A stretch of DNA of 64,000 bases from Prolixibacteraceae bacterium. Its GTDB lineage: Bacteria > Bacteroidota > Bacteroidia > Bacteroidales > Prolixibacteraceae. Positions 1 to 64,000 of this stretch are shown in pieces. The translations under genes were made by a program, and so were the position numbers. The DNA lies in contig JAIBEY010000010.1 in assembly GCA_019459525.1 (NCBI GenBank), positions 1-64,000 of the forward strand. Direction: 5' to 3'. The notes under the pieces were generated by a model that searched no databases, had not been told where the DNA came from, and saw only the letters and a program-made list of their open reading frames with translations. Positions within the stretch are counted from its first letter, which is position 1. Each line of letters begins with the position of its first letter.

Positions 1-338
1 CTTTATTGGGATGGAGGTTTTTTGGTTACAACCAGCTTGCAAAAAAAACACTGCTACCTTCACTCACCTACACACACGCAGCAAAACTCACGGGTAACCC
101 CAAAAAACTGGGAGGTAAAACAACGTGCTGATTGATTCTAACTTCTTTAAATAACTACTTATATACTATTATCATCCTAATGCGATTTAAAACTTTATTT
201 TAATGACTTTGTTATTACCTATTGTTTAGTCATAGTTTGAAATTCTGTCGGATTTGAATGAAGTCTTGCTTGTTTACGATAGTGTGTTGAATACAGATGT
301 ATCACGCCCTATTCCTAATTTAACTCAATGTAATTAAA
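1..338. other. Left-edge intergenic region, no convincing gene
   Basis: This stretch precedes the first gene. All three forward frames stay open from the edge for roughly 90 to 135 bases, but none of the short translations looks like a recognisable protein end, so a truncated upstream gene cannot be claimed or excluded. From about 140 onward the sequence is very AT-rich and probably holds the promoter of the gene at 339. I see no exact TAnnTTTG box, only partial matches. No inverted repeat or terminator stands out. Confidence 0.4.
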
Positions 339-2840
339 ATGAAATTTTTAATGCTGTTTATAACCATATTTTTATTCCTGATTGAAATTGACAATGCAGT
401 TAGCTCCGGAATAATTAAGGGTGTTGATGGTGTTAAGAATGAAATAACTACGAGTGAAAATAATAGAACGGATACACTTCTTTTAGAGGTGTTTACTTCC
501 CAGTACATAAATTATTATGCCCCAAAATCAGGTTCTGTAAATCTGGCCTGGAAGATTGATAACTTTCCCCTTGAGGAATCGGTTCTGTGGAATGAAAATA
601 CCAAAATTACGGATGGTTTATTGTACACACCAATGGAGGCTCATGGTGATACCTTTAAAGTGAATTTACGAGTGCCAGTCGGCTCCAATTTGCAATATTA
701 CTTCTGGACTACGAAAAATAAAGATGGAGCTTATCAGGAGTTTTGGGATCTTAGGTCGAGCGGCAATATTACTGTTAAGGGTGTTACTACTATCAGTAAA
801 GATGCTGTTTATTCAAAAGTTGAGAAGAAGAAAGAATCCTATATTCTCAGTAAGGGTTGGCTGATCTTTTTTTTATCAAGTGGTGTTTATATGCTGTTGT
901 ATTGGATTAAGAAAAAAAGATTTAATGTAATTGAATCAACTTCTGTAATTGAGAAAGTACTGTTTTTAGGTTTAAGTTTAGCTATTATTCAAGCATTTGC
1001 TCGTGCTGAAATTATAGGGGTTAATCCTAAATCTATTATTTATGATTTTGGGGTGATTGTAAAAATTATTCGGGGAAGTTTTAGCGATTTTCTTTATGTT
1101 ACTGTTTTTGTACTACTCTTTATAATAGCCATTCTTCTGACAAAGAATACTAAAACACGAAAGCTGATTTATTGGATATTTCTCTTTTTTGCTTTGTTAT
1201 CGACTCTAATTGCATATACGAATATTACTACGGTTATTTATCTTGGAAAACCGTTTACCTACCAATGGCTTTATTATTCCGGGTTCTTGGGAAGTCTTGA
1301 TGCAAAGTTGGCATTACGGGAAAATTTATCCGTAAGTATTGTTGTTAATTTAATTGCGTATAGCCTCACTTTGTTGATTGTCGCAAGTATTTTACATCGA
1401 GTATATCAATTCGTGTACCTTCAAAAATACGTCAAGTATATTACTTTTTCGCTGTTAGGTTTAGCATTGGCTGCGTTGTTTATTCAGGCTTATAGATTTG
1501 AAGAGACCTGGACACAGGGACAGTCGGAAAATGCGATTACAGCAATGATTTATTCTACCATCAAAGCAAATTCTAATTCGTCGTTTTATTCATCTAAAAT
1601 TCCAGCAAATATTCCTCCATTTAATCCAATTCAAAGTTCGGTTATTAAAGAACCCTTTCCGGTATTAAAAAATGACCAGGTTAAAAATGTACTTTTCATT
1701 GTTCTTGAATCAGCGGGTGCTGTTTATTTTGATGGATACGGCGCAACATACAAACTTAGTCCAAACCTTAACCGCTATGCCAATCAAGCCCTGATGTTTG
1801 ATCAAATGTATGCTCATGCCCCAGCAACTAACCGATCTCTCGTTTCTATTCTTGGATCAATTTATCCATATTTGTCATATAAAAGCCTAACTCAGGAGGC
1901 TCCTGAAGTTGAGCATCCAACACTTTCATCGGTACTTAAAACTGAAGGGTACCGAACTTCTTTTTTTTCCTCATCTGATCTTCGTTTTCAGAATTGTATG
2001 CAGTTTTTAGCACATCACGGATTCGATACCATAGAAGATTTTTCGACGATTAAATGTGCAAAAGAATTTCAGTTAGAAAGTGGTAACTACAATGAAGGAA
2101 ATGGTATTGATGATATGTGCCTTGCTGATCGGTTGGAATCTTGGATTGATGAAGATACCACTAAAAATTTCTTCTCTATGATTTGGACTGTTCAGGGGCA
2201 TTATCCTTATTTCTTTGCGAATGAAGAAGAAGATTTTGGTGTATCAAATTATAATTTCAACCGTTATTTAAATTGCCTGAAACACAATGACGAACTCATT
2301 GGTAAAGTGATGCAAGTCTTGGAGGAGAAAGGACTTGCATCAACAACTTTAGTCGTAGTGACTGGGGACCACGGAGAGGCATTTGGTCAGCACAAGCAAT
2401 ACGGGCACGGCACTGCACTTTATGAAGAAAACCTAAAAGTACCGCTCTACTTCATTAATCCGACCTTGTTTCGTGGTGAGCGTAAAAGCGATATTGCCGG
2501 AATGAAAGATTTGGCAACAACAACTCTTTCTCTACTTGGTATAAATCCTCCATTAAAGTGGCAGGGACGTGATCTTTTGAATACTCATTCTAACGAGGCC
2601 TTTTTCTTTGCACCTTGGTCTGATTATCTCTTTGGTTACAGAAAAGATTATATGAAATACATTTTTAATGAAAGCCAGAATACTGTTGAGATTTACGACT
2701 TATGTGCAGATCCAAATGAACGAATAAATTTGTTTCATGATGGAATGAAGGACGAAATTGTCAACGTACGAACCAGGATGGCAGCGTGGGTACAATTTCA
2801 GGATAAATTTGTTAAAGAGATGCTCAAAGAAGAAGATTAA
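339..2840 (+). CDS. Membrane alkaline-phosphatase superfamily protein (LTA synthase/sulfatase-like)
   Basis: This 833-residue protein has a signal-like segment (1-22) and an exported domain (about 50-148) rich in aromatic residues that resembles an Ig-like or carbohydrate-binding sandwich. Six likely membrane helices follow (about 173-190, 205-223, 250-267, 276-294, 330-352, 366-384), then a sulfatase-fold domain from about 447. Visible landmarks are the metal-binding LESAG (E457), the nucleophile region APATNRS (T497 probable) and GDHGEAFGQH (D677, H678), followed by H690. Relatives transfer phosphoglycerol or phosphoethanolamine, or cleave sulfate; the six helices favour a transferase acting outside the inner membrane. 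It heads a same-strand run of glycosidases and a GT2 synthase, so decoration of that glycan is a reasonable inference. Substrate is unknown. The N-terminal extra domain is unusual for LtaS-type proteins. Confidence 0.75.
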   Translation: MKFLMLFITIFLFLIEIDNAVSSGIIKGVDGVKNEITTSENNRTDTLLLEVFTSQYINYYAPKSGSVNLAWKIDNFPLEESVLWNENTKITDGLLYTPMEAHGDTFKVNLRVPVGSNLQYYFWTTKNKDGAYQEFWDLRSSGNITVKGVTTISKDAVYSKVEKKKESYILSKGWLIFFLSSGVYMLLYWIKKKRFNVIESTSVIEKVLFLGLSLAIIQAFARAEIIGVNPKSIIYDFGVIVKIIRGSFSDFLYVTVFVLLFIIAILLTKNTKTRKLIYWIFLFFALLSTLIAYTNITTVIYLGKPFTYQWLYYSGFLGSLDAKLALRENLSVSIVVNLIAYSLTLLIVASILHRVYQFVYLQKYVKYITFSLLGLALAALFIQAYRFEETWTQGQSENAITAMIYSTIKANSNSSFYSSKIPANIPPFNPIQSSVIKEPFPVLKNDQVKNVLFIVLESAGAVYFDGYGATYKLSPNLNRYANQALMFDQMYAHAPATNRSLVSILGSIYPYLSYKSLTQEAPEVEHPTLSSVLKTEGYRTSFFSSSDLRFQNCMQFLAHHGFDTIEDFSTIKCAKEFQLESGNYNEGNGIDDMCLADRLESWIDEDTTKNFFSMIWTVQGHYPYFFANEEEDFGVSNYNFNRYLNCLKHNDELIGKVMQVLEEKGLASTTLVVVTGDHGEAFGQHKQYGHGTALYEENLKVPLYFINPTLFRGERKSDIAGMKDLATTTLSLLGINPPLKWQGRDLLNTHSNEAFFFAPWSDYLFGYRKDYMKYIFNESQNTVEIYDLCADPNERINLFHDGMKDEIVNVRTRMAAWVQFQDKFVKEMLKEED

Positions 2841-2908
2841 AATTGTGGTCCCGATGTTATGAATCCGTACAGCTCAGGTGATAAAATTGCTATACAAAAG
2901 TAACAATC

Positions 2909-4624
2909 ATGAAAAAAAAGATTCTATACCTACTTGTATTGGGTGGATTATTTTTGGTTGCAGGATATCTGTTTAAATACAGTGATTTTATTCATCGTTT
3001 GATAAAGAGCGGCATTTCAAATGCTATTGAGGTGAATCGTTCAGAACCTGTTTTGGCCAAGTTTTCATTTAATCCGGAAGTCACTGATCAGCTTTCTGGA
3101 CCATTTTTTCATTACACTGTAAGGCTTGGAGATGAAAAAAAATGGGATGTTGAAAGCGACGATCTGGCTCGGATAAATGATAGCATTCCCTTAATGATTA
3201 CTGTAGAAACCTGGGGCCAGAATATGAAGGCTTTGTCAGGGGATAATCTTAATGAAAAAGTAGTTAAGGGCAAGTTTGATGCGGTCATTAAGCAATTGTG
3301 CACACAACTAATTGGACCCCGGCCAAATGTATATCTTAGGTTTAATCCTGAGATGGAGGTTCCGGTTAGCCGTTATCCATGGCAACAACATGGTGGATCT
3401 GATTATATCGGAGCTTTTCGCCATTTTGTTGATTTGTGTAGAATCTATGTGCCACAGGCGAAGCAAGTCTGGGGACCAGCAGGCTACCCGGGAACAATGG
3501 AATTTTATCCGGGTGATGACTATGTTGACGCCGCTTCGGTAACCATAAAAAGTACGTCAGAAATGGCACTAAAAGTATATCCTTCAGACTATCCAATTGC
3601 ATACGACTTGATGAGAAGATTGCACCGACTAAGGTTTCTGAACAAACCTATTTTTGTACTGGGTTCTCAGCAGATATCAACCGATTCAGTAAATAGTCAG
3701 TTGATTTCTCAAATTTCCAGGCAAATCAGGAAGGAAAGTGATGTGGTGTATTCACCTGCTAATTTTAAACGGCTATCGTTAAAGACAGAGGTTATTCGGC
3801 AAAAGAAAATTGAAATTGGGCTTTATGATCCACAAGCTTTGCTGATTGCAGAAAAGCCTGTCAGCGTTGAACATCTTTTTGCAGATTTTGGTAATCTGGC
3901 TGATGGAACTTTTCAAAAGAGTTTTAGTGGAGTTGTTGAACGCGGACATGATGTCATTGTAACTTTTGAGCCTTTTCGCAATCCCAACGGAGAAAATGAC
4001 CTGAATGTACTTCAGAATGTGACAGATGGAAAGTATGATCGGGAAATTAGCCGGTTATATTCCATCATAAGAAACACCAGTCGTATTGTCTATTTGCGTT
4101 ATGCGCACGAAATGGAAATCCCAATTTCCCGCTACCCATGGCAAAGTCAGGATCCGGTAAGTTACATTAAATCATTTCGATATTTTATGAATTTTAGTGA
4201 CAGCCTTCCTTCAACAATCAGACGTGTTTGGGGGCCAGCTGGCGACAGGGGTTCTATAGAGTGGTGGCCAGGAAGCGATGTGGTGGATTATGTTAGTATT
4301 GCCATTTACGGCTTGCCTGATAAGAATATTACTGATCCTGAGAAACAAGAAACTTTCGCCACCATTTTTAATCGTAAGTATTGGCGACTTCGGTATATTG
4401 ACAAACCGATTTTTATTACTGAGTTTGGGGTAAAGGGGCCGGAGGAGTATCAAACAAAATGGCTGGAAGCGGCAGCGCAGGTTATTCGTAAAAATCCTCA
4501 GATAGTAGGAGTGAATTATTTCAATATGTCTGATACGCCTAAAGCCTGGGGCGAGATCAAGCCTCCGGACTGGAGTATTTCTCGAAAATCATTCTATCGG
4601 TTTTTAGAAATGCTGGCTGAATAA
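2909..4624 (+). CDS. Tandem GH26-type glycosidase, first domain degenerate
   Basis: This 571-residue protein begins with a membrane anchor or uncleaved signal (about 4-22) and carries two similar GH26-like halves. Both halves have an acid/base block followed by SRYPWQ and a WGPAG...PG.D.VD block. In the second half the acid/base is E401 (YLRYAHEMEIP) and the nucleophile is E505 (KPIFITEFG), as expected of GH26. In the first half the acid/base position is kept (E148, YLRFNPEMEVP), but the nucleophile strand reads KPIFVLGSQ, with G252 where the glutamate should be, so the first half is predicted inactive and may bind glycan. GH26 members cleave beta-mannan, mixed-linkage beta-glucan or beta-1,3-xylan; the substrate cannot be chosen from sequence. 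It lies 68 bases after the phosphatase-superfamily gene. Confidence 0.8.
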   Translation: MKKKILYLLVLGGLFLVAGYLFKYSDFIHRLIKSGISNAIEVNRSEPVLAKFSFNPEVTDQLSGPFFHYTVRLGDEKKWDVESDDLARINDSIPLMITVETWGQNMKALSGDNLNEKVVKGKFDAVIKQLCTQLIGPRPNVYLRFNPEMEVPVSRYPWQQHGGSDYIGAFRHFVDLCRIYVPQAKQVWGPAGYPGTMEFYPGDDYVDAASVTIKSTSEMALKVYPSDYPIAYDLMRRLHRLRFLNKPIFVLGSQQISTDSVNSQLISQISRQIRKESDVVYSPANFKRLSLKTEVIRQKKIEIGLYDPQALLIAEKPVSVEHLFADFGNLADGTFQKSFSGVVERGHDVIVTFEPFRNPNGENDLNVLQNVTDGKYDREISRLYSIIRNTSRIVYLRYAHEMEIPISRYPWQSQDPVSYIKSFRYFMNFSDSLPSTIRRVWGPAGDRGSIEWWPGSDVVDYVSIAIYGLPDKNITDPEKQETFATIFNRKYWRLRYIDKPIFITEFGVKGPEEYQTKWLEAAAQVIRKNPQIVGVNYFNMSDTPKAWGEIKPPDWSISRKSFYRFLEMLAE

Positions 4625-4890
4625 TGAGAATATGGTTGTAGTAATTAGGAAAGGGAGAGAAATTTACATTTTCCATTCCTGCTAACTACCAAATTTTAGA
4701 TAAGTATTAAGGTCTAGGTCAATAGTAAATTGGGTAAGTGCCAACCGAGGTGTGAAGTGCGGTTTGATTAAAATTCTATTTTCCAGCTAATACGATTAGA
4801 TTTTTCGTTCGTCTGCTCAACAATGTAGCACGATTCTTTGTTTTCCTCACAATATCAATGGTGTCGATTTTCGATGTATAAGAAAGGAAC

Positions 4891-4904
4891 TAATGATAAT
4901 CATT
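4891..4904. promoter_or_regulatory. Possible Fur-like operator
   Basis: The sequence TAATGATAATCATT contains arms AATGAT and ATCATT around a central A. All 14 bases match the middle of the classical Fur box GATAATGATAATCATTATC. It sits 12 bases upstream of a putative -7 box. In AT-rich DNA this could be chance. Confidence 0.3.
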
Positions 4905-4915
4905 TAAACAATTGT

Positions 4916-4923
4916 TATATTTA
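4916..4923 (+). promoter_or_regulatory. Putative -7 promoter box for the GH2/GT2 genes
   Basis: TATATTTA matches seven of eight positions of the Bacteroidota -7 consensus TAnnTTTG and lies 29 bases before the ATG at 4953. No convincing -33 element was identified. Confidence 0.3.
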
Positions 4924-4952
4924 TTAAGTTTTAATCTGTTGCCTGATTCGGT

Positions 4953-6296
4953 ATGAGAAAACAGTTTTTTATCATTATTTCCCTTGTTGCATTCATCGTT
5001 TTGTTATGTGGATTTTTCTTCACGGTGAATTATCGTGGAAAGAAAAACATCGATAAGACCAAAACTGTATATATTGATAAAACAGATAACGGCTTTCAGC
5101 TTTACAGGAATGGAAGTCCGTTCTATATTCGCGGGGCTTCCGGAGATGCGAATTTTAAGGTCCTATCTTCAATAAACGGAAATACCATTAGGTTATATGA
5201 TACATTAAACCTTTCGAATGTTTTGGATGAAGCTGAACGTTATGGTTTAGCTGTTATCGCGGATATACCATTGCCTAAGTATGATAGACAATTTAACTTA
5301 TACCTGAACGAAACCAATAATACGTTACTAAAGCAAAAAATAAAGGCCTTGGTAAAAACTCATAAAAATCATCCTGCGCTTTTAATGTGGAATTTAGGAA
5401 ATGAACTGTCATATCCATTTGTTTTTTGGAAGAATGATTTTATCAAAACGTTTAATGATCTAATCGATATTATACACCAGGAAGACCCCAATCACCCAAT
5501 ATGTACGGCAATTGCAGGTGTCAGCCGAAAAGTAATTGCCAGTATTAATATGCACTCACCACAAATTGATTTATTATCATTCAATATTTTCGGTAATACA
5601 AAAAATTTCAGTACTAATATTGAACAGATTTCTACTTTATTTGGATCCAGACCTTATTATATCAGCGAGTGGGGATCTGATGGCCCATGGGAATGTAGAT
5701 ACACTTCGTGGTACGCACCAATTGAACCAACGAGTGTTAAGAAAGCGGAACAAATTCGAACAAGGTATAAAATTATAACCGAAAATAAAGATGAAGCATG
5801 TCTGGGTTCATTGGTTTTTTATTGGGGAAATAAACTTGAATATACTTATACCTGGTATAGCTTTTATCTGAATAATTACAAGTCCGAAATTATTAAAGAA
5901 CTCGAAAGTCTTTGGAGTAATTCGAATACCGAACCATCCCTTATTGGGCTAGATTATATGTTGCTGGATGGCAAGGGAGCTATGGATAACATTATTTTGG
6001 CCCCTAATGAATTGATATCTTCCGAAATAATATTTAGTAAGAACAAAAAGGATAGTATTCGGATTAAATGGGAAATATTCCCAGATGTATGGTATCAATC
6101 GAAATACGAAACTAAATATACCATGGGTGTCGACCACAAAAAAACAGTGAATTCCTTTCAGCATTTCGAAAATAATAAAGCAGTTTTTATTACGCCTGAA
6201 ACTGAAGGACCATATAGGATTTTTGCATATATATATGACGAGAATGGATATTTTGCTACTACAAACACCCCATTTTATGTATTGAATAATAAATGA
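4953..6296 (+). CDS. Membrane-anchored GH2-type glycosidase
   Basis: This 447-residue protein has one N-terminal membrane helix (about 5-25), a TIM-barrel typical of the GH2/clan GH-A catalytic domain (about 45-320) and a C-terminal Ig-like beta domain (about 330-445). The acid/base is E151 in MWNLGNE and the nucleophile is E239 in ISEWG; both are intact. The normal GH2 N-terminal jelly-roll and sandwich domains are absent, so the enzyme is a reduced form. It acts outside the inner membrane if the helix is an anchor. Its last codons overlap the start of the GT2 fusion gene by four bases (ATGA), which implies translational coupling. The same two-domain arrangement recurs at the C-terminus of that fusion. 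Specificity is unknown; GH5-like activity is an alternative reading because clan A families share these motifs. Confidence 0.72.
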   Translation: MRKQFFIIISLVAFIVLLCGFFFTVNYRGKKNIDKTKTVYIDKTDNGFQLYRNGSPFYIRGASGDANFKVLSSINGNTIRLYDTLNLSNVLDEAERYGLAVIADIPLPKYDRQFNLYLNETNNTLLKQKIKALVKTHKNHPALLMWNLGNELSYPFVFWKNDFIKTFNDLIDIIHQEDPNHPICTAIAGVSRKVIASINMHSPQIDLLSFNIFGNTKNFSTNIEQISTLFGSRPYYISEWGSDGPWECRYTSWYAPIEPTSVKKAEQIRTRYKIITENKDEACLGSLVFYWGNKLEYTYTWYSFYLNNYKSEIIKELESLWSNSNTEPSLIGLDYMLLDGKGAMDNIILAPNELISSEIIFSKNKKDSIRIKWEIFPDVWYQSKYETKYTMGVDHKKTVNSFQHFENNKAVFITPETEGPYRIFAYIYDENGYFATTNTPFYVLNNK

Positions 6297-9200
6297 GTAA
6301 CATTAATCAAATAAAGTCTCTGGCAAGGAAAGAAAAAATCACCCTAAGGGTTATGATTCTTCTTGGATTGTTGTGCATTGTCTATTTCTTCTATTGGTTT
6401 TTAGATACAGATCTTATTGAGGACCAGTTTCTTTTTTGGTTGTTAATTGTAGCAATTGCATTTGATACTTTAAAAGCTATTTATATCTGGTATCATTATT
6501 GGGATATTTCAATACCCGAAAAGCCTCAAAATATATCCGATCTGACCGCAGATGTTTTTACCACTTATTTCCCGGGAGAACCTTATGAAATGGTCAAAGA
6601 AACTCTTCTGGCCATTCAGCGGATGAAATATCCGCATACGACATATTTGTGTGATGAAGCCAATGATGAATACTTAAAGAGTTTTTGCCGGGAAAATAAT
6701 ATTGTACATGTCACCAGGAATAATCGTATAAACGCAAAAGCCGGTAATATAAATAATGCCCTTTTGCAGGCTAAAGGCGATATCTGCCTTATTTTAGACC
6801 CGGATCATATCCCAATAGATACTTTTCTGGACGAAGTAATTCCCTATTTTGAAGATGAAAAAATAGGTTTTGTTCAAACAGTTCAGGCTTATTACAATGT
6901 GGGGGAATCTGCTGTAGCCAAAGGTGCCGCTGAACAAACTTTTCATTTTTATGGACCTGTTATGATGAGTATGAACTCTTATGGCACAGTAAACGCTATT
7001 GGTGCAAATTGTGTTTTCAGGCGGAGTGCCTTGGATTCAATTGGTGGTCATGCTGCCGGTTTGTCCGAAGATATGCATACTGCCATGCAATTACACGCCA
7101 AAGGATGGAAATCTATTTATGTGCCCAAAGTATATACTAAAGGATTGTCGCCAGCTTCGCTTACAGCCTATTATAAGCAACAGTTAAAATGGTCACGGGG
7201 AACATTGGAATTACTGGTTGCGGTTTATCCCAAGTTATTCCGGAAATTTACCTGGCGTCAAAAAATACATTATGGGATTTTACCCTTACATTATCTTTCT
7301 GGGATTATCTACCTGATTAACTTTTTAATTCCGATTATTTCCTTGTTTATGGCCACTACACCATGGAAAGGGAATGTGGTCAACTTTGGTTTAATATTTA
7401 TCCCAATATTCATTTGTATCTTAGGTATCAGGTTTTATGTGCAGCGCTGGGTAATGTATAAAAGCGAACGGGGATTGCATTTGACCGGTGGACTTTTGCA
7501 GACTTGCACCTGGTGGATTTATAACATAGGCCTTATTTATACCATAATTCGTAAAAAAGTTCCGTACCTGCCTACTCCAAAAGAAGATAAAGAACTTACA
7601 AGCTGGAAGATTGTGATGCCAAATCTTCTGGTAGGTATAATTTCTATCATTGCGGTAATTTATGGATTGTCGATCGATCTCACTCCGTTTTCGATTTTTA
7701 TGTCTGGGTTCGCCATTTTGAATGCTATTTTCATGTTCTATACGTTGTTTTTCGCTTACCAGAAACAGAAAATTGTTTTACCGAATTTTAACCCGATAGT
7801 GAAAAAGAAATCAGTATTGCAATGGGTACAGAATTATAGTTTCTATATCTGGCGTAAGGTTGCATTGCCCGTTATTGTTATTATTTTGGTAATGTCGGTA
7901 TCAATTCAGCACGATATGGAATATGTGAAATGGGGAGGAGTGACGCCTGAAGTTCAAAAGAAGCACACCATTAATTACCTTGGTATTTTTGCGCCCCAAA
8001 ACGATGATGGAAATACCAGTCTTAAAAACGTAAAAGAAATATCCAGCCAGATTGATGAGAATTTTGATATTATCTCACTTTATCTGGCATGGGAGAAAAA
8101 CATAGACTCAACCTTTCCGTTGCAGTTGCTCGACTCCATATACCAGCAGAAATCTATTCCAATGATAACCTGGGAGCCATGGTTAAATTCGTTCGATAAA
8201 GAACTGGATACTGGCCAGCATGTTTACCAGCTTATTGTGGAAGGCTATTTTGATACCTACATTACAGATTTCGCCGAAAGATTAAAATACATGCAAAGGC
8301 CAGTTTTTTTGAGGTTTGCGCACGAATTCGACAATCCATTCTACCCTTGGTTTGCAGATGGAGATGATGCATCGTCAAAATTTAAAAAAGCATGGATTCA
8401 TACATATGAAATATTCAAAAATATTGGGGCCAATAATGTTATTTGGATTTGGAACCCTTGGAAAGCCAATAATGTGGCAGCATTTTATCCTGGAGAAGAA
8501 TATGTTGACTGGATTGGGGTGAATATCCTAAATTATGGCAGTTTGAATCAGGATGGGAAATGGCATGACTTTAAAAATTTATATGAGCCCTTTCATAACG
8601 AATTGAAGAATCTTCCATCAACCCCTGTAATTATTTCGGAATTTGGGACATTAAAAAATGACCAGCGACAAAAAGAGTGGCTTAAGGATGCTTTCATTGC
8701 CATTGAAACCGAGTTTAAAGAAATACAATCGGTCATTTATTTTAACAGTAAAGTTGATAACAACTGGCCTGATGGATTAAAGTCGAATGAGAATCTGGAC
8801 TGGACCGTAGCGAAAATACAGGAGATCAAGAATTCGTTTAGCAGCAAAGAAGTACCCGATTATGTGTTCTCTCCATTACCCGAGCTCAAATATGCCAAAG
8901 CAGTTTCGGTACCTGAACAAACTAAAAGACAAGTGAACATACAGGGCATGAATCTTAAGAAGGGTCATGACTGGCGCAAGGATTACCATGTTTTAAGTCG
9001 AAAGAACCTTTTGACCGACTTTGAAAAAATAAAACATCTTGGAATTAATACTATAAAATTCGAAGGGAACTCGGTTTATGATTATAACATTGTAAACATT
9101 GCCAACGAATTTAATCTTGACGTTTCTTACGGTTTTTTTATTTCTGCGGATATTGATTTTGTAAAAGACACGACTAAAACGAAGGAGTTAAAACAAACTA

Positions 9201-10090
9201 TTCTTGAAAAGATAGCAGAACAGAAAAAATACAGAAATATAACTTCATGGAACATTCAAAACGATGTACAATATAATCAAAAAGATTTTTTCCTGAAACC
9301 CAGATTGTTATACCAAAATAGCGCTTACGTGTTATGGTTAAAAGACCTGGTTCTAAAAATAAAAGAAATCGATTCAACAAGACCGGTAATTGTTGATCTT
9401 GAAGTTAATCTGCTTTCAATTTATCATTCGAGAATGCTTCTGGCAAATATCCCTGAAATCGATGCACTGGGATTAGTGGTAAAAGATGATAGGTACCTGG
9501 ATCGATTGATTGCCTTCTTTAAACAAGAGAAAGCAGAATTCCTTTTTAGTGAAATTGACGTAGATATGCTGGCAAAGCCTGAGATTTTTAAAGAAGAAAT
9601 ACCTTTTTTTATAACGGCATGGCAAGATATACACGAGAGCAATAAACTCACTTTTACGGGTATTATCGATCGAAAAGGCAGATTTAAAACGGATTATTTT
9701 GAACTGCTTAATACATTGAAAAAATCCAATATTCAAGTAGAATCACCCAAAGTCAGGATTCTGAAGCCTGCCACACTTATATATGAAGATATGAGTTTAG
9801 ATTTTTACGCCATGTATTACGACGAAAAGAAAGGTTGGATATACGGTGGTAATTTGCCCAATTTAAATTTCGAATGGTCGTTGATTAAATGTGATGTTTA
9901 CGATAATAGCCTGGCCATAAAAGATATTGGGTCTGGAGCCTCCATTGCTGTAAAAATACCAAGAGATTATGAGTCTTATAGGTTATTGCTAACAACCTCT
10001 GTTGGTGAGACTATTACCCAGACAATCTCTACATTAAATACCCCTTTGGTACCAAAAGAAGCACATGCCGCTTTATCGGTTCGGCAATAG
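6293..10090 (+). CDS. GT2 processive synthase fused to GH26 and GH2-like domains
   Basis: This is a 1265-residue multidomain protein. Two N-terminal helices (about 19-38, 46-68) precede a BcsA/CrdS-like GT2 domain with D121 (CDEAND), LDPDH (D169, D171), SED (E259, D260) and QQLKW at 296-300, a QxxRW variant with Lys for Arg. Helices near 329-353 and 361-382 follow. An amphipathic stretch (403-420) leads to a gating-loop-like PYLPTPK, then helices at 440-459, 465-489 and 522-538. A GH26 domain (about 550-830) keeps E678 (RFAHEF) and E783 (ISEFG). A GH2-like barrel (about 880-1130) has WNIQND, so D991 replaces the acid/base Glu; E1087 may be the nucleophile. An Ig-like domain ends the protein. 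If 403-420 is an interface helix as in BcsA, there are seven spans and the glycosidase part is periplasmic. It probably polymerises and extrudes a beta-glycan. Confidence 0.8.
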   Translation: MSNINQIKSLARKEKITLRVMILLGLLCIVYFFYWFLDTDLIEDQFLFWLLIVAIAFDTLKAIYIWYHYWDISIPEKPQNISDLTADVFTTYFPGEPYEMVKETLLAIQRMKYPHTTYLCDEANDEYLKSFCRENNIVHVTRNNRINAKAGNINNALLQAKGDICLILDPDHIPIDTFLDEVIPYFEDEKIGFVQTVQAYYNVGESAVAKGAAEQTFHFYGPVMMSMNSYGTVNAIGANCVFRRSALDSIGGHAAGLSEDMHTAMQLHAKGWKSIYVPKVYTKGLSPASLTAYYKQQLKWSRGTLELLVAVYPKLFRKFTWRQKIHYGILPLHYLSGIIYLINFLIPIISLFMATTPWKGNVVNFGLIFIPIFICILGIRFYVQRWVMYKSERGLHLTGGLLQTCTWWIYNIGLIYTIIRKKVPYLPTPKEDKELTSWKIVMPNLLVGIISIIAVIYGLSIDLTPFSIFMSGFAILNAIFMFYTLFFAYQKQKIVLPNFNPIVKKKSVLQWVQNYSFYIWRKVALPVIVIILVMSVSIQHDMEYVKWGGVTPEVQKKHTINYLGIFAPQNDDGNTSLKNVKEISSQIDENFDIISLYLAWEKNIDSTFPLQLLDSIYQQKSIPMITWEPWLNSFDKELDTGQHVYQLIVEGYFDTYITDFAERLKYMQRPVFLRFAHEFDNPFYPWFADGDDASSKFKKAWIHTYEIFKNIGANNVIWIWNPWKANNVAAFYPGEEYVDWIGVNILNYGSLNQDGKWHDFKNLYEPFHNELKNLPSTPVIISEFGTLKNDQRQKEWLKDAFIAIETEFKEIQSVIYFNSKVDNNWPDGLKSNENLDWTVAKIQEIKNSFSSKEVPDYVFSPLPELKYAKAVSVPEQTKRQVNIQGMNLKKGHDWRKDYHVLSRKNLLTDFEKIKHLGINTIKFEGNSVYDYNIVNIANEFNLDVSYGFFISADIDFVKDTTKTKELKQTILEKIAEQKKYRNITSWNIQNDVQYNQKDFFLKPRLLYQNSAYVLWLKDLVLKIKEIDSTRPVIVDLEVNLLSIYHSRMLLANIPEIDALGLVVKDDRYLDRLIAFFKQEKAEFLFSEIDVDMLAKPEIFKEEIPFFITAWQDIHESNKLTFTGIIDRKGRFKTDYFELLNTLKKSNIQVESPKVRILKPATLIYEDMSLDFYAMYYDEKKGWIYGGNLPNLNFEWSLIKCDVYDNSLAIKDIGSGASIAVKIPRDYESYRLLLTTSVGETITQTISTLNTPLVPKEAHAALSVRQ

Positions 10091-10228
10091 ATGTGATACA
10101 AAGATTAATGCATAATGCCGGGAGCCCCTATTTTGTTGACTTTGTGGTCCTGAAAACGACAAAGCAGCAGAGCGAAGCAGCACCCTGAAATCATTGGTAC
10201 ACGGTTTATCCTGGAGTCCTTCAATCCA

Positions 10229-12031
10229 TCAGTTTTTCGGTATAATTCCCATCTTTTTCATCAGGAAAGTGGCGTTCATGGTCTTTGTTACTCCTTCGGT
10301 CAATTTATAGTCGAAGATCAATTCCTCGCTATTCAGTTGTACTTCAAAGCACAGGTTTTTTATTGATTCCGGATAGATTTGCGAAAGCTCAGTGAGATTT
10401 AAATCGTGAGTGGCAACAATCCCGTGTGTTTTTAAGGTAACCAGTTGGCGAATTAACTCCTTTGAGCCGTTTAGTTTGTCGATCGAATTAGTGCCTTTCA
10501 GCATCTCGTCAATAATCACAAACAGGTTTTCTCCCTCGCGAATATGATTCAGCATGGTTTGCAGTCGCAGCAATTCGGCGTAAAAATACGATTCGTCATT
10601 CATCAGGTTATCGGATGTCCGCATGTTGGTGAAAATCCGGATCGGACTAAATTCGAAGCTTGAAGCACAAACTTTACATCCAACAGAAGCCAGAATGAGG
10701 TTAATACCAATGGTTCGCAGAAAAGTACTTTTACCGGCCATATTAGCTCCGGTAATAATAACAATCTGCTCGCTGTTGGTAATCCGGAAAGAATTTCGGA
10801 TGCACCGAGACTCGTCAATTAACGGATGCCCTAAATCATCGGTGCGGAAGTGAAATCCAGATTCGCAAACCTGCGGTTGAATCCATTCCGGATGATTAAA
10901 ATTGCAATTTGCCATGCTGGCCAACGCATCAAATTCTGCGATAACTTCAAACCAATGAGGTAAATCGTTTGAATATTTTTGCTGCCAGTCGTTCAGTTTT
11001 GCCAGGCATCGAATATCCCAAAGAAAGACCGAATTGAGAACAATGCCAACCAGTAGATTTTGCCTGTAGTCAAATTCATTCAGTATTTTCCGGAGTTCGG
11101 CCGTAACCTGGCTGGCCGATTTTTTATTGCTGGTCAGTTTTTCTTTTAATTCAATCAGGTAATTGCTTGCAAATGATTTGGTTTCAATTTGTAATAGCAT
11201 ATCCGAATACCTGTTCAGCAGTTTTGCCTGGCTCTCGAATTGTTTATGGAATTTCGTGATCGTTCTGCTGTATAGTAAGAAAATAACCCATTGCGCAACT
11301 ATGGCGATCAGATAAAATGAATCGGCGATGATTCCGGCCAGGTTTAACCCAATCAGGATAAGCGTTAGAGCAGGAAGTGTGGTGAGTAAAATTTTTATTG
11401 TTTTTGCCGATTTCAAATTGATTAAATGACTCATGGACTGATCAATCTGGCCTAAATTCTTCCGATCTTCAGTTTCCTTTCCTTTGGCCATGAAATGCTG
11501 TCGCCAGGTTAGTTCGTCGGCTAATTCCTGAATGGCTGCCTGTCTTTTCCTGATTTCTCCGGGGGTACGTTGGCTCTCATTCAGGAGAGACGATAACTGT
11601 ATTTTTCCTGTGTTAGTTACAGTTCTGTTCAAAAACTGGAAAAAGGAGCCGTTCCCATACACGTCTAAATCGAAACTGTACGCGTGATGTGGATCGCTGA
11701 ATTCGTTTCCCGGATCAAAAGGGTTGAAATTCCTGTTTAGCGCTCCAATTTCGTTTCGATTGATTTCAACCAGGCGCTGATAAAAAAGCATTTGCTTTTC
11801 GGTAAGGATAAAATTTTTTATCAGGAAAAGAAATGAAGCGAGCAGGAGTATGGATACGGCAGAGGCCAGTATTTCGCTTTCAGGATGAAGGAAATAATAG
11901 GCTGGGATAATGCCAGTAAAACTGAAGAATCGGGCAATCGACAGGAGTCTTAGTTTTTTCTTGTTCGCATCAAAATCAGATTGATACTGGTTGGCAAGTT
12001 CCTGATACTTCAGGAGTATTTCTGGATTCAT
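10229..12031 (-). CDS. Membrane-associated MutS-like ATPase
   Basis: This 600-residue protein ends in the MutS-family ATPase domain: Walker A GANMAGKST (428-436), a Walker B block reading FVIIDEMLKGTNS, and a THDLNLTEL switch. Upstream there is a core/lever-like helical region, but the mismatch-binding domain I of MutS is missing. Two pairs of hydrophobic helices (about 33-50 and 56-72; 210-234 and 237-253) suggest the protein sits in the inner membrane, which is foreign to canonical mismatch repair. The start codon overlaps the stop of the upstream PAP2 gene by four bases, so the two are co-translated. Small MutS-related proteins of this kind are common in Bacteroidota and have no settled role. 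It should not be called mutS. Confidence 0.8.
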   Translation of the reverse strand: MNPEILLKYQELANQYQSDFDANKKKLRLLSIARFFSFTGIIPAYYFLHPESEILASAVSILLLASFLFLIKNFILTEKQMLFYQRLVEINRNEIGALNRNFNPFDPGNEFSDPHHAYSFDLDVYGNGSFFQFLNRTVTNTGKIQLSSLLNESQRTPGEIRKRQAAIQELADELTWRQHFMAKGKETEDRKNLGQIDQSMSHLINLKSAKTIKILLTTLPALTLILIGLNLAGIIADSFYLIAIVAQWVIFLLYSRTITKFHKQFESQAKLLNRYSDMLLQIETKSFASNYLIELKEKLTSNKKSASQVTAELRKILNEFDYRQNLLVGIVLNSVFLWDIRCLAKLNDWQQKYSNDLPHWFEVIAEFDALASMANCNFNHPEWIQPQVCESGFHFRTDDLGHPLIDESRCIRNSFRITNSEQIVIITGANMAGKSTFLRTIGINLILASVGCKVCASSFEFSPIRIFTNMRTSDNLMNDESYFYAELLRLQTMLNHIREGENLFVIIDEMLKGTNSIDKLNGSKELIRQLVTLKTHGIVATHDLNLTELSQIYPESIKNLCFEVQLNSEELIFDYKLTEGVTKTMNATFLMKKMGIIPKN

Positions 12032-12723
12032 TGGCTGAAGAACTGATATTTGGTTAACCGGTTTATGGTAACAAGTATGGTTGCCACGTAGATCATTACA
12101 AATAACAGCAGTTGAATTGAATTTTCGCGCGAAATGGAGGTTTTCTGCAGTTCAGGAAGGACTGATTTGAAATACTTCCGTTGAATGATTACCATGAGTT
12201 GATAAAATGCCAGACCGGTTAAGATTCCCCATGCCCAGCCGGTAAGGATATCGCCCGGGTAATGCAATCCAAGATAAATGCGTGTGTAGGAAACCAGTAT
12301 TGCCCAGCTAAAGATCAGGATAGAAAAAAGACGGTTTTTAAATAATCGGGCAGCAATTACAGCTATGGTAAATGAGTTTGAGGCGTGTGACGAGAAGAAT
12401 CCAAAAGTGCCACCGCGATTGTAAATATTATGAACCAGATCGCCTAAAACCGGATCGTGCGTCGGACGCAAACGCTGCACCGAATCTTTTATTAATCCTG
12501 AAAACTGATCGCTTAGGGTAATGGAAAGCCCGATCAGTATCAGAATATAAATCGAATTCTTTTTATAGGTTTTAACGATGACGTAAACAATGAGCAAATA
12601 GAACGGAATCCAGATTTCCTTGCTGGTAAATATGGTAATCGCTTTGTCCCAGAAACTGTTGTGGAAACTGTTCATGAATAACAGCAGCGACTGATCTATT
12701 TGTTGAATTACTTCCATAGACAA
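12028..12723 (-). CDS. PAP2-family membrane phosphatase
   Basis: This 231-residue integral membrane protein carries the three PAP2 motifs: K79..R86P87 (KDSVQRLRP), S111-S112-H113 in place of PSGH, and R148 to H154 to D158 (TRIYLGLHYPGD). The family removes phosphate from lipid phosphates or from undecaprenyl pyrophosphate outside the inner membrane. The substitution of SSH for SGH is conservative and seen in active members. Five or six membrane helices fit the family. It lies 66 bases after obgE on the same strand and overlaps the MutS-like gene. Undecaprenyl pyrophosphate recycling is the likeliest role, but lipid A or phosphatidic acid dephosphorylation cannot be excluded. Confidence 0.85.
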   Translation of the reverse strand: MSMEVIQQIDQSLLLFMNSFHNSFWDKAITIFTSKEIWIPFYLLIVYVIVKTYKKNSIYILILIGLSITLSDQFSGLIKDSVQRLRPTHDPVLGDLVHNIYNRGGTFGFFSSHASNSFTIAVIAARLFKNRLFSILIFSWAILVSYTRIYLGLHYPGDILTGWAWGILTGLAFYQLMVIIQRKYFKSVLPELQKTSISRENSIQLLLFVMIYVATILVTINRLTKYQFFSQ

Positions 12724-12789
12724 AAAACTAAAGTATTTCGAATTCGGTGTATTTAATAGCTTGCATTATTTAGCACTCCGAACTTAAAT

Positions 12790-13791
12790 TTACTCCGAAC
12801 TTGGTTTATTCAGAATTTGCCAGATTTTATCTTTTAAAGCTACAATTCCCTGATTGGTAACCGATGAAATGAACAAATGCGGAAGGTCTTTCAATTCTTC
12901 GCTTATTTCGGCTTTTAGTTCGTCGTCGAGAAAATCACTTTTGCTGATGACCAAAAAGCGTTCTTTATCAAGTAATTCCGGATTGTATTCCTTTAGTTCG
13001 TTGATTAGGATGTTGTATTCTTTCCGATAATCTTTGGAATCAGCGGGAATCATAAACAACAGCATCGAATTTCGTTCGATATGGCGTAAAAAGCGCAGTC
13101 CAAGTCCCTTCCCTTCGTGAGCTCCTTCAATAATCCCCGGGATATCGGCCATTACAAACGACTGGTTATCACGGTAAGCTACAATTCCCAGATTAGGAAC
13201 GAGCGTAGTGAAAGGATAATCCCCGATTTTAGGTTTGGCCGCAGAAACCACCGAAAGTAAAGTCGATTTTCCGGCACTCGGGAAGCCGACCAATCCAACA
13301 TCAGCCAGAACTTTCAATTCGAGTGTAAACCACCCTTCAATAAATTCTTCGCCAGGCTGGGCAAAACGCGGAGCCTGCAAAGTTGCCGATTTAAAATTGG
13401 TGTTGCCCATTCCGCCCCGGCCACCTTTAACCAGAATTTTTGTTTCACCTTCTTTCGTGATTTCGAAAAGGAATTCACCGGTTTCGGCATCTTTTGCTAC
13501 TGTTCCGAGTGGTACTTCAAGTATAACGTCTGTTCCGTCGGCTCCATGGCAATTTTGTCCGCTACCAGATTCCCCATGACCGGCAAAAACGTGCCTTTTG
13601 TATTTTAAATGCAGTAGCGTCCACATTTGGGCATTTCCTCTCAGGATGATATGACCGCCACGACCACCGTCACCTCCGTCGGGACCACCCATTGGTTCGC
13701 CTTTTTCGCGGCGAAAATGCGCAGAACCCGGACCTCCATTGCCCGATCGTCCATATATCTTTACGTAATCAACAAAATTTGTATCAGCCAT
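12790..13791 (-). CDS. obgE: GTPase Obg/CgtA
   Basis: This ribosome-associated GTPase acts in 50S maturation and stress control. The N-terminal glycine-rich Obg fold (about 1-157, with [12 protein letters not shown]) is followed by the G domain, with G1 GFPSAGKST, a [16 protein letters not shown] switch block, and the NKxD equivalent ISKSD. There is no C-terminal OCT extension, so it is the short form at 333 residues. The longest frame begins with TTG at 13797; the ATG two codons inside ([13 protein letters not shown]) matches the family start and was chosen. It is downstream of adk across a 200-base gap that contains a terminator and a short repeat. Confidence 0.95.
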
Positions 13792-13800
13792 CTGCAATGA

Positions 13801-13826
13801 GTTTCAAGTTCCAGGTTTCAAGTTCC
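13801..13826. repeat. Tandem GTTTCAAGTTCC repeat upstream of obgE
   Basis: Two exact 12-base copies of GTTTCAAGTTCC occur at 13801-13812 and 13815-13826, separated by AG, and are followed by GGGTT. They begin nine bases upstream of the obgE start codon. A related block sits at the same place before mgtE (51261-51293). Confidence 0.7.
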
Positions 13827-13944
13827 GGGTTTACAAAAGCCAAACATGCTTAGGTGTTTCCGGAATTTCTTCTTGATCTTTATTTATTTAATTTTGGTAA
13901 GCTTTCTTATTGTAATTACCAGTTAAAAAGTGTCGCAATGTAAG

Positions 13945-13980
13945 CAAAAAAAGACGAATGGTAAATTAACCACCCGTCTT
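13945..13980 (-). terminator. Rho-independent terminator of hpt-adk
   Basis: Read on the minus strand, AAGACGGGTGGT pairs with ACCATTCGTCTT through ten canonical and two G-U pairs, and is followed directly by a run of T. The wobble pairs exist only in the minus-strand RNA, so the orientation is clear. It follows the adk stop at 14001. Confidence 0.8.
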
Positions 13981-14000
13981 TTGTGTTTATTATCAGAATC

Positions 14001-14573
14001 TTAAAGTGTAGCTACTGTGTTGCTCAGCCTTTCAGCAATTTCTTCAACCGAGCCCATACCGTCAATCATATAATATTTGTTTTGCTCCAAATAGTAATCT
14101 TTAATTGGCATGGTTTTTTCGTTATACACCTGAATCCGGTTTTCGATGATTGAAACATCCTGATCGTCAGTGCGGCCCGATGTTTTTCCGCGGAAGAGCA
14201 AACGATTAACAAGCTCATCTTTTTCGACACACAGGCAGAACATTCCGGAAACCGGAGTTTCATTTTCGTTTAAAATTACATCGAGGGCTTTTGCCTGCGC
14301 TACTGTACGAGGGAATCCATCAAAAATATATCCTTTGGCTTCTTTATCGTTTTGAAGTATCGATTTAATCATGCCAATTACGATCGAATCGGGTACCAGA
14401 AAGCCTTTATCCATATAGCTTTTAGCTTCCAGTCCGAGAGGAGTTTCCTCTGCAATCTGTTTGCGCAGCATATCTCCCGTAGAAAGGTGAATGAGCTTGA
14501 ACTTTTCAATGAGAAAATCAGCCTGAGTGCCTTTTCCTGCACCCGGAGGGCCAAATAAAACAAGGTTTAACAT
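14001..14573 (-). CDS. adk: Adenylate kinase
   Basis: This enzyme interconverts ATP plus AMP and two ADP in the cytoplasm. The P-loop GPPGAGKGT is at 8-16, STGDMLR follows for AMP binding, and FDGFPRT is present. At 190 residues it is the short-LID form: the LID region reads GKTSGRTDDQD, without the inserted zinc-binding loop of the 215-residue enzymes. It begins 11 bases after the hpt stop, so the two purine genes are co-transcribed, and a strong terminator follows. Confidence 0.97.
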   Translation of the reverse strand: MLNLVLFGPPGAGKGTQADFLIEKFKLIHLSTGDMLRKQIAEETPLGLEAKSYMDKGFLVPDSIVIGMIKSILQNDKEAKGYIFDGFPRTVAQAKALDVILNENETPVSGMFCLCVEKDELVNRLLFRGKTSGRTDDQDVSIIENRIQVYNEKTMPIKDYYLEQNKYYMIDGMGSVEEIAERLSNTVATL

Positions 14574-14584
14574 TTGATAATGGG

Positions 14585-15127
14585 TTATTTTTCTACTACT
14601 TTATAAATATCAATTAAATTGCGACCTTTTCTGTCGTAATCCAAACCGTATCCTACTATAAAGTCATTTGGGATTTCAATTCCGATATAGTCCAGTTGAA
14701 CTTCGATTTTAAGGGCATCTGGTTTCAGGAGTAAGGTTGCAATCTTAATTTCTTTTGGGTTTTTTGCCTTTATTTGCTCAATGGTATTAGCGATGGTAAT
14801 ACCGGAATCAACAATATCTTCCAACACAACAACTGTGCGGCCAGTCAGGTCTTCATTCAATCCGATCAACTGTTTAATTTCGCCGCTGGTTTGTGTTCCT
14901 GTATAAGAGGCCAGTTTTATGAATGAAATTTCAGCATCGAGCGATGAAATACGTTTGAAAATTTCGGTAGCGAACATGAACGAACCATTCAGAATACACA
15001 AAAAAAGTGGACTTTTCCCTTCGAAATCGGTGTTCATTTTTTCTGCCATTTCTTCAACGATTGATCTGATCTTTTCGTACGGAATAAAAAGTTCGAACTC
15101 CCGGTCATTTATTAGTACATTTTTCAT
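14585..15127 (-). CDS. hpt: Hypoxanthine phosphoribosyltransferase
   Basis: This purine-salvage enzyme joins hypoxanthine or guanine to PRPP. The PRPP-binding motif VVVLEDIVDSG is intact, and the C-terminal FIVGYGLDY block is typical of the family. The frame opens at a TTG (15151), but the ATG at 15127 (MKNVLINDREFELF) gives the usual 180-residue length and N-terminus, so that start was chosen. It is the first gene of a minus-strand unit with adk and is divergent from purE, with facing promoter boxes in the shared gap. Confidence 0.93.
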   Translation of the reverse strand: MKNVLINDREFELFIPYEKIRSIVEEMAEKMNTDFEGKSPLFLCILNGSFMFATEIFKRISSLDAEISFIKLASYTGTQTSGEIKQLIGLNEDLTGRTVVVLEDIVDSGITIANTIEQIKAKNPKEIKIATLLLKPDALKIEVQLDYIGIEIPNDFIVGYGLDYDRKGRNLIDIYKVVEK

Positions 15128-15185
15128 TTGGCTCAAAATTGAAATATTCAATAAGTATTTGTAATTATTTTATCGGTTTTTAATT

Positions 15186-15193
15186 TATTTTTG
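15186..15193 (+). promoter_or_regulatory. -7 box for purE
   Basis: TATTTTTG matches TAnnTTTG and lies 65 bases before the purE ATG, in the divergent gap between hpt and purE. AT-rich context lowers certainty. Confidence 0.4.
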
Positions 15194-15219
15194 GCTTGAA
15201 AAATAAAGCGACAAAGTAA

Positions 15220-15227
15220 CAAAACTA
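15220..15227 (-). promoter_or_regulatory. -7 box for hpt-adk
   Basis: The plus-strand CAAAACTA reads TAGTTTTG on the minus strand, matching TAnnTTTG. It would give a leader of about 85 bases before the hpt ATG at 15127. Confidence 0.4.
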
Positions 15228-15258
15228 ATTCATACTGGAAAAATTAAATATTCAAAAT

Positions 15259-15765
15259 ATGGAACCAAAAGTTAGTATTATCATGGGAAGTACGTCTGAT
15301 TTGGCGGTGATGGAGGCTGCGGCAAAAATCCTTGACGAGTTCGAAATTCCCTTCGAAATCAATGCGTTATCGGCACATCGTACCCCGGAAGCTGTTGAGG
15401 TTTTTGCAAAGGGAGCCAAAGCCCGTGGAATACAGGTTATTATTGCCGCTGCAGGCATGGCTGCCCATTTGCCGGGAGTTATTGCGGCTATGACCACCTT
15501 GCCTGTTATTGGGGTCCCGATTAATGCTTCGTTGAGTGGACTTGATTCTTTATTGGCTATTGTGCAGATGCCCCCTGGAATTCCGGTTGCAACGGTTGCT
15601 GTAAACGGAGCGCAAAATGCTGGTATTCTGGCAGTTCAGATGATGGCTTTGGGCGATCAGGAATTGGCTGAAAAGCTGGGTTCATTCAAAGAAAATTTAA
15701 AAACAAAAATTGAGAAAGCAAATAAGGACCTGGCTGAAATAAAGTTCAGATTTAAAACGAATTAA
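15259..15765 (+). CDS. purE: N5-carboxyaminoimidazole ribonucleotide mutase
   Basis: This class I PurE moves the carboxyl group of N5-CAIR to carbon 4 to give CAIR in purine synthesis. The phosphate-binding GSTSDLAVM is near residue 10, SAHRTPE near 41, and the AAGMAAHLPG block is intact. The length of 168 residues is normal. No purK is adjacent. It is monocistronic: a near-perfect terminator follows at 15811. Confidence 0.96.
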   Translation: MEPKVSIIMGSTSDLAVMEAAAKILDEFEIPFEINALSAHRTPEAVEVFAKGAKARGIQVIIAAAGMAAHLPGVIAAMTTLPVIGVPINASLSGLDSLLAIVQMPPGIPVATVAVNGAQNAGILAVQMMALGDQELAEKLGSFKENLKTKIEKANKDLAEIKFRFKTN

Positions 15766-15810
15766 ACTTGACTTGTTAACAAAAGATTTGTATCTTAGTA
15801 CATAGAACTG

Positions 15811-15841
15811 ATTCCTGAATTTTTATTCAGGAATTTTTTTT
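15811..15841 (+). terminator. Terminator after purE
   Basis: ATTCCTGAAT and ATTCAGGAAT form a perfect ten-base-pair stem around TTTT, followed by seven T. The T run ends just before the next gene. Confidence 0.9.
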
Positions 15842-15852
15842 GCGTGAATGTT

Positions 15853-16677
15853 ATGAAATTGTTATCCACCCTGACAATAGTCATGATATTTCCATTGTTC
15901 ACCCTTCTTTCCTATGGGCAGGAAGTGCTTCCATCTGTTTCGCGCTATCAGTCGCTGGCCGAATCATCAGTTGCTTTGTCTGATTGTTGGTCAGTTTTTG
16001 GAAATCAGGCTGGTCTTGCTGTGGTAAATCACATGGAGATTGGCGGATCATTTCAAAACCGGTTTCTTTTAAATGAGTTGTCAACCCGGGCTGGTGTTTT
16101 TGTTTTGCCTGTACAAGCATCCGTGTTTGCACTTTCGCTTTATCAGTTTGGCGAAGTTCCCTTTCGTCAGGAGAAATTCGGGGTGGCTTATTCCCGTTAC
16201 TTATTTCCCCGGCTCCGATTTGGATTTCAGTTTAATTACTATCGCCTGTTTCTTGCCGAGGATAATCGTTCCATAGGATCTTCAGGGTTCGAGTTGGGGA
16301 TGCAGTATTTGGCTACCCCGCAACTTGTTCTGGGCATTCATGCTACAAACCCTTATCAAACGGGTATTCACACACGCTCCGGAAAATTTGAATATCCTTC
16401 AATGATAAAATGGGGTGTCTTGTTTCGGGTATCTCCTGAATTTTGGATGACTACTGAAGTTGAAAATGATTTCGGGGGTCGCCTTATTGTAAGAACAGGA
16501 CTGGAATATGCTGTTTTGGGTAAGTTGTTCTTAAGAACCGGAATTTCGGGAAAACCTTACCAGTTAACCGGTGGGGTGGGATTCCAAGTCAAAAAGCTGT
16601 ATGTAGATATGGCCGTTTCCTACAATCAGCATTTGGGAAATTCTCCATCAGTATCCATTCAATACCGCATCCGATGA
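15853..16677 (+). CDS. PorV-like outer-membrane beta-barrel protein
   Basis: The product is about 274 residues with a signal peptide ending near SYG-QEV. The rest alternates short amphipathic strands ending in aromatic residues (for example LGIHATNPYQTG and PYQLTGGVGFQV), as in outer-membrane barrels of the PorV/FadL-like family. The open frame begins with GTG at 15844, but the ATG at 15853 directly precedes the signal peptide and clears the terminator at 15811-15841. Its stop overlaps the start of the HhH-domain protein (ATGA), so the two are translationally coupled. I cannot assign a cargo. It is not one of the core type IX genes by context. Confidence 0.65.
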   Translation: MKLLSTLTIVMIFPLFTLLSYGQEVLPSVSRYQSLAESSVALSDCWSVFGNQAGLAVVNHMEIGGSFQNRFLLNELSTRAGVFVLPVQASVFALSLYQFGEVPFRQEKFGVAYSRYLFPRLRFGFQFNYYRLFLAEDNRSIGSSGFELGMQYLATPQLVLGIHATNPYQTGIHTRSGKFEYPSMIKWGVLFRVSPEFWMTTEVENDFGGRLIVRTGLEYAVLGKLFLRTGISGKPYQLTGGVGFQVKKLYVDMAVSYNQHLGNSPSVSIQYRIR

Positions 16678-18650
16678 AGAAGTTAATCCTACTGGTTTGC
16701 ATTTGCATGTTTGCCCGGTTTACTTGCGCGCAGGAAACAACCGTGCAACAAATCGTGGAAGATTTACTCGAATCGATGGGTGACGAACTCAGCGATGATA
16801 TTGATATTCAGGAAATACTGGAGGATTTGGAATATTTACGGCAAAATCCACTGCATATTAATTCAGTTACTGTTGACGGATTAAAACAATTGCATTTGCT
16901 ATCCGAAATCCAAATCAGTAACCTGATGAGCTTCAGAGAGAAAACCGGAACCATTTACAGCATATACGAACTGGCAGCAATTGATGGGTTTACCCCTGAT
17001 TTATTGCAAAAGATAGAACCGTTTATCGATTTTGAGATACAGGAGACTTTTGCGGCTGGAAAGAGATCGGATGGAGATTGGTTGATGAGATCAACCCGTA
17101 CATTTTCACCCGATAATGCGAAGTATGAAGGGGCTCCGGAACGATATTATATTCGTTTCAGGCAAACCCAGGCCAATTACCAATATGGATTTGTTGCGGA
17201 GAAAGATCCGGGTGAATCGTTCTTTAGCCAATCGAATAGGCATGGATTCGATTATAACAGCGCCTTTGCAAATTTAAGACTTGGGCAAGCCGGTAGCCGA
17301 ATCTTCCTGGGCGATTATCATGTTCGGTTTGGGCAGGGGCTGGTCGCCTGGCAAGGGTTTTCGATGGGTAAATCGGCCGAAACCATACAGAATTTCAAAT
17401 CGAACGATGGAATAAAGTCCTATTCTTCAACCGACGAAAATCAGTTTTTTCGGGGAGTTGCCGCTCAATTAAAATACCGGCAATTTACATTCTATCCGTT
17501 TCTTGCGCGAAACAAACTCGATGCCAGTATTGATACCCTGAGCGATGTTCCTTATTTCGGTGCATTTCAAACCAGCGGATATCACCGTACCGGTTCTGAA
17601 ATTGCCGGCGAAAATACCCTGACACAATGGACGGGTGGGGGGCATGTAACCTATGCTTATGAGCGATGGGCGTTTGGCCTGACGACAATTTATAACCGGT
17701 TTAATATGGAGATGGATCGGAGTGATGAACCTTATAACCAGTTCCTGCCAGAAGGGAAAGATCATCTGGCTGTTGGGTTTGACTGGAAAGGATCTGTGAA
17801 AAATGCGTTTGTTTTTGGGGAACTGGCTTTCAGTAAAAACTCCGGAAGATCGCTTTTGACGGGCATTTTGGTGAAACCAGCGCCCAATGCAGAGTTATCG
17901 GTCGTTTATCGGAATATGAACAAAACCTACTTTAGCTATTTCTCGAACGCGTTTGCCGAATCATCACGAATCAACGACGAACAGGCGATATATCTCGGGA
18001 TAAAGGTTCTGCCGGCTGCAGCATGGAGTATTGCCGCGTATGTTGATTTTTTCAGGCATCAATGGATTAAATACCTGACGGCTGCTCCTTCTTCCGGAAC
18101 TGAATTACTTGCGCAGGTTACTTTTAGCCCTAACCGGAAAACCAGTTTTTACCTGAGGTATTTTCAGGAAAAGAAAGAGCAACGTTTTACATCCGGAAGT
18201 TTTAAATACAATGATGAACAGTTGATTAATCGGATCCGGTTTAATTTTTCGCATAGACTCAGCGAGCGGATTAGTGTAAAAAGCCGTGCGGAATTCTCTT
18301 TTTATTCTAAGCAAAGCCGTGAAACGGGTTTTTTAATTCTTCAGGATGTTAATTATAGCCCGGAAGAAAAACCATTTTCGTTGAATGGCCGATTGGCGTA
18401 TTTTCGTACCGACGGATATAATTCCAGGTTGTATGCCTATGAAAGCGATTTGCTTTATTCGTTTTCTATCCCCGCCCAATACGGAAACGGAATTCGCACG
18501 TATTTGAATTTTCGGCAACAGTTCGGTTCTCAATTTACAGTTTGGCTAAAAGTTGCTACTACACAGCAATTTAATCAAGGTGACGGGGAATTGTCATCAA
18601 CGGCTTCGGCAAAATCCGAAATAAAGGTTCAGTTGCGTTACCAGTTTTAA
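16674..18650 (+). CDS. Helix-hairpin-helix domain fused to an outer-membrane barrel
   Basis: This 658-residue protein has a signal peptide (1-19), an acidic linker and a tandem helix-hairpin-helix region at about 58-119. The NPLHINSVTVDGLKQL and YSIYELAAIDGF blocks are the pattern found in ComEA and GspK. From about 140 to the end it consists of alternating amphipathic strands and closes with KVQLRYQF, a terminal Phe typical of an outer-membrane beta-barrel. HhH domains usually bind DNA backbone or pack against secretion pseudopilins. The coupled PorV-like gene immediately upstream suggests that the two barrels work together. The family recurs in Bacteroidota without an established function; DNA uptake or binding at the cell surface is a hypothesis only. 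Confidence 0.7.
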   Translation: MKKLILLVCICMFARFTCAQETTVQQIVEDLLESMGDELSDDIDIQEILEDLEYLRQNPLHINSVTVDGLKQLHLLSEIQISNLMSFREKTGTIYSIYELAAIDGFTPDLLQKIEPFIDFEIQETFAAGKRSDGDWLMRSTRTFSPDNAKYEGAPERYYIRFRQTQANYQYGFVAEKDPGESFFSQSNRHGFDYNSAFANLRLGQAGSRIFLGDYHVRFGQGLVAWQGFSMGKSAETIQNFKSNDGIKSYSSTDENQFFRGVAAQLKYRQFTFYPFLARNKLDASIDTLSDVPYFGAFQTSGYHRTGSEIAGENTLTQWTGGGHVTYAYERWAFGLTTIYNRFNMEMDRSDEPYNQFLPEGKDHLAVGFDWKGSVKNAFVFGELAFSKNSGRSLLTGILVKPAPNAELSVVYRNMNKTYFSYFSNAFAESSRINDEQAIYLGIKVLPAAAWSIAAYVDFFRHQWIKYLTAAPSSGTELLAQVTFSPNRKTSFYLRYFQEKKEQRFTSGSFKYNDEQLINRIRFNFSHRLSERISVKSRAEFSFYSKQSRETGFLILQDVNYSPEEKPFSLNGRLAYFRTDGYNSRLYAYESDLLYSFSIPAQYGNGIRTYLNFRQQFGSQFTVWLKVATTQQFNQGDGELSSTASAKSEIKVQLRYQF

Positions 18651-18820
18651 TCGTTCAGGTAAGGTCTGTTGGTAGTTATAGGTAGAGGATAAAGCGGATT
18701 TGATAAGGTAAAATGATTGTATTTAATTTAATTTTACAACAATCCGAATATCAGGGTGTTATAAAAGTGTGCTGGGAAATAAATAATGTGCAATTGTAGA
18801 ACTTGTTCGTTCTCAATTGC

Positions 18821-18828
18821 TATATTTG
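18821..18828 (+). promoter_or_regulatory. -7 box for the acyltransferase gene
   Basis: TATATTTG is an exact TAnnTTTG match 23 bases upstream of the ATG at 18852. It lies inside the longest open frame, which argues against the earlier start at 18786. Confidence 0.65.
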
Positions 18829-18851
18829 CGCGTCAAAAAATAAAACTTGGG

Positions 18852-19997
18852 ATGGTTCATAAAATTAATTTCGACGATATTCGTCCGTTTAATGATTCTG
18901 AGGTAAACGGATACCTTCAATTACTCCTTCAGGACGAGAATTTCCAGCACATCTTACAATTTGTTTCTAAAGATCCGCAACGAATTGAACAGTTAAAATT
19001 AATGCTAACCCATATTCATTCGGTTAAGGACTTGCAACTCAAGTTTGTGTATCAAATGGTGGAGGAGCTGATCCTGAAGCGCTCGACTGATGGATTGACT
19101 TCCAGCGGAATGGACAGCCTGGATAAAAACATCAGCTACCTGTTTATTTCCAATCATCGCGATATTATTCTTGATTCTGCCATAATGAACTACCTGATTG
19201 TTCGGGAAGGGATGAATACTACCGAGATTGCTATTGGTAATAATCTGCTGATTGAAAAATGGATTGAATATGCTGTAAAATTAAACCGGGCATTCGTTGT
19301 TCGCCGGAATTTACCGGTTCGTGAATTACTTATGGCTTCGAAAAAACTGTCGGAGTATATCCGACGGGACATAACCGTTGAAAACAATTCGGTCTGGATA
19401 GCACAGCGGGAAGGTCGCACCAAAGACGGGAATGATAAAACGCAGCACGCTTTATTAAAGATGTTGAACCTCAGTAATATCAAAGAATTGCAAACCGGTT
19501 TTGCCGAATTGCGGATCGTACCACTTTCTATCTCGTACGAAATTGAGCCATGTGGAATTTCGAAGGTGGCCGAGTTGTATAAAAGACGGACCGAAGGTTT
19601 TGAAAAAACGCAGGAAGATGATCTGAGGAGCATGGGAGAAGGCTTGATCAGACCAAAAGGCCGGGTCCATTTTGGCTTTGGTAAGCCAATTACAAGCCAA
19701 ACGTATGAATTTGCAAGCGACGAGCCAATTTCAAGTCAAATTGAGAAATTGGCAGAGCATATCGATCAGCAAATTTATAGTAACTTTCAGCTTTGGCCGA
19801 ACAATTACATTGCTGAAGACATTTTAAATAATACCCGTTTAAATACCGAACACTATACACAGGAACAGTATAATCAATTCATGTTGATGACTGATGAGGC
19901 AGTTACCATGATTCCGGGGGATGCTGCTGTAATTCGCGAAATGTTTCTGAAAATGTATGTTAATCCGGTTATTAATAAACGCAATTCGCTGAATTAA
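18852..19997 (+). CDS. PlsC-like 1-acylglycerol-3-phosphate acyltransferase
   Basis: The 381-residue protein belongs to the glycerolipid acyltransferase family. The catalytic block reads SNHRDIILDSA: H102 with D104 and D108, a variant of the NHxxxxD signature. A second conserved block (GRTKDGNDKT) provides the phosphate-binding arginine and glycine, and RIVPLSISYE resembles the motif IV strand. No membrane helix is obvious, so it is probably peripheral to the inner membrane. The upstream ATG at 18786 lies before the promoter box and gives an atypical Cys-rich N-terminus, so the later start was used. The next gene is a HAD hydrolase four bases downstream. Confidence 0.8.
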   Translation: MVHKINFDDIRPFNDSEVNGYLQLLLQDENFQHILQFVSKDPQRIEQLKLMLTHIHSVKDLQLKFVYQMVEELILKRSTDGLTSSGMDSLDKNISYLFISNHRDIILDSAIMNYLIVREGMNTTEIAIGNNLLIEKWIEYAVKLNRAFVVRRNLPVRELLMASKKLSEYIRRDITVENNSVWIAQREGRTKDGNDKTQHALLKMLNLSNIKELQTGFAELRIVPLSISYEIEPCGISKVAELYKRRTEGFEKTQEDDLRSMGEGLIRPKGRVHFGFGKPITSQTYEFASDEPISSQIEKLAEHIDQQIYSNFQLWPNNYIAEDILNNTRLNTEHYTQEQYNQFMLMTDEAVTMIPGDAAVIREMFLKMYVNPVINKRNSLN

Positions 19998-20001
19998 AAT
20001 C

Positions 20002-20637
20002 ATGATTGATAAAATTGGAGGTGTAATCTGGGATTGGAACGGAACACTTCTTAACGATGCCAAACTGGCTGTTGAGACGATTAACAGCATGCTGGTCCGG
20101 CGAAATCTGCCACAGTTGTCGGTCGATCGTTACAAACAAGTGTTTACCTTTCCGGTTAAAGAATATTACCGAAAAATTGGGTTCGATTTTGAAGCCGAGC
20201 CGTTTGAAGTTCCGGCATTGGAGTTTATCGAACGCTACAACGAGCAGGTTAAAGGATGCTGCCTGCATCAGGATTCGACAACAGTTTTAAACTATTTCCA
20301 ATCATTGGGGATTCGGCAGTTTGTTCTTTCGGCTATGCAGCAAAATACGCTGGACGAATGCCTGAACCATTATCAAATCAATCATTTTTTTGATCACGTT
20401 TCGGGTTTGGATAACCATTATGCCGCTTCGAAAATTGAAAACGGGCATCGTTTAATTGCTGAATTAAAATTGGATGCCCGGGAACTGGTATTAATTGGAG
20501 ATACTATTCACGATTACGAAGTGGCTGCCGAATTGGGCTGCCAGTGTATTTTGATAGCCAACGGCCATCAATCCAGGGAAATACTCGAAGCTACGGATGC
20601 CTGGGTTATTGATCACCTCAACCAACTCCTGGGTTAA
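20002..20637 (+). CDS. HAD-superfamily phosphatase (phosphoglycolate phosphatase-like)
   Basis: This 211-residue hydrolase starts with motif I IWDWNGTLLND, in which Asn replaces the second Asp of DxDxT. Motif II is the serine in FVLSAMQQ, and motifs III and IV are near LVLIGDTIHDYEVA. A helical cap sits between them. The DWNGT form is common in a Gph-like subgroup, so the substitution is probably natural rather than a lesion. It likely dephosphorylates a small metabolite in the cytoplasm. It is co-transcribed with the acyltransferase. Its substrate cannot be inferred. Confidence 0.8.
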   Translation: MIDKIGGVIWDWNGTLLNDAKLAVETINSMLVRRNLPQLSVDRYKQVFTFPVKEYYRKIGFDFEAEPFEVPALEFIERYNEQVKGCCLHQDSTTVLNYFQSLGIRQFVLSAMQQNTLDECLNHYQINHFFDHVSGLDNHYAASKIENGHRLIAELKLDARELVLIGDTIHDYEVAAELGCQCILIANGHQSREILEATDAWVIDHLNQLLG

Positions 20638-20708
20638 AAGAATTTCAAGAAACAACGGAATAATATTTTTCATTGGCCAAACCAGAACTGTCCGGTAAAT
20701 TTATTTTC

Positions 20709-20728
20709 ATACATTTGCAACAATGTAT
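20709..20728. promoter_or_regulatory. Palindromic operator over the fur/zur promoter
   Basis: ATACATT and AATGTAT form seven-base inverted arms around TGCAAC. The left arm overlaps the -7 box at 20710-20717, so a bound repressor would block transcription. A 7-6-7 dyad fits a Fur-family site, and the first gene downstream encodes a Fur-family protein. Confidence 0.5.
20710..20717 (+). promoter_or_regulatory. -7 box of the zinc operon
   Basis: TACATTTG matches TAnnTTTG exactly and lies 48 bases before the ATG of the regulator at 20766. Confidence 0.55.
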
Positions 20729-20765
20729 CAGTTGAGCTGTTTGTGCATTTGAAAAGTATATTGAA

Positions 20766-21176
20766 ATGAATCCGTCTGAAATATTATTTCATCATCAGGT
20801 AAAGAAAACTACGCCGAGAGTAGCTATTATTCAGGCATTGCAGCAAAGATGCACTCCGCTTTCGGAGGGTGATCTGAAAGATCTTTTGGGCGATTTGTAT
20901 GACCGGACTACTTTTTACCGAAGTATGCAAACGCTCACCGATGCGGGTATTATTCATCGGATTGTGGCTGATAATGTGCTGGTAAAATATGTGTTGAACG
21001 ATTGTGAGCACGGGCACCATCATCAGCCCGACCATGTTCATTTTTATTGCCAGCAATGTAAAGATCTGATTTGTATGGAGGAGCTAAAAGTACAGGCATA
21101 TCAGCTACCTGACGGATTTAAGGAACAAACCTGCGATGTGATTATCCGCGGGTTATGCAGCAATTGCAATAAATAA
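20766..21176 (+). CDS. Fur-family metalloregulator, probable Zur
   Basis: This 136-residue protein has the Fur winged-helix N-terminus (TPRVAIIQAL, then YDRTTFYRSMQTLTDAGI) and a metal-rich second half. The His cluster at 80-92 (CEHGHHHQPDHVH) provides sensing ligands, and C95/C98 with C131/C134 form the structural zinc site. Six bases downstream begins a COG0523 GTPase, then a His/Cys-rich small protein and a TonB receptor. That neighbourhood points to zinc rather than iron or peroxide sensing. A palindrome over its own promoter suggests autoregulation. Fur or PerR identity is the main alternative. Confidence 0.8.
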   Translation: MNPSEILFHHQVKKTTPRVAIIQALQQRCTPLSEGDLKDLLGDLYDRTTFYRSMQTLTDAGIIHRIVADNVLVKYVLNDCEHGHHHQPDHVHFYCQQCKDLICMEELKVQAYQLPDGFKEQTCDVIIRGLCSNCNK

Positions 21177-21182
21177 GAAAAC

Positions 21183-22217
21183 ATGAATCAGGAAAGAATA
21201 CCGGTAACGATTATAACAGGGTTTTTAGGGGCTGGAAAAACCAGTTTGCTGAATAATTTAATCCGAAAGCATCCGGAGAAAAAATTTGCGGTCATCGAAA
21301 ATGAATTCGGTGAAACCGGAATTGACGGTGGATTAATTGCTACCGCGCCCGAAGCTATTTTTGAGCTGAATAACGGTTGCATTTGTTGTTCTTTGGGCGA
21401 AGATTTTTTGTTTACGCTCGAAAACCTGCTGGGCAGTTCGTACGAGTTTAATCATTTATTGGTTGAAACAACCGGCATTGCTGATCCTTCAGGAATTATT
21501 GATGCGTTTATTTCCGGAACAACCGTTCAGGAAAGATTTGTGATTGATAGTGTCGTTTGTGTGGTTGACGCTGTGAATATGGAAGATTTGTTCGATTCGC
21601 AGCCTGAAGTAAGGAAACAACTTGCGCTGGCCGATCTGGTTTTGCTGAATAAAACGGATAGCGTACATCGGGAATACCCGCAAAAACTGACGGGACTGAT
21701 AAAAGCTGTGAACCCGATGGCTAAAATTTGCGCAATACGTTTCGGTGTTGTTGATGATATTGAAGTGCTCGACACGCATTCTTTTTCCGGTGAGGCGATT
21801 GGCCAATCTGCGTTGTCGTTTTGCCGGACTGATTTTCAGGAGCAGGGATTGCCGGAGAAAAAATCATTTATTCACAATCCGCAGAAGTCGGAATTGAGCC
21901 ATCATCATGATATTGGTTCGGTAGGCTTTACTTTTAAGGGTAGTTTTGATGTGAATAAATTCGGAATGTGGATGCAGAATTTTCTGTATTACAATCAAGA
22001 TACCATTTTCAGGGCTAAAGGAATTATGAGTTTTCATCAAACTGAAGATCAGTTTGTTTTTCACGGAGTGCGTGCTTCGTTCATGTTCGAGCTCGGAAAA
22101 CCCTGGGGCGAAGAGGAGCGGTTTAGTAAACTGGTTTTTATCGGCAAAAATATTTCGGGAAAAGAGCTGGAAGCCAATTTACTTCAGTTGTTGGTAAAAG
22201 AAGATGAGGCCTGCTGA
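21183..22217 (+). CDS. COG0523 (CobW/ZNG1-like) metal-chaperone GTPase
   Basis: This 344-residue G3E GTPase has P-loop GFLGAGKT (13-20), the family-defining metal motif CICC (66-69), a Walker B/switch area VETTGIADP and an NKxD box LLNKTD. Between the G domain and the CobW C-terminal domain there is a His patch (SHHHD). Members deliver zinc to client enzymes when zinc is scarce. Its place between a Fur-family regulator and a TonB receptor supports a zinc role over cobalamin synthesis. The stop overlaps the next ATG by one base. Confidence 0.88.
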   Translation: MNQERIPVTIITGFLGAGKTSLLNNLIRKHPEKKFAVIENEFGETGIDGGLIATAPEAIFELNNGCICCSLGEDFLFTLENLLGSSYEFNHLLVETTGIADPSGIIDAFISGTTVQERFVIDSVVCVVDAVNMEDLFDSQPEVRKQLALADLVLLNKTDSVHREYPQKLTGLIKAVNPMAKICAIRFGVVDDIEVLDTHSFSGEAIGQSALSFCRTDFQEQGLPEKKSFIHNPQKSELSHHHDIGSVGFTFKGSFDVNKFGMWMQNFLYYNQDTIFRAKGIMSFHQTEDQFVFHGVRASFMFELGKPWGEEERFSKLVFIGKNISGKELEANLLQLLVKEDEAC

Positions 22218-22525
22218 TGATTCGGATTCTTAAAAATATTATTTCGTTTAGTGTTCTGATGGCTTTTTTGTGGCCATCGCTAATTAAGCTCGAACATCAT
22301 CACGAACATGCTTCATGTTGTGCTGACCAAGGCTTAAATTACCATGCTTATCACGATAAATGCCAGGTTTGCGATTTTGAGTTTTCTTTTTTCTCTTCTG
22401 AGGTCGCGTATTTCGAACTGGAAAAAGACAAGCCATCTGAGAACTATGTGGATGGTTATTCTTCCGAGTTTCATGTTATTCCTGCTGCATTTGCTTTTCT
22501 TTTACGCGGCCCGCCTGTTTGCTGA
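22217..22525 (+). CDS. Small exported His/Cys-rich protein
   Basis: This 102-residue protein has a hydrophobic N-terminus (about 5-22) that is a signal or anchor. It is followed by LEHHHEHASCC, YHAYHDKC and QVCDFEF, a cluster of possible metal ligands. The C-terminus ends in LLRGPPVC. The start is translationally coupled to the COG0523 gene. I do not recognise a named family. Its composition and position suggest a periplasmic metal-binding accessory of the TonB receptor that follows 65 bases later. Confidence 0.7.
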   Translation: MIRILKNIISFSVLMAFLWPSLIKLEHHHEHASCCADQGLNYHAYHDKCQVCDFEFSFFSSEVAYFELEKDKPSENYVDGYSSEFHVIPAAFAFLLRGPPVC

Positions 22526-22590
22526 AACAAAATTTAGCTGGCAAACCATTGCCATTTACAGGTTTTTTCACATTTAAAGCGTAGTACAAA

Positions 22591-24840
22591 ATGAAGAGTT
22601 TAATCATTATTTGCGTTATGGCATGCTCGTGTCATATTTTAAACGCACAAAATAAGGTGACCGGAAAAATTACCGATCAGGATCACTTGCCATTGATTGG
22701 CGTTGCTGTTTTTGTTCCTGATATGAATAAAGGTACAGTTTCAGCTCCGGATGGGGTTTATGAGTTAGCCAATTTGCCCAACGGAAGAATAAAAATTCAG
22801 TTTTCGTTACTGGGTTATACCAACCGAATTGAAACGATTGAGTTTTCAGGCGAAACAAAGGACTTAAATATTCAGCTTACCGAAACACCGATTGAAGCGG
22901 AAGAGATTGTAGTTTCAGGCGGTTATAATTCGACCCAACACGATAATGCGGTGAAAATTGATGTGTTGAAATTAAATCCTTTCACGATAAAAAGTACCCC
23001 AAATTTTGCTGAAGTGCTTACCCAGGTTCCTGGCGTTGATATGATTTCGAAAGGAAGCGGGGTTTCGAAGCCGGTCATTCGCGGACTGTCGATGAATGAT
23101 ATTTTGGTTTTGAACAACGGAGTCCGGTTCGAAAATTACCAGTATTCCAGCCATCATCCGCTGGGGATCGACGAATTTGGGATTGACGATGTGGAGATCA
23201 TAAAAGGGCCGGCATCGTTGCTTTATGGATCGGATGCCATTGGCGGTGTTATCAATTTTATTAAAGAAAGACCTGCACCCGTGGGCAGCGTTGTTGGTGA
23301 TTATAACCTGCAATTATTTTCGAATACACTTGGAATGACTAACAATGTGGGAGTGAAAGGTGCATCGAAAAAGCTCTTTGGGGGAATTCGTGCCGGACAA
23401 AAAACGAATGCCGATTTTTTACAGGGCGGTGGTGATTTTGTTCCAAATTCCCGGTTTAATGAGTGGTCGTTTAAAGCGAACGGTGGATTTACGGATAAGA
23501 TTGGGACCTTTAAAATTTACTATGATTACAACCGTCAGAAATTAGGATTGGTTGAGGATGAGGCCATTGATGAAATTGCAGATCGGGGAAGAAAGAATAC
23601 TATCTTTTACCAGGAATTGAATACCCATTTGCTGTCGTCGCAAAACAAACTGTATTTAGGTAAATTTAAGCTCGACGTCAATTCCGCTTTTCAAAATACA
23701 GAGTTGGCTCATTTGGCCGAAGTAAATGAATACGAAATACAAATGAAACTGTCAACTTTTACTTACGAGGCTAAGCTGCACTTGCCTTCGAAAGATAATT
23801 CGGAGTATATTCTTGGATTTCAGGGTTTCAGCCAGAAAAATACAAACCTGAACGAACGCGAAACGTTACTGCTGCCAGATGCTACCACCAATAATTATTC
23901 GGCATTTGGTCTAGTGCAATATAGCTTTGCAGAGAAATTAAAAGTTCAGACCGGTATCCGGTACGATAACAAATCAATTTCAACCCAGTTAATAGGATCG
24001 CCGGAAGAACCGTTGGGTTACCGTCCGTCGCTTGACAAATCGTATGGTAGTTTTAGTGGTTCGATAGGGGCAACGTACAACTTATCCGAGGAGCTTTTGT
24101 TTAGGGGCAACTTCGCGGCTGCTTATCGAACACCCAACTTAGCCGAATTGAATTCGAATGGCCAGCACGAATTGCGATACGAAGTCGGGGATCAGCATCT
24201 CGTTCCGGAGAATGCCTATGAAACCGACTTGAGTCTTCATTACCATAAAGCAAATTTTACGTTTGATTTGGCCGGGTTTTATAACCTCATAAATAACTAT
24301 ATTTTTATTGCCCCTACTGGCGAAACAACGGCTTCAGGAATTGATATCTACAAGTACGAACAAGCTAATTCTGCGCTTATTGGCGGTGAGGCCGGTTTGC
24401 ATATTCACCCCAAGTCGGTGGAGTGGCTGCACTTTGAAACTACTTTCGCTTCGGTGGCCGGGAAGCAGGAAAATGGTGACTATTTACCTTTTGTGCCTGC
24501 CAATAAATTGCGGTTTGAGCTGCGGGCAGAGCGCGAAAAATTGGCTTTTGTACGCCATGCCTTTATTTCGGTACAAACGGCTAAGGCGTTTGATCAAAAT
24601 CGGGCTGCACCCGACGAAACGACAACTGACGGCTATACACTGGTTGACCTCAGCCTTGGCGGAAACCTTAAATTTAAAAACCAGGATGTTGCGCTTAGCT
24701 TAGGTGTCAGCAATTTAATTGATAGCCAGTATATTGATCATTTATCCACGTTGAAAGAGGTAGGCTTGCTCAATCCGGGACGAAATATTTCGCTGAGTTT
24801 ACGGGTGCCATTTGGCACGGCAGGGAATCGTAGTTTCTAA
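22591..24840 (+). CDS. TonB-dependent receptor, probable zinc uptake
   Basis: This 749-residue outer-membrane receptor has a signal peptide (about 1-19), a carboxypeptidase-regulatory-like beta domain (about 22-105), a TonB plug (about 125-230, with VIRGLSMNDILVLNNGVR and IEIIKGPASLLYGSDAIGG-type blocks) and a 22-strand barrel. The plug contains SSHHPLG, possible metal ligands. It closes a gene set made of a Fur-family regulator, a COG0523 GTPase and a His-rich protein, so zinc import is the best guess; copper or a metallophore complex are alternatives. It lacks the SusD partner and the extra length of SusC proteins. No terminator is obvious after it. Confidence 0.85.
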   Translation: MKSLIIICVMACSCHILNAQNKVTGKITDQDHLPLIGVAVFVPDMNKGTVSAPDGVYELANLPNGRIKIQFSLLGYTNRIETIEFSGETKDLNIQLTETPIEAEEIVVSGGYNSTQHDNAVKIDVLKLNPFTIKSTPNFAEVLTQVPGVDMISKGSGVSKPVIRGLSMNDILVLNNGVRFENYQYSSHHPLGIDEFGIDDVEIIKGPASLLYGSDAIGGVINFIKERPAPVGSVVGDYNLQLFSNTLGMTNNVGVKGASKKLFGGIRAGQKTNADFLQGGGDFVPNSRFNEWSFKANGGFTDKIGTFKIYYDYNRQKLGLVEDEAIDEIADRGRKNTIFYQELNTHLLSSQNKLYLGKFKLDVNSAFQNTELAHLAEVNEYEIQMKLSTFTYEAKLHLPSKDNSEYILGFQGFSQKNTNLNERETLLLPDATTNNYSAFGLVQYSFAEKLKVQTGIRYDNKSISTQLIGSPEEPLGYRPSLDKSYGSFSGSIGATYNLSEELLFRGNFAAAYRTPNLAELNSNGQHELRYEVGDQHLVPENAYETDLSLHYHKANFTFDLAGFYNLINNYIFIAPTGETTASGIDIYKYEQANSALIGGEAGLHIHPKSVEWLHFETTFASVAGKQENGDYLPFVPANKLRFELRAEREKLAFVRHAFISVQTAKAFDQNRAAPDETTTDGYTLVDLSLGGNLKFKNQDVALSLGVSNLIDSQYIDHLSTLKEVGLLNPGRNISLSLRVPFGTAGNRSF

Positions 24841-25000
24841 TATTCCTGAAGTTTCATTTTACTAACAGATTTTGTGAATATCTAATCATTCGCAATCTAT
24901 TCAGGTTTCGAAACTATTGTTAATTTCATCCGGTTTTAGATAAAAAACCTCAACCCGAAATTGAAATTAACTAATCTTTAAACTCAAAGGAGAATTACAA

Positions 25001-26290
25001 ATGGCGAGACGAATCATTGGTATTCATGAGAAACTACCTGTTTTAGAGAGCTTACCGCTCAGCTTTCAGCACTTAACGGCCATGTTTGGTGCAACAATCC
25101 TGGTTCCTATTTTGCTGGGCGTTGACCCAGCTATTGCGCTGTTAATGAATGGTATTGGTACCTTAATTTACACATGGATTACCAAAGGCGGAATTCCGGC
25201 GTATTTAGGATCCAGTTTTGCATTTATTGCGCCGGCAATGTTGGTTATTAGTACCTATGGTGGATTTACTCATGCCCAATCCGGATTCATCTTCTTCGGA
25301 TTGTTTTTTATCCTGATTTCGTTTGTAGTGAAATTCTGGGGAATTAAGTGGATCGATATTGTGATGCCGCCCGCAGTAATGGGTGCGGTGGTTGCTATTA
25401 TAGGTCTGGAACTGGCGCCGGTAGCTGCACAGCAGGCAGGCCTGGCTCCCTGGCCAACCAATGTAGGACAAACAGTACAGCCGTTTGTGATGGATACCAA
25501 TACGGTTATCGTTTCGATGTTTACCCTGATTGTTGGAATTGCAGGTTCTGTATTGTTTAAAGGTTTTATGCAGGTAATCCCAATTTTGTTTGCTGTGGTA
25601 GCCGGATATCTTTTGGCACTCGGCATGGGTATGGTTGATACTGCCGCCATTAGCAATGCGGCATGGTTTGCCCTTCCCAAATTTCAAACCCCTGTTTTTG
25701 ATGTCAACGCCATTGTAATTATAGCGCCTGCCTGTATTGTGGTATTGGCAGAACACATCAGTCACCTGATTGTGACTGGTAAAATTACCGAAACTGACTT
25801 AATGGAAAAACCGGGTTTGCACCGCTCGTTGCTGGGTGATGGAATCAGTAATGTTTTATCCGGATTTGCCGGTTCTCCTCCCAATACGACTTACGGAGAA
25901 AATATTGGAGTAATGGCTATCACCCGTGTTTATTCCGTTTGGATTATCCGTGGGGCAGCCTTGTTGGCCATTGCCTTTTCATTGGTTGGCAAAGTTTCGG
26001 CAGCAATTTCTACTATTCCTGGCGCTGTAATGGGCGGTATTACCATGCTGTTGTACGGTGTAATTGCAGTTCAGGGGTTCCGTATGTTTGTGGAACAAAA
26101 AGTTGATTTCAGCAAAAACAGCAATATGGTTTTGGGCGCTGTCACTTTTGTGGTTGGAGTTAGTGGGGCAAGTATCAATATTGGCTCTGTTCAACTAAAG
26201 GGGATGGCGTTTGCAGCCATTATTGGCGTAGTTTTGTCGTTGATTTTCTGGTCGTTTGGAAAAATGAAGCTGATGACCAAAGAATCCTGA
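25001..26290 (+). CDS. uraA: Uracil/xanthine permease (NCS2 family)
   Basis: This 429-residue inner-membrane transporter has about 12 to 14 hydrophobic segments, and family blocks such as QHLTAMFGATILVP near the N-terminus, the VVLAEHISH helix with its proton-coupling Glu, and GDGISNVLSGFAGSPPNTTYGENIG. It imports uracil with protons. An unusually good Shine-Dalgarno sequence, AAAGGAG at 24986-24992, sits eight bases before the ATG; most genes here lack one. A terminator follows. Xanthine or another nucleobase is possible as substrate. Confidence 0.9.
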   Translation: MARRIIGIHEKLPVLESLPLSFQHLTAMFGATILVPILLGVDPAIALLMNGIGTLIYTWITKGGIPAYLGSSFAFIAPAMLVISTYGGFTHAQSGFIFFGLFFILISFVVKFWGIKWIDIVMPPAVMGAVVAIIGLELAPVAAQQAGLAPWPTNVGQTVQPFVMDTNTVIVSMFTLIVGIAGSVLFKGFMQVIPILFAVVAGYLLALGMGMVDTAAISNAAWFALPKFQTPVFDVNAIVIIAPACIVVLAEHISHLIVTGKITETDLMEKPGLHRSLLGDGISNVLSGFAGSPPNTTYGENIGVMAITRVYSVWIIRGAALLAIAFSLVGKVSAAISTIPGAVMGGITMLLYGVIAVQGFRMFVEQKVDFSKNSNMVLGAVTFVVGVSGASINIGSVQLKGMAFAAIIGVVLSLIFWSFGKMKLMTKES

Positions 26291-26317
26291 TTGCTGGAAA
26301 GTATGTATAATGCAGAG

Positions 26318-26362
26318 CCTGCTTTCGACCCGTTTACCGGTTGGAAGCAGGTTTCGCTTTTA
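26318..26362 (+). terminator. Terminator after uraA
   Basis: CCTGCTTTCGACC and GGTTGGAAGCAGG form a 13-base-pair stem (two G-U) with an eight-base loop, followed by a T-rich tail. It sits between convergent uraA and recJ and may also stop recJ transcription weakly. Confidence 0.75.
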
Positions 26363-26371
26363 TAGATGGAA

Positions 26372-28093
26372 TTAGTAAACTTTAGCCTTGATATCCCTGA
26401 TGTAGAGCTGAAGGGTGGTCTTTCCCCTGAATTCATTTTCGGCTATCGAATAGCAAATGTCGAAGGGTAACCCCTGGGTGATAGCTTCAACATGATGAGC
26501 CTGGTTAAAGGCAATCCCTGCAAATTTCGAGGAATTGCTGGTGGGTTCAATCAGGTCGAGTTTTAAATGCTCCTGATTTTTGCCTACCGCACGGCTGGTG
26601 CCACTGTCGAGTACATTTTCGGTAACAAAAAGAGGCACCATGTTGTGCGGTCCAAACGGCGCAAATTGTTTCAGTATGCGGTAAAATTTGGGGGTAATAT
26701 CCGAGAGGTAAATTTTCGCGTCAGCATCAATCGACTCGGTTTGTTGCTGATTGGTAATCTGTTTGGTGACAATATCCTCGAATCGGCGCGAAAACTCGTA
26801 GATGTTTTCGATTTTCATGGTGAGTCCTGCAGCATACATATGTCCGCCATACGACTCGAGTAAATCACTGCATGCACCGATGGCTTCGTACAGATCAAAA
26901 TCGCGCACTGAGCGGGCCGATCCGGTTGCGAGGCCGTTGGATTCGGTCAGCACAACTGTTGGACGGTAGAAATATTCAGTCAGGCGTGAGGCTACAATAC
27001 CAACAACTCCTTTGTGCCAGTCGCGGTTGTACAGAACGGTAGCATTTTTAAATTCATTGTCGGGATTTCGCTGAATCATTTCCAACGCCTCTTGGGTGAT
27101 ATCCCGGTCAAGGGTTTTTCTGATTTCGTTGTACGAGTTAATTTCGTCGCCCAGCAACATGGCCTCCTGTTCGTTGGTGGCAGTTAGGATAGCGACCGAT
27201 TTTTTGCCGTGTTCAATTCGTCCGGAAGCATTTAGCCGGGGTCCAATTTTAAAAACGATATCGCTGATCGATTTTTCTTCGGTATTCAGACCCGAATACT
27301 GCATGATGGTTTTCAGTCCGATACTGGGTGACGAATTCAGTTTTTTCAACCCATAATGAGCCAAAACTCTGTTCTCGCCTGTAACCGGAACAATATCTGA
27401 TGCAATACTTACCACAACCAGATCCAGCAATTCGGCCAGCTCTGAAAACGGGATGTTATTTTTTTTTGAAAATGCCTGAAGGAGTTTGAAGCCAACACCA
27501 CACCCTGAAAGCTCTTTGTACGGATAACTGCAGTCGGGCCGTTTGGGATCCAGAACAGCAACAGCATCCGGAATTGAATCATCCGGATTATGGTGGTCAC
27601 AAATAATAAAATCTATACCTAAATCTTTGGCCATCTTAATTTTTTCGATGGCTTTAATACCGCAGTCCAGTACAATTACCAGACTTATTTTTTGTTCCGC
27701 AGCAAATAGAATGCTTGTTTTTGAAATCCCATAACCTTCGGAATACCGGTCGGGAATATAATAATCTAGATTTTTTAGCCGGCTGCGAAGGAATTGATAC
27801 ATCATCGCTACGGAGGTTGTGCCATCTACGTCGTAATCACCGTAAATCATTACTTTTTCCTGATTGTCAATGGCTTTTTCCAATCGAGCTACGGCCTTGT
27901 CCATGTCCTTCATCAGGAAGGGATCGTGCAAATCAGTCAGTTTTGGTCTGAAAAAAGCCTGAGCCTCGGCATATGTGCTGATGCCTCTTTGGGCTAAAAG
28001 GTTGGCAATAATCATGTTGACATTTAACGCGACCGATAAATGTTTTATGATATTTATATCGCCCTCCTTTTTGATATTCCAGACTTTATCCAT
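26372..28093 (-). CDS. recJ: Single-strand-specific 5'-3' exonuclease RecJ
   Basis: This 573-residue DHH-family nuclease resects single-stranded DNA in recombination and repair. The motifs are DYDVDGTTS (motif I), VLDCGIKA (motif II), the DHH of CDHHNPDD (motif III) and, later, GPRLNASGRI and SARSVRDFDL with SYGGHMYAAG. A DHHA1 domain and a C-terminal OB-like domain follow. Length and order match bacterial RecJ. A TATCTTTG box on the minus strand (28136-28143) precedes it. Confidence 0.95.
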   Translation of the reverse strand: MDKVWNIKKEGDINIIKHLSVALNVNMIIANLLAQRGISTYAEAQAFFRPKLTDLHDPFLMKDMDKAVARLEKAIDNQEKVMIYGDYDVDGTTSVAMMYQFLRSRLKNLDYYIPDRYSEGYGISKTSILFAAEQKISLVIVLDCGIKAIEKIKMAKDLGIDFIICDHHNPDDSIPDAVAVLDPKRPDCSYPYKELSGCGVGFKLLQAFSKKNNIPFSELAELLDLVVVSIASDIVPVTGENRVLAHYGLKKLNSSPSIGLKTIMQYSGLNTEEKSISDIVFKIGPRLNASGRIEHGKKSVAILTATNEQEAMLLGDEINSYNEIRKTLDRDITQEALEMIQRNPDNEFKNATVLYNRDWHKGVVGIVASRLTEYFYRPTVVLTESNGLATGSARSVRDFDLYEAIGACSDLLESYGGHMYAAGLTMKIENIYEFSRRFEDIVTKQITNQQQTESIDADAKIYLSDITPKFYRILKQFAPFGPHNMVPLFVTENVLDSGTSRAVGKNQEHLKLDLIEPTSNSSKFAGIAFNQAHHVEAITQGLPFDICYSIAENEFRGKTTLQLYIRDIKAKVY

Positions 28094-28135
28094 TCGTTAT
28101 ATTTCAGTACAATCCTGTTTTGCGGAAAAATTTCT

Positions 28136-28143
28136 CAAAGATA
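28136..28143 (-). promoter_or_regulatory. -7 box for recJ
   Basis: The plus-strand CAAAGATA reads TATCTTTG on the minus strand, the favoured Bacteroidota -7 form, 42 bases upstream of the recJ ATG. Confidence 0.6.
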
Positions 28144-28403
28144 GAAAATGAAGTCAGAACTGGAAAGTAATTCAAAGACATTAATCCACATTTTGTTAAC
28201 AAAATCGGATGCTCAATTATTAAGCTTCATTTCCTCAAAAACTTAGAGATGAAAAATAATTTTGAGATTTGGATAACGTTTTTGCATGTGATTGAATTCC
28301 TATTTTCTTAATGTCGTTGACGTTTCTCGGGAAATAAGGGGATTCTTGTTGAGTTCGCACAAAGTCTTTTTACATTGCTTATGCCGGAAAGCTTTGAAAC
28401 AGA

Positions 28404-28430
28404 AGAGGCCACCCTTTGAAGGCAGCCTCT
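28404..28430 (-). terminator. Hairpin after susC-susD
   Basis: In minus-strand RNA, AGAGGCTGCCTT pairs with AAGGGTGGCCTCT using G-U pairs, giving about 12 pairs. The U tract after it is only moderate (TTCTGTTT). On the plus strand the wobble positions become mismatches, so it belongs to the sus transcript. Confidence 0.55.
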
Positions 28431-28453
28431 ATCTTTTTTCGTAGTTGGATTAA

Positions 28454-29932
28454 TTATTTTACACCGGTACGGGTATCCCACCACAATTGTTTTCCCCAGC
28501 AATAATCAACAATGCCTTGAGATTTTAGAGCTAAATCAAGTTGTGTCATATTATAAAGATACTGGTTTTGCGGATAAGGCATTCGGAATGGCTGATCATT
28601 GTGTGCTGATCCATATTTAGACCGAAGTGATACATAGTTTGTTGTAGGCACTCCTGTTCTGCGATACAAACACCATGCTTCGTGGTTTTCTTTAAATAAG
28701 GCAACCCACTGTTCCCACCATATTCTGGTTTTTGTGTTATCCCATTTTCCCTTTCCGGCAAGATAAGCATCGGTCTCGTCGTCCGAAATTTCATTGCTTT
28801 CCATGGATAACCTTACAGCCTTGTCATAAGCGTCAGCGGCAGTAATGCCTACATTATAGCCAAGCATAGCAGCTTCAGCCTTGATGAAGAACGTTTCGCA
28901 TGACCTGTAGTAGGGAGTGAATCCGGATGGGTCATCACGGTATATAGCGCCAATTCTGGAAACAGTATTGAGCTGTGGTTGTGCAGCAGCACCATTTTGA
29001 AACCCGCGGTATTCATTGTCTTTTGTCGCAGGTTTGGCAATGATATGGATGCGTGGATCCTCCATACCTAAAAGATGGTTGATGAAAATATCAGACAGCC
29101 CATGGTCGTCACGGGTACGTTTGTTGTCGTACCAAGGTTCGAAATATGGGGAAGAACCTTGCCACCAGAAATAGGCATTATCTTCATTGGTTTCTATTAC
29201 TGGGTATTTGGTGGGGTTGCCGCAAATCTCTTCTATGGTTTGTTTGGCCAAAGCCGAAGCAACTCCGGATATACGCATAGCGGCCCGCAAGCGAATTGAG
29301 TTACAGAATTTTTGCCATTTAGAGGCATCGCCACCAAAGAGAAAATCTCCGTCTCCAATCTTGTCACTACCAATCCCTGCGGCCATTTCATCAGCAATGG
29401 TTTTCATATTGGCTAAAACATCGGTATAGACATCTTGCTGTGCATCATATTTGGAAAGTAAAATACCACCTTCTTCGGGTTCTCCTTTTAGTGCTTCGGA
29501 ATATGGAATATCTCCCCAGGTATCCACAGCATAAAGCCATAAATAATTCTTCCATATCTTGGCTGCCCAACGGATATTTTTATTCCCATCGGCCATTTCT
29601 TCTGTGTTTTCGAGCAGGATGTTCAATTGTTTATTTCCCCAATAACAATTATACCAACGGTTCCCATAGGTATTATTGGATGGGGTAAGACCAGCCAAAT
29701 CGTCCAAATACTGGATTTTTACAATATAGCCGGCATAAGTACCGTAACCATCCATGTCGCCTCCCTGTTGGGTAGTTGTAGTGCGTAAAACATCTCCCAA
29801 AATATTGGTTGCCGGAACCGAAGAAAGAGCGTCCGGATCTGTATTAATTTCATCAAAGGATCCCGTACAACCGGTGATTAATGTTGTCGCGATTAACGAT
29901 AGGCAAAGCCATTTCGATATTTTTATTTTCAT
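28454..29932 (-). CDS. SusD/RagB-family surface glycan- or peptide-binding lipoprotein
   Basis: This 492-residue lipoprotein has a lipobox LITGC with C22 as the acylated residue. The SusD-2-like fold is suggested by the early NTDPDALSS block, the WYNCYWGNKQLNILLENTE helices, an ETFFIKAEAAMLG TPR-like helix, and an ending in PFRMPYPQNQY. SusD proteins cap their SusC barrel and capture ligand. It begins 19 bases after susC. No CAZyme, peptidase, ECF sigma/anti-sigma pair or hybrid sensor is adjacent, so the nutrient cannot be guessed. Confidence 0.9.
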   Translation of the reverse strand: MKIKISKWLCLSLIATTLITGCTGSFDEINTDPDALSSVPATNILGDVLRTTTTQQGGDMDGYGTYAGYIVKIQYLDDLAGLTPSNNTYGNRWYNCYWGNKQLNILLENTEEMADGNKNIRWAAKIWKNYLWLYAVDTWGDIPYSEALKGEPEEGGILLSKYDAQQDVYTDVLANMKTIADEMAAGIGSDKIGDGDFLFGGDASKWQKFCNSIRLRAAMRISGVASALAKQTIEEICGNPTKYPVIETNEDNAYFWWQGSSPYFEPWYDNKRTRDDHGLSDIFINHLLGMEDPRIHIIAKPATKDNEYRGFQNGAAAQPQLNTVSRIGAIYRDDPSGFTPYYRSCETFFIKAEAAMLGYNVGITAADAYDKAVRLSMESNEISDDETDAYLAGKGKWDNTKTRIWWEQWVALFKENHEAWCLYRRTGVPTTNYVSLRSKYGSAHNDQPFRMPYPQNQYLYNMTQLDLALKSQGIVDYCWGKQLWWDTRTGVK

Positions 29933-29951
29933 AATTCTATCTCCTTGTTTA

Positions 29952-32900
29952 TTAGAAAGTAAGATTTAATTTAATACCGTAACTACGGGAAGAGGGAACA
30001 GATGCCTGTTCGAAACCAACTCCTCGCGTATCACTGGAAACACCACCTGCTTCAGGATCCAGACGTAATGTATTTGAATCATGCACCCATAACAGAGCCA
30101 GATTAGATCCAATCAACGAAATCGTTGCTTTGTTGATGTAGTTTATTCTTGAAAGTAATGATTTTGGAAGGTTATAGGTAATGTTGGCCTCGCGCAGTTT
30201 CAGGAAAGAACCATCAAAAACATACATTTCAGCTACACCACCGCTTTCGAACCATGTTTGTGCATCAGTCTCAATTGTATTGGGTACCCAGTTGCCACTG
30301 GCATCCTGCATTACAAATCTTTCATTCGTCATAACATCTTTTCCTGCAACAATAGCCCGTTCACGAACCCCATTTTTAATCGTTTCTTCGGCAGTTCCAG
30401 CAGTATAACTATGACTCATAGACTGAGACCATAAATCGCCGCCAATACGCAAATCAAGGAAAAATCCAAAAGATAAACTCTTAATAGAGAAGTTGTTTCT
30501 CCAGCCACTTATAAAATCAGGGGCTGCATAACCTATTTTTTTACTAGCCTCAGTTGAAATTAATCCACTGCTGTTGACTTTGATAGCACCATCCTCTGTT
30601 CTTGCATATCCGGTACCAACAAGTACTCCCCAGGGTTCTCCGGCAATTGCCTGATTTGCAATACCCCAAGTCCATCCCAATTGATACGATTTCAATGCAG
30701 GGAAGTCAGGAGCTAATTCCACAACTTTACTCTTGTCTTTAGAGTAATTTAAGGTACTTGTCCAGTTTAGTCCGTTCTTACTGCGAAGGATATCTCCACG
30801 TAACTGAAGTTCGAGTCCTTTGGATTTTATTTTTCCGGCATTTAATACCATAGATGAAAATCCTACCACATTGGATGTAGAAACATTCATGATCTGATCT
30901 TCAGTTGTCTTGCTGTAGTAAGCCACATCAGCGTGCAGACGGTCATTAAAAAGACCTGCTTCCATTCCAACTTCCCATGTTTTTATGCTTTCAGGGCGTA
31001 AGCCTTCATTGGGGTAAGTGTAACTCCTGTACATCTGGGCAACTCCTTTAAAAGAGCTAGCCTCTGCATAATAATAAGCACGGTTGCGATAGGCAGTGGT
31101 AGCTGAACCAATCTCAGCCCAACCTCCACGTAATTTCAGGAACGACAACACATCGTTTTTTAACCATTCGAACGATTCAGTTGGCAGCCAGCTTAAACTA
31201 ACTGATGGGTAGAAGAATGATTCGTTGATGGTCGAGCTCCAGTCGTTACGGGCACTCATATCCATATAAAGCTGATGTTTCCAGCCCAAAGAACCTGATG
31301 CGTAAACTGAATTTGACCGCACATGGCTATGATCCATTTCTGCAATGGCATCACCAACTTTGTTTGATAAAGTGTAAACGCCGCGGACTGTTAGATTCGA
31401 TGCTCCAGTTCTGTCATAGTCGTAGTTTACGTCACGATAGTTCGCCCCGGCAGTAGCTGAAACATTAAAATCACCATAAATTTCATTAAAAAAGGCAATG
31501 AAATCGGCGTTCAGTTCAGTATTTTTATACATGCGCTGATCAAATCCACCTTCAGGATAATCGCCATAATCTTTATAATGCCGCTCAAAAGTCTTCATGT
31601 TATAAGTGTCTAAACCTAAGCGCCCTTCAAATTTCAGGGATTTAATGGGTTGGAAGAACAATGAAGATTTAGCGAAGAGCCTGTCGCGTGTGAGGCTGTT
31701 TGTGTTTTTATATACTGTAAAGTATGGGTTTATGTGATAATTATTATTCCAGTTGTAATACGAATATTCACCTGAGGCATCTTTTTGATCCCAGTTAGCC
31801 TTTAGTGTTTCCATATTGATTTGGCGTGCTGACCATATCATTAATCCGTTAATTGGATTGTTTCCGCCGTATCCCTGACCAAGCAAGTTGTCACTTTGAG
31901 TTCGGGTGTAGTTTGCACTCATATCAAAAGTAAAATATTCATTCAATTTCATATTGGTATTAAATTGTCCTGAATATCGCTTTTGATCGGTATTGGGAAC
32001 TGTACCTGTTTGATCACGGTAAGAAAGCGAAGCGCGTGTGTTACTCTTTTCTGACTGAGATTGTACTGATATCGTGTGATTCTGTGAATAACCTGCCTGA
32101 AAAAAATCTTTTATGTTATCAGGTCTTGATATCCAGTCTGTTGCCTGCCGTACTCCATTGGTGATAGGGCTGTCATATTGTGGAAGCTTAAGTCCTACAT
32201 CTAAACGTGGTCCCCATGATTCATCATAAAAGTCGTTTACCCCGTTGGACCCATCTTCCCAGCTGAATGCGTCTGTTTGTGCGAAATCCTGATATGTTGA
32301 TGTGCCTCCATTAGTTTTCCAATGATATTCATCACCACCATAACCTTGTCCATATTCATTTTGCAACTTGGGTAAGGTTGATACCTGGTCAACGGTAAAA
32401 TTTCCGTCATAGGAAACAGTTACACCTTCTTTCCCTTTACCTGATTTTGTGGTGATTAAAATTACACCTCTTCCTGCCAACATACCATAGATAGCAGCAG
32501 AACCTCCTTTTAAAACAGATATTGACTCAATATCTTCCGGGTTAATATCGTTCAAGCCGGACCCATAATCAACGCCACTATACGTATTGTCACCAGACCG
32601 TTTGGTGTCGTTCGAGATAGGAACTCCATCCACAACGATCAAGGGTTGCTGGTCGGAGCTAAATGAGGAGTTACCCCTTATAGAAATACGGGAAGAAGCC
32701 CCAACGGTACCCCCAAACTGGTTGACCTGCACTCCGGCTACTTTTCCTGAAAGTGAACCTGTGAGGCTGATTTGGCCAGCTTGAGTGAGTTCTTCTGATT
32801 TTACTTCCTGAACAGCGTATCCCAACGATTTTTTTTCTCTTGTAATACCAAGAGCTGTGACCACAACTTCATCGACAGAGATGTTGTCAGAAACAAGACC

Positions 32901-33182
32901 TACATTGATTACGCTTTGATTTCCAATCAGGACCTCCTGTGTTTTCATTCCAACAAATGTGAATACAATTGCTCTTGATTCTTGCGGAACTTTCAAGTTG
33001 TACTTCCCATCCATGTTGGTAATGGTTCCCAGGGTGGTCCCTTTCACTGATACTGAAACTCCGGGGATAGAACTGCCATCGGCGGAAGAAGTCACTTGCC
33101 CCGTGATTTCCTTCGTTTGAGCGTTTACTAATCCTATTCCTGAAATCAGGAATAGAAAAAAACAAAATAATCTCATTTTCAT
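29952..33182 (-). CDS. SusC/RagA-family TonB-linked outer-membrane transporter
   Basis: This 1076-residue protein has a signal peptide (about 1-21), a carboxypeptidase-regulatory-like domain (about 25-105), the plug with VNQFGGTVGASSRISIRGNSSF and DIESISVLKGGSAAIYG, then a long barrel ending in YGIKLNLTF with the terminal Phe expected for outer-membrane insertion. It lacks the extra N-terminal STN signalling domain, so it is not wired to an anti-sigma factor. Together with the lipoprotein downstream it forms the usual pedal-bin importer. It lies between recJ and lysS, isolated from utilisation genes. The length fits short SusC forms. Confidence 0.93.
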   Translation of the reverse strand: MKMRLFCFFLFLISGIGLVNAQTKEITGQVTSSADGSSIPGVSVSVKGTTLGTITNMDGKYNLKVPQESRAIVFTFVGMKTQEVLIGNQSVINVGLVSDNISVDEVVVTALGITREKKSLGYAVQEVKSEELTQAGQISLTGSLSGKVAGVQVNQFGGTVGASSRISIRGNSSFSSDQQPLIVVDGVPISNDTKRSGDNTYSGVDYGSGLNDINPEDIESISVLKGGSAAIYGMLAGRGVILITTKSGKGKEGVTVSYDGNFTVDQVSTLPKLQNEYGQGYGGDEYHWKTNGGTSTYQDFAQTDAFSWEDGSNGVNDFYDESWGPRLDVGLKLPQYDSPITNGVRQATDWISRPDNIKDFFQAGYSQNHTISVQSQSEKSNTRASLSYRDQTGTVPNTDQKRYSGQFNTNMKLNEYFTFDMSANYTRTQSDNLLGQGYGGNNPINGLMIWSARQINMETLKANWDQKDASGEYSYYNWNNNYHINPYFTVYKNTNSLTRDRLFAKSSLFFQPIKSLKFEGRLGLDTYNMKTFERHYKDYGDYPEGGFDQRMYKNTELNADFIAFFNEIYGDFNVSATAGANYRDVNYDYDRTGASNLTVRGVYTLSNKVGDAIAEMDHSHVRSNSVYASGSLGWKHQLYMDMSARNDWSSTINESFFYPSVSLSWLPTESFEWLKNDVLSFLKLRGGWAEIGSATTAYRNRAYYYAEASSFKGVAQMYRSYTYPNEGLRPESIKTWEVGMEAGLFNDRLHADVAYYSKTTEDQIMNVSTSNVVGFSSMVLNAGKIKSKGLELQLRGDILRSKNGLNWTSTLNYSKDKSKVVELAPDFPALKSYQLGWTWGIANQAIAGEPWGVLVGTGYARTEDGAIKVNSSGLISTEASKKIGYAAPDFISGWRNNFSIKSLSFGFFLDLRIGGDLWSQSMSHSYTAGTAEETIKNGVRERAIVAGKDVMTNERFVMQDASGNWVPNTIETDAQTWFESGGVAEMYVFDGSFLKLREANITYNLPKSLLSRINYINKATISLIGSNLALLWVHDSNTLRLDPEAGGVSSDTRGVGFEQASVPSSRSYGIKLNLTF

Positions 33183-33801
33183 AGATTTCCGTTTATGTAA
33201 TTAATTAAATAAAACTTTAACTTTAACAAATCTTTCAGAGGGGGGTAGAAAGATATGGAATCGAGCGATTGATATATGTTTGGCTTTGAATAAGCAATGT
33301 TCAACCCTTCGTCAAAATAAATGTCTATAATTTGAATAAAGTATGAATTTTGTCATAATTGACGTTCTTTTCTGTCAAATCGATATTTCATGTGGTTATA
33401 AAATATCAAAATGAAATGAATGAACAAATGTCAATTAATGTACAGATTCAATAAATGAGCAATGCCATATATCTATCTGATGGATATTTGCAAAAAATAG
33501 ACTTTGCTCTATCCCAATTAACGGTGTAAAGTAAATGCCTCTCTTTTGTCACCTTCCTGTTTTTTAGTAACTTAATGAGGGTATAATGTTATGTTCTGAT
33601 TGTTGCTGGAAATTAACATTGGGAAACACAATTAGTAGATTTACTTCAACGACTACTCCTCTTTTCTGTTATTCGGGGCATGTGGATGGATATCATTACG
33701 GTATGATTTCGAAACAAACTCCACGTTTGTACTTCCTTCTAATTTGTAATAGTTTGCTATCTTTGCCCGAAATTTTTTAATTTTTAATTAGAAATAACCA
33801 A
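33183..33801. other. Divergent control region between susC and lysS
   Basis: This 619-base non-coding stretch serves two divergent genes. The lysS -7 box is at 33758-33765. I found no exact TAnnTTTG box for susC on the minus strand, so that promoter may be activator-dependent or use another sigma factor. The only open frame (33586-33780) has no recognisable protein and lies over the lysS promoter. The DNA is AT-rich, with no strong dyad. Confidence 0.6.
33758..33765 (+). promoter_or_regulatory. -7 box for lysS
   Basis: TATCTTTG is an exact match to TAnnTTTG, 36 bases before the lysS ATG at 33802. Confidence 0.65.
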
Positions 33802-35526
33802 ATGAGCATATCTGAATTAAGCGAACAGGAAATTATCAGAAGAAATTCCTTGCAGAAGATGAAGGAAATGGGTATCGATCCTTATCCCGCAGCTGAATTC
33901 CCCGTAAATGTTACCACTTCTGAAATAAAAGAAAAATATAATCCAGAGCTGAATAATTATCAGGATGTTGTGCTTGCAGGCCGCATCATGAGCCGTCGAA
34001 TTATGGGAAAAGCCTCGTTTGCTGAAATACAGGATTCAACCGGTCGTATTCAGTTGTATATCAATCGCGATGAAATTTGCCCGGATGAAGATAAGGCTCT
34101 TTACAACGACGTATTTAAAAAATTGCTCGATATTGGCGATGTGGTTGGTGTTAAGGGTTATACCTTTATTACACAGATGGGCGAACTTTCAGTTCATGTT
34201 AAAGAAATGGTTGTACTGAGCAAATCGTTGCGCCCGTTGCCTATCGTAAAAGAGAAGGACGGACAATTGTTTGACGCGGTTACCGATCCTGAAATGCGTT
34301 ACCGCCAACGATATGTTGATTTGATTGTTAATCCGCAGGTGAAAGATACGTTTATCAAACGGTCGAAAATCATTAACACCATGCGCCAGTTTTTCAACGA
34401 GCAAGGTTATCTTGAAGTTGAAACACCAATTCTGCAATCTATTCCCGGAGGTGCAACTGCACGTCCGTTTATCACGCATCACAATGCCTTAAATATTCCG
34501 CTTTACTTGCGTATTGCCAACGAACTTTATCTGAAACGCCTGATTGTGGGCGGTTTTGATGGTGTTTACGAGTTTGCCAAAGACTTCCGCAACGAAGGTA
34601 TGGACCGCACACACAACCCGGAGTTCACTGTAATGGAAATTTATGTAGCTTATAAAGACTACAAATGGATGATGAACTTTACAGAAGAAATGATCGAACG
34701 GGTTGCATTGGCATTGCATGGAACCACCAAGGTACAACTTGGCGAAGTGGAAATTGACTACAAACGCCCTTTCAAACGGGTGACGATGTACGATGCCATT
34801 AAAGAACATACCGGTTTTGATATTTCAGGCAAGTCGGAAGACGAACTTCGTGATATTTGCAAGCAGTTGGGTATCGAAACCGATAAAACCATGGGTAAGG
34901 GCAAGATGATTGATGAGATTTTTGGCGAAAAGTGTGAGCATAATTACATTCAGCCAACTTTTATTATTGATTATCCGGTTGAAATGTCGCCACTGACCAA
35001 GAAACACCGTTCAGTTGAGGGATTGACCGAGCGTTTTGAACTGATGGTAAATGGGAAAGAATTGGCCAACGCTTATTCTGAATTGAATGACCCGATTGAC
35101 CAGCGCGAACGCTTTGAAGATCAGATGAAACTGTCGGAAAAAGGTGACGATGAGGCCATGTTTATTGATCAGGATTTCTTGCGCGCATTGGAGTACGGAA
35201 TGCCCCCTACTTCAGGAATGGGGATTGGTATCGATCGCCTTACCATGTTTATGACTAATAATTTATCGATTCAGGACGTGCTATTCTTCCCCCAGATGAA
35301 ACCTGAAAAAGCCGCTGAAACCAACGATCCGGACGAAAAATTCCTGGAATTGGGTATTCCGGCTGAATGGATTGACGTAATCCGGAAAATAGGGTTAAAA
35401 AAAGTTAAAGATTTAAAAGAGGTTAAAGCAGGCAAATTTTTTAACGACATTTGTGGATTCAATAAAAAAAATAAACTGGGTTTAGACAACCCATCAATGG
35501 AAGATATAAACAAATGGTTGTCTTAA
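33802..35526 (+). CDS. lysS: Lysyl-tRNA synthetase, class II
   Basis: The 574-residue enzyme charges tRNA-Lys. An N-terminal OB-fold anticodon domain (about 55-150) precedes the class II core with motif 2 around [20 protein letters not shown] and motif 3 in [12 protein letters not shown]. About 60 residues beyond motif 3 form an extra C-terminal tail found in Bacteroidota forms. It overlaps no real neighbour and is followed closely by gpsA and pgi on the same strand. Confidence 0.97.
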
Positions 35527-35543
35527 ATTCAGGAAAAGGGGAC

Positions 35544-36539
35544 ATGTTTGCAAACTCAAAAATAGCAATACTCGGGAGTGGAAGTTGGGCTACGGCATTG
35601 GCAAAAATACTTTTGCATAATGTTGATAGTATTAATTGGTATTTTAGGAGTTCTGACAATGTAGAACAATTCAACCGTTTTAAACACAACCCCAATTATC
35701 TTCGTGGGGTTGAGTTTGATGTAAACCGTATTCATTTTTTTACCGATATTAATCAGGCTGTTGAGGATGTTGATATCATCATTCTTGCTATCCCTTCTGC
35801 TTTTCTGAAAGATGCCATGTCTGATTTGAAAGTGGATCTGAACAACAAGTTTATCGTATCGGCTATTAAAGGGATTGTTCCCGAAGATAACCTGATTGTA
35901 GGTCAATACCTTCATCAGTTTTTCAATATTCCGTATGAACGGATCGGTGTTATTGCAGGGCCTTGCCATGCCGAAGAAGTAGCCCTAGAGCGGTTGTCGT
36001 ACCTAACGATTGCCTGTCCGGATGTGAAAAAAGCCCGCGCATTTGCTTTTCGTTTGGAATGCCCTTACATCCGCACACACGTTTCTGACGATATTTATGG
36101 AACCGAATATGCCTCGGTCCTCAAAAATATTGTGGCCATTGCTTCCGGAATTGTGCACGGGTTGCGTTACGGCGATAATTTCCAGGCCGTGTTGATTTCG
36201 AACGCTATTCAGGAAATTAAACGTTTTGTCGATAAAGTTCACCCCATCACCCGTGATATTAAAAGCTCGGCTTATCTGGGCGATTTGCTTGTTACAGCTT
36301 ATTCACAGTTTTCGCGTAACCGCACTTTTGGAACGATGATAGGGAAAGGCTATTCCGTGCGAACAGCCCAACTCGAAATGCACATGATTGCCGAAGGGTA
36401 TTATGCAGCAAAATCCATTAAGGAAATCAACGAAGAATTCCGGGTAAATATGCCCATTGCCGAAGCTGTTTATAACATCTTGTACGAGAATATTTCCCCC
36501 GCCATCGAAATTCGATTGTTAACCGAAAACCTTAGATAA
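35544..36539 (+). CDS. gpsA: NAD(P)-dependent glycerol-3-phosphate dehydrogenase
   Basis: This cytoplasmic enzyme reduces dihydroxyacetone phosphate to sn-glycerol 3-phosphate for phospholipids. The Rossmann motif ILGSGSWATALAK begins at residue 8 of the chosen start. The AGPCHAEEVA block, the catalytic Lys in VLKNIVAIASG and the GDLLVTAYSQFSRNRTFG block are all present. The frame opens at 35514 inside lysS, but ATG 35544 follows an AGGAAAAGGGG sequence and fits the family, giving 331 residues. Confidence 0.94.
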   Translation: MFANSKIAILGSGSWATALAKILLHNVDSINWYFRSSDNVEQFNRFKHNPNYLRGVEFDVNRIHFFTDINQAVEDVDIIILAIPSAFLKDAMSDLKVDLNNKFIVSAIKGIVPEDNLIVGQYLHQFFNIPYERIGVIAGPCHAEEVALERLSYLTIACPDVKKARAFAFRLECPYIRTHVSDDIYGTEYASVLKNIVAIASGIVHGLRYGDNFQAVLISNAIQEIKRFVDKVHPITRDIKSSAYLGDLLVTAYSQFSRNRTFGTMIGKGYSVRTAQLEMHMIAEGYYAAKSIKEINEEFRVNMPIAEAVYNILYENISPAIEIRLLTENLR

Positions 36540-36558
36540 ATTCTTAGATTAAAGTAAA

Positions 36559-37902
36559 ATGGAAAAGATTTCTTTAAATTTTAATAAGACTTTTGATTTT
36601 ATTTCAAAAGACTCGATTTTCTCATACAAAGAGGAGATCGAGAACCACAATCGCGCCCTTTTCAATAAAACCGGAAAAGGAAATGATTTTTTAGGTTGGA
36701 CAACCCTGCCAACTTCAATTACCGATGCTGAGCTGGCCGATTTTGAAGCAACAGCGGCCAAACTGGTTGCCAAAAACATCGATATTTTTGTTGTAATCGG
36801 CATCGGAGGTTCTTACCTTGGTGCAAAAGCTGTGGTTGACGCACTGTCTGACAGTTTCGCGCACCTGAAAGAGCGTAAAAATCCGTTTATTCTGTTTGCC
36901 GGGCAAAACATCAGTGAAGATTACCTGTTCGAATTGCGCGAGTTGCTGAAAACCAAAGAGTATGCGATGGCCGTGATTTCCAAATCGGGAACTACTACCG
37001 AGCCAGCTTTGGCTTTTCGCTTGTTGAAACAGGACATTGAAGAAAAATATGGCAAAGCTGAGGCAAATGACCGCATTGTAGCTATCACCGATGCCAGCAA
37101 GGGCGCTTTACGCTCGTTGTCCACTACCGAAGGATATAAAACTTTTGTTATTCCTGATGATGTGGGTGGCCGTTATTCGGTTCTCACTCCCGTTGGATTA
37201 TTAGCCATTGCTGTTGCCGGATTCGATATCCGTGCTTTGGTTAAAGGTGCTGTTGATATGCAAAAAGCTTCCGGAGTGGATGTTCCGTTTGAAGAAAACC
37301 TTCCTGCTCAATATGCTGCTGTTCGCAACGAATTGTACAAAAACGGAAAGTCAGTTGAAATTCTGGTGAACTACAATCCGAAACTTCATTTCCTTGCTGA
37401 ATGGTGGAAACAGCTTTACGGCGAAAGTGAAGGAAAAGAAAATAAAGGCATTTTCCCTGCTGCGGTCGATTTCTCTTCAGACTTACATTCTATGGGACAA
37501 TACATTCAGGAAGGTGAGCGCACTTTGTTCGAAACCGTTCTGTCAGTTGCCAGCCCCGATCGTGAAGTTCGTATTCCAACTGATGCCGATGATTTGGACG
37601 GTTTGAATTTCCTTGCGGGAAAACGTGTTGATGAAGTAAATAAAATGGCCGAATTAGGGACCATGCTGGCCCATGTGGATGGCGGAGTTCCAAACATTCA
37701 GGTTGTTATGCCTAAGCTGAACGAATATTATCTGGGTCAGTTAATTTATTTCTTTGAATTGGCATGTGGAATGAGTGGATATACACTGGGTGTAAATCCA
37801 TTCGATCAGCCTGGAGTTGAGGCTTACAAAAAGAACATGTTTGCACTGCTCGAAAAACCGGGTTTTGAAGAAGCAACAAAAGCGATTAAAAAACGGTTGT
37901 AA
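36559..37902 (+). CDS. pgi: Glucose-6-phosphate isomerase
   Basis: The 447-residue enzyme is the short bacterial form (about 450 residues) rather than the 550-residue enterobacterial type. It interconverts glucose 6-phosphate and fructose 6-phosphate. [24 protein letters not shown] and [12 protein letters not shown] are family signatures, and [12 protein letters not shown] is near the C-terminus. It starts 19 bases after gpsA and ends at a strong terminator. Confidence 0.97.
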
Positions 37903-37924
37903 TCCGAAAATTACCATAACTTGC

Positions 37925-37960
37925 AAAAGAGAAATCTCCTTGTTGAGGTTTCTCTTTTTT
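37925..37960 (+). terminator. Terminator after pgi
   Basis: AAAAGAGAAATCTC pairs with GAGGTTTCTCTTTT (one G-U) to give about 14 pairs around a six-base loop, ending in a T run. It closes the lysS-gpsA-pgi group. Confidence 0.85.
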
Positions 37961-37969
37961 AGTATAGAA

Positions 37970-38890
37970 ATGACTGAATTAAAATCAGAAGAGTGGAAAG
38001 GATATGTTTATGCCTTGGTTGGCACCATTGCCTTTTCGAGCCTTTATGTCTTTAGCAAAGCGGGTCTAAATCAGGTTGAACTTGCGCAGTTTGGACTTTA
38101 TTATTTTGGAATCGGGTTCCTGATTAATCTGATTTTTATTCTTATTTCAGGAAAAATTAAACAGATACCAGCCATTCCAAGGAAGGTATGGGGTTTGCTG
38201 GTTCTGCTTGGTGCGATTGATATTCTTTCCAATGTCACGTTTTTTATGTCCATCCGGGCAATATCCGATCCGGCAGTTACCTCCTTCTTGGGAAACTTGT
38301 TTCCGGTTTTCATGAGTTTGCTGGGGATCACTTTTCTGAAGGAACGCTTTACCTGGCTGGAAGCCCTGGGCGCTTTTATGGCTATTGCCGGAGCGTTTCT
38401 GATTAGTTATACGGGCGACCTCGATTGGCGGAAAATATTGATTCCGGGGACCGGATTGGTGGTGATTAATACTTTTTTTGCGGCATCACTCTCCATAATT
38501 GTTAAGAAGAATGTACAAAAAGCTAGTCCGGAGGTGTTTAATCTGAATTCCAATGGCTGGATTTTTCTATTCTTTCTGGGTTATTTTCTTTGGAGCGGTC
38601 AGCCGGTTTCCATACCTGATAATGCGCTGTATAATATCACCTTGGGCGCGTTCTTTGGTTCTTTTGTTGGCATTTTATCGTTTTATTATTCCTATCGCTA
38701 CATTGCGGCTTCTCGTTCTTCAATTATTCAAAGCTTAAAGGGAATCTTTGTGCTGATCATTGCCTATCTTTTCTTCGGAAATTTTCCTCTCGGCATTCAG
38801 CTTTGGGGTGGTGGAATTACTGTTTCAGGGGTAATTATAATGACCATGGCACAGGCCGGATTGATTCGGGTGGGGCGGAAGCATGGATGA
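37970..38890 (+). CDS. EamA/DMT-family transporter
   Basis: This 306-residue inner-membrane protein has ten hydrophobic helices in two homologous EamA halves; the first half includes DPAVTSFLGNLFPVFMSLLG. Members export amino acids, nucleosides or other metabolites. The open frame reaches back to 37817 inside pgi and across the terminator, so the ATG at 37970 (MTELKSEEWKGYVY), just past the T run, was chosen. Substrate is unknown. Confidence 0.85.
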   Translation: MTELKSEEWKGYVYALVGTIAFSSLYVFSKAGLNQVELAQFGLYYFGIGFLINLIFILISGKIKQIPAIPRKVWGLLVLLGAIDILSNVTFFMSIRAISDPAVTSFLGNLFPVFMSLLGITFLKERFTWLEALGAFMAIAGAFLISYTGDLDWRKILIPGTGLVVINTFFAASLSIIVKKNVQKASPEVFNLNSNGWIFLFFLGYFLWSGQPVSIPDNALYNITLGAFFGSFVGILSFYYSYRYIAASRSSIIQSLKGIFVLIIAYLFFGNFPLGIQLWGGGITVSGVIIMTMAQAGLIRVGRKHG

Positions 38891-38950
38891 GCGGTTTGAT
38901 TGTTTTTTGTATAACCTTCAAACCATAAAAAAAAATCGGCAAATTTATCG

Positions 38951-39877
38951 CTACTGGTGAAATCTTACTGCATTTCGGTTGTGTGGGATAGTCATAAAAT
39001 TCAGGATTTCTTCTTTGCTCATTAATGAGGTGGCTCCGGTTGTTGTAGCAACCATGGCCCCTGCGGCATTACCAAATTGTAAGGCTTCTTCTATGGGGTG
39101 TCCGTTCATGTAATAATGAACAAAACCGGCAGAGAATGCATCCCCAGAACCAACGGTATCGCCCAAGCTGATCTGGTAACCCGGATCGTAATAAAATACT
39201 TCTTCGTTGGTTAAACAGAATGCCCCTTTCGATCCAAGCGTGCAAAGGAGGATGTCGAGCTTATATTTTTCGATAACTTCCAGTGCCAGATCTTTCAGGT
39301 TTTCATTTTTTAAATTCAGTAAATCTTTGGTGACCAACAGTTCTTCATCGTTGGTCTTCAGTATGTTTGCCATAGTCAGGCTGTCTTCAACAGTGGTGGC
39401 GGTATAGCATTTCTTTCGAAGGTTGATGTCGAGAAATTTGACCACGTTGGGCGATTCATGAATCAGTTCGCGCAGCGTATTTTTCGATATACCATAGCGC
39501 TGAACCAACGTGCCAAAACAAACACAATCAGCTTCGCTAAAAGCTTCAATCATTTCGGTATTAATTTCGATGTGATCGTAAGCAACATCGGTAATAATAT
39601 TAAAATCAGGATTTCCGTTATCGTCAATCTTCACCTTTACCGAGCCGGTTGGAAACTGGTAATCGGTTTGAATATTTTCGTCAGAAACCCCCAGTCGTTT
39701 AAGTGCTTCACGTGCCTCTTTCCCAGCTTTGTCGTTTCCAACTTTACTAAGTAGGGTGCCTGTATCGCCAAAGGAATTTATCCGGTAAATAAAATTGGTT
39801 GGCGCTCCTCCCAAAACTTTACCATTTGGAAGTAAGTCCCATAATAATTCTCCAAAAGCCGCAATTTTTTTTTGCAT
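38951..39877 (-). CDS. PfkB-family sugar kinase, fructokinase-like
   Basis: The 308-residue kinase has the N-terminal signature AAFGELLWDLLPNG, GGAPTNFIYRINSFG, and the C-terminal DTVGSGDAFSAGF with the catalytic Asp. These are the hallmarks of bacterial fructokinases in the ribokinase family. The frame is open to 39964, but ATG 39877 follows AAGGAAG on the minus strand and begins the conserved part. It probably phosphorylates fructose. No transporter or glycosidase is adjacent. Confidence 0.88.
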   Translation of the reverse strand: MQKKIAAFGELLWDLLPNGKVLGGAPTNFIYRINSFGDTGTLLSKVGNDKAGKEAREALKRLGVSDENIQTDYQFPTGSVKVKIDDNGNPDFNIITDVAYDHIEINTEMIEAFSEADCVCFGTLVQRYGISKNTLRELIHESPNVVKFLDINLRKKCYTATTVEDSLTMANILKTNDEELLVTKDLLNLKNENLKDLALEVIEKYKLDILLCTLGSKGAFCLTNEEVFYYDPGYQISLGDTVGSGDAFSAGFVHYYMNGHPIEEALQFGNAAGAMVATTTGATSLMSKEEILNFMTIPHNRNAVRFHQ

Positions 39878-40037
39878 AACTTCCTTTTTAAAGGCCGAAA
39901 GATAGAAAAAAATCAAAAATGGTAATTGACTAAAACTGTTTACTTTTAAACCAACAATAAACATCTTTGTCTTAACTGTTTTATTCGGAGAGAATAGTGA
40001 CGGAATTAAAAACTATTTAAAATTTGGTATGGCATAT

Positions 40038-40123
40038 AAAATCAAAAATTTACCCCGTCCCTTAAGGGTGATTTTTGATTTTTCGGGCTCCCTTCAGGGT
40101 TAGGGGTGAACCGAAAAATCAAA
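40038..40123. repeat. Nested inverted repeats forming alternative hairpins
   Basis: AAAATCAAAAAT (40038-40049) is the exact reverse complement of ATTTTTGATTTT (40071-40082). TTTGATTTTTCGG (40074-40086) is the exact reverse complement of CCGAAAAATCAAA (40111-40123). The middle arm is shared, so only one hairpin can form at a time. The first loop holds the palindrome CCCTTAAGGG. Confidence 0.75.
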
Positions 40124-40168
40124 GAATTGGAAATTTAAACAGTTTCTTACTTATTTGGGGCTTGTTGT

Positions 40169-40780
40169 ATGAATTATTTGGCTCATATTTATTTGTCGGG
40201 CAATGCTGACGAAATTATACTGGGAAATTTTATAGGCGATTTTGTGAAGGGAAATAAATACCTTCAATATCCGGAGCAAGTTGCTTTTGGCATACAGCTC
40301 CATCGGAGTATCGATTCGTTTACCGATAATCATGCTCACGTAAAAACATGTATTCAACTACTGAAGCCCGGTTATGGCCGTTATTCCGGAATTATTACCG
40401 ATGTTTTTTTTGATCATTTCCTTGCAGCCAACTGGAACGAATATTCTGTTTTTACCTTGCGCCAGTTTGCCAGGCATGCCCATGCTGTTTTTCTTTCTAA
40501 CTTTTTGTTGCTTCCTTTTCGGGTTAAGCAATTCCTTCCTTTCCTGATTCAGCATAAACGACTGGAATCGTATGCCCAACGCGAAAGTTTATTTCATGTG
40601 CTGGAAATCATGTCGCGCCGAACTTCACTTCCGGCAAATAGTGAATGGGCGATGCAGATTCTGCATCAGGAATATGACCAATTTGAAGCGCTGTTCCGAA
40701 GTTTTTTCGCTGAATTGATCACCTATGTGGAGACTGATTTTGGAATCAAAATTGACAGGCCGCATCAAATACCCGAATAG
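40169..40780 (+). CDS. Acyl-carrier-protein phosphodiesterase (AcpH family)
   Basis: This 203-residue DUF479 protein begins MNYLAHIYLS, with GNFIGDFVKG and HRSIDSFTDNH forming the metal-binding HD-like region, and has DVFFDHFLA further on. AcpH removes the 4'-phosphopantetheine arm from holo-ACP in the cytoplasm. Length is normal. It is monocistronic; a structured repeat block lies just upstream. Confidence 0.88.
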   Translation: MNYLAHIYLSGNADEIILGNFIGDFVKGNKYLQYPEQVAFGIQLHRSIDSFTDNHAHVKTCIQLLKPGYGRYSGIITDVFFDHFLAANWNEYSVFTLRQFARHAHAVFLSNFLLLPFRVKQFLPFLIQHKRLESYAQRESLFHVLEIMSRRTSLPANSEWAMQILHQEYDQFEALFRSFFAELITYVETDFGIKIDRPHQIPE

Positions 40781-41018
40781 AACGCAATCCTGAACGGGTT
40801 GAAATTTTATTTATCCCATTTTTTGATGCAATCTGTTTTAGTTCCTGGCAATTTATAAGACTTCGTTCTCCATCGTTTCCAGATCCAGATACATTACGGT
40901 TCAATCCGTTTTGGGGTAGATGACCGCCGGAAGTATCGAAGCGCCCAATTTCATTGGGGTAGATGAATCGTTGACACTAACGGGTTAGCCGCCTGAATGT
41001 AATGAACCTGGAAGGTTT

Positions 41019-42446
41019 CTAGTAGCTCAATTGTTCGAACCTGCTGGCATCGAGCCTGATAAATACGAAAAGTAATAGGGTGAACGACCAGAGCGAAGAA
41101 CCTCCGTAGCTAAAAAAGGGCAGGGGTATGCCGATAACTGGAGCCAGACCAATGGTCATGCCGATATTAACAGCAAAGTGAAAGAATAGGATAGTGGCGA
41201 CACAGTATCCGTAAACCCGGCTGAACTTGGAGCGGTTGCGTTCGGCCAGAAAGATTAAACGCATCAGCAAACCCATAAAAAGGCCTATTACGGTAACTGT
41301 GCCCAGGAATCCCCATTCTTCACCAACCGTACAAAAGATAAAGTCGGTACTTTGTTCGGGTACAAAATCGAATTTGGTTTGGGTTCCCTGCAAGAATCCT
41401 TTGCCGAAAAATCCGCCCGAGCCAATCGCAATTTTCGATTGATTAACGTGGTATCCGGCGCCATGTAAGTCAGATTGAATACCCAACAGTTCGTTAATCC
41501 TGTCGCGTTGGTGCTGCTCCATGATGTTGTGAAAAACGTAATCGACGGACACGGCAAAAAGTACACTTCCAAAATAAATGGCAATCATAATCATCAGACT
41601 TCTTTTCCGGAGAACGTAGGCATAAAGAAAAGTAAGCGCTGATGTTAAAGCGGCGGCTATCAGGAGAAAATACAGGGGGTCGATGCTCCATTGAAGGAAA
41701 TAATTGATTAAATACAGTACTCCAAAAATCCCTGAGAAAAGTCCGGCGGCAATTAACGTGCGACGCGTTTTTTTCTTCATTAAATAATTTATTACAAGGG
41801 CAGCGACAGTTAACGTTATAACGGTAATGTATGGGTCAAGTACCATTGTCAGAATAAAAACTAGGGCAATCAGAAAACTAAAAAATAACACCAGCCCATT
41901 TAATCCTTCACGATATAAAACAAGCAGAAAAACGCCGAAAACAATAGCCGATCCGGTATCGTTCTGCAAAAAGATAAGTCCAACCGGAACTAAAATAATG
42001 CCGGACAAAATCAATAGCGACTTGTATTCGTGCATCTTGAAATTGTACGAACTAATAAAGCGTGCCAAGGCAAGGGAAGTGGCCATTTTCATAAATTCAG
42101 ATGGTTGCAGCAAAAAATTACCAATCTGAATCCATGACTTTGCCCCATTAATTGTGGTACCTATAAAAGGCACCAAAGCAAGTAACAGGATAATTCCTCC
42201 GTATATGGGAAACGCGAATGCTACAAAGAACTTCGAATCGGTATTAATCATGAGCACCGCAATAAAAATAGCGGCAAAGATCCACATCAACTGTTTTCCG
42301 TATTGCTGGGTCGAATCAAAAATGCTTTTATGCTCCTCATTAAAAACAGCAGCATAAATGTTTATCCAGCCGATAAACATCATTGCCAGATAAATTGAAA
42401 TGGTGATCCAATCCACATTTGCCCAAACGTTGTTTCTTTTCTCCAC
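41019..42446 (-). CDS. rodA: SEDS peptidoglycan polymerase RodA
   Basis: The 475-residue inner-membrane protein is the SEDS glycosyltransferase of the elongation machine, working with PBP2. It has about ten to twelve helices and the family blocks QPSEFMKMA, FLQNDTGSAIVF and, near the end, IGIPLPFFSYGGSS. The large loop before the last helices contains GSGGFFGKGFLQGTQTKF. It begins two bases after the mrdA stop as the last gene of the mre operon. Confidence 0.95.
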   Translation of the reverse strand: MEKRNNVWANVDWITISIYLAMMFIGWINIYAAVFNEEHKSIFDSTQQYGKQLMWIFAAIFIAVLMINTDSKFFVAFAFPIYGGIILLLALVPFIGTTINGAKSWIQIGNFLLQPSEFMKMATSLALARFISSYNFKMHEYKSLLILSGIILVPVGLIFLQNDTGSAIVFGVFLLVLYREGLNGLVLFFSFLIALVFILTMVLDPYITVITLTVAALVINYLMKKKTRRTLIAAGLFSGIFGVLYLINYFLQWSIDPLYFLLIAAALTSALTFLYAYVLRKRSLMIMIAIYFGSVLFAVSVDYVFHNIMEQHQRDRINELLGIQSDLHGAGYHVNQSKIAIGSGGFFGKGFLQGTQTKFDFVPEQSTDFIFCTVGEEWGFLGTVTVIGLFMGLLMRLIFLAERNRSKFSRVYGYCVATILFFHFAVNIGMTIGLAPVIGIPLPFFSYGGSSLWSFTLLLFVFIRLDASRFEQLSY

Positions 42447-42448
42447 TT

Positions 42449-44287
42449 TTAGGGTTTCTTTTTTACTACAGCCACATTTAATAAATCTGTTTCGATTAAC
42501 CGTTGCTCCAGATCTTTTCTTTTGGGGACAATCGAATCGTTCAAATATTTTTCAATCAGCAATCCGGCAACCGGAGCCGCGTAAGTAGCACCAAATCCCG
42601 CGTTTTCGATAAATACTGCAACGGCAATCTTCGGATTGTCGCGTGGTGCGAATCCAACAAATGCCGAATGGTCGGCTCCGTGCGGATTTTGAACAGTTCC
42701 GGTTTTTCCACAAATAATAATGTCGTCCAAATGGACCGTTGCTCCAAGCGTTCTGGTTTCATCAACTACCGCCTGCATGCCGTCAATTACGGTATTAAAG
42801 TGTTCGGGACTGATATTAACCACTTTCTTCTCGAACGATAGTTGACGATCAACCCGGTTTGTATCCTGAATGGCCCTAACAATATGGGGCGTAATATAAT
42901 AGCCGCGGTTGGCAATTAATGCACACAGGTTGGCCATTTGCAGCGGGGTTGCCTCTATTTCGCCCTGGCCAATGGCCAGCGACCGGATAGTCATGGCATT
43001 CCAGCGCCCGGGAGTGTACCATTTGTCGTAAAGTGATGCTTCTGGAATACTGCCTTTTACCTCAGACGACAATTCCGGATTCAGTTTCTGACCAAAGCCG
43101 AAGCTTGTTATGTAATCGCGCCAGGCCTGATAACTTTCAGCCGAATTTGATTTGTGATTCATAATCTGTCGGAAGGCATTCCAGAAGAAAGAATTGCACG
43201 ATTCGCGAATTCCTTCACGGACTGCCAGCGGACTAACATGGCTGTGGGTGCACGAAATTGGTTTTGAGCCTTTTCCTGAACAGGAGAACCGGTCGAAAGG
43301 TGTAATGGCATGTTCCTCCAGGGCAATCAGTGCGTTGGCAAGTTTAAATGTTGAACCAGGCGGATATCGGCCAATTACAGCCCTGTTCCACATGGGTTTG
43401 TTTAAGGAATCGCGGTCCAGAATGTTATAATTGGCGCTCCTTTGACGGCCAACCAGCAGGTTTGGATCGTATGTGGGAGCACTGACCATTAGAATGATTT
43501 CCCCGGTTGCAGGTTCAATGGCAACAATTGCTCCTCTTTTATTGGTCATTAGTAATTCGGCATAAGCATGAAGTTCAGCGTCAAGCCCAGTCATCAGGTT
43601 TTGGCCCAGAATGGCAGTGGTATCTTCCAACCCTTCGTTGTATTTGCCTTTAATCCGGTTGTGAACGTCAACCATCGATTTGGTTATCCCTTTTATGCCA
43701 CGCAATTCTTTTTCGTAAGCCTTCTCAAGTCCGCTTACACCAATATAATCGCCCGAACGGTAATATTTGTCTTCATCAATAATTCGTTGGTTAACCTCAC
43801 CAACAAAACCAAGAGTCTGGGCAGCACTTTTGCTGGGGTATTCACGCAGGGTTCTCGATTGCACAAAAAATCCCGGGTATTTGTATAATTTTTCCTGAAG
43901 CGGTGCATAAATATCCGGAGAGATTTGCCCGACTACAATCGATGGTTTGTAATATGAAAATTGTTTGGCTTTTTTTATGGCTTCCCTTAAATCCAGTCGT
44001 TCTAGCTGCACAATGCGGCAAAGTTCGGTAGTGTCGAACGATTTAACTTCGCGAGGGATAATCATTAAATCGTAAGCCGCCTTGTTATAAACCATTAATT
44101 TGTTGTTCCGGTCGTAGATCAGACCGCGTGCGGGGAACGTGGTGATTTTTCGAAGCACATTGCGTGTGGCAAATTGCTTGTATGTTTTATTGGTTATTTG
44201 TATGGTAAAAAGCCGGAGAATAAAGATGGCGGCAATTCCAAGCATGATTCCGGCAATGATAAACTTGCGTTTCGAGAAAGTATCCAC
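42449..44287 (-). CDS. mrdA: Penicillin-binding protein 2 (elongation transpeptidase)
   Basis: The 612-residue class B PBP has one N-terminal helix (about 10-30), a pedestal domain beginning near FPARGLIYDRN, and a transpeptidase domain. The active-site motifs are S312-T-F-K315 (PPGSTFK), S363-C-N365 and K-T-G near residue 530 (CGKTGTVQNP). It crosslinks side-wall peptidoglycan together with RodA, whose gene follows directly. Confidence 0.97.
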   Translation of the reverse strand: MDTFSKRKFIIAGIMLGIAAIFILRLFTIQITNKTYKQFATRNVLRKITTFPARGLIYDRNNKLMVYNKAAYDLMIIPREVKSFDTTELCRIVQLERLDLREAIKKAKQFSYYKPSIVVGQISPDIYAPLQEKLYKYPGFFVQSRTLREYPSKSAAQTLGFVGEVNQRIIDEDKYYRSGDYIGVSGLEKAYEKELRGIKGITKSMVDVHNRIKGKYNEGLEDTTAILGQNLMTGLDAELHAYAELLMTNKRGAIVAIEPATGEIILMVSAPTYDPNLLVGRQRSANYNILDRDSLNKPMWNRAVIGRYPPGSTFKLANALIALEEHAITPFDRFSCSGKGSKPISCTHSHVSPLAVREGIRESCNSFFWNAFRQIMNHKSNSAESYQAWRDYITSFGFGQKLNPELSSEVKGSIPEASLYDKWYTPGRWNAMTIRSLAIGQGEIEATPLQMANLCALIANRGYYITPHIVRAIQDTNRVDRQLSFEKKVVNISPEHFNTVIDGMQAVVDETRTLGATVHLDDIIICGKTGTVQNPHGADHSAFVGFAPRDNPKIAVAVFIENAGFGATYAAPVAGLLIEKYLNDSIVPKRKDLEQRLIETDLLNVAVVKKKP

Positions 44288-44293
44288 CCTGGG

Positions 44294-44800
44294 TTAATTT
44301 TTAAAGATGATGAACTGGCTCGCCAGGATAATCACAATCGAAAAAATGCTGCTGAGAATCCAGCGTAACAAGGTTTCCAGAAAATCTCCGAAAGAGAAAG
44401 TCTCAGCAAAAAAGAGGAAGAGGTGGTGTATCAATACCGAAATGACCACGTATTTCAGGAAACTGGCAAACCCTAGTTGTGTAAGGTTGGGAGTGTTCCC
44501 TTTTTCGATAATCTCTCGTGACGAAATAAGTTGGGCAATACCAGGTCGTAAAAAACCCAGCAGAACCGTTGCTCCGGAATGAATTCCAGGCGTATTGCTG
44601 AATATGTCGATAGAGATTCCGAGCAGGAATGAAATCCCGAGTAAAAAATATCCGGGTATTGTAAACGGGAGTAACAGGATAAACAGGATGTAGATGTATG
44701 GATTGATCAGTCCACTTAGCTGAATGTTATTCAGGATAAGCACCTGCACCAAAACAAGTACTATAAACATGATTACATATTTACCGAATCCTTTTATCAT
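44294..44800 (-). CDS. mreD: Rod-shape protein MreD
   Basis: The 168-residue protein is almost entirely hydrophobic, with five or six helices, as expected for MreD. The sequence itself is weakly conserved, so the call rests mostly on size, topology and position: it overlaps mreC by four bases upstream and is followed six bases later by mrdA. It links MreBC to the PBP2/RodA complex in the inner membrane. Confidence 0.9.
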   Translation of the reverse strand: MIKGFGKYVIMFIVLVLVQVLILNNIQLSGLINPYIYILFILLLPFTIPGYFLLGISFLLGISIDIFSNTPGIHSGATVLLGFLRPGIAQLISSREIIEKGNTPNLTQLGFASFLKYVVISVLIHHLFLFFAETFSFGDFLETLLRWILSSIFSIVIILASQFIIFKN

Positions 44801-45627
44801 TCCGTAATGTTGTTTGATTCCAGTTTAATGAGTTCGGCTCGCTTGGTGTTTTGAACCACCTCAACGTATTTAAGCGTTTTAAAATTGGTCGATAACTCTA
44901 CTTTTATGTCGTAGAAATTTGTTCCGCTAACCACACCAAATTTCTTTATGATTCCAATCATCATCCCATCAGGAAAAATATTGGAGTATCCGCTGGTAAC
45001 CACGGTATCGCCAACATTTACAATGACATGAAACGGAATTTCCTTTAGATCAGCAGTATTGAAGTGTTCACCATCCCAGACCAACGAACCAAAATAATTG
45101 TTGGTAGTGATCTTGGCCGGAATAAGTAATCGTTTATTCAGCAACGACAATCCTGTTGAATAGTTCTGCGAGACATTGGTGATTACCCCAACTACACCAT
45201 CGGCATTAATAATTCCCATGTCGGGCTTAATTCCGTGACGGGAACCTTTGTTGATGGTTATGTAGTTGAATTGTTTATTTACCGAATTGCTGATTACCTT
45301 GGCCGATGTAAAAATATAAGCAGGTGCTTCTACGGTATCGGGCCGGTTTATGGGATAATTTTCCTGATTCATAATCCGCATTTGCAATTGCTTGCGCAGC
45401 GAAGCATTTTCGGCAGCCAAACGGGCATTGGTCCGACCCAAACTAAAATAGTCGTCGAGATTACTAAATCTTTCGTAAATAGTTCCTGCAAAATTATTGC
45501 TTGAATTAAAGAAAGTTACCCGTTGGTAATCGTTGAGACTGACAATCAAAACCAACGAGATGGCTTCGAGTATCAGAAACATCATCAAAAAATAATTTCG
45601 CAGTAAGAAACGAAATAAACTTCTCAT
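44797..45627 (-). CDS. mreC: Rod-shape protein MreC
   Basis: The 276-residue protein has one N-terminal helix (about 8-30), a short coiled-coil stretch rich in Leu and Arg (RLAAENASLRKQL), and two beta-barrel domains with NKGSRHGIKPDMGIINADGV and the later GDTVVTSGYSNIFPDGM. This order is typical of MreC, the periplasmic activator of PBP2. It starts 31 bases after mreB. Confidence 0.95.
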   Translation of the reverse strand: MRSLFRFLLRNYFLMMFLILEAISLVLIVSLNDYQRVTFFNSSNNFAGTIYERFSNLDDYFSLGRTNARLAAENASLRKQLQMRIMNQENYPINRPDTVEAPAYIFTSAKVISNSVNKQFNYITINKGSRHGIKPDMGIINADGVVGVITNVSQNYSTGLSLLNKRLLIPAKITTNNYFGSLVWDGEHFNTADLKEIPFHVIVNVGDTVVTSGYSNIFPDGMMIGIIKKFGVVSGTNFYDIKVELSTNFKTLKYVEVVQNTKRAELIKLESNNITE

Positions 45628-45658
45628 TAGCCGGAAGGTTTACTCCTTCTTTTCAGTT

Positions 45659-46681
45659 TTATCTGATCAGGAAAGAGAATTTATTTACATTCTTAAGGGC
45701 GATTCCTGTTCCACGGGCCACAGCACGCAACGGATCTTCAGCAACATGGAATTGAATATTGATTTTATCCGTAAATCGTTTGGCCAATCCGCGAAGCAAT
45801 GCGCCTCCACCAGCCAGCCATATTCCGCGGGTCACAATGTCGGCATACAATTCCGGAGGTGTTTGCTCCAGGGCGCTAAGGATTGCGGTTTCGATTTTGT
45901 TAATCGATTTTTCCAGGCAGTGCGAAATTTCCTGGTACGAAACCGGCACTTCAATAGGAAGTGCAGTCATTTGGTTAGGACCCTGTATAACATAGTCGGC
46001 AGGCGGATTATCGAGCTGAGACAAAGCCGAGCCAACATTGATTTTAATTTCTTCGGCCGTGCGCTCACCAATTTTAATGTTGTGCTGATGGCGCATGTAC
46101 TCCATAATGTCGGCGGTTAAATCGTCGCCAGCAATCCGGATCGATTTGTTGGTCACCAAACCTCCAAGCGAAATAACGGCAATCTCGGTTGTCCCACCAC
46201 CGATATCAACCACCATGTTTCCTTCCGGCGCTTCAACATCCAATCCAATCCCAATAGCAGCAGCCATCGGTTCGTAAATCATATAAACATCGCGTCCTCC
46301 GGCATGCTCCGAGGAGTCACGTACCGCACGGATTTCAACTTCGGTCGATCCTGAAGGAATACAAACCACCATTCGGAGTGAAGGTGCAAAGAATCTGGAT
46401 TTGGGATTCATCATTTTAATCATTCCCCTGATCATTTGTTCTGCCGCGTTAAAGTCGGCAATAACTCCATCGCGCAAGGGGCGTATGGTCTTCAGGTTTG
46501 CATGAGTTTTCCCCTGCATCTGACGGGCTTTTTCTCCAATGGCAACAAGCTTTTCTGTTTTCAGGTCGATGGTTACAATCGAAGGTTCGTCAACAACAAT
46601 CTTATCATTGTGGATAATAATGGTGTTGGCAGTTCCGAGGTCGATCGCTATTTCCTGGGTTAAAAATGAAAATAATCCCAT
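45659..46681 (-). CDS. mreB: Actin-like cytoskeletal protein MreB
   Basis: The 340-residue protein forms filaments under the inner membrane that position the elongation machine. Phosphate 1 motif IDLGTANTIIIH is at the N-terminus, then VVDIGGGTTEIAV (phosphate 2) and a C-terminal LAGGGALLRGLAKR adenosine motif. The N-terminal GLFSFLTQE is the usual amphipathic membrane tether. purH lies 58 bases upstream on the same strand without a terminator, so expression may be shared. Confidence 0.97.
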   Translation of the reverse strand: MGLFSFLTQEIAIDLGTANTIIIHNDKIVVDEPSIVTIDLKTEKLVAIGEKARQMQGKTHANLKTIRPLRDGVIADFNAAEQMIRGMIKMMNPKSRFFAPSLRMVVCIPSGSTEVEIRAVRDSSEHAGGRDVYMIYEPMAAAIGIGLDVEAPEGNMVVDIGGGTTEIAVISLGGLVTNKSIRIAGDDLTADIMEYMRHQHNIKIGERTAEEIKINVGSALSQLDNPPADYVIQGPNQMTALPIEVPVSYQEISHCLEKSINKIETAILSALEQTPPELYADIVTRGIWLAGGGALLRGLAKRFTDKINIQFHVAEDPLRAVARGTGIALKNVNKFSFLIR

Positions 46682-46739
46682 GTGTATGTTTTTCTAAATT
46701 TTTACTTTTTTTTAAACTGATCGGTCAGGAAAATTCAAA

Positions 46740-48329
46740 TCAATGTTTGAAATGCCTGACTCCTGTGAAAACCATTGCAATTCCGAATTCGTCACAAGCG
46801 GCGATTACTTCTTCGTCGCGGATACTTCCTCCGGGTTCAACAATGTATTTGATTCCGAATTCGTTGGCAGCTTCAACGCTGTCGCGGAATGGGAAGAAAG
46901 CGTCTGAAATTAATACCGAGTCTTCAATTTTAATGCCTTCTTTCAGGTTAAAACGTGGAATGGTTAACTGGCGTAAACTGTCGAGCCGGTTAGGTTGCCC
47001 CATTCCAGCCCCGGTAAGCCAGAACGATCCGTCCTGATTTTGGGTAACCAATGCAATGGCATTGCTTTTCAGATGCTTGCAGGCGGTAATGCCAAATTTC
47101 GATAGGTTCATCTTTGAGCTATCGAATTGTATTTTAGTTACATTCTTAAATTCTGTTTCTAATCCTTCGTCTTCGTCCTGAATAAGCAACCCGCCGCTGA
47201 TAGAACGGTATAACTTTTCTCCGGCAATTTCGGGTTTCACAGGAGTTTCCAGTACACGAAGATTTTTCTTTTTACTTAAAACGGCTAAAGCGCCGGAAGT
47301 GTATGCCGAGGCGATAATAATTTCAACAAAACGTTTATCGAACCATTCTGCAATCGTTTGATCAACCTCTCCGGTAAAACAAACGATGCCACCGTAAGCG
47401 CTTACCGGATCACCGGCCCAGGCCAGTTCCAGCGATTTCGCAATATTGCCGGTAACTGCCAGTCCGCATGGGTTAAGGTGTTTGACCACCGAAACAGCTA
47501 CTTTATTCTGAATGTGGGTAACCGAGTGGAAGGCGTCGCTGGCTGATTTCCATGCTGCATCAGCATCGAGCATGTTGTTGTACGAAAGCGCCTTGCCTTG
47601 CAGCACCTTGGCGTTCGATAACGTGATTTCGGAATTACTGTTGCTGAATTTGAAAAAAGAAGCCGATTGATGCGGATTTTCTCCGTAACGTAAAACCTGG
47701 CCATCGTTTACGCTGATTCTTGCTTCTTCCTTTTTTTCGCCGTTGAAATAGTTGAAAATAGCACTGTCGTAATGAGACGATGTGGCGAATGCCATGCGGG
47801 CAAATTCTTTCCGATCTTCGATGGAAGTAGCCCCTTCCTTTTCAATAAGCAGATCGAGTAAAGTCTGATACTGATTGCGTGAAGAAACGATAATTACATC
47901 GTTAAAATTTTTGGCTGCAGCGCGAATCAGCGAAATGCCGCCAATGTCAATTTTCTCAATAATATCTTCTTCGGATGCCCCTGAAGCAACAGTTTCCTCA
48001 AACGGGTAAAGGTCAACGATGACGAGGTCAATTTCAGGAATTTCGTATTTGGCAATTTGTTGTTGGTCGCCTTGGTGGTCCCTGCGGTTCAGAATTCCAC
48101 CGAAAATTTTGGGATGAAGGGTTTTTACGCGTCCCCCCAGGATGGAAGGATAGCTGGTGAGTTCCTCAACAGGAATAACCGGGGTTCCGAGTTCTTCAAT
48201 AAATGATTGTGTTCCTCCGGTTGAATAGATCGTAACGTTTAATTCATCTAATTTTTTAACGATCTGATCTAACTTATCTTTGTGATATACTGAAATTAAG
48301 GCCGATTTGATTTTTTTTAAGTCCTTCAT
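46740..48329 (-). CDS. purH: Bifunctional AICAR transformylase/IMP cyclohydrolase
   Basis: The 529-residue protein catalyses the last two steps of purine synthesis. The N-terminal methylglyoxal-synthase-like domain (IYSTGGTQSFIEE, SYPSILGGRVKTLHPKIFGG) is the cyclohydrolase. The C-terminal domain carries LRYGENPHQSA, the KHLNPCG block and the closing RDEEVIAACDEFGIAMVFTG-like segment (split here for length). It heads the mre operon, a common Bacteroidota order. A TATCTTTG box on the minus strand precedes it. Confidence 0.97.
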   Translation of the reverse strand: MKDLKKIKSALISVYHKDKLDQIVKKLDELNVTIYSTGGTQSFIEELGTPVIPVEELTSYPSILGGRVKTLHPKIFGGILNRRDHQGDQQQIAKYEIPEIDLVIVDLYPFEETVASGASEEDIIEKIDIGGISLIRAAAKNFNDVIIVSSRNQYQTLLDLLIEKEGATSIEDRKEFARMAFATSSHYDSAIFNYFNGEKKEEARISVNDGQVLRYGENPHQSASFFKFSNSNSEITLSNAKVLQGKALSYNNMLDADAAWKSASDAFHSVTHIQNKVAVSVVKHLNPCGLAVTGNIAKSLELAWAGDPVSAYGGIVCFTGEVDQTIAEWFDKRFVEIIIASAYTSGALAVLSKKKNLRVLETPVKPEIAGEKLYRSISGGLLIQDEDEGLETEFKNVTKIQFDSSKMNLSKFGITACKHLKSNAIALVTQNQDGSFWLTGAGMGQPNRLDSLRQLTIPRFNLKEGIKIEDSVLISDAFFPFRDSVEAANEFGIKYIVEPGGSIRDEEVIAACDEFGIAMVFTGVRHFKH

Positions 48330-48354
48330 CTATAATCCTTTTGTAATTCGGGCT

Positions 48355-48362
48355 CAAAGATA
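48355..48362 (-). promoter_or_regulatory. -7 box for purH-mre-mrdA-rodA
   Basis: CAAAGATA on the plus strand is TATCTTTG on the minus strand, 25 bases upstream of the purH ATG. It is the best promoter candidate for the whole elongation operon. Confidence 0.6.
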
Positions 48363-48532
48363 ATAAAACACCTTGATTTTTTCTTCTAAGAATCTTACTA
48401 ATTAAGCTTATTGTAACATTAGAATTTTGAAATATTTTCAGAGTTTTTGGAAAATTCTGTAATCATTTCAGAATTTCGAAACTAATTTTCTGGTTCAGGA
48501 TTGTTATCAATTTACTTTTCAAAACGAAGGAT

Positions 48533-49786
48533 ATGCTTTTAACCAGATTAATATTAGAGAGTTTCTCATTTGCATTCAATTCTCTTCGTGGAAATAAGCT
48601 GCGGACGTTTCTTTCCTTGCTGGGGATTACGATTGGCATTTTTGCTATTATCTCGGTTTTTACGGTTATCGATTCGTTGGAGAATTATATTCGGAACAGC
48701 CTTAACTCATTGGGAAGTAATATGGTTTATATCCAGAAGTGGCCCTGGACTCCTCCTGAAGGTGAATCGGAATACCCCTGGTGGAAATACATGAACCGCC
48801 CGGTTCCAACGATGGAAGAAGCTGATGACCTGATTCGCCGCTCAAAAAATATTGAAAATGCAGTTTATTTCTTTGGCTTTAATCGTACCATTCAATTCGG
48901 GAATAGTAAAGCTGAAAATACTGAAATTTTGGCTACAACACACGACTTGATTGATACCTGGAATCTTGAAGTTGAGAAAGGGCGGTATTTTACAGAGTCG
49001 GAATCGAATTCGGGGGCAACTATGGCTATTCTGGGCAGCGAAATTGCCACACGGCTTTTTGATCAGGTAAACCCGGTAGGAAAGATGATTAAAATGCAAG
49101 GGCATCGGTTTATGATTATTGGTGTTTATGCCAAAAAGGGAACCGATATGTTCGGAACCAGTATGGATAAACGGGTTCATATTCCGGTAGTTTATGCCAT
49201 GAACATGGTTGATGTCCGCAACCGCGACCAGGGGCAGACAATCAACGTAAAAGCAAAACCTGATGCCGATCGTGACGAATTTGTTGCTGAGATCGAAGGG
49301 GTGATGCGCTCGCTGCACCGTTTGAAACCCATGGAAGAAAACGATTTTGCTATTAATGAGGTTAGTGTAATCTCAAAACAGTTCGATTCTTTTTTTGTGG
49401 TTTTTAACATGGCTGGCTTGATTATAGGCGGGTTCAGCGTTTTAGTGGGTGGCTTCGGAATTGCCAACATCATGTTTGTTTCGGTGAAGGAACGGACTAA
49501 AATCATCGGAATCCAAAAGGCTATTGGCGCTAAAAGATACTTTATTTTGCTACAGTTTATTTTTGAGGCTGTGGTGTTGTCGATGTTGGGTGGACTTTTG
49601 GGTTTAACCCTGATCTTTATCGGAACCACCATTTTTAGCTACGTTTCAAGTATGTCCATTTCGCTGACACTTGTCAATATTATTAAAGGGCTTATGATTT
49701 CAGGGGTAATTGGTGTACTGGCCGGTTTTATCCCTGCTTTTTTGGCTTCCCGGCTCGATCCGGTAGATGCCATGAACAGCGTTTAA
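48533..49786 (+). CDS. MacB/FtsX-type ABC transporter permease
   Basis: The 417-residue permease has one N-terminal helix (about 22-45), a MacB-like periplasmic domain (about 50-280) and three C-terminal helices of the FtsX domain, with VGGFGIANIMFVSVKERTK as the coupling segment. It ends DPVDAMNSV, typical of MacB-like permeases. No ATPase gene is adjacent, so its motor is encoded elsewhere. Such proteins export peptides or act in envelope maintenance. Confidence 0.87.
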   Translation: MLLTRLILESFSFAFNSLRGNKLRTFLSLLGITIGIFAIISVFTVIDSLENYIRNSLNSLGSNMVYIQKWPWTPPEGESEYPWWKYMNRPVPTMEEADDLIRRSKNIENAVYFFGFNRTIQFGNSKAENTEILATTHDLIDTWNLEVEKGRYFTESESNSGATMAILGSEIATRLFDQVNPVGKMIKMQGHRFMIIGVYAKKGTDMFGTSMDKRVHIPVVYAMNMVDVRNRDQGQTINVKAKPDADRDEFVAEIEGVMRSLHRLKPMEENDFAINEVSVISKQFDSFFVVFNMAGLIIGGFSVLVGGFGIANIMFVSVKERTKIIGIQKAIGAKRYFILLQFIFEAVVLSMLGGLLGLTLIFIGTTIFSYVSSMSISLTLVNIIKGLMISGVIGVLAGFIPAFLASRLDPVDAMNSV

Positions 49787-49893
49787 TGGAGTTCGGATTT
49801 GGTGTGCGTTTAAAGAATTTAATCAGGGTTTCACTTAATGTGGAGGCCTGATTACATTTATGGATTTGTGATGCAAGCAAAAAGATTGCCTGA

Positions 49894-51252
49894 TTATAAC
49901 ACATCAAAAAACATCTTTGCCACAGTCATGTATATAATCAATCCCAGAATGTCGTTGGTGGTGGTTATAAACGGGCCGGTAGCCACGGCCGGGTCAATTT
50001 TGAGTTTATTCAGCACCAACGGAATGACTGTTCCGAACAAGGAGGCAAAAATCATAACAATAAATAAGGTAATGCTTACCGAATAAGTTAATCGCATGTT
50101 TCCGGTAAAAAAGAAATTATAGAGGAAGATGAGGATAGAGAACAAAAGGGCGGTGCTGAAACCAACCGAAAGCTCTTTGATCAGTTTCCGGCCAATGGAA
50201 TCGAAACTGCGTGCTCCGCTGGCAAGGCTTTGCACAATAATCGACGACGATTGTACTCCTACATTTCCGGCCATAGCGGCAATAAGCGGAATGAAAAAAG
50301 CCATAGCAGGTATTTGTGTCAGTTGGGAGGAATGTGAACCCAGCACTCCGGCACCCACAATTCCACCACACATGCCGATAAACAGCCAGGGAATACGTGT
50401 CCAGGCACGTCGGAACACATTGTCGCCCTCATCCACGTCGCCCGAGATACCCGAAGCCATCTGGTAATCTTTATCGGCTTCTTCACGAATGATGTCCACT
50501 ACGTCATCGATCGTAATTCGCCCTTTTAACCGGCCAATCTGATCGACAACCGGAAGCGCTACCAAGTCGTATTTTTCCATCACTTGCGCTACTTCTTCCT
50601 GGCTGGCATCGGTGCGCACCGAATGGGCTCCTTCGGTCACCAGGCTCTTGATGGGCGTATGCGTGGGCATCATAATCAGCTTTTTCAGCGAAAGTACACC
50701 CCTCAGCACGAGGTTGTCGTCAACCACATACACGTAATAAATTTCGTCAATATCTTCAGCCTGAATACTGATTTCTTTCAGGCAAGTCTGAACTGTCCAG
50801 TTTTCGTTTACGGCCACCAGTTCGGTAGCCATAATTCCCCCGGCGGTGTCTTCGTCGTATTCCAGCAGGTCGGCAATATCGCCAGCCTGTTCTTTATCTT
50901 CCATTTGCTGCAAAACCTCGTCCTGAACATCTTCATCGAGTTCGGCCATTACGTCGGCAGCGTCATCCGATTCCATGAATTCGATGAACCGGTGGGCAAT
51001 AACATCAGGAGGCAGTGCTTTCAGGAAGCGTTTTCGGTCATTTTCCGGAATCTCAATCAAAACATCAGAAGCCAGTTCGCCGTCGAGCAACAAAAAGAGG
51101 TATTGTGCTTCTTCCGAATCGAGTTCTTCCATGATTTCGGCAATGTCGGCCGCGTGGAATTCGCTGATGCTCTGGATGATCTCCGCATCAGCTTTTTGTG
51201 CGATCAACTCAACCAGTTGGTCAATAAATTCTCTGTTCAGTTCAAATTTCAT
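49894..51252 (-). CDS. mgtE: Magnesium transporter MgtE
   Basis: The 452-residue protein has the cytoplasmic acidic N domain of helical repeats (HAADIAEIMEELDSEEA), a CBS pair (about 130-260) with LVALPVVDQIGRLKGRIT, and five membrane helices containing AMAGNVGVQSSSI and the Asp-bearing pore segment near GPFITTTNDILGL. It is a Mg-gated Mg channel. The open frame starts at TTG 51276; ATG 51252 was chosen because the extension overlaps a repeated leader sequence. It follows rsmA on the same strand. Confidence 0.95.
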   Translation of the reverse strand: MKFELNREFIDQLVELIAQKADAEIIQSISEFHAADIAEIMEELDSEEAQYLFLLLDGELASDVLIEIPENDRKRFLKALPPDVIAHRFIEFMESDDAADVMAELDEDVQDEVLQQMEDKEQAGDIADLLEYDEDTAGGIMATELVAVNENWTVQTCLKEISIQAEDIDEIYYVYVVDDNLVLRGVLSLKKLIMMPTHTPIKSLVTEGAHSVRTDASQEEVAQVMEKYDLVALPVVDQIGRLKGRITIDDVVDIIREEADKDYQMASGISGDVDEGDNVFRRAWTRIPWLFIGMCGGIVGAGVLGSHSSQLTQIPAMAFFIPLIAAMAGNVGVQSSSIIVQSLASGARSFDSIGRKLIKELSVGFSTALLFSILIFLYNFFFTGNMRLTYSVSITLFIVMIFASLFGTVIPLVLNKLKIDPAVATGPFITTTNDILGLIIYMTVAKMFFDVL

Positions 51253-51260
51253 AGCAGAAG

Positions 51261-51293
51261 AGGTTTCAAATTTCAAGTTCCAAATTCCGGGTT
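51261..51293. repeat. Repeat block upstream of mgtE, related to the obgE block
   Basis: The block contains TTTCAAGTTCC (51271-51281) and ends with TTCCGGGTT, both shared with the block at 13801-13832. It starts eight bases upstream of the mgtE ATG. Next to it, CCGGC and GCCGG words form a small dyad near 51302-51320. Confidence 0.6.
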
Positions 51294-51327
51294 GACTTGT
51301 CGCCGGCTGCTAGTTGCCGGTTTTTAT

Positions 51328-52125
51328 CTATTTCAACAGCCCATCTCTTTCCGGCTGCTCGCCAATTAAACGCACAATCATTTCAAATTCGGCAACTCCC
51401 AACTGTTCGGGGCGTTTGTCGAATATCGGATTTGTTTTCAGATCGTCGTTCAGAATCATACTTTTCAGTGAGTTGCGCATGGTTTTGCGTCGTTGGTTGA
51501 AAGCCATTTTTACGATTCCGGTAAAAAGTTTTTCGTCGCAATTGAGGTGCTCTGTGTTGTTGCGCGTAAGGCGGATGACTCCTGATTTTACTTTTGGAGG
51601 TGGCGAAAATACATCCTCGTTTACAGTGAAGAGGTATTCGATATTGTAATAAGCCTGAAGAAAAACGCTCAAAATTCCGTATGTTTTTGACCCGGGTCCA
51701 GCAGCCAACCGTTCGGCCACTTCTTTCTGAAGCATTCCAACTACTTCAGGAACAAGATCTTTATATTCCAATACTTTAAAAAATATTTGCGACGAAATGT
51801 TGTAAGGGAAATTGCCAATGATGGCAAAGGGCTCCTGGTAATATTTATGCAGATTCAACCTCAGGAAATCAGCCGAAATAATTCGCTCGTTCAACTCCGG
51901 AAAGTGCTGGTTCAGGTAATCAACCGATTCGCGGTCAATTTCAACTACTGATGTTTCGTACGATTTATTTTGAAGCAGGAACTGGGTTAAAACACCCATT
52001 CCGGGGCCAATTTCCAATACTTTGCTGACGTTGTTTGCCCGAAGGCTTTCAACAATATTTTGTGCAATATTTTTGTCTTTCAAAAAATGCTGCCCTAAAT
52101 TCTTTTTTGCTCTTACTGTCGCCAT
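51328..52125 (-). CDS. rsmA: 16S rRNA dimethyladenosine transferase
   Basis: The 265-residue SAM-dependent enzyme dimethylates two adjacent adenines in helix 45 of 16S rRNA. KKNLGQHFLKD, VLEIGPGMGVLT (SAM motif I) and the GNFPYNISS catalytic motif are intact, and a C-terminal helical domain includes FNQRRKTMRNSLK. The frame extends to a TTG at 52134; the ATG at 52125 (MATVRAKKNLGQ) is the likely start. Confidence 0.96.
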   Translation of the reverse strand: MATVRAKKNLGQHFLKDKNIAQNIVESLRANNVSKVLEIGPGMGVLTQFLLQNKSYETSVVEIDRESVDYLNQHFPELNERIISADFLRLNLHKYYQEPFAIIGNFPYNISSQIFFKVLEYKDLVPEVVGMLQKEVAERLAAGPGSKTYGILSVFLQAYYNIEYLFTVNEDVFSPPPKVKSGVIRLTRNNTEHLNCDEKLFTGIVKMAFNQRRKTMRNSLKSMILNDDLKTNPIFDKRPEQLGVAEFEMIVRLIGEQPERDGLLK

Positions 52126-52194
52126 TTTTATCAATCTTTCGCGGCCCGATTTTTAAATTGTGGGTAAAAAACCGCCCGAATTAAAACAAATCTG

Positions 52195-52202
52195 TATTTT
52201 TG
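52195..52202 (+). promoter_or_regulatory. -7 box upstream of the YbhN-like gene
   Basis: TATTTTTG matches TAnnTTTG. It is only five bases before the ATG of a 35-codon frame (52208) and 115 bases before the TTG start at 52318. Confidence 0.4.
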
Positions 52203-52207
52203 CCCTT

Positions 52208-52315
52208 ATGGCATATCATTGGGAAGACTCTAAAAAGTCCGTTCCGGATTGCCGAAACAAAAGTACGTTAAATTCATGGGGTAACATACACGAAAAACTA
52301 TCAATAAATAATTAG
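52208..52315 (+). CDS. Possible 35-residue leader peptide
   Basis: A frame begins ATG at 52208 and ends TAG at 52315, two bases before the TTG start of the next gene. It would encode a soluble, charged 35-residue peptide beginning MAYHWEDSKKS. No family is recognised. With the promoter box at 52195-52202, the ATG would lie at or beside the transcript start, making it leaderless. Coupling to the rare TTG start that follows would explain the arrangement, but chance is quite possible. Confidence 0.3.
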   Translation: MAYHWEDSKKSVPDCRNKSTLNSWGNIHEKLSINN

Positions 52316-52317
52316 TC

Positions 52318-53334
52318 TTGAAACAAAATATCATCAAAACCCTCAAGTTTCTTTCTTTCTTTTTGCTCGGAATCCTGATATTCTGGATGGTTTACAAAGA
52401 TCAGGATGTTAGTCGTATAAAGAGTATTTTAACGAATGATGTCAATTATTTCTGGATTGTAGTTTCTCTTTTCCTGGGTTTGTTAAGTCACATTAGCCGG
52501 ACTATCCGGTGGAACCTGATGATTGAACCATTAGGACACCGGCCCCGTACGCTGAATACTTTTCTGGCAGTGATGATCGGTTACCTGATGAATTTGGCTT
52601 TACCCCGGATGGGCGAAATTTCGAGGTGTGGGGTGTTGGCGCGCTACGAAAAAATTCCGTTTACCAAGCTGGTAGGTACAGTGGTATTGGAACGTTTGAT
52701 TGATGTATTGATGCTGTTGCTCTTGCTCCTTATTGTTGTATTTACCCAGTTCGGTCAGGTACTTGAGTTTCTGGGCAACAATCCCGAAGTAAAAGAAAGG
52801 CTAGAGAAAGTAATCTATTCACCAACCCTGATTGGTGTTTTGGTGCTAACCCTGCTCATTGTCTGGTTTTCGAGGCATAAAATTCGTGCGAGTGCATTTA
52901 TGAAAAAAGTATCGGATTTTGTAGGGCAATTCGTCGAAGGGTTTCGCAGTATTCTGAAAATGAAGAAAGTAGGCGCTTTTGTCTTTCATTCAGTCTTCAT
53001 CTGGTTGTTGTATTATGTGATGCTTTATTGCGTATTCTTTTCGTTTGGGTTTACCTCGCATTTAACTGCTTTGGCCGGATTAACCGTATTCGTTTTAGGT
53101 AGTTTTGGGATGGTTGCACCGGTTCAGGGGGGAATTGGAGCCTGGCATTTTATGGTTATTGAAGGACTTGTGCTTTATGGTGTTGACCGGGTTGACGGTA
53201 AAGTATTTGCACTGCTTGCACATGGAAGTACTACCATCATGTTAATTGTTATGGGCTTAATTTCGTTGCTGGTTTTGCCATTTGTAAATGAACGGGTAGA
53301 TGATACCGTTGTGTTGAAAGAAGGAAATAGTTAA
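52318..53334 (+). CDS. YbhN/UPF0104-family membrane protein (LPG synthase TM-like)
   Basis: The 338-residue protein has about eight hydrophobic helices and the family blocks SHISRTIRWNLMIEPLG, NLALPRMGEISRCGVL and VAPVQGGIGAWHFMV, as in the membrane half of lysylphosphatidylglycerol synthase. Its role, possibly lipid translocation, is unsettled. The start is TTG: an in-frame stop lies three codons upstream and the next ATG would delete most of the first helix. The downstream gene also starts with TTG, 12 bases after this stop. Confidence 0.85.
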   Translation: MKQNIIKTLKFLSFFLLGILIFWMVYKDQDVSRIKSILTNDVNYFWIVVSLFLGLLSHISRTIRWNLMIEPLGHRPRTLNTFLAVMIGYLMNLALPRMGEISRCGVLARYEKIPFTKLVGTVVLERLIDVLMLLLLLLIVVFTQFGQVLEFLGNNPEVKERLEKVIYSPTLIGVLVLTLLIVWFSRHKIRASAFMKKVSDFVGQFVEGFRSILKMKKVGAFVFHSVFIWLLYYVMLYCVFFSFGFTSHLTALAGLTVFVLGSFGMVAPVQGGIGAWHFMVIEGLVLYGVDRVDGKVFALLAHGSTTIMLIVMGLISLLVLPFVNERVDDTVVLKEGNS

Positions 53335-53346
53335 TTTGGATTCATT

Positions 53347-54600
53347 TTGAATATAGATTTTTACATAGCCCGACGAATTTTTTCGGCAAAAGAAAACCGG
53401 AATAACCTCTCGCACCGTATTGTGAATATTGCCCTTTTTGGCATTGTGCTGGGGTTGGTAGTGCTCATATTGTCGGTAGCTATTGTAACTGGTTATAAAT
53501 CTGAGGTGGGGCGCAAAGTCATTGGGTTTGGCTCTCACCTGCAAATCGTTAATCTCGATTCCAACCAATCCTTCGAAACCACTCCGATCAGTGATAACCA
53601 GCCCTTCGTCGAGGAACTTAAAAATATTGATGGAGTTAATCACGTCCAGGTTTTTGCAACCATGCTTGGCGTTATACGCACCGATGATGAAATTCAGGGT
53701 GTTGTGCTGAAAGGCATAGGACCCGATTTCGATTGGTCGTTCTTTCAGGAAAACAAGGTTTCCGGAGAGCCTTTTCATGTTCAGGATACCCTGCGAAGCA
53801 ACAAAGTTTGGGTGTCGAAACAAATGGCCGATCTCCTCAAACTTAAGCTTGGCGACGATTTGTACATGTTTTTTATACCTCAGTCCGAAGCCGTTCCTCG
53901 TCAGCGAAAATTTGAGTTGTCCGGTATTTATAAAACCAGCCTCGAAGAGTTTGACCGCATGTTTGTTCTGGTTGATATTAACCATATCCGGAGATTAAAT
54001 AACTGGAAAGATGATGAGATAAGCGGATTCGAGATTTTGGTCGATGATTTTAAAAAGCTTTCGGAGCAGGAAAAAGCAGTTCATAGCTTATTGCTTCGAA
54101 ATATGTCGGAGGATGCCCCCGTATTGCAGGTTGAAAGCATCAAAGAAAAGTACAGGCATATTTTTGATTGGCTCGGGTTACTCGATATGAATGTGTGGGT
54201 TATTTTGGTGCTGATGGTGCTGGTAGCCGGATTTAATATGGTTTCCAGCCTGCTGGTTATCATTCTGGAACGGACACAAATGATCGGAATTTTAAAAGCG
54301 ATGGGTGCCCGAAACTGGAGTATCCGCAAAGTATTTTTATATTTTTCGGTACTGCTTATCCTGAAAGCTTTGGTGGTGGGCAATATACTGGGTATTGGTA
54401 TTTGCCTGATACAGCAATACACGCATGTTTTTAAACTCGATCCAACCTCGTATTACCTCGAATATGTCCCGATAAATCTGAAGGTTTGGCATCTTGTTTT
54501 ACTCAACCTGGGCACTGTTGCTGTTACCATACTCATGTTGCTGTTGCCATCCTATTTTATAACCAAAATTTCTCCTGAAAAAACCATCCGTTTTGAGTAA
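53347..54600 (+). CDS. LolC/LolE-like lipoprotein-releasing permease
   Basis: The 417-residue protein has the MacB/FtsX layout: an N-terminal amphipathic block IARRIFSAKENRNNLSHRIV, one helix (about 25-48), a periplasmic domain, and three C-terminal helices with VSSLLVIILERTQMIGILKA as coupling region. The family moves lipoproteins from the inner membrane to LolA. No LolD ATPase is adjacent. It begins with TTG, the only usable start after the preceding stop in the same frame. Confidence 0.85.
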   Translation: MNIDFYIARRIFSAKENRNNLSHRIVNIALFGIVLGLVVLILSVAIVTGYKSEVGRKVIGFGSHLQIVNLDSNQSFETTPISDNQPFVEELKNIDGVNHVQVFATMLGVIRTDDEIQGVVLKGIGPDFDWSFFQENKVSGEPFHVQDTLRSNKVWVSKQMADLLKLKLGDDLYMFFIPQSEAVPRQRKFELSGIYKTSLEEFDRMFVLVDINHIRRLNNWKDDEISGFEILVDDFKKLSEQEKAVHSLLLRNMSEDAPVLQVESIKEKYRHIFDWLGLLDMNVWVILVLMVLVAGFNMVSSLLVIILERTQMIGILKAMGARNWSIRKVFLYFSVLLILKALVVGNILGIGICLIQQYTHVFKLDPTSYYLEYVPINLKVWHLVLLNLGTVAVTILMLLLPSYFITKISPEKTIRFE

Positions 54601-54609
54601 TTTTAAGGT

Positions 54610-55239
54610 ATGTATTCCGGAATAAAAACATATTTAAAAGAGGCATTGCAGGGCGAGTTGCCTGGCATTGATGCTCACAGCAAAATGTTGCCACCAGGGC
54701 GCCGATTAAAATCTTTTGATTATGAGCTGGAGTCGGTGAAACAGAGTAGCGTTCTGGTTTTAATTTTCCCTATCGATAATAAACTTTATACGTGTTTGAC
54801 CAAACGGCCGTCAACCATGAAATATCATCCGGGGCAAATCAGTTTCCCCGGTGGAAAAATCGAAAAGGAAGATGTTTCAGCCGAAATGGCGGCACTGCGG
54901 GAGGCTAATGAAGAAGTTGGTATCGATTCTTCTGAAATTGATGTTCTGGGTAAATTGTCTGATTTTTATCTGGAAATCAGTAAGTTCTCGATTCAGCCTT
55001 TTTTGGCGTGGGCCAACCAGAAACCCGAATTTTTGTTGAACGCCGATGAAGTGGAGGAATTAATTTTATTTCCGGTTACCGATTTCGTGGAAAACGAGAT
55101 CATACTCGAAACAGAATTACAGACACTAACAGGCGAGTTGCGTGTAAAATACTTTCCGTTGAATGGCAAAATCGTATGGGGAGCTACTGCCATGATTTTA
55201 TCCGAGCTTATTGAAATCCTGAAGAAGCAAAATCAATAA
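54610..55239 (+). CDS. Nudix CoA pyrophosphatase
   Basis: The 209-residue hydrolase has the UPF0035 signature HPGQISFPGGK joined to a Nudix box ending REANEEVGI, the pattern of CoA diphosphatases (NudL/PCD1). It cleaves CoA or its derivatives to phosphopantetheine and 3',5'-ADP in the cytoplasm with divalent metal. The start follows an AAGG and lies nine bases after the permease stop. Broader Nudix specificity is possible. Confidence 0.88.
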   Translation: MYSGIKTYLKEALQGELPGIDAHSKMLPPGRRLKSFDYELESVKQSSVLVLIFPIDNKLYTCLTKRPSTMKYHPGQISFPGGKIEKEDVSAEMAALREANEEVGIDSSEIDVLGKLSDFYLEISKFSIQPFLAWANQKPEFLLNADEVEELILFPVTDFVENEIILETELQTLTGELRVKYFPLNGKIVWGATAMILSELIEILKKQNQ

Positions 55240-55279
55240 TTGTCTTTTCTTGTTTTTTGAACCTCTACCAGATTAACAC

Positions 55280-57286
55280 TTAATCGTAGAACGACCAGGC
55301 AACTCCAATACGGAATGTACGCCGGTAGTATGGATAATTGGGTGCAACATAGTAATTTTCACCTGCAAATCCAGATGCTGCATTCATCAGGATAAAGAAG
55401 AACCGCGTACGTTTCAGTTTCAGGTTGGCGTGCAAATCAATGTATGGATAATTTCCGATCCGTTGCTCGTTCTGGAGATAAAACCGGGCTGTTGCAGGCT
55501 CATAGGCATCAGCATAAAAAGCCGAATTGTAACGGGTGTCAATTCCGAGTTGGGTATGTAACACCTTCGACCACAAGGTGCGGTAGTTCAGACTGACAAA
55601 TCCGGCAAACGCTGGCAAATGAACATAGCTATCGTTGTTTGCTTTTTGTATCAGGAACTGTGACCGAATCAGCCAGTGTTTGCTCTCAAAATCCTTGTTG
55701 AGGTAAGCCGATAGAATGAGCAATTCACTGCCGGCCTGGGTTGGAAGGGCGCTCGCATCGTTGTAAATGTAATTTCCAATCAACGAATAATTGACACCAA
55801 TGGTGGTTTTATAGGCCTGTGAATGAATGCTCGACCGGATGGTCATTTCGTTAATGTTATCGAAATTGTTTCTCCACTGGAAATGGTTGGAGAAAAAGTA
55901 CTGGTCAAAATATTCAGGAACCAGCGTTTTTAAGTTACCTTCAATATGCAGGCTGGTTGTATCCCTCCCAATTTTTAGCGGTTTATTGATCATTCCGCTC
56001 AACTCGGTTTGTCCGGCACGGTAACCAGTCAGATAAATACGTCCGTTGGCTTCCCATTGCCAGAATTTTCCTTCGTTTCTGAAAATACCTCCACCAACAA
56101 ATGTGTTTGTAAACTGAGTGGGAGTATCACTGTTTTTTACAGCCATATGGTACAATTGCGTTGAGGAATGATAACGAAGGTTGTCGTGCCCAATGTATGC
56201 GCGTTTCCCGAAAGTATATTTCCGGTCGGGAGCCTCGTAAAATTTAATCTGGAATAAATTGGTTAACCGGGTGTATTTTACACTGTCGTTGGTAAAAGCG
56301 CCATTGATGTATGCCTGATCAAAAAAGTTGGCTGAATTCTCTTTCGCGAATTTTCGCTTGTTGCCCGATAACTCAAACTCATGAATAAAGCCCACTCGTG
56401 GAATAAAAATTTCTTTAACAAAATCCGAAGTGTCTGCTTCTGATTCTATGGTTTTTCCAAGCCGGTATTCGTTGATTGTAGATATATTGTTATTTTGGAT
56501 TTTATTTACGGCGTCGTCCATCCTGACGGTAAATTCATCAGTTTTGTCAGGTTCATTTAGGTTTTGATCGGCTTCCAATCCGCCATTTTCCTGACCTTGC
56601 AGCCGATTAAAAATAATATTGGTGTGCGATAGGAATTTGTCTGATTGATACGAAGTTACTAATCCAATATTGTGGAATTTGTTCTCCTGTGCCAGGTATT
56701 GCCCGGTTGAACGGGTTTGATTGTAAATGAATTCGAAATTTAGTTTTTTGTTAATGTTCTGAGAGTGAAAAACATTGAACCGGGTTTCGTTGTGGGTAGT
56801 CCGATTTTCGCTTTGGCTATAGTCGAGCAGGGTGTATGGGGTCGTGGTGTTAAAATATTTGAGTTGCGATGGCATAAGCCAGTAAGCATCAAAAGACCGC
56901 GCAAAATAGAAATCAGAATTGGATGAGCGTTTAAAAAAATCGTTTGAAATGTAAGCGCCGCCATTGTTGCCGGTAAAATTTGTGCTGATGCTTTTCTGGT
57001 TAAAGGGATGGTAATTGTGATAAAACCAAAGGGTGGTGTCGAGTTCTGTAGGTTTGATGACGGAACCATGGTCGCTCACTTGCCAGGTTTTGATTATCGA
57101 CGGAACTTTCTTCTTTTCTTTTTTCTCGCCAGTCTCATCTCCTGTCGGATTTTCCGGATTTTCTCCAGTCTCGTTTTGACTTCCGGTTTGGCGGCTACTA
57201 CCCGAACCGGTCGGTCTTAATTGTGCATTGGTCTGAGTAGCAATCAGAAACGCTGCAAGAACTATGTAAATATACTTTTTCAACAT
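55280..57286 (-). CDS. Bacteroidota putative porin
   Basis: The 668-residue protein has a signal peptide (MLKKYIYIVLAAFLIATQTNA), a low-complexity hydrophilic stretch rich in Gly, Thr, Glu and Lys (about 22-60), and then a long beta-barrel ending in the terminal strand RIGVAWSFYD. The architecture fits the putative-porin family of Bacteroidota; its cargo is unknown. The open frame starts upstream at 57343, but the ATG at 57286 gives the signal peptide directly. A TATCTTTG box ends only seven bases before this ATG. Confidence 0.8.
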   Translation of the reverse strand: MLKKYIYIVLAAFLIATQTNAQLRPTGSGSSRQTGSQNETGENPENPTGDETGEKKEKKKVPSIIKTWQVSDHGSVIKPTELDTTLWFYHNYHPFNQKSISTNFTGNNGGAYISNDFFKRSSNSDFYFARSFDAYWLMPSQLKYFNTTTPYTLLDYSQSENRTTHNETRFNVFHSQNINKKLNFEFIYNQTRSTGQYLAQENKFHNIGLVTSYQSDKFLSHTNIIFNRLQGQENGGLEADQNLNEPDKTDEFTVRMDDAVNKIQNNNISTINEYRLGKTIESEADTSDFVKEIFIPRVGFIHEFELSGNKRKFAKENSANFFDQAYINGAFTNDSVKYTRLTNLFQIKFYEAPDRKYTFGKRAYIGHDNLRYHSSTQLYHMAVKNSDTPTQFTNTFVGGGIFRNEGKFWQWEANGRIYLTGYRAGQTELSGMINKPLKIGRDTTSLHIEGNLKTLVPEYFDQYFFSNHFQWRNNFDNINEMTIRSSIHSQAYKTTIGVNYSLIGNYIYNDASALPTQAGSELLILSAYLNKDFESKHWLIRSQFLIQKANNDSYVHLPAFAGFVSLNYRTLWSKVLHTQLGIDTRYNSAFYADAYEPATARFYLQNEQRIGNYPYIDLHANLKLKRTRFFFILMNAASGFAGENYYVAPNYPYYRRTFRIGVAWSFYD

Positions 57287-57293
57287 GTCGGGG

Positions 57294-57301
57294 CAAAGAT
57301 A
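57294..57301 (-). promoter_or_regulatory. -7 box of the putative porin
   Basis: CAAAGATA on the plus strand reads TATCTTTG on the minus strand. The ATG begins seven bases beyond it, so the transcript would be leaderless or nearly so. Confidence 0.5.
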
Positions 57302-57506
57302 ATTAAATCTGAAACCTATGTCAATAATCAGAAAATTATTCATCGAACAACATAACTTTCAGGGAATGAAACTGTAAACAAAACGGATAAAACACCGGAT
57401 TATGATTTTATTTTTCCTTTTTAACAAGTTTTTTTGAATTAGTTTTCAACCGGATTTTGTTAGTTAATGTCGCTCCTCCGTGCTTACAATCGACCCTTGT
57501 TTTCTT

Positions 57507-57514
57507 TATATTTG
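57507..57514 (+). promoter_or_regulatory. -7 box for parE
   Basis: TATATTTG is an exact TAnnTTTG match 22 bases before the ATG at 57537. It lies inside the longest open frame and argues for the later start. Confidence 0.6.
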
Positions 57515-57536
57515 TTGCAAATTGGAAAGGAATATG

Positions 57537-59366
57537 ATGCCGAATTATGATGAAGGTTCAATAAAAACGCTTGATTGGCAGGAGCATATCCGGAAAAGGC
57601 CCGGGATGTATATCGGCAAGTTGGGCGATGGCTCGGCGAGCGATGATGGTATATATGTTTTGCTGAAGGAAGTAATGGATAACTCCATCGACGAGTTCAT
57701 GATGGGGAACGGAAAAAAGATTGAGGTTCGTGTGAGCAACGAACTGGTTTCGGTGCGCGATTATGGCCGCGGCATTCCGTTGGGAAAGCTACTTGATGTT
57801 GCTTCCAAGATGAATACCGGAGCCAAATACGACTCCGAAGTGTTTAAAAAATCGGTGGGATTGAATGGTGTTGGGATCAAAGCCGTAAATGCGCTCTCAA
57901 GTCACTTTTTGATTAAATCGTTTCGCGAAGGGGAAGTCAAGGAAATCAGCTTCAGCGAAGGAATTGTAAAAGAGGAGCAAGATGTGACCACAACCGATCA
58001 GGCCAACGGAACTTACGTTGCCTTTACTCCTGATGTCACTGTTTTTAAAGCTTATCATTATATCGACGATTACGTGGTCAATATGATGAAGAACTACTCG
58101 TTCCTGAATGCGGGGCTGGTGCTTGAATTCAATGGCGAAAAGTTTCATTCCAAAAATGGACTACGCGATTTACTCGAGGAAAATATGGAAGGAGAGTCGC
58201 TCTATCCGGTGATTCACCTGAAAAATGGCGATATTGAGGTGGCCCTTACCCACGGTAATCAGTATGGCGAGGACTATTATTCGTTTGTAAACGGACAGCA
58301 TACCACGCAGGGAGGAACCCATCTCGTTGCTTTTCGTGAGGCGATCGTAAAAGCTATCCGCGATTTCTACAAGAAAGATTTCGATCCTTCAGATATACGT
58401 GCCTCAATCGTTGCTGCTATCAGCATAAAAGTTGAAGAGCCCGTGTTTGAGTCGCAAACCAAAACCAAATTAGGCTCCAAAGATATAGGTCCGGAAGGCC
58501 CTTCCGTGCGTACTTTTGTGACCAACTACGTGCTGAAGGAGTTGGACAATTACCTGCATAAAAATCCCGATGTTTCTGAAGTTTTGTTGCGCAGGATTCA
58601 GGAATCAGAACGCGAACGCAAGGCCATTTCAGGAATCAAGAAATTGGCTAAACAGCGTTCGAAAAAGGCTAACCTGCACAACCGCAAATTGCGCGATTGT
58701 CGGGTACACCTGGACAGCAATCATGAATTGCGCGAAAATTCTTCGATTTTTATAACCGAGGGGGATTCGGCAAGTGGATCGATCACCAAGTCGCGCGACG
58801 TGAATACACAGGCGGTATTTAGTTTGCGGGGCAAGCCGTTGAATACGTTCGGGTTAACGAAGAAGATCGTTTATGAGAATGAAGAGTTTAACCTGCTGCA
58901 GGCCGCTTTAAACATCGAAGAAAGTATCGACGATTTGCGTTACAACAAAGTGATTATTGCTACCGATGCCGACGTTGACGGAATGCACATCCGCTTGTTG
59001 CTGATTACGTTCTTCCTGCAATTTTTCCCGGAAGTGGTCCGCCAGGGGCATCTCTTTATTTTCCAGACGCCGCTTTTTCGTGTTCGCAATAAAAAGGTAA
59101 CCTACTATTGTTACAACGAAGAAGAACGGGTTTCGGCTATTCAAAAAGTGGGGAAAACCGCAGAGATTACACGGTTTAAAGGTTTGGGTGAAATATCTCC
59201 GGATGAGTTTAAAAACTTCATCGGAGCTGATATCCGGCTCGATCCGATCCTGATGAAAAAACACGAATCGGTTGCCAACATGCTCGAATTTTACATGGGC
59301 AAAAATACGCCGGAACGTCAGGATTTTATCATCGATAATTTGTATGTGGAGAAGGACGACTTTTAA
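57537..59366 (+). CDS. parE: DNA topoisomerase IV subunit B
   Basis: This 609-residue type IIA ATPase subunit opens with [14 protein letters not shown], then [12 protein letters not shown] (ATP-binding Asn/Glu), [11 protein letters not shown], and the TOPRIM signatures EGDSASGS and [10 protein letters not shown]. Without GyrB-specific insertions and next to a ParC-like gene, parE is preferred over gyrB. GGAAAGG at 57524-57530 and the promoter box support a start at 57537; ATG 57534 is an alternative. Confidence 0.92.
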
Positions 59367-59456
59367 GAAAATCGAAACTCATCGGGAGACTTTAAGTAAC
59401 CTGCGATGTAATACAGCATAAAATACGGATAAAATAAGTGATTGCAAAGAACAAAA

Positions 59457-62093
59457 ATGACTGAAGAAAATATCAATAAAGACGAGTTTCAGAAAGAAGA
59501 AAAGAAGGATGGGATAGTCTATTTGTCTGGAATGTACCAGCAATGGTTTTTAGATTATGCCTCTTATGTTATCCTCGAACGTGCTGTGCCTTATGTCGAA
59601 GATGGCTTAAAGCCAGTTCAGCGGCGCATCCTTCATGCCATGAGCGTGATGGACGATGGTCGTTTCAATAAAGTGGCCAACGTCATCGGGCAAACCATGC
59701 AATATCACCCGCACGGCGATGCTTCCATTGGCGATGCTTTGGTTCAGCTCGGGCAAAAAGAACTGTTGATCGATTGCCAGGGAAACTGGGGAAACCTGCT
59801 CACTGGCGATGGTGCTGCCGCTCCCCGTTATATTGAGGCGCGCCTCTCGAAATTTGCGCTCGACGTGGTTTTCAACCCTAAAACAACCAACTGGAAATTA
59901 TCCTACGACGGACGTAACCGCGAACCACTGGCGCTTCCGGTAAAGTTTCCGCTTTTATTGGCTCAGGGAGTCGAAGGTATCGCTGTGGGATTGGCATGTA
60001 AAATTCTTCCTCATAACTTTATCGAACTGATTGATGCTTCAATTGCTTATTTGCGAGGGGAAGATTTCGTGTTGTATCCTGATTTTCCTACGGGTGGATC
60101 GGGCGATTTCTCCCGATACAACGACGGAATTCGCGGATCGTCGATTAAAGTCAGGGCTAAAATTGAGAAGAAGGACAGCAAGACGCTTGTTGTTACTGAA
60201 GTGCCGTTTGGACGGACTACAGCTTCGCTTATTGAATCGATCATCAAGGCCAACGATAAAGGCAAAATCAAAATCCGGAAAATCGATGATAATACATCCG
60301 ACAAGGTGGAGATTCTGATTCATCTGGTTCCCGGAATGTCGTCCGATAAAACTATCGATGCCTTGTTTGCCTTCACCGATTGCGAGGTTTCCATTTCGCC
60401 CAACAGTTGTATTATCGAGCACGATAAACCGAAATTCATTGGCGTTAGCGAAATCCTGAGGATCAATACCGACCAAACGGTTGCGCTGCTGAAACTCGAA
60501 CTTGAAATCAGGAAAGGAGAGTTGGAAGAGGCCTGGCATTTTTCGTCGCTCGAAAAAATATTTATCGAAGAACGTATTTATAAGGATAAGCAGTTTGAGG
60601 ATTCGGCCAACATGGACGAGGCTGTGGATCATATTGATTTACGGTTGCTACCCTGGAAACCCAGACTAAAAAGAGAAGTTACCCGCGAAGATATCCTGAA
60701 GCTGATGGAAATCCGCATGGCGCGAATCCTGAAATTCAATACCGACAAGGCGAATGATCATTTGCTGGCTATTGAAGCCGAGATTGAGGAAATTAACCAC
60801 AAAATCGAACACATCATTCCATTCACCATTGAGTGGTTCGAAAAACTTCGGACGAAATATGGCAAAGGTCGCGAACGCCGTACCGAAATCCGCAACTTTG
60901 AAAACATTGTAGCCTCGAAAGTGGTGATTGCCAACGAAAAACTATATGTTGACCGAATTGAAGGTTTTGTGGGTACCAGCCTCAAAAAAGCGGAATACAT
61001 TTGCGATTGTTCGGATATGGACGATGTGATTGTATTCAGAAAGGACGGTACTTATGTGGTATCCAAAGTTTCTGAAAAAGCATTTATTGGTAAAAATATT
61101 TTGCACATCGCCATTTTCAAGAAAAACGACACCCGTACTATTTACAATGTGGTGTACCGCGATGGTAAAAACGGTTTTGTTTACATGAAACGGTTTGCGG
61201 TTACCGGTGTAACACGCGATAAAGAATACGATATTACACAAGGAACACCGGGCTCGCGAATCATGTATTTCAGCGAAAACCCGAATGGTGAAGCCGAAGT
61301 GCTGAGGGTTACGCTAAAGCCAAAACCAAGGATCAAAAAGCTCATCTTTGAAGTCGATTTCAGTGAGCTGGCCATTAAAGGCCGTGCATCGATGGGTAAC
61401 ATCCTGACCAAGTTTGAAATCCATAAAATAGCGCTCAAAGAAAAGGGCGTTTCAACTTTAGGTGGCCGAAAAATCTGGTTCGACGAAGATGTGCGGAGGC
61501 TTAATTCCGATAACCGTGGCAAGTACCTTGGTGAGTTTACCGGCGACGATATGATTTTCGTGATTTATAAAACCGGTGAATACCTGATCTGTAATTTTGA
61601 TTTATCGAACCATTTCAATGATGGGATATTGCTGATTGAAAAGTTCAATCCCGGGAAAGTGCTTACTGCTGTATATTTTGATGCAGAGCAAGGCTATTAT
61701 TACGTAAAACGTTTCCAGATTGACGAATCGCAGAAGGAAGCCGGTTTTATTGGCGAATTCCCTGAAAACCGTTTGATTAGTTTTACCTGGGTTGGCCATC
61801 CGCGCCTTGAACTTCAGTTTGGAGGTAAAAATGAAGGCCGTGAGCCGGAAATTGTAGATGTGGATGAATTTATCGGCATCAAATCGTACAAGGCAAAAGG
61901 GAAACGACTTTCCATCTACGAAATCAGCCAGATCAATGAACTTGAGCCTACTGTTGTTGATGAAGAAGTTGAGGAACTTCCGGCTGAAGAACCGAGTCAT
62001 GAGATTGTAATTCCGGATATTGAAGATGTTTTGTTTGGCAATAAACCCACAGAAGGAGAAGATCCACCCAACCAAATGACGCTCGAATTTTAA
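59457..62093 (+). CDS. parC: DNA topoisomerase IV subunit A
   Basis: The 878-residue subunit cuts and passes DNA to decatenate chromosomes. The breakage-reunion domain has QRRILHAM, YHPHGDASIGDAL and the catalytic tyrosine in APRYIEARLS. A coiled-coil tower and a beta-pinwheel-like C-terminal domain follow, the last without a clear GyrA box (QRRxGKG). The acidic tail is rich in Glu and Pro. The frame starts with TTG 59442; ATG 59457 (MTEENINKDEF) was chosen. It follows parE. Confidence 0.93.
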   Translation: MTEENINKDEFQKEEKKDGIVYLSGMYQQWFLDYASYVILERAVPYVEDGLKPVQRRILHAMSVMDDGRFNKVANVIGQTMQYHPHGDASIGDALVQLGQKELLIDCQGNWGNLLTGDGAAAPRYIEARLSKFALDVVFNPKTTNWKLSYDGRNREPLALPVKFPLLLAQGVEGIAVGLACKILPHNFIELIDASIAYLRGEDFVLYPDFPTGGSGDFSRYNDGIRGSSIKVRAKIEKKDSKTLVVTEVPFGRTTASLIESIIKANDKGKIKIRKIDDNTSDKVEILIHLVPGMSSDKTIDALFAFTDCEVSISPNSCIIEHDKPKFIGVSEILRINTDQTVALLKLELEIRKGELEEAWHFSSLEKIFIEERIYKDKQFEDSANMDEAVDHIDLRLLPWKPRLKREVTREDILKLMEIRMARILKFNTDKANDHLLAIEAEIEEINHKIEHIIPFTIEWFEKLRTKYGKGRERRTEIRNFENIVASKVVIANEKLYVDRIEGFVGTSLKKAEYICDCSDMDDVIVFRKDGTYVVSKVSEKAFIGKNILHIAIFKKNDTRTIYNVVYRDGKNGFVYMKRFAVTGVTRDKEYDITQGTPGSRIMYFSENPNGEAEVLRVTLKPKPRIKKLIFEVDFSELAIKGRASMGNILTKFEIHKIALKEKGVSTLGGRKIWFDEDVRRLNSDNRGKYLGEFTGDDMIFVIYKTGEYLICNFDLSNHFNDGILLIEKFNPGKVLTAVYFDAEQGYYYVKRFQIDESQKEAGFIGEFPENRLISFTWVGHPRLELQFGGKNEGREPEIVDVDEFIGIKSYKAKGKRLSIYEISQINELEPTVVDEEVEELPAEEPSHEIVIPDIEDVLFGNKPTEGEDPPNQMTLEF

Positions 62094-62138
62094 CCGGTAA
62101 TTTTTGCCTGTTTTTACGTTTTACTTTTACCTTGATTT

Positions 62139-62648
62139 ATGCGAATATTCCTGATTGGATTTATGGGCTGTGGAAAATCGACGATGGGACGTGCGTTATC
62201 GACTTCATTAAACCTGATGTTTATTGATCTGGATACTTTTCTGGAGGAACGTTATTTTAAAAGCATTCCCCAGATTTTCGCAGAAGAAGGGGAGGAAAGT
62301 TTCAGGCGGAAGGAGCGCAAGGTGCTCGAAGAAGTTGCGGCTTTCGATAATGTTATTGTTGCAACAGGCGGGGGTGCCCCATGTTTCTTTGATAATATGG
62401 AACTGATGAATAATTCAGGATTTTGCATTTTTTTAGATGTTGAGATTGATTCTTTAGTAACCCGGCTTCTTCGTGCTAAAACCGAACGTCCATTAATTAA
62501 AGGCAAATCGCCCGATGAACTGCGCCTTTTTATTGAAGGGATGATGCAAAAAAGACGACCATTTTACGAAAAAGCCCGCCATATTTTAAAGGGAAAAGAT
62601 ATTCTTCCGGAGCAGGTTCTGGAATTGGTCCGATTAGAGAACAAATAG
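62139..62648 (+). CDS. aroK: Shikimate kinase
   Basis: The 169-residue kinase phosphorylates shikimate in chorismate synthesis. P-loop GFMGCGKST (about 7-15), DLDTFLEER for shikimate binding, and the VIVATGGGAPCF block are conserved, followed by the LID Arg in KTERPLI. It follows parC at 45 bases with no terminator and may share its transcript. No other aro genes are near. Confidence 0.95.
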   Translation: MRIFLIGFMGCGKSTMGRALSTSLNLMFIDLDTFLEERYFKSIPQIFAEEGEESFRRKERKVLEEVAAFDNVIVATGGGAPCFFDNMELMNNSGFCIFLDVEIDSLVTRLLRAKTERPLIKGKSPDELRLFIEGMMQKRRPFYEKARHILKGKDILPEQVLELVRLENK

Positions 62649-62694
62649 CTTTACTACACGTTAACGTTTTTCGGAAATCAATTAAAATGGTATC

Positions 62695-63456
62695 ATGATC
62701 GAAATTTGTGCCTTGGCTTCTGGCAGTAATGGAAACTGCTATTATATTGGCAACGAGCGTGATGCTGTGTTGGTTGATGCAGGTGTTTCGGCCAGGCAAA
62801 TTCTTATGCGAATGAACGATGCCGGATTGGATGCTTCAAAAATCAGGGGGATTTTTATTAGCCACGAGCATACCGATCACGTTAGTGGCATTCGGGTTCT
62901 GGTTAAACGCCTCGGAGTGCAGGCATGGTTTAGCCAGGGAACATTTGATGCTTTGAGAGAAACCGAGCGACCCGAATTGTTCGGATTTTTTAAGCCTGGA
63001 AAATCGATGCAGCTTGGTTCATTTACGATTCACCCTTTCCTGAAAAATCATGATGCTGCGGAACCTTGTTCGTTTCGGATTGAACACGACGATTGGCACA
63101 TTGGCGTGTTTACCGATATTGGCGAAGCCTGTGAGCAGGTCAGGTATCATTTACGAAAATGCCATGCCCTGTTCCTCGAAACCAATTACGATGAAAAAAT
63201 GTTGTGGGAAGGTTCGTATCCTTATCTGCTCAAACGCAGGGTGGCTTCTTCGCAGGGTCACCTTTCAAACGATCAGGCTTTTGAATTAATTCGTGAGCAC
63301 GCCGGTCCTGAATTGGTGCATGTTTTTTTGAGTCATTTGTCGGGCGAAAATAACCGGCCCGAACTGGCTGCCGAGCGGTTTATAACATTGACAGAGCGGT
63401 TTGAAGTAAAACTCACTTCGCGTCATACGTTTAGTGAATTGTGCCGGTTGAGGTAA
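62695..63456 (+). CDS. MBL-fold metallo-hydrolase, WalJ/YycJ-like
   Basis: The 253-residue hydrolase starts with CALASGSNGNCYYI and has the metal-binding SHEHTDH, a central GVFTDIGEAC and ETNYDEKML, and C-terminal HLSGENNRPE, as in WalJ/YycJ proteins. That family has exonuclease-like activity linked to replication or to cell-wall coordination. The partner histidine kinase pair WalRK is not here. It ends at the shared terminator with cspA. Confidence 0.87.
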   Translation: MIEICALASGSNGNCYYIGNERDAVLVDAGVSARQILMRMNDAGLDASKIRGIFISHEHTDHVSGIRVLVKRLGVQAWFSQGTFDALRETERPELFGFFKPGKSMQLGSFTIHPFLKNHDAAEPCSFRIEHDDWHIGVFTDIGEACEQVRYHLRKCHALFLETNYDEKMLWEGSYPYLLKRRVASSQGHLSNDQAFELIREHAGPELVHVFLSHLSGENNRPELAAERFITLTERFEVKLTSRHTFSELCRLR

Positions 63457-63488
63457 AAAAGAAAAGCCCTGCAAATAGTGCAGGGCTT
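63455..63488 (-). terminator. Terminator of cspA
   Basis: AAGCCCTGCA and TGCAGGGCTT form a perfect ten-base-pair stem with a five-base loop. On the minus strand it is followed by TTCTTTTTT, so it mainly ends cspA; it can also stop the convergent MBL gene. Confidence 0.88.
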
Positions 63489-63518
63489 CGTCTTTAAATC
63501 TTAAAAATATTAGACTAC

Positions 63519-63710
63519 TTATGCTAGTTTAACATTTACTGCGTTTAATCCTTTTCTTCCTTCTTGAAGTTCGTAAGTTACTTCATCGTCTTCTCTGATT
63601 TGGTCAACCAAACCTGAAACGTGAACGAAGTATTCTTTATCAGATTCACTGTCTTTAATAAAACCGAATCCTTTAGATTCGTTGAAAAATTTAACTTTAC
63701 CTGTTTTCAT
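63519..63710 (-). CDS. cspA: Cold-shock domain protein
   Basis: The 63-residue OB-fold protein is a cold-shock RNA chaperone. RNP1 is KGFGFI and RNP2 is YFVHVS, both intact, with the usual MKTGKVKFFN start. It binds single-stranded RNA or DNA. The promoter box at 63742-63749 gives a leader of roughly 25 to 30 bases, much shorter than in enterobacterial cspA, so leader-based cold control is unlikely. Which paralogue it is cannot be said. Confidence 0.93.
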   Translation of the reverse strand: MKTGKVKFFNESKGFGFIKDSESDKEYFVHVSGLVDQIREDDEVTYELQEGRKGLNAVNVKLA

Positions 63711-63741
63711 AATAATTAATAAAAAAATTGAAATATTGCTG

Positions 63742-63749
63742 CAAATATA
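63742..63749 (-). promoter_or_regulatory. -7 box of cspA
   Basis: CAAATATA on the plus strand reads TATATTTG on the minus strand, an exact TAnnTTTG match 31 bases upstream of the ATG. Confidence 0.6.
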
Positions 63750-63861
63750 ATGAAATTAGTATGCAAACATTAAAGAGTGTTAAAAAAATGCTGATTTTGA
63801 ATAAAATAAATCAATTGTTTCTGCGTTGCAAATGAGCTTGCGCTTCGAATAATCGAGACGG

Positions 63862-64000
63862 TTAAAGATTATCTGAGAAAATCTCTTTCACCGGGCCGCG
63901 CATATTGTATGCCGACGCCATCACCTGCCCGTATGCACCGGCAGTTCTTATGGCCAGAATATCGCCACGCTGCGAGGCATTTACCTGGATCCCTTTGGCA
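63862..64000 (-). CDS. lysA: Diaminopimelate decarboxylase, C-terminal fragment cut by the window edge
   Basis: The last 139 bases encode, on the minus strand, the end of a protein with its TAA stop at 63862-63864. The visible residues include GDILAIRTAGAYG, then MASAYNMRGPVKEIF and SDNL. The RTAGAYG block with a following MAS.YN is the C-terminal signature of LysA, where the Tyr and Gly contact the PLP-bound substrate. LysA makes lysine from meso-diaminopimelate. Only about 45 residues are present, so aspartate-kinase fusions seen in some bacteria cannot be tested. Confidence 0.75.
   Translation of the reverse strand, partial: AKGIQVNASQRGDILAIRTAGAYGQVMASAYNMRGPVKEIFSDNL

Follow-up and report, generated by a model that had tools for sequence, protein, structure and literature searches.

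Why a glycan synthase should carry glycosidase folds on its own polypeptide is the question raised by a gene of Prolixibacteraceae bacterium, which we analysed within a stretch of 64,000 nucleotides of contig JAIBEY010000010.1 (hereafter the window). The gene occupies positions 6293-10090 on the forward strand and, judged by its ORF, Pfam families, PDB sequence matches and a structural model, encodes a GT2-GH26-GH158-like fusion synthase of 1265 aa. It is a single ORF with no internal stops, as a preliminary description had stated, and a frame or assembly artefact is ruled out, because 72 other full-length versions with the same domain order align with it. In the family profile search, GT2 families cover residues ~100-350 and GH26 covers residues 645-766, with PF02156 (GH26) scoring above its cut-off. 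The closest solved relatives are R. sphaeroides BcsA for the synthase part (E 2e-36, residues 16-435) and C. thermocellum Endoglucanase H, or CtLic26, for the GH26 part (E 1e-23, residues 577-826). The AlphaFold2 model (mean pLDDT 87.1, pTM 0.75) places seven long helices ahead of the hydrolase domains, and BcsA is its best fold match in Foldseek; thus, sequence and fold agree on the BcsA-like synthase recognised earlier.

The membrane and GT2 part (6326..7933, forward strand; alignment, hydropathy and model) has its GT2 core at about residues 85-305. Processive GT2 enzymes of the BcsA type carry the motifs D, D, DxD, (T/S)ED and Q(Q/R)xRW. Here D87, D121, K149, D169xD171H172, E259D260, Q296, Q297, K299 and W300 are invariant in 73/73 aligned full-length fusions, the window protein among them, after four duplicates and four short sequences had been removed. 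The last motif reads QQLKW, a K replacing the usual R of QxxRW; this motif does not fix the sugar, and it was counted against our best explanation, together with the GH26 glutamate losses and the eight-segment hydropathy described below. The general motif set is also given in the available text of PMC10237404. In a plasmid search for GT2 relatives, 24 of the best 25 of 504 records are labelled bcsA. Pfam gives no PilZ match in the fusion; the seventh transmembrane helix and the hydrolase domains occupy the PilZ position.

The placement of the hydrolases turns on the number of membrane spans. Long helices are predicted at residues 12-36, 45-69, 321-353, 362-387, 438-461, 465-489 and 508-547, and two short helices of non-spanning length, 397-405 and 407-418, fall at the BcsA interface-helix site. 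In the model, these short helices lie between the pairs 321-353/362-387 and 438-461/465-489, as in a BcsA-type channel. Positive-inside counts show clear agreement for helices 1, 3, 6 and 7 and are mixed for helices 2, 4 and 5. A hydropathy scan alone also flags residues 403-411, giving a total of eight segments; thus, the seven-span topology depends on the model. The earlier proposal, an interface helix at 403-420, seven spans and hydrolases outside, is upheld by the model but not by the hydropathy count, and we regard it as probable, on the model, that both hydrolase folds lie outside the inner membrane. Eight spanning segments, if real, would leave the hydrolases in the cytoplasm.

The GH26 domain (residues ~560-845; 7970..8827, forward strand) was delimited by alignment with CtLic26A, PDB search and fold match. 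The alignment assigns the acid/base to E678 (8324-8326) and the nucleophile to E783 (8639-8641), and H677 is also present, in line with the complete GH26 first described. The sequence match to CtLic26 compares with E 2e-10 for 6hf2, another GH26 enzyme, and the TM-score to CtLic26, by target length, is 0.84. By sequence and model, the domain is lichenase-like, closest to CtLic26A, with both catalytic glutamates kept. The two have in common the barrel fold, the acid/base and nucleophile positions and the WEPW and YPG motifs; CtLic26A differs in being a separate enzyme, with ~23% identity to the fused domain in the structural alignment.

The second barrel with its Ig-like part (residues ~880-1265; 8930..10087, forward strand) had been called GH2-like. 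Alignment, BLASTP and profile comparison assign it instead to a GH158-related unit. The connection comes through a neighbouring gene (4953..6296, forward strand), which overlaps the start of the fusion by 4 bases and, by PDB match and alignment, encodes a separate GH158 enzyme of 447 aa with an N-terminal hydrophobic anchor and the residues N150/E151/E239. This protein matches 9oro at E 3e-51 over residues 40-442, covering barrel and Ig-like domain. It matches the C-terminal barrel of the window protein in BLASTP (E 5e-7, 150 columns) and in profile comparison (94% probability, E 1e-7, catalytic positions in register). In six other fusions, both the barrel and the Ig part align with it, with 20-24% identity. 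A PDB search with the C-terminal sequence by itself gave no match at E 1; GH158 structures are among the Foldseek matches of the fusion model, in a table silent on which barrel matched. A GH2 assignment was rejected, because Pfam's GH2_C model matches the upstream gene less well (E 2e-9) than GH158 structures do. The fused unit reads N990, D991 and E1087 where GH158 needs N E, its acid/base being lost; thus, the "two glycosidases" of the fusion are probably one active and one inactive fold. Catalytic N, E, E are intact in 6 of 78 distinct fused GH158-like units.

The separate GH158 enzyme keeps N150/E151/E239 in 83/83 sequences. According to the available text of PMC7157763, BuGH158 is a beta-1,3-glucanase in which N136/E137/E220, the counterparts of N, E, E here, are each required for activity. 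The separate partner resembles BuGH158 in its barrel, Ig-like domain and N/E/E set, with the fused C-terminal unit distantly related; on the other hand, BuGH158 works in glucan utilisation, and the fused unit of the window protein has no acid/base. The conservation of this partner points to a beta-1,3-containing glucan. A simple lipoprotein pattern fits 25 of the 83 separate proteins, which could be located elsewhere.

The fusion is not unique: related fusions recur in Bacteroidota, usually with a separate cutting enzyme adjoining. We compared 94 related loci (95 minus L091, an unrelated stretch). The 98 entries, less 3 split, 3 GT2-only and 2 other GT2 genes (L077, L079), leave 90 fusion entries, including L105, the contig-end-cut L028, L031, L046, L068 and L083, and both pieces of the frame-broken L029. 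In our state table, also of 90 rows, L105 is identical to L047, hence distinct counts are given. For 87/90 entries the locus has a separate GH158 gene, which lies on the same strand directly upstream in 76 (within 200 bp), at 1163 bp in one (the second piece of L029) and on the opposite strand in 10; the three without it are L031 and L083, cut by contig ends, and L086. Some lineages lack one module, and in a distant group GT2 and GH26 are on separate genes. Neighbour clusters 2, 4, 5 and 22 are antisense and were treated as shadow ORFs.

Two further genes precede this pair in the window. A tandem GH26 protein of 571 aa with an N-terminal hydrophobic anchor (2909..4624, forward strand; alignment) has a first barrel without the nucleophile glutamate and a second that keeps H400, E401 and E505 (19/19 sequences). 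The gene at 339..2840 (forward strand) encodes a membrane enzyme of the sulfatase/alkaline-phosphatase superfamily, as indicated by family profiles, PDB matches and motifs, and its E, T497 and DH motifs are conserved in 10/10. The glutamate, the Thr nucleophile, the DH metal ligands and the membrane anchor are presumably of the LtaS/OpgB type, and by its sequence the product is a candidate phosphoglycerol or phosphoethanolamine transferase. Its NCBIfam scores (arylsulfatase 74 bits, choline-sulfatase 72, LtaS 55, phosphoglycerol transferase I 44) are all far under cut-off, and its PDB matches are mostly sulfatases, with LtaS weak. Sulfatases carry a cysteine in their motif; this cysteine is absent here, so a true sulfatase is disfavoured, though sulfatase models score best. 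The transferase is found in 9/94 and the tandem GH26 in 18/94 related loci; thus, decoration is not a family trait.

Sequence and model show the fusion, the motifs of its GT2, the catalytic residues of its GH26, the conservation of its GH158 partner and a topology that is probable; from these we infer which sugar is used and how it is linked, how the chain is processed, where the product resides and how it is decorated. We propose, with a modest leaning in its favour, a synthase whose emerging chain is cut or transglycosylated, by analogy with the cyclic-glucan synthases of Pseudomonas in which GT2 is joined to GH17. The cytoplasmic GT2 domain would polymerise a beta-glucan, most likely from UDP-glucose, with beta-1,3 and possibly also beta-1,4 linkages, and the BcsA-like channel would pass the chain across the membrane. 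There, the chain would meet the tethered GH26 and the neighbouring GH158 enzyme, whose cutting or transglycosylation would turn it into short, defined or cyclic products that do not leave the periplasm or its vicinity. The GH158-like barrel, itself probably inactive, is likely to hold or guide the chain, and the transferase of the window's cluster may add phosphoglycerol or phosphoethanolamine to the glucan. No product or activity was found for any family member.

How much of this processing falls to the fused domains is the point at which a second explanation enters, namely that the fused hydrolase folds mainly bind and steer the chain and leave catalysis to the separate GH158, which we consider possible though doubtful. 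Among the 83 distinct fusions of the state table, 11 have no intact fused hydrolase (4 full-length, 5 GT2-GH26, 2 GT2-GH158), and each of these is accompanied by a separate GH158 gene whose catalytic residues are intact; the built-in trimming device first envisaged is thus too simple for the family in its purely catalytic form. A GH26 catalytic glutamate is lost in 14/84 distinct GH26 domains, meaning that some lineages can do without GH26 catalysis. One pair with both units dead was compared, L074/L088; its omega values, 0.19 (GH26) and 0.17 (C-terminal unit) with dS near 1, indicate that both dead domains are still constrained. In a model of L074, the dead GH26 has kept its barrel, and the model matches CtLic26. 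The omega of the dead C-terminal unit is below that of the intact GH26 in 2/6 pairs; saturation of dS makes dN/dS unusable for L077/L079, L080/L086 and L020/L023, and several other pairs have a dS of ~1 or more. Yet both glutamates are kept in 70/84 distinct GH26 domains, and in 65/71 table rows with both, the neighbouring His and a Trp are present as well. Furthermore, in two pairs of the GH26-dead clade, the dead GH26 has 30-33% identity versus 61-67% for the intact GH158-like unit, which suggests that catalysis itself is conserved where present. The 76 distinct full-length fusions comprise 66 with only GH26 intact, 5 with only the GH158-like barrel, 1 with both and 4 with neither. By eye, this ties GH26 loss strongly to GH158-like retention; we did not accept the tie, since among full-length rows it depends on one barrel change and two GH26 changes, and in the two independent pairs the other trait is unchanged. 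The tree was built quickly and its outgroup branches are long, so the position of the root is unsure.

It is also conceivable, although we think it rather unlikely, that a long exopolysaccharide crosses the outer membrane and the hydrolases, like BcsZ, only clear misassembled or stalled chains. The synthase is indeed BcsA-like, the gene directly upstream of GT2 encodes a TPR protein in members of the distant split group (L090, L099), and sugar-nucleotide genes between GT2 and GH26 in L089 and L090 resemble an export cluster. Against this, no outer-membrane polysaccharide exporter is among the ten recurrent neighbour families scanned (ten of the eighteen clusters numbered 7-24), and the missing PilZ match points the same way. 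More improbable still is that the protein makes mannan or glucomannan and carries a beta-mannanase, or that it is a mannanase for biomass degradation, the category used in PMC9690682. According to the available text of PMC13390465, the GH26 family consists primarily of mannanases, and the accessible part of PMC9690682 places the R. solimangrovi gene under beta-mannanase. However, sequence and fold both make the lichenase CtLic26A the nearest GH26, as does sequence for the separate GH26 of L089, and the usual partner is GH158, two findings that disfavour mannan; the invariant GT2 positions would be unneeded in a purely degradative enzyme.

If the synthase with chain processing is the right reading, it extends to a different phylum, and to other hydrolase families, the cases of polysaccharide synthases that carry a processing enzyme outside the membrane, and it gives Bacteroidota a candidate glucan system of the periplasm or cell surface; inventories of biomass degradation would then have filed such genes wrongly under mannanases. 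The family also offers a natural experiment: one synthase occurs with an active, a dead or no fused hydrolase, and the roles of tethering and catalysis are therefore separable by comparing or swapping modules. We tentatively extend this to a periplasmic beta-glucan system of the Bacteroidota's own, with barrels joined to the synthase channel, several of them now guides, and the free GH158 as the constant cutter or transglycosylase. Such a system would be built differently from the proteobacterial ones. The term osmoregulated periplasmic glucan is absent among the literature matches listed, which is weak evidence.

The architecture has been mentioned before, in one sentence: in its accessible part, a 2022 genome paper (PMC9690682) records GT2 and GH26 in one Robertkochia solimangrovi gene, filed as a mannanase. 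Species and strain are those of locus L036, which holds a full fusion; that text gives no topology, partner, distribution or function. In the cellulose synthesis system, the glucanase BcsZ is a separate protein. The window fusion shares with BcsA the GT2 fold, the transmembrane layout with interface helices and the catalytic motifs other than the last, and departs from BcsA/BcsZ in having no PilZ match, a tethered hydrolase of GH26 type and QQLKW instead of QxxRW. The closest parallel in design is Pseudomonas Orphan/NdvB, in which, according to the available text of PMC10237404, GT2 is joined to a GH17 that modelling places in the periplasm, and which has been connected with a cyclic beta-glucan bearing glycerol phosphate; the protein is proposed to cut and cyclise beta-1,3-glucan, and its product is described as partly glycerol-phosphorylated. 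Both have a BcsA-like GT2, a membrane channel and a periplasm-placed TIM-barrel hydrolase fold in one polypeptide. The Pseudomonas hydrolase is GH17 and N-terminal, whereas the window fusion has no GH17 match, carries C-terminal GH26 and GH158-like units, has a separate GH158 partner and belongs to a different phylum. By this analogy, our best reading is that the window fusion works like the Pseudomonas GT2-GH17 synthases and is not a member of them.

The fusion gene at 6293-10090 (plus strand), present as a single copy in its genome, encodes 1265 residues in a stop-free frame. In Pfam, residues 100-350 match GT2 models and residues 645-766 match GH26, with no convincing match in the C-terminal third of the protein. 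The best solved relatives by sequence are BcsA of Rhodobacter for residues 16-435 (E 2e-36) and Endoglucanase H, the CtLic26A lichenase, for residues 577-826 (E 1e-23); the next GH26 enzyme for this protein is 6hf2 (E 2e-10). The QxxRW motif reads Q-Q-x-K-W at residues 296-300 (window 7178-7192), and the Arg-to-Lys change is fixed in 73/73 full fusions (GT2-GH26-GH158-like).

The preliminary description proposed that the glycosidase domains lie outside the inner membrane, after seven spans, and our AlphaFold2 model (residues 1-1200, 69 sequences; mean pLDDT 87.1, pTM 0.75) agrees with this arrangement. Its long helices lie at 12-36, 45-69, 321-353, 362-387, 438-461, 465-489 and 508-547; two further helices, at 397-405 and 407-418, are short. 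An alignment-averaged hydropathy scan returned the same seven regions plus 403-411, which means eight segments if the scan is taken alone. Given a cytoplasmic GT2 domain as in BcsA, the modelled topology would have seven spans, and this would put both GH26 and the C-terminal unit on the outer side of the inner membrane. Positive charges in the flanks fit this topology clearly at helices 1, 3, 6 and 7; at the other three the picture is mixed. In Foldseek the model matches BcsA at 3e-25 and CtLic26 at 2e-16 (TM-score 0.84 by target length); its match to GH158 structures is lower, at 3e-8, and the output does not give which barrel matched.

By sequence, the C-terminal unit is related to GH158. 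A separate GH158 gene (4953-6296) lies directly upstream of the fusion, with E 3e-51 to 9oro and 6e-42 to 6pal, which is BuGH158. According to the available part of the source, N136, E137 and E220 of BuGH158 are each required for activity (PMC7157763); they correspond to N150, E151 and E239 of the separate GH158, intact in 83/83 sequences. Against this upstream protein, the C-terminal unit gave a BLASTP E of 5e-7 (24%, 150 columns), and the same pair compared as two six-sequence profiles gave 94% probability and E 1e-7 across the barrel; six other fusions aligned through the barrel and Ig part at 20-24%. The profile register sets N990 D991 opposite N150 E151 and E1087 opposite E239, and thus the acid/base has been lost in the C-terminal unit of the window protein.

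We compiled catalytic states in 89 distinct rows, scoring GH26 as intact when its two glutamates are present and the GH158-like unit when N, E and E are present. In the full type, GH26 alone is intact in 66 of the 89 rows, the GH158-like unit alone in 5, both in 1 and neither in 4. The GT2-GH26 form (821-867 aa; loci L094-L098) has a dead GH26 in 5 rows, the GT2-GH158-like form (967-993 aa; L092, L093) a dead GH158-like unit in 2, and the split form, with separate genes (L089, L090, L099), an intact GH26 in 3; a further 3 rows are GT2 only. Where GH26 keeps both glutamates (71 rows), the adjacent His and a Trp are present too in 65, the window protein included. On the tree, the state of GH26 must change 3 times, that of the C-terminal unit once and the architecture 5 times, so the apparent either-or pattern between an intact GH26 and an intact GH158-like unit depends on very few events and lacks statistical support.

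The dead domains are under constraint, weaker than that on the synthase, the omega values being rough because dS is about 1 or more in several pairs. Compared with L088, L074, whose barrels are both dead, has an omega of 0.06 in the GT2 part, 0.19 in GH26 and 0.17 in the C-terminal unit. Six pairs combine an intact GH26 with a dead C-terminal unit; in these, omega is 0.06-0.14 for GH26 and 0.07-0.22 for the C-terminal unit, the dead unit being the more constrained in 2/6. The L074 model (mean pLDDT 83.9) shows barrel-like secondary structure in both domains, falls below pLDDT 50 at 673-684, adjoining the former GH26 acid/base, and matches CtLic26 (E 2.5e-10) despite the dead GH26.

A genome-contig scan found 152 stretches encoding a relative, and the best 80 of 152 yielded 77 loci, distributed over Prolixibacteraceae, Flavobacteriia, Chitinophaga, Pedobacter, Cytophagales, Balneolaceae and further groups. 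At E at most 1e-30, with some genomes incomplete, the fusion occurs in 5/23 genomes of the window's genus and 0/14 of the remaining family, and 2/24 other genomes of the order carry a relative, only as separate GT2 and GH26 genes. In a phylum sample, 30/395 genomes match at 1e-40 or better; sorted from the ranges matched and the loci opened, these comprise 14 fusions (the window's genome among them), 1 split and 15 GT2-only matches. Chitinophaga japonensis carries the GH158 and fusion pair in two tandem copies (L060:3518-13759), the first with a GH26 lacking the conserved His and WEPW motif and keeping both glutamates. Gelidibacter has a frame-broken fusion (L029:10001-13759) and a frame-broken GH158 gene (L030:8674-10001), through sequencing error or as pseudogenes.

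The separate GH158 gene is the usual neighbour, found in 87/90 fusion entries: in 76 it lies immediately upstream in the same orientation, in 10 it is on the opposite strand, sometimes 2-3 kb off, and in 1 it sits beside a frame-broken fusion copy. A tandem GH26 gene occurs in 18/94 related loci; its second barrel is intact in 19/19 proteins and its first lacks the nucleophile glutamate in all, so that an active barrel is again paired with a dead one. An LtaS-like gene occurs in 9/94. In the window this membrane enzyme (339-2840) belongs to a set in which the E, T and DH motifs are conserved in 10/10 and the sulfatase cysteine is absent. Its NCBIfam scores are led by arylsulfatase (74 bits) and choline-sulfatase (72), ahead of lipoteichoic acid synthase (55) and phosphoglycerol transferase I (44), and all four fall far short of the cut-off; a transferase role is thus a guess. 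By eye, a beta-sandwich-like segment (about residues 45-165) precedes its membrane helices. Ten further recurrent neighbour families, from the eighteen clusters numbered 7-24, encode housekeeping, TonB/SusD, sugar-nucleotide or sensor functions. The window itself holds a SusD-like gene and an adjoining TonB-dependent receptor gene at 28454-33182 (minus strand), and its other scanned genes at 22-62 kb are mostly housekeeping. The split group perhaps makes a different, modified exported polysaccharide. There (L089:529-7611, L090:7516-14583), GT2 is preceded by a gene that encodes a TPR protein in L090 and L099. In L090, GT2 is separated from GH26 by genes for a nucleotidyltransferase and two sugar dehydratases/epimerases, and L089 has genes of similar size.

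The architecture has been noticed before: in the part available, a Robertkochia solimangrovi paper calls a GT2 in the same gene as a GH26 previously unreported and files the gene as a beta-mannanase (PMC9690682). Its strain is that of our locus L036, which may hold the same gene. In an actinomycete Wzx/Wzy cluster, GT2 and GH26 are encoded by separate genes, as far as the accessible text describes it (PMC13390465). Among the matches listed in our literature search, whose coverage left subscription papers and preprints outside, none gave a functional account of a GT2-GH26 fusion.

We propose that GT2 makes and extrudes a chain and that the hydrolases would act where it emerges, by hydrolysis, transglycosylation or cyclisation, among which sequence does not discriminate. 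Considering the lichenase-like GH26 and the beta-1,3-glucanase family GH158, the product would be a beta-glucan containing beta-1,3 linkages and perhaps also beta-1,4 linkages. Mixed-linkage glucan is made by a bacterial GT2 in Romboutsia, according to the available portion of PMC10374906. In Glt1, Glt3 and Glt7, GH17 is N-terminal and GT2 C-terminal, as given in the accessible section of PMC11005184. The Pseudomonas GT2-GH17 protein, as described in the available part of PMC10237404, is a working precedent for a fused synthase-hydrolase.
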